From contig JAGXLJ010000011.1 in NCBI GenBank assembly GCA_018334775.1, positions 1 to 11,255 of the forward strand: 11,255 nucleotides of DNA. Direction: 5' to 3'. Made by a program: the position numbers and the translations under genes. This document shows positions 1 through 11,255 of this stretch, one piece after another (position 1 is the stretch's first letter; the number at the start of each line of letters is the position of its first letter). Source of the DNA: Halodesulfurarchaeum sp. (lineage in GTDB: Archaea > Halobacteriota > Halobacteria > Halobacteriales > Halobacteriaceae). The notes beneath the pieces were generated by a model. It did no database searches and was not told the origin of the DNA. It worked only from the letters and a program-made list of their open reading frames with translations.

Positions 1-1
1 G

Positions 2-1075
2 AAGTACGATCTTGCCCAGCAAACCACCGGTGAGACCGATAGCGTGGTTGATGCGATGGAATCCCAGGAAGGTGAGTTTGCGACGATCGGTCACGACGTG
101 AAAACGCTCTCGGCCCAGGCAACGGTTCTCGAGGAACAACTCGCAGCCTACGAGTTTCGTAACCGCTCCGGGACGAGAACCCTCGATTCGAAAAGCCGGA
201 CCAGCGTGGCTCAGGCCGAGACCCAACCGGTCGTCATCGGGTCCAAGCCGTTCACGTCGAACAAGATTCTCGCGTATCTCGCCTACGAGATGTTTGAGGC
301 CCACACCGACCTCTCTCCAGTCGACAAAGTCGGCTCCGGCGTGACCGAGGAAACCTTCGGCAAACTTCGAAACGGTGAACTCGACATGTACTGGGAGTAC
401 ACGGGCACGATTCACGGGCAGTTTTTGAATCAGTCCGAGTCCATCACCGAGCCGGATCGACTGTACGAATCAGCAAAGCGAGGCATCGAATCACAGTACG
501 AGTTCACCTATGGTCGACGGGCCCAGCACAACAACACCTACTGTATTCTCGCACCCAGGGTCTGGACAGAAGAGACGGGAGTCCGATCCTTGGACGAGCT
601 GGCGACCTACGCAAACGAATCTGGCGCCGACCTCACAGCCGTCGTGGGTCCCGACTTCCGGGACCGTGATGACGGCTGGAGGGGTCTGATCGAATCCCAC
701 GACTTTAATTCGGAGTCCGCGGACGCCGTCTGGAATCGGACAGAAACCATCGGCTCATCCGAGGAGCGATACGAAATGATCGGTCGGTCGACCATCGATG
801 TCACGATGGGTCTCACAGTAGATGCGCTCATCGACATTCACGACCTGGAGGAGTTGACCGATAAGCAGCAGTTCTTCCCGATCTACAATCCGGGCCCGCT
901 CGTTCGAAACGACGTCCTCGAATCGAATCCGGATGTGATGGACGTTCTCGATCGGATCGGTCCGACATTCGGAGAGGTTTCGGAAATCCGGCGACTCGTC
1001 AGACAAGTCGACATCGGCAAGCGACACCCGCGAGTCGTGGCTCGGGAATATCTCGAATCAGTTGATCTCCTATAA
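2..1075 (+). CDS. C-terminal part of a probable taxis transducer fused to an OpuAC/OsmF-type quaternary-amine binding domain (5' partial)
   Basis: The frame is open from base 2 to the TAA at 1073-1075. A GTG at 44 could serve as a start but has no Shine-Dalgarno or TATA box, so I read the gene as cut by the window edge. Bases 230-1066 encode a complete osmoprotectant-binding domain of the OsmF/YehZ/OpuC type. Visible family signatures are IGSKPFTSNKIL, then DMYWEYTGT, a central HNNTY, FFPIYNPGPLVR, and the usual ending VAREYLESVDLL. This family binds betaine, choline or similar solutes, normally outside the cell for an ABC importer. No permease or ATPase gene is adjacent. The preceding part (2-157) is hydrophilic and heptad-like, with VKTLSAQATVLEEQLAAYEF resembling the last helix of methyl-accepting signalling domains. 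A 24-residue linker without a membrane segment joins the two. The binding domain is secure; the transducer identity of the N-terminal part is inference. Confidence 0.85.
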   Translation, partial: KYDLAQQTTGETDSVVDAMESQEGEFATIGHDVKTLSAQATVLEEQLAAYEFRNRSGTRTLDSKSRTSVAQAETQPVVIGSKPFTSNKILAYLAYEMFEAHTDLSPVDKVGSGVTEETFGKLRNGELDMYWEYTGTIHGQFLNQSESITEPDRLYESAKRGIESQYEFTYGRRAQHNNTYCILAPRVWTEETGVRSLDELATYANESGADLTAVVGPDFRDRDDGWRGLIESHDFNSESADAVWNRTETIGSSEERYEMIGRSTIDVTMGLTVDALIDIHDLEELTDKQQFFPIYNPGPLVRNDVLESNPDVMDVLDRIGPTFGEVSEIRRLVRQVDIGKRHPRVVAREYLESVDLL

Positions 1076-1093
1076 AACGAATTCCGGCGCTGT

Positions 1094-2824
1094 TCAGCCG
1101 AACACGTCGGACAGCTGGTCTCGCCATTCAGTGACATCCTGTAGGTCATTCTGAATGGAGTCGAGCTGTGACTCCAGATCCTGGAGTTCAAGCCGGACCG
1201 ACTCGACGTCTTCGACCCGTTCCTCGACGGCATCGAGATCGCCCTGAAGGCGTTCGATCTTTTCGGCCACGCCCGCTATCGCCTCGACCGTGTCTTCGAG
1301 AGATTCGAGGTGTTCGTTCATCGTCTCTCGGTCAGCGGCCGCCGCTCCGAGGCGTTCATCGATCCGGCCCAGTTCGGCATCGAAGCGCTCGACGTTCGAT
1401 TCCAGGTCTTTGAGCCGCTCCTGGCCCCCACCTGTTTCGTCGAGGAACGATTCGAGGGCGTCCGAATAGGCCTCCAAATCCGAAACTCGCGACTGGAGGT
1501 GTTTGATTCGGACCTGGTCACTCGGCCGATCCACAACGAGAGCCTCGCGGATCACCGACAGGGTCGCCTCGTCAATAGTTCCGGCTTCGATCTCTTCGGC
1601 GAATGCGGTAACAATGGATTCAGTCTCTGTCTCAGGTTCCATAGCAGTGTCAGTTGTCGACTCGATCGCAGTAGCTGGTTTTGTGGACGGTTCTTCGGCA
1701 GCTGTTTCGGATGCTGGTTCGGGTTCGTCGGCAGCAAGCGGTGGTTCGGTGTCCTCCGTTTCCGTCAGTGGTTCAGGCGCTCCAGTTTCTGTGGATGGTT
1801 CCACCTCCTCCGTTTCCATCAGTGATTCGGGATCCCCAGTTGCTGTCGATGGTTCCGCCTCCTCCGTTTCCATCAATGATTCGCGCTCCTCGGATTCGTC
1901 CAAGCCTTCGGTCCCTTCGGATTCAGCACTCATGTCTGACGTCTCCGCTTGGGTTTCCTCCGACTCCGCTTGGGATTCGGATCGGGCTGTCGTAAGCACG
2001 TCACCCGCTCCCTCCGAGGGGTCCCCGATCTCGGCCTTGGTCTCTTCCATTTCCACGTCTTCCACTGCCGATTCACTCTCTTTACTCGACTCTTCTTTCG
2101 TACCCGCGTCCGAGTCCAGAAGGTCGACCCCAGAGTCAGTCGAGGACTCCTCAGTTTCCCATGGCTCACTCGAGGCTTCGATTTCGTCTGCCAATTCCTC
2201 CGTACCAGCATCGAGAGGAGCATCTGACTCCGACTCTTGGGTCGGAACTGCTTCCGACTCGGAGTCGTTGATATCCGCGTCCAGTCCTTCGTCGACTGGT
2301 TCTTCCATCTCGGCCTCAGCCGTCGTCGGAATGTCTTCAGTTTCCACGGTCGCTGGCTCCGTGTCGTCCACTGTTTCTTCGAGCCCTGGAACGGTCTCCC
2401 GGTCCCCTCGGGCCAGCTCTCGGACGACCGACGAGGACTCTTCGGGAACAACCACCGAGTCCGCTTCCACAGAGTCCCTCGGGTTGACCTCGACAGTTGG
2501 TTTGTCCAGGAACACTGTCGGTTCGTCTTCCTCGCTCATCCGGACCCCGTAGACAGTTGTGAACTCCTCTCTGGCGTCAACAGTCCGGTCGAATCGGACC
2601 CCGCCCTCGCCGGTGGCGGTCCAGTGGTCGCTCCCGTAGTCGGGATGAAACCCGATCTGTTCGACACCAAACCCCTCCGGAATCGTATCGGTGATCCGAA
2701 GGTCGACCGGTTCGTCCCGAGTTGATGCAACCGCGAACGTAACGGCTGGGACGGGGAACTCGCTCACCGAGAACGACTTCGTTACCGTGACCCCGTCACG
2801 GACGACGACAGATTCCTCATTCAC
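1094..2824 (-). CDS. Unrecognised acidic protein: beta-rich N-terminal domain, repeat-bearing acidic linker, C-terminal coiled coil
   Basis: I do not recognise a named function. Numbering from the most upstream GTG (2836), residues 8-118 alternate hydrophobic strands with Gly/Pro turns and look like one beta-sandwich (FPVPAVTFAV, ITDTIPEGFGVEQIGFHP, TTVYGVRM). Residues 120-405 are a low-complexity linker of Glu, Asp, Ser, Thr and Pro that includes 18-residue tandem repeats. Residues 437-575 form a heptad-patterned coiled coil, interrupted by a GGG near 469-471. There is no signal peptide or membrane helix, so it is probably cytoplasmic. GTG codons at 2836, 2833 and 2824 are all possible starts. 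I chose 2824 because GAGGTGG (2839-2833) is a good Shine-Dalgarno about 9 bases before it. The gene is convergent with the binding-domain gene (18-base gap) and divergent from the next gene. Its position beside che genes suggests a taxis or scaffolding role, which is inference only. Confidence 0.8.
   Translation of the reverse strand: MNEESVVVRDGVTVTKSFSVSEFPVPAVTFAVASTRDEPVDLRITDTIPEGFGVEQIGFHPDYGSDHWTATGEGGVRFDRTVDAREEFTTVYGVRMSEEDEPTVFLDKPTVEVNPRDSVEADSVVVPEESSSVVRELARGDRETVPGLEETVDDTEPATVETEDIPTTAEAEMEEPVDEGLDADINDSESEAVPTQESESDAPLDAGTEELADEIEASSEPWETEESSTDSGVDLLDSDAGTKEESSKESESAVEDVEMEETKAEIGDPSEGAGDVLTTARSESQAESEETQAETSDMSAESEGTEGLDESEERESLMETEEAEPSTATGDPESLMETEEVEPSTETGAPEPLTETEDTEPPLAADEPEPASETAAEEPSTKPATAIESTTDTAMEPETETESIVTAFAEEIEAGTIDEATLSVIREALVVDRPSDQVRIKHLQSRVSDLEAYSDALESFLDETGGGQERLKDLESNVERFDAELGRIDERLGAAAADRETMNEHLESLEDTVEAIAGVAEKIERLQGDLDAVEERVEDVESVRLELQDLESQLDSIQNDLQDVTEWRDQLSDVFG
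1667..1882 (-). repeat. 54-base tandem repeat inside the acidic-linker coding region (four units, progressively diverged)
   Basis: Four consecutive 54-base units (1882-1829, 1828-1775, 1774-1721, 1720-1667, read on the minus strand) encode 18-residue periods. The first two are nearly identical in protein: ESLMETEEAEPSTATGDP and ESLMETEEVEPSTETGAP. The third (EPLTETEDTEPPLAADEP) and fourth (EPASETAAEEPSTKPATA) are increasingly degenerate. The unit length is a multiple of three, so copy-number change would keep the frame and only alter linker length. Confidence 0.85.
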
Positions 2825-2829
2825 GAGTA

Positions 2830-2839
2830 CCACCACCTC
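2830..2839 (-). promoter_or_regulatory. Shine-Dalgarno that decides the start of the coiled-coil gene
   Basis: On the minus strand GAGGTGGTGG matches the archaeal anti-Shine-Dalgarno (GGAGGTGA-like) and itself contains the two most upstream GTG codons. The third GTG, at 2824, lies at normal spacing behind it, which favours starting there. The TATA box upstream implies an mRNA leader long enough to carry this site. Confidence 0.55.
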
Positions 2840-2876
2840 GAATGTTCGTCATACAGAGGTATGAGACGATAAGACA

Positions 2877-2883
2877 CTTAAAT
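2877..2883 (-). promoter_or_regulatory. TATA box for the minus-strand coiled-coil gene
   Basis: On the minus strand ATTTAAG resembles the haloarchaeal TATA consensus (TTTAWA). Transcription would start near 2855, giving a leader of roughly 20-30 bases that includes the Shine-Dalgarno at 2839-2830. The 90 bases between this box and the plus-strand TATA at 2973 show no strong repeat or hairpin that I could find. Confidence 0.5.
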
Positions 2884-2972
2884 CGTCCGACGAACTGTCT
2901 CAAGAAGCGGGAAAGCCGGTGCCTTCGAACCCGGTTTCGGGCCCAGCGGCGCGGACTCGTTCCCGAGGAGGA

Positions 2973-2978
2973 TTTATA
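2973..2978 (+). promoter_or_regulatory. TATA box for the 3003 gene (leaderless)
   Basis: TTTATA is preceded by a purine-rich CGAGGAGGA that could serve as the BRE. The ATG at 3003 lies 30 bases after the start of the box, so transcription should begin at or within a few bases of the start codon, giving a leaderless mRNA. Confidence 0.7.
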
Positions 2979-3002
2979 CCTGGAACTCGTCTAAATTGAC
3001 GA

Positions 3003-3641
3003 ATGGATTCGCCCCGGGATCGGGAGGAGTTGTCGGATGGCTCCGTCCTCAACCCCGAAGACCTCGACATCACCGAGGAAGAGAAGGTTGAGGAATTAGA
3101 CGAAACTCGCTTCGTCATCGGCGCCGAGGGCCGCCCGCAGGTCGAGGACACAGACGATTCACTGGAGAATTTCGAAGCCGAACATGACGTGTCCGGGCCG
3201 ACGGCCGCTGACTCGAGTGCCATTCAGTCCGCAGAACCGTCTCAAGAATCCGAGCCCACCGACCAAATCGAACTCCGGGGGAGCGATGTCAAACGGTGGA
3301 TTTCGGCAAATTTGCGGCGAACCGATAGTCAATACGCCTACCGACTGGCGGCCAAAACTGGCGATGACATCAGTCACCAGCAGTTGGCCTCCGACGACAT
3401 CGGGATGGCCTTCGATGGGCTCCTGATGTGGTACGCTCAGCAGGTTGGAGACGGGACAGCCGTCGAAGACACGCTCGGCATCCTGCTCGCGGAGTCAAAC
3501 ATCCGAGTCAGGTTTCCCGTCGTAGGGATGATCGCGTACCTGGAAAAACACGACCTCTCGCCGGAAGATTCGATCGCTGATTTGCTTTCGGTCATCAGAG
3601 ATCACGACGGACTCGTATTCCCGCGAGGCACGAAACGCTAA
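3003..3641 (+). CDS. Haloarchaeal protein of unknown function, possibly of the DUF7500 type, next to cheW
   Basis: 212 residues. I do not know its function; the N-terminal motif LNPEDLDITEEEKVEELDETRFVIG reminds me, from memory and unverified, of haloarchaeal proteins annotated DUF7500. Residues 1-40 carry this motif. Residues 41-90 are an acidic, Ser-rich, probably disordered linker. Residues 91-212 form a compact, mostly helical domain with several hydrophobic helices (AFDGLLMWYAQQVG, TLGILLAESNIRV, SIADLLSVIRDHDG). No signal peptide, membrane segment or catalytic motif is visible. The ATG is supported by a TATA box 30 bases upstream. It lies 65 bases before cheW on the same strand, but cheW has its own TATA box, so the two are probably separate or only partly linked transcripts. 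A taxis-related accessory role is suggested by position only. Confidence 0.85.
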   Translation: MDSPRDREELSDGSVLNPEDLDITEEEKVEELDETRFVIGAEGRPQVEDTDDSLENFEAEHDVSGPTAADSSAIQSAEPSQESEPTDQIELRGSDVKRWISANLRRTDSQYAYRLAAKTGDDISHQQLASDDIGMAFDGLLMWYAQQVGDGTAVEDTLGILLAESNIRVRFPVVGMIAYLEKHDLSPEDSIADLLSVIRDHDGLVFPRGTKR

Positions 3642-3670
3642 TTTCGATTCTGATACTGGCCACGAAACTA

Positions 3671-3675
3671 TTATA
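3671..3675 (+). promoter_or_regulatory. TATA box for cheW
   Basis: CTATTATACC contains a TATA-like core at 3671-3675. Transcription would begin near 3698-3705, just before the ATG at 3707. The in-frame GTG at 3680 lies upstream of that start point, so it should not be in the mRNA made from this promoter. Confidence 0.6.
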
Positions 3676-3706
3676 CCGGGTGCAACCGCCGATTCAGACA
3701 AGACCG

Positions 3707-4279
3707 ATGAACGCACCCGACACAGATTCGACAATCCCGGCCGAGACGGGAGAAGAAGGGACACAGGCAGACATCGCGGCCGAAGTCGTCGAATTCACGC
3801 TCGGCGAAGAGCGGTGCGCAATGGATATCGACTCCGTCGACAGCATCGTCGAGACAAAACAGATCACCAGAGTCCCACGGGCCCCAGACGCAGTCGAGGG
3901 GGTCATGGACCTCCGCGGCGAAACGACCGCGGTCGTGAATCCGACGGAGTTCCTCGCCGTGGGTTCGGGAGGGGCCGCAGACAGTATTCTCGTTCTGGAT
4001 CGCGACGACGACAAACAGAAGATCGGCATCAGGGTCGACGACGTGCAGGAGGTTGCCTCCTATCCAACCCCGCAAGTCGACCAGAACGGTGACCTCACGG
4101 GCATCGAAACGAGTGCTATCGAAGCCAAACTCGTCAAAGGCGTCCTGCGAAAGTACATCGGCGAGGTCGACGACGATGGCATTCCCGAAGACGTTGATCT
4201 CGTCCTCTGGCTCGACATCAGCCAGCTGATCGATGCGGTCACTGTCGCGAAAGAAGCGGCGGCGAACAATCAGGTCTGA
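3707..4279 (+). CDS. cheW: Chemotaxis coupling protein CheW
   Basis: CheW is the cytoplasmic scaffold that couples the receptor signalling tip to CheA in the chemosensory array. From the ATG at 3707 the protein has 190 residues: an acidic extension of about 20, then one CheW SH3-like domain. Family signatures are the opening strand VVEFTLGEERCAMDIDSV, the segment VPRAPDAVEGVMDLRGE (about residues 56-72) with the conserved Arg-Gly that contacts CheA and receptors, and DLVLWLDISQLI near the end, which matches the last strand of the fold. It is longer than a minimal CheW because of the N-terminal extension and a stretched central part around residues 120-165. An upstream in-frame GTG at 3680 would add nine residues but lies too close behind the TATA box. 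The gene is followed after 50 bases by cheY, which has its own promoter. Confidence 0.95.
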   Translation: MNAPDTDSTIPAETGEEGTQADIAAEVVEFTLGEERCAMDIDSVDSIVETKQITRVPRAPDAVEGVMDLRGETTAVVNPTEFLAVGSGGAADSILVLDRDDDKQKIGIRVDDVQEVASYPTPQVDQNGDLTGIETSAIEAKLVKGVLRKYIGEVDDDGIPEDVDLVLWLDISQLIDAVTVAKEAAANNQV

Positions 4280-4295
4280 TAACGAGCAAGGTGGG

Positions 4296-4304
4296 TTTAT
4301 ATAT
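4296..4304 (+). promoter_or_regulatory. Strong TATA box for the cheY-cheR operon (leaderless)
   Basis: TTTATATAT is the best TATA match in the window. The cheY ATG at 4330 is 26-34 bases downstream, so the transcript should start at or very near the start codon. No other comparably good box appears before cheF, which supports one main promoter for the seven downstream genes. Confidence 0.75.
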
Positions 4305-4329
4305 CACCTCGTGCTAGCTGGGATTACGT

Positions 4330-4689
4330 ATGGCACAGGACGTGCTTCTCGTCGACGATTCGGAGTTCATGCGAAATCTACTCCGCGAGATACTCGCAGA
4401 CGAATTTGAAATCGTTGACGAAGCTGAAAACGGCGTCGAGGCCGTCGAGATGTACAAGGACTACCTGCCTGATCTGGTTATGATGGACATCGTGATGCCG
4501 ATTCGAGACGGAATCGAGGCGACTGCCGAGATCAAAAACGGCGATTCCGGGGCCCACGTCATCATGTGCACGTCCATCGGGCAGGAGGAAAAGATGAAAA
4601 AGGCGGTCAAAGCCGGCGCTGACGGCTACATCACCAAACCGTTCCAGAAACCCAGTGTGATGGACGCCATTGAGGACGTACTCGCATAA
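4330..4689 (+). CDS. cheY: Chemotaxis response regulator CheY
   Basis: A single-domain receiver of 119 residues, the normal CheY length. It takes a phosphoryl group from CheA and carries the signal to the motor; in archaea this requires the adaptor CheF. The active-site set is complete: acidic pair D9/D10, phospho-acceptor D53 in VMMDIVMP, T81 in MCTSIG, Y100 and K103 in GYITKPF. Transcription is probably leaderless from the TATA box at 4296. The TAA stop is followed directly by the cheB ATG with no spacer, so translation is likely coupled. Confidence 0.97.
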   Translation: MAQDVLLVDDSEFMRNLLREILADEFEIVDEAENGVEAVEMYKDYLPDLVMMDIVMPIRDGIEATAEIKNGDSGAHVIMCTSIGQEEKMKKAVKAGADGYITKPFQKPSVMDAIEDVLA

Positions 4690-5727
4690 ATGACGCGCAT
4701 TTTGGTGGTCGACGACTCGCATTTCATGCGTACCGTCATCACCGACATTCTCGAAGATGCCGGGATCAACGTCGTCGCGCAGGCTTCAAACGGACGTGAA
4801 GCCGTGACCCAGGTCGTCGAGCACGACCCGGACGTCGTTACGATGGACGTCGAGATGCCCGAAATGAACGGAATCGAAGCCGTCGAGAAAATTATGAATC
4901 GGCACCCGGTCCCCATCATGATGCTGTCGGCGTTGACGACCGAGGGCGCGGACTCGACGCTCGACGCACTTGACAACGGGGCCGTCGATTTCTTCGCCAA
5001 ACCCAGTGGGACTATCTCCACGGACCTCTCGGCCCACGGCGAGGCGCTGGTCGAGACGGTAAAGTCGGTCGCCGGGTCCGATCCGTCCGCCCAGCAGATC
5101 TCTAGTATCGAGTCAAGCCGGGATACACACGACGAGGAGTACGCCGAGACGCCGACGCTGGTGATCGGAGCATCAACTGGTGGACCGAACGTGGTCGAAT
5201 CGATCCTGGAGGGACTCCCACGGGCACCTGATTTCAGAATACTGGTTGTCCAGCATATGCCCGATCAGTTCACCGGCCGGTTCGCGAAGCGGCTAGACGC
5301 CAATTCCGCGTATTCCGTTCGAGAAGCTGAAGATGGGGCTCGAATCGGCGGGGGGGAAGCATTAATCGCGAAAGGCGATTACCACATGATCGTCAGCAAC
5401 TACAGGAGCGGCCGCCTCCGAGTGAAACTTGAGCAGAGCGAGCCTGTCCACTCGGTCAGGCCGGCAATTGACGTCACGATGAAATCCGTCGCCGAAACAA
5501 TCACTGATCCAGTGACGGGAGTGGTCCTGACCGGGATGGGCTCGGACGGCTCTGCAGGAGTCAAAGCGATCGACCGGATAGGCAGCCAGATTCTAGCCCA
5601 GAACGAGGCGACGAGCGCGGTCTTCGGAATTCCTGGCCGCGCGATCGAAACGGGCTGTGTCGACGAGGTGCTCCCTGTCGAGGACCTCGTGGACGGGATA
5701 CTCCGGACAGTACGGGTGAATACCTGA
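4690..5727 (+). CDS. cheB: Receptor methylesterase/glutamine deamidase CheB
   Basis: CheB removes methyl groups from receptor glutamates when phosphorylated by CheA, giving adaptation together with CheR. The 345 residues have the standard order. A receiver domain spans about 1-120, with D8/D9, phospho-acceptor D53 and K104 in FFAKPSG. An acidic linker covers about 130-153, and the C-terminal esterase domain about 155-345. The catalytic triad is visible: S162 in GASTGGP, H189 in VVQHMP and D286 in TGMGSDG. The length and all key residues match the family, so it should be active. It starts immediately after the cheY stop, and its TGA overlaps the cheA ATG by one base. Confidence 0.97.
   Translation: MTRILVVDDSHFMRTVITDILEDAGINVVAQASNGREAVTQVVEHDPDVVTMDVEMPEMNGIEAVEKIMNRHPVPIMMLSALTTEGADSTLDALDNGAVDFFAKPSGTISTDLSAHGEALVETVKSVAGSDPSAQQISSIESSRDTHDEEYAETPTLVIGASTGGPNVVESILEGLPRAPDFRILVVQHMPDQFTGRFAKRLDANSAYSVREAEDGARIGGGEALIAKGDYHMIVSNYRSGRLRVKLEQSEPVHSVRPAIDVTMKSVAETITDPVTGVVLTGMGSDGSAGVKAIDRIGSQILAQNEATSAVFGIPGRAIETGCVDEVLPVEDLVDGILRTVRVNT
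5715..5719 (+). promoter_or_regulatory. Ribosome binding site of cheA
   Basis: GGTGA matches the archaeal anti-Shine-Dalgarno and lies seven bases before the cheA ATG at 5727, inside the end of cheB. It supports that start and independent re-initiation at the one-base overlap. Most other junctions in the operon lack such a site. Confidence 0.55.
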
Positions 5728-7718
5728 TGGACGATTATCTCGAAGAATTCGTCCGCGAGGGCGAAGAACATGTTACCGAGCTGAACAATGCGTTGCTCAC
5801 GCTTGAGAGCAAACCCGAGGACGAAGCGGCAATGGACCAGATCTTTCGCACGGCCCACACCCTGAAGGGGAACTTCGGGGCAATGGGCTTTGAAGATGCA
5901 TCAGACTTGGCCCACGCCGTCGAGGATCTCCTCGATGCAATGCGGGACCGGGAGATCGAAGTTACCTCTGACCGGATGGATCACATCTTTGCGGGCATCG
6001 ATGCGATCGAAGCCTGTCTCGATGAAATCGAAACCGACGGGGAGGTCTCCCAAACCGTCAGGCCGGTCATCACCAACCTTCGGGAGGTCCTCGAATCTGG
6101 CAACGAATCATCAAACGAATCCACTAACACCGAGGGAGAAGGGGTCTCAGCGGCCAATTTTGACCGGGACGCCTTCGATATCGGCGACCAGCGAGTGGTC
6201 CAGGCAACGGTCGATATCGCCGAGACGGAGATGCCGGGTGTCGACGCGATGTTCGTGCTCGAAGATATCGAAGAGGCCTTCGAAATCGTTACGTCTGAAC
6301 CCGATCGGGACGCAATCGAAGATGGCGAATACGAGGACCGGTTCGACATGGCCTTGGCGACTGACGCAAGCGACGTCGGCTCCGAGATCGCTCAACACAG
6401 CAATGTGGCCGAGGTGACCGTCAGCGAACTTCGTGGAGACGACGACCAGGCAGCCACTTCAAGTGACGAATCAGCACCGTCAGACGCATCAGAAAATGGG
6501 CCGGCGGCCTCAGAGACGGATACGGCATCCGCTGATACGGACGACGACACCTCTGACTCGCCTGACAATGGAGGCAGTAGCGTCGGCGATATCCAATCAG
6601 TTCGGGTCGACGTCGACCAACTCGACGAGCTTCACGGCCTAGTCGAGCAACTCGTCACCACCCGAATCAAACTCCGCCGGAGCGTCGACGAGAACGACCG
6701 CCGGACTGAGGAGGAGCTCGACGACCTCGATAAGATCACGTCGAACCTCCAGGACACCGTGATGGACATGCGGCTGGTCCCGATGAAGAAGATCGTCGGG
6801 AAGTTCCCACGCCTGGTCCGTGATCTCGCCCGCGAAGAAGACAAACAGGTCGATTTCACCATCGAGGGAGACGACGTCGAACTCGATCGGACCATCCTCA
6901 CCGAGATCAGCGATCCGCTGATGCACATCTTGCGAAACGCGGTCGATCACGGAATCGAGCCACCCGGCGAGCGGGAGGCCGCCGAGAAAGACCCGACGGG
7001 GTCGATCACGCTTCGCGCTGAGCGTGAGCGTGATCGGGTGAAAATCCAGGTCATCGACGATGGCCGCGGCGTCGATCACGATGCAGTCAGGCAAAAGGCC
7101 GTCGAAAAGGAGATTCTCGAGAAATCGGAAGCCGCGGAAAAACCGGATGCAGAAATCGCCGAACTGATCTTCCATTCCGGCTTTTCAACCACCGACGAGG
7201 TCACCGACGTGAGCGGGCGGGGCGTTGGCATGGACGTCGTCAACGATACGGTGTCACGACTCGACGGGAGTGTGTCCGTCAAAAGTACGGAAGGCGAGGG
7301 AACGACGGTGACGTTGACGTTGCCGGTCACCGTGGCCATCGTAAAGGTGCTTTTCGTTAGATCCGGCGGCGAGGAGTACGGCATCCCGATCAAAACCGTC
7401 GACGAAATCAGTCGCATGCGCTCGCTCAAGCGTGTCGACGGCGAGGAAGTCGTGACCTACGACGACACGGTGTATCCACTCGTTCGACTGGGCGATGCAC
7501 TCAAAGTTCCGGCCGAGACCACAAACGGTGATGGAATGCTCGTCAAGATCCGGGACACCGAACGACAGGTCGCGATCCACTGTGACGAGGTTCGTGGGCA
7601 AGAAGAAGTCGTCGTCAAACCCTTCGAGGGGATCCTCAGCGGTATACCTGGTCTCTCCGGAGCGGCCGTGCTTGGTGAAGGTGACGTCGTGACGATTCTC
7701 GACGTGGCGACCTTGTAA
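5727..7718 (+). CDS. cheA: Chemotaxis histidine kinase CheA
   Basis: The cytoplasmic kinase of the chemosensory array, phosphorylating CheY and CheB in response to receptors. The 663 residues show the classical domains. P1 (HPt), about 1-120, has the phosphorylated H44 in RTAHTLKGN. A P2-like response-regulator-docking domain spans about 145-236. A Ser/Asp/Thr-rich linker covers about 238-288, and the P3 dimerisation helices about 290-350. The P4 ATP-binding domain, about 350-533, has an N box around N404 (ILRNAVDHGIE), a G1 box D444-D-G-R-G, an F box (FHSGFSTTDEVT) and a G2 box SGRGVGMDVV near 496-505. The P5 CheW-like domain, about 534-663, ends in VVTILDVATL. All catalytic boxes are intact. 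The start is supported by GGTGA seven bases upstream. The gene is in the middle of the operon, followed after two bases by cheC. Confidence 0.97.
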   Translation: MDDYLEEFVREGEEHVTELNNALLTLESKPEDEAAMDQIFRTAHTLKGNFGAMGFEDASDLAHAVEDLLDAMRDREIEVTSDRMDHIFAGIDAIEACLDEIETDGEVSQTVRPVITNLREVLESGNESSNESTNTEGEGVSAANFDRDAFDIGDQRVVQATVDIAETEMPGVDAMFVLEDIEEAFEIVTSEPDRDAIEDGEYEDRFDMALATDASDVGSEIAQHSNVAEVTVSELRGDDDQAATSSDESAPSDASENGPAASETDTASADTDDDTSDSPDNGGSSVGDIQSVRVDVDQLDELHGLVEQLVTTRIKLRRSVDENDRRTEEELDDLDKITSNLQDTVMDMRLVPMKKIVGKFPRLVRDLAREEDKQVDFTIEGDDVELDRTILTEISDPLMHILRNAVDHGIEPPGEREAAEKDPTGSITLRAERERDRVKIQVIDDGRGVDHDAVRQKAVEKEILEKSEAAEKPDAEIAELIFHSGFSTTDEVTDVSGRGVGMDVVNDTVSRLDGSVSVKSTEGEGTTVTLTLPVTVAIVKVLFVRSGGEEYGIPIKTVDEISRMRSLKRVDGEEVVTYDDTVYPLVRLGDALKVPAETTNGDGMLVKIRDTERQVAIHCDEVRGQEEVVVKPFEGILSGIPGLSGAAVLGEGDVVTILDVATL

Positions 7719-7720
7719 CT

Positions 7721-8320
7721 ATGTCAACGATGATCGACATTCGACGACTCAGAGATGTTAACCGCCTCGCGAAGGCGGGCGCAGAGACGGTCGCAGAGCA
7801 CCTCACTCAACTCACCGGGGTCGAAACAGAGATGGAGATCACGAAGATCAACGTCTTGGACATCGAGGATTTAGGTGCTCATCTCGGCAAAGAACGGGTC
7901 GTCGGTGTCAACGTCCCGCTTTTGGAACATCCCCATGGCACGGTCCTGATCCTCTTCGACGACGGGAGTGCAAAGACACTTGCTCACACAATGGTCGGCG
8001 GCACGGGGGATGACGAACCGGGCTACTCGGAAATGGAACGATCCGCGATCAAGGAGGTTGGTAACATCATGACAAGCGGGTTTATCGACGGTTGGGCGAA
8101 CGTCCTTGGGCGGACAATCGACATTTCGACGCCCCAACTCCTTCGGGCCGAAGGGGACACCATCGTGGAGCATAGCGTGGAATCGGGGGGCCACGAAATC
8201 GCCCTCCTCTTCGATTCGACGCTCAAGGCACCAGACGTGAACGTGGAAGCGACGATTTACACGTTCCCGAACATCGAGGAATTCGTAGAACTCATCAATT
8301 CGATCGAACATGCGGGTTGA
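7721..8320 (+). CDS. cheC: CheY-P phosphatase CheC (single module)
   Basis: CheC-family proteins hydrolyse CheY-P and can bind CheD. In this 199-residue protein the phosphatase signature S-x3-E-x2-N-x22-P is exact: S108, E112, N115 and P138 in SAIKEVGNIM and DISTPQ. Bacterial CheC normally carries two such sites. The equivalent N-terminal region here (LRDVNRLAKAGAETVAEHL) lacks the Glu and Asn, so only one site looks functional. Haloarchaeal genomes call such genes cheC or cheJ. It starts two bases after cheA, and its last 11 bases overlap the start of the next gene, so expression is probably coupled. Confidence 0.93.
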   Translation: MSTMIDIRRLRDVNRLAKAGAETVAEHLTQLTGVETEMEITKINVLDIEDLGAHLGKERVVGVNVPLLEHPHGTVLILFDDGSAKTLAHTMVGGTGDDEPGYSEMERSAIKEVGNIMTSGFIDGWANVLGRTIDISTPQLLRAEGDTIVEHSVESGGHEIALLFDSTLKAPDVNVEATIYTFPNIEEFVELINSIEHAG

Positions 8321-9479
8321 TCTGGCCTCCCTCGAAACGTTCAACCGAATCGGGACCGCCGGCGCTACCCAGGCCGCCGACGCGCTGTCGATGCTGACCG
8401 ACAGTGACACGTTCGTCAAATCGACGAAAATCAACTTCACGCCAATCGATTCGATCGACTCGCTCTTCAGGGACGTCGAAACTGCCGTGGCCATCGACTT
8501 TGATGGCGGACTGGAAGGCAACGCGTTGCTCGTGTTCGACGAATCCAGTGCGGACCACGTCCTCGACGAGCTCTCAGAGCCCGGCCAAGAGCCGAATTCG
8601 GCTTACCTCAACGAAGTGGCGAACATCATGACGAGTAGTTTCGTCGATGGGTGGGCCGAGCAACTTTCTGAAACGATCGACATTTCGACGCCGACGACAG
8701 TCGAGAACCCAGCTCACCAAATCCCCTCGGACGAACTTGCGGACTTCTCATTCGTTTTTGAAAGTGAAATTGCGGTCGATGAAGGGGACAACGTGTGTCG
8801 ATTCTACCTCCTCCCCGAGCCGGAAAGTTTCCTGGCGATGCTTCAGAAATCCGGTGACGAGTCAACGGACACGGGAGTTTCGATCCGTGAACTCTCGACG
8901 TTCATCAGTCTCACAGCTGCGGGGGCCGAAACCGTCGCGACCAACCTCGAAATGATGACCGGCATCGAAACGGACGTCGCCGTGACTCATCTGGACTTCG
9001 TCCCCATCAAAAACGTCGCTCGGGCGATCGACGAATCCGAGTACGCAGGGACAATCTTCGAATTCGGTGGCGCCATTGATGGTTATCTCGCAGTGATGTT
9101 CAAATCCGATAGTGTAGCCACCGTCACGGATGCATTGCTCCCGGCCGGGGCCACTGGCGATGCCATGCAACAAAGTGCGATCGAGGAGATCGGAAACATC
9201 ACAGCCAGTGGCTTCATCGATGGCTGGGCAAACGCGCTCGATACCACCATCGATCATTCTGTCCCGGACTTCGTCGACGACATGGGCCATGCCGTTCTCG
9301 AGTCCGTGGCCGTGCAACTGGCCCGGAGCCAGGAGTTTGCCTACGTCTTTGACGTCACGATCACCGCGGGGGACCCATTGAACTGCCGGCTCTTTGCCTT
9401 CCCCGAAGCGGACGGCTTCCGAAAGGTTGTCTCGGGATTGGACGAGGATCTGGATGTCTCGACCGTGGAGCGTGTATGA
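8310..9479 (+). CDS. cheC: Tandem CheC-domain protein (two CheC modules in one chain)
   Basis: 389 residues forming two CheC-like halves, about 1-180 and 190-380. Each half begins with a degenerate N-terminal helix (LETFNRIGTAGATQAADAL; ELSTFISLTAAGAETVATNL) and contains one phosphatase helix. Module 1 has E102, N105 and P128 at family spacing, but Ala at position 98 where Ser or Asp is usual. Module 2 has the full set S289, E293, N296 and P319. Both contain the (F/V)(I/V)DGWA stretch also seen in the preceding single-module CheC, so all three modules probably arose by duplication. From family knowledge it may dephosphorylate CheY-P and/or bind CheD, encoded next; division of labour between the modules is inference. 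The ATG at 8310 overlaps the previous gene by 11 bases. Confidence 0.9.
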   Translation: MRVDLASLETFNRIGTAGATQAADALSMLTDSDTFVKSTKINFTPIDSIDSLFRDVETAVAIDFDGGLEGNALLVFDESSADHVLDELSEPGQEPNSAYLNEVANIMTSSFVDGWAEQLSETIDISTPTTVENPAHQIPSDELADFSFVFESEIAVDEGDNVCRFYLLPEPESFLAMLQKSGDESTDTGVSIRELSTFISLTAAGAETVATNLEMMTGIETDVAVTHLDFVPIKNVARAIDESEYAGTIFEFGGAIDGYLAVMFKSDSVATVTDALLPAGATGDAMQQSAIEEIGNITASGFIDGWANALDTTIDHSVPDFVDDMGHAVLESVAVQLARSQEFAYVFDVTITAGDPLNCRLFAFPEADGFRKVVSGLDEDLDVSTVERV

Positions 9480-9483
9480 GTCG

Positions 9484-9963
9484 ATGGGCCGAGCCGGTGA
9501 GCAACGAATTCGGGTCGGCGTCGCGGACATGGCGGTTACAGACACCGGAACCCCGTTGGTCACGAGCGGACTCGGATCCTGTGTTGCGATCGGTGTCCAC
9601 GACGGTGACGGCGTCGCTGGCCTCCTGCACGCGATGTTGCCGGCGGCCCCGGAAGACGGTCTCTCGAAAGCGAAATACGTGGACAGTGGGATACAAACGA
9701 TGAAAGCCGAGCTGACAGCACTCGGTGCCGATCCGAACAAGCTGACCGCGAAGATTGCTGGGGGGAGTTCAATGCTCAACCTCGACAGCGGCGAGCCGGT
9801 CGGTGATAAGAACGTGGCTGAGACCAACCAAGTGCTGGATCGCCAGGGTATCGAACTCGCTGGGGATGACACCGGCGGGAATTCCGGGCGCTCGGTGACC
9901 TTTCAGCCGAGGACCGGAACCATGCACATCCAACGTGTCGATGCGGCCCCGACAGAACTATGA
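9484..9963 (+). CDS. cheD: Receptor glutamine deamidase CheD
   Basis: CheD deamidates specific receptor glutamines and is controlled by binding CheC. From the ATG at 9484 it has 159 residues, a usual length. The Cys-protease-like catalytic residues are visible: T27, C33 in LVTSGLGSC and H49 in GLLHAMLP, followed by the conserved [10 protein letters not shown]. Family homology starts at about residue 9 ([10 protein letters not shown]). I chose the ATG four bases after the preceding stop. A GTG at 9472, overlapping the tandem cheC gene by eight bases, would add four residues and is the main alternative; GGAG at 9467-9470 does not settle it. Longer upstream extensions lack homology and would overlap the previous gene deeply. 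The stop overlaps the cheR start by four bases (ATGA). Confidence 0.94.
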
Positions 9964-10760
9964 GTGACTTTGACGACCTCCTGACCTACATCGAATCGGA
10001 GACCAGTTTCGCCTCGAGTTACTACGAAGAGTCCTATCTCGACCGTCGGATCTCGGCACGGATGCGCCGAACCGACGTACAGAATTACGGCGAGTACCGC
10101 GCCCTACTCAGAGACAGCACCAGCGAACGAGCCGAACTGCTAGATACGCTTTCGGTCAATGTCACGAGTTTCTTCAGGGATGAGAAAGTCTGGACGGCTC
10201 TCAAGGACGTGCTTCGGGAACTCGACGCCGGGTCACGGTCCCTGGACATCTGGAGTGCCGCCTGTGCCGATGGCCGGGAGCCGTACTCCCTGGCCATGTT
10301 GGCTCTCGATAGTGGCCTTTCGTCCAGATCTGTCGACATCCTCGGCACAGATATCGATGAAAACGCGCTTGATCGGGCCCGGCAGGGCGTCTATAGGAGT
10401 AGCCGAACGACGGACCTCGACGAGCAACTGTCGTTTCTCGACTCCCCGGACCAGTTCGTGAAAAGCGATGGGGATCAAATATCTATCGGGCAGTCCGCGT
10501 CGGACCTGGTGTCCTTCAAACGCCACGATTTGATCACCGGCGATGCAAAAGACGGCTTCGACCTGGTCCTGTGCCGAAACGTCTGCATCTATCTCGACAC
10601 CGAATATAAACGGCCGATCCTCGAGACGGTCAGTCGATCCCTCCGAACGGGGGGCTACCTCGTACTCGGGCAAACTGAGACACTGCCTCCGGACATCAAA
10701 GATCGGTTCGAAGCAGTCGATCCCCGCCTGCGGATCTATCGCTTGACTGAATCCGAGTAA
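9960..10760 (+). CDS. cheR: Chemoreceptor methyltransferase CheR
   Basis: CheR methylates receptor glutamates using S-adenosylmethionine, opposing CheB. The 266 residues contain the N-terminal helical domain (about 1-75) ending in [10 protein letters not shown], and the Rossmann-type methyltransferase domain with the SAM-binding motif [13 protein letters not shown] (about 98-110). An acidic residue follows in [10 protein letters not shown] (D131/D133), and CRNVCIY lies near 205-211. The chain ends in the typical [11 protein letters not shown] and LRIYRL strands. There is no C-terminal pentapeptide-binding extension or TPR. It overlaps cheD by four bases and is the last gene of the packed operon; a 40-base gap follows. 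Confidence 0.96.
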
Positions 10761-10773
10761 CCTAAGTCGCCCC

Positions 10774-10780
10774 CTTACAA
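10774..10780 (+). promoter_or_regulatory. Weak candidate TATA box for cheF
   Basis: CTTACAA lies 27 bases before the cheF ATG, the same spacing as the better boxes of cheW, cheY and the 3003 gene. The match to consensus is poor, so cheF may instead be read through from cheR. Confidence 0.3.
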
Positions 10781-10800
10781 CCGTTTCAGTACCATAGTCA

Positions 10801-11255
10801 ATGGCAGATTCCGTCGTCGCGGACTTCGTCACGGATGTGATCCCTGATACCGGGAGTTACGCTGAACCCGTTCGCAGTCGAGTGTTGATGAACCGGCAGC
10901 AGGTGGTCCTCGTGACTCCTGACGATCGGATTTCGGTCCCCATCGGGGACGTTTTCGACATCGCGTATGGGAGCGCCCCAAAGGAGTTGCGAGCCTTTTT
11001 CGAGGACACGGTGAGTGTCGCGTACGAGGACGGCCAATCAAAACGCGTTGCGCTCATCGAAGGCGCTGATGATACGGTCGAACGCTTTACCGATCTCCTC
11101 TTCAAAGGAATTCTCAACAAAACGACAGTGGCTATCAAACATCCCGCGAAGGTCGGGGGTCGGATCACAGACGAAACATTCGAGAAGGGGGCCCTCTATC
11201 TGAGTCCGGCCGCAGTTAAGTTCAAGACCGAGGACCCGTTTTCGATCGAAGTCTC
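10801..11255 (+). CDS. cheF: Taxis protein CheF (3' partial)
   Basis: The frame from the ATG at 10801 has no stop before the window ends, giving 151 complete codons. The translation (start MADSVVADFVTDV, then VLMNRQQVVLVTP, SVPIGDVFDIAYGSAP, LFKGILNKTTVAIKHPAKVGGR) matches what I know of the archaeon-specific CheF (DUF439) family, about twice this length when complete. In Halobacterium salinarum CheF proteins bind CheY, CheD and a CheC, and connect the bacterial-type signalling system to the archaellum. Its position directly after cheR fits. The gap of 40 bases and a weak TATA-like box suggest it may have a separate leaderless transcript. Confidence 0.9.
   Translation, partial: MADSVVADFVTDVIPDTGSYAEPVRSRVLMNRQQVVLVTPDDRISVPIGDVFDIAYGSAPKELRAFFEDTVSVAYEDGQSKRVALIEGADDTVERFTDLLFKGILNKTTVAIKHPAKVGGRITDETFEKGALYLSPAAVKFKTEDPFSIEV

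Follow-up and report, generated by a model that had tools for sequence, protein, structure and literature searches.

A conserved haloarchaeal gene family encoding a probable soluble chemoreceptor with a C-terminal OpuAC domain predicted to be cytosolic

The window, by which is meant the whole 11,255-nucleotide stretch that was analyzed, is the entire contig C304 of assembly G000, a 72%-complete draft genome of Halodesulfurarchaeum sp. The frame at positions 2-1075 (plus strand, 357 amino acids) is open at the left contig edge, which cuts the gene, and encodes the end of an MCP signaling hairpin followed by a complete OpuAC domain. The features of the window are as follows:
2..148, plus strand, end of the C-terminal arm of the MCP signaling hairpin (alignment to P0001-P0024; helix H53-376 in the P0011 model)
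149..229, plus strand, hydrophilic linker, mostly disordered and without a membrane segment (pLDDT, hydropathy)
230..1072, plus strand, two-lobed OpuAC substrate-binding domain, PF04069 (Pfam, structure model)
1073-1075, plus strand, stop codon of the fusion gene
1094-2836, minus strand, very acidic repeat-rich coiled-coil protein of 580 amino acids that adjoins the fusion (sole Pfam match NPV_P10, a coiled-coil likeness)
3003-3641, plus strand, DUF7500 protein directly before the che operon (1.7e-57)
3680..4279, plus strand, CheW (PF01584)
4330..4689, plus strand, CheY-type response regulator (PF00072)
4690..5727, plus strand, CheB (PF01339 and PF00072)
5727..7718, plus strand, CheA (Hpt, P2, H-kinase_dim, HATPase_c and CheW domains)
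7721..8320, plus strand, CheC (PF04509)
8310..9479, plus strand, double CheC-like protein (PF04509, two stretches)
9394..9963, plus strand, CheD as an open frame (PF03975), the likelier start by eye being an in-frame ATG at ∼9484
9960..10760, plus strand, CheR (PF01739)
10801..11253, plus strand, CheF, cut by the right edge (PF04283)

The che genes of the window lie in the order CheW-Y-B-A-C-C-D-R-CheF. The initial annotation had remarked that no ABC transporter genes adjoin the fusion on the visible side, and a scan of the 11 other frames of the window found none, showing the che operon instead. In the same-genus genome G002, an MBL-fold gene lies between the acidic coiled-coil gene and the fusion.

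Pfam shows OpuAC only in the window frame itself (PF04069, 4e-40, residues 76-352), and MCPsignal gave no match there because the contig begins inside the C-terminal helix of the hairpin. The earlier reading of the left-edge frame as the tail of a methyl-accepting domain had relied on ∼50 residues of coiled coil. By alignment, the first residue encoded in the window matches residue 328 of P0011, a 684-amino acid protein of Halodesulfurarchaeum sp. that is identical to the window at 356/357 residues. The N-terminal part of the gene was traced to the edge of a second contig, C116, of this assembly (L071:2-613), where the frame begins with ATG and matches P0011 residues 1-202 at 99%; residues ∼203-327, a stretch that includes the conserved MCP tip, are present in neither C116 nor C304. 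Upstream of the fusion start on C116, likeness to scanned G001 genes points to archaellum genes of the ArlI and ArlJ types, a MinD-like gene and a cheW gene. The cheW gene adjoining the fusion (L071:686-1274, minus strand) appears by eye as two frames in the draft and as one frame in G001, which may reflect a sequencing error or decay.

The whole gene is present in the same-genus genomes G001 and G002, where it encodes 679 amino acids in each case. In both proteins MCPsignal (6.9e-41 and 3.7e-42; PF00015 scores of 140.4 and 144.5 bits against a cut-off of 34.6) precedes OpuAC (9.9e-46 and 2.7e-45), with a HAMP-like start whose HAMP match lies below the Pfam cut-off, a best MCPsignal stretch at residues 158-322 and OpuAC at residues 398-674. 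Over the query, P0001 from H. formicicum and the G001 protein do not differ. The presence of MCPsignal in the full-length G001 and G002 orthologues, in which PF00015 and PF04069 are both over cut-off, bears out the methyl-accepting tail, and the proposed order of MCP domain, hydrophilic linker and OpuAC recurs in full-length relatives. None of the refuting conditions set by the initial annotation was observed: neither a lipobox nor a stop was seen just upstream of base 2, and the gene has an MCP domain there, not a permease.

Full-length relatives span 648-787 amino acids and consist of a HAMP-like region, an MCP hairpin, a disordered linker and OpuAC. The hairpin tip, together with a methylation-type motif at tip -71, was found in 22/22 full-length rows. 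A model of the OpuAC domain (pLDDT 93.9) shows a complete two-lobed type II solute-binding protein (SBP) fold. The AlphaFold model of P0011, a monomer in which the hairpin was drawn as one helix, has pLDDT values under 50 for linker residues 378-399, so that OpuAC would be flexibly tethered. The OpuAC domain is under purifying selection, with dN/dS values of ∼0.1 (0.096 and 0.105), and is less constrained than the MCP half (0.054).

A length-limited database search with the OpuAC part gave 41 matches, of which 24 were MCP-OpuAC proteins, 16 were OpuAC-permease proteins and 1 was of another kind. A survey of haloarchaea for the same domain order, as had been proposed, showed the fusion in at least 5 of 391 genomes of the class (G000, G001, G002, G336 and G387), and a search with P0011 agreed; an OpuAC match of any kind was present in 102/391. 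The figure of five is a lower bound that leaves out weak matches (E 6.5e-4 to 9.7e-4; frames of 563-1582 amino acids; G198, G007 and G028) as well as strong matches whose frames, at most 405 amino acids long, a contig edge possibly cuts. Long OpuAC frames in G256 (929 amino acids), G385 (547, twice, of which the C3 copy was read), G257 (495) and G315 (450) were rejected as fusions, being by eye lipoprotein-type SBPs in overrunning open frames, and P0037 was likewise set aside as by eye exported and unfused to signaling. In G387, a truncated second copy (L057:7155-7823, minus strand) with a hydrophobic N terminus followed by the C-terminal half of OpuAC lies beside the intact fusion.

The OpuAC halves of 20 fused proteins formed one clade (100/100) among 42 haloarchaeal domains, those with loci retrieved, and 7 bacterial domains (27-31% identity), with 6 near-identical or partial fused rows omitted. 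The MCP halves of 20 fused rows also formed one clade, with an SH-aLRT of 99 in a quick tree of 83 rows that used 62/74 of the MCPs P0042-P0115 and omitted 5 fused rows. That each half forms a single clade implies one fusion event, followed by descent or transfer. The fusion is a real, conserved gene family.

Export and membrane signals were judged by hydropathy and motif scan. The maximal KD19 hydropathy reached 1.6 in 1 of 24 fused rows, namely P0022, which has a hydrophobic N-terminal stretch at 1.75; as P0003 and P0021 are fragments, this is 1 of 22 full-length fusions. The remaining 21/22 are without a membrane-like segment, the linker included, as had been noted for the window, and the OpuAC domain is accordingly predicted to be cytosolic. 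By contrast, 90/100 of the other haloarchaeal MCP matches (P0042-P0141, three of them UgpB-type) reach a KD19 of 1.6. A lipobox-like motif was found in 0/24 fused rows in the 90 residues before OpuAC and an RR motif in 1; stand-alone haloarchaeal OpuACs (n = 42) showed a lipobox-like motif in 31 cases and an RR motif in 40. The hallmarks of an ABC importer binding protein (export signal, lipobox or permease fusion) were therefore not seen in the fusion, in which an MCP takes the place of the permease. Fused OpuACs contain a mean of 1.04 cysteines, as compared with 0.095 in the 42 stand-alone domains, 1.7 in the 7 bacterial domains and 1-2 in exported OpuACs paired with a transducer; given that exported paired and bacterial domains also have cysteines, the excess was dropped as a cytosolic sign.

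The roles of quaternary-ammonium pocket residues were taken from the accessible text of PMC9732360. In the fused rows, which are closely related and do not provide independent counts, K82, Y133, N178, R222 and Y295 (window-frame numbering) are kept in 26/26 and Y180, T136 and F84 in 25/26. The cage position of Tyr419 is Leu in 25/26 fused rows and in 0/39 stand-alone haloarchaeal rows, and the Y337/F107 position is variable (H in 13, Y in 11, F in 1 and M in 1), suggesting that ligand specificity may have moved.

The position of E375 is Asp in 26/26 fused rows, so that the pocket Glu is lost in all. Asp was rejected as a fusion-specific residue, being found also in 5/39 stand-alone rows. For haloarchaeal OpuACs (L012-L053 and L072-L074), loci reaching ∼1.5 kb to each side were searched with our own transducer profile at E 1e-8. 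Glu was kept in 27/27 without a transducer-like frame alongside and, beside such a frame, lost in 13/18 and kept in 5/18, losses that amount to few events on the tree, so that the counts are not independent. The five that keep Glu (L015-L018 and L022) adjoin frames with weak matches (1.4e-13 to 3.5e-15) that may not be MCPs. The 18 transducer-linked domains include three OpuAC-MCP pairs in which the residue is S, A and S, and three CosB-like rows have G. These sequences point to a possible mark, based on few independent events, whereby transport OpuACs would keep the pocket Glu and sensing OpuACs would lose it. A lower affinity, suited to sensing, would be in keeping with the absence of the Glu and of one aromatic residue of the cage.

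Three genomes, G351, G383 and G387, have an OpuAC gene immediately ahead of an MCP gene. These pairs of an OpuAC lipoprotein and a membrane MCP are located as follows:
L072:1708-5087, in G383
L073:1133-4546, in G387
L074:1457-4904, in G351

By eye, the paired OpuAC proteins have RR and lipobox-like starts, and the paired MCPs have membrane segments (KD19 2.7-3.2). The three paired transducers, P0042 and 20 fused MCPs formed one group with an SH-aLRT of 100 in a quick tree of 73 rows that used 49/59 of the MCPs P0042-P0100. In the OpuAC tree, the fused clade joined a group of pairs and CosB-like rows at an SH-aLRT of 64, which is compatible with the same source but weak. As the closest kin of the fused MCP half are membrane transducers encoded beside exported OpuAC lipoproteins, a CosB/CosT-like pair is the probable source of the fusion. 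The CosB-like rows L019-L021 were rejected as that source on account of their separate OpuAC clade, a rejection that holds for L019-L021 only.

Within the genus, the fusion sits between archaellum genes and che genes, and is the one MCP so placed among five distinct MCP frames in G001 and four in G002. Outside the genus, no chemotaxis gene was found among the neighbors scanned (6 frames in G336 and 2 frames in G387), and a BPD_transp_1 permease lies ∼7 kb from the fusion in G336. The near-complete genomes G001 and G002 each have 3 BCCT carriers and no OpuAC match besides the fusion. As described in the accessible part of PMC4230888, glycine betaine uptake in haloarchaea relies on a sodium symporter or, in rare cases, on an ABC transporter, and CosB and CosT homologues are both present in 10 species of that study.

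Among known systems, 6/18 Htrs are without a membrane segment according to the accessible text of PMC3579733. The same text describes Car (Htr11) of Halobacterium salinarum, which, like the fusion, is an MCP without membrane segments and reads an internal solute (arginine); it mentions no solute-binding-protein domain in Car, whereas the fusion has OpuAC. Car, Htr9, 12, 13 and 15 and HemAT are membrane-segment-free MCPs as are 21/22 full-length fusions, for which an internal signal is predicted. CosB/CosT of H. salinarum and similar pairs resemble the fusion in uniting an OpuAC-type binding protein with an MCP and in having lost the pocket Glu. As the initial annotation anticipated, they differ from it in that they comprise two genes, for an exported lipoprotein and a membrane transducer (L066, L072-L074), whereas the fusion is one polypeptide without a membrane segment; the CosB/CosT-like labels were assigned by anatomy, and in the tree the CosT-like row does not adjoin the fused MCPs. 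The domains of cluster F-III (EgtU, ProX, OsmF, OpuBC and OpuCC) have the fold and most pocket residues in common with the fusion but serve ABC importers outside the membrane, while the OpuAC of the fusion is on a transducer with no export signal seen. Cytoplasmic transducers and binding-protein taxis are each known. No description of their C-terminal union was found in the open-licence papers searched; the accessible part of PMC9602780 names no C-terminal fusion, and betaine together with chemotaxis was not found in that of PMC6176080.

The nearest MCP matches include three with a C-terminal SBP_bac_8 domain, among them P0088 of Haloferax mediterranei, which scored 242.6 bits against UgpB, under the model cut-off of 411. 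A search with the SBP domain of P0088 returned 270 proteins, and by our reading MCPsignal was present in 118 of the best 120 of the 270. Of 121 UgpB-type rows, 96 have the tip pattern; a hydrophobic N-terminal segment is present in 17/96, and 79/96 are without a membrane-like segment. A short motif at the SBP start was placed behind the tip in 66/96 and did not place the other 30. Like the OpuAC fusion, these proteins have an MCP hairpin and then an SBP domain, although of the SBP_bac_8/UgpB family and not OpuAC. The UgpB-type fusion was found in at least 66/391 genomes of the class and 14/86 genera (e.g. G108:C6:287636-290167), a lower bound from a census at E 1e-150 in which the top two candidates per genome were scored; the same census did not find it in Halodesulfurarchaeum. 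Records of this type are annotated as extracellular solute-binding protein or Htr38. The UgpB-type fusion is possibly an internal glycerol-3-phosphate sensor. Two separate events behind the OpuAC and UgpB fusions are likelier than a single one, since their MCP halves are not sister (quick trees, long branches).

The reading that we favor, and hold to be probable on the basis of sequence, is that the gene encodes a soluble MCP transducer of ∼680 residues whose cytosolic C-terminal OpuAC domain, of the ProX/OsmF group, reads an internal betaine-like solute, likeliest glycine betaine or a related trimethylammonium compound. The strain name of P0016, AArc-GB, might hint at glycine betaine but was given no weight in this reading. 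The earlier proposal, under which the cell would sense how much compatible solute it contains, is the best inference, and the pocket is altered at two to three positions. A cytosolic chemoreceptor for another internal ligand (a thiol betaine such as ergothioneine, a sulfonium compound or some metabolite), with the fold kept and the specificity changed, is unlikely but deserves some weight: by E-value, the closest relatives of solved structure are EgtU domains, which bind ergothioneine, the EgtU Y337 position is Tyr in the 11/26 fused rows noted above, and the aromatic residue of Y419 has given way to Leu. Yet the EgtU G244 position is F in 25/26 fused rows and the F293 position is Y in 26/26, both as in AfProX, and the carboxylate-binding and most ammonium-binding residues are kept. 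The pocket substitutions could also suit an OpuAC domain that senses nothing and persists as a scaffold or degenerate passenger; five invariant pocket residues, the dN/dS of ∼0.1 and the full two-lobed fold make this improbable.

Still more improbable is a protein that is anchored or exported with its OpuAC outside the cell, in the manner of a fused CosB-CosT. The hydrophobic N terminus of P0022, its counterparts in 17/96 UgpB-type fusions and the action of the nearest unfused relatives across the membrane, as judged by anatomy, would agree with such an arrangement, but 21/22 full-length fusions offer no membrane-like segment, and none separates OpuAC from the hairpin, whose contact with CheA requires a cytosolic position. 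That the fusion is an artefact of assembly or annotation might be supposed from the position of the window at the edge of an incomplete draft; this is already refuted by the occurrence of the fusion in 24 database proteins and in the near-complete G001 and G002, and the likelihood of an artefact is practically nil.

Under the favored reading of an internal solute receptor, the protein would be cytosolic and its solute taken up, the BCCT carriers being the uptake route found. Binding of the solute would close the two lobes of OpuAC. The hairpin would place the linker and OpuAC next to the HAMP-like part, at the end remote from CheA, and since the two arms of the hairpin terminate together, closure may be felt at the HAMP-like end; the signal may be passed on as OpuAC packs against that end or against the dimer mate. 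Closure would then shift CheA activity via CheW, with CheY and CheF relaying the signal to the archaellum and CheR, CheB and CheD adapting the receptor. In evolutionary terms, a CosB/CosT-like pair would have been joined, and loss of the export signal and membrane part would have turned an outside sensor into an inside sensor.

Solute-binding proteins are, in the textbook view, extracellular components. A wider proposal, to which we give slightly less than an even chance, is that haloarchaea have internalized such proteins at least twice as C-terminal sensors (OpuAC from a CosB/CosT-like pair and, widely, UgpB) and swim by internal solute, with loss of the Glu marking taxis OpuACs detuned from transport to sensing. 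The pocket Glu would be a possible sequence mark separating sensing from transport OpuACs, and the split and fused forms would constitute a natural experiment in the passage from outside to inside sensor. With an SBP that is by prediction inside the cell and C-terminal to the hairpin, the family offers a soluble full-length receptor for studies of C-terminal sensors, and allows a test of whether archaea steer by the amount of an osmolyte or metabolite inside the cell.
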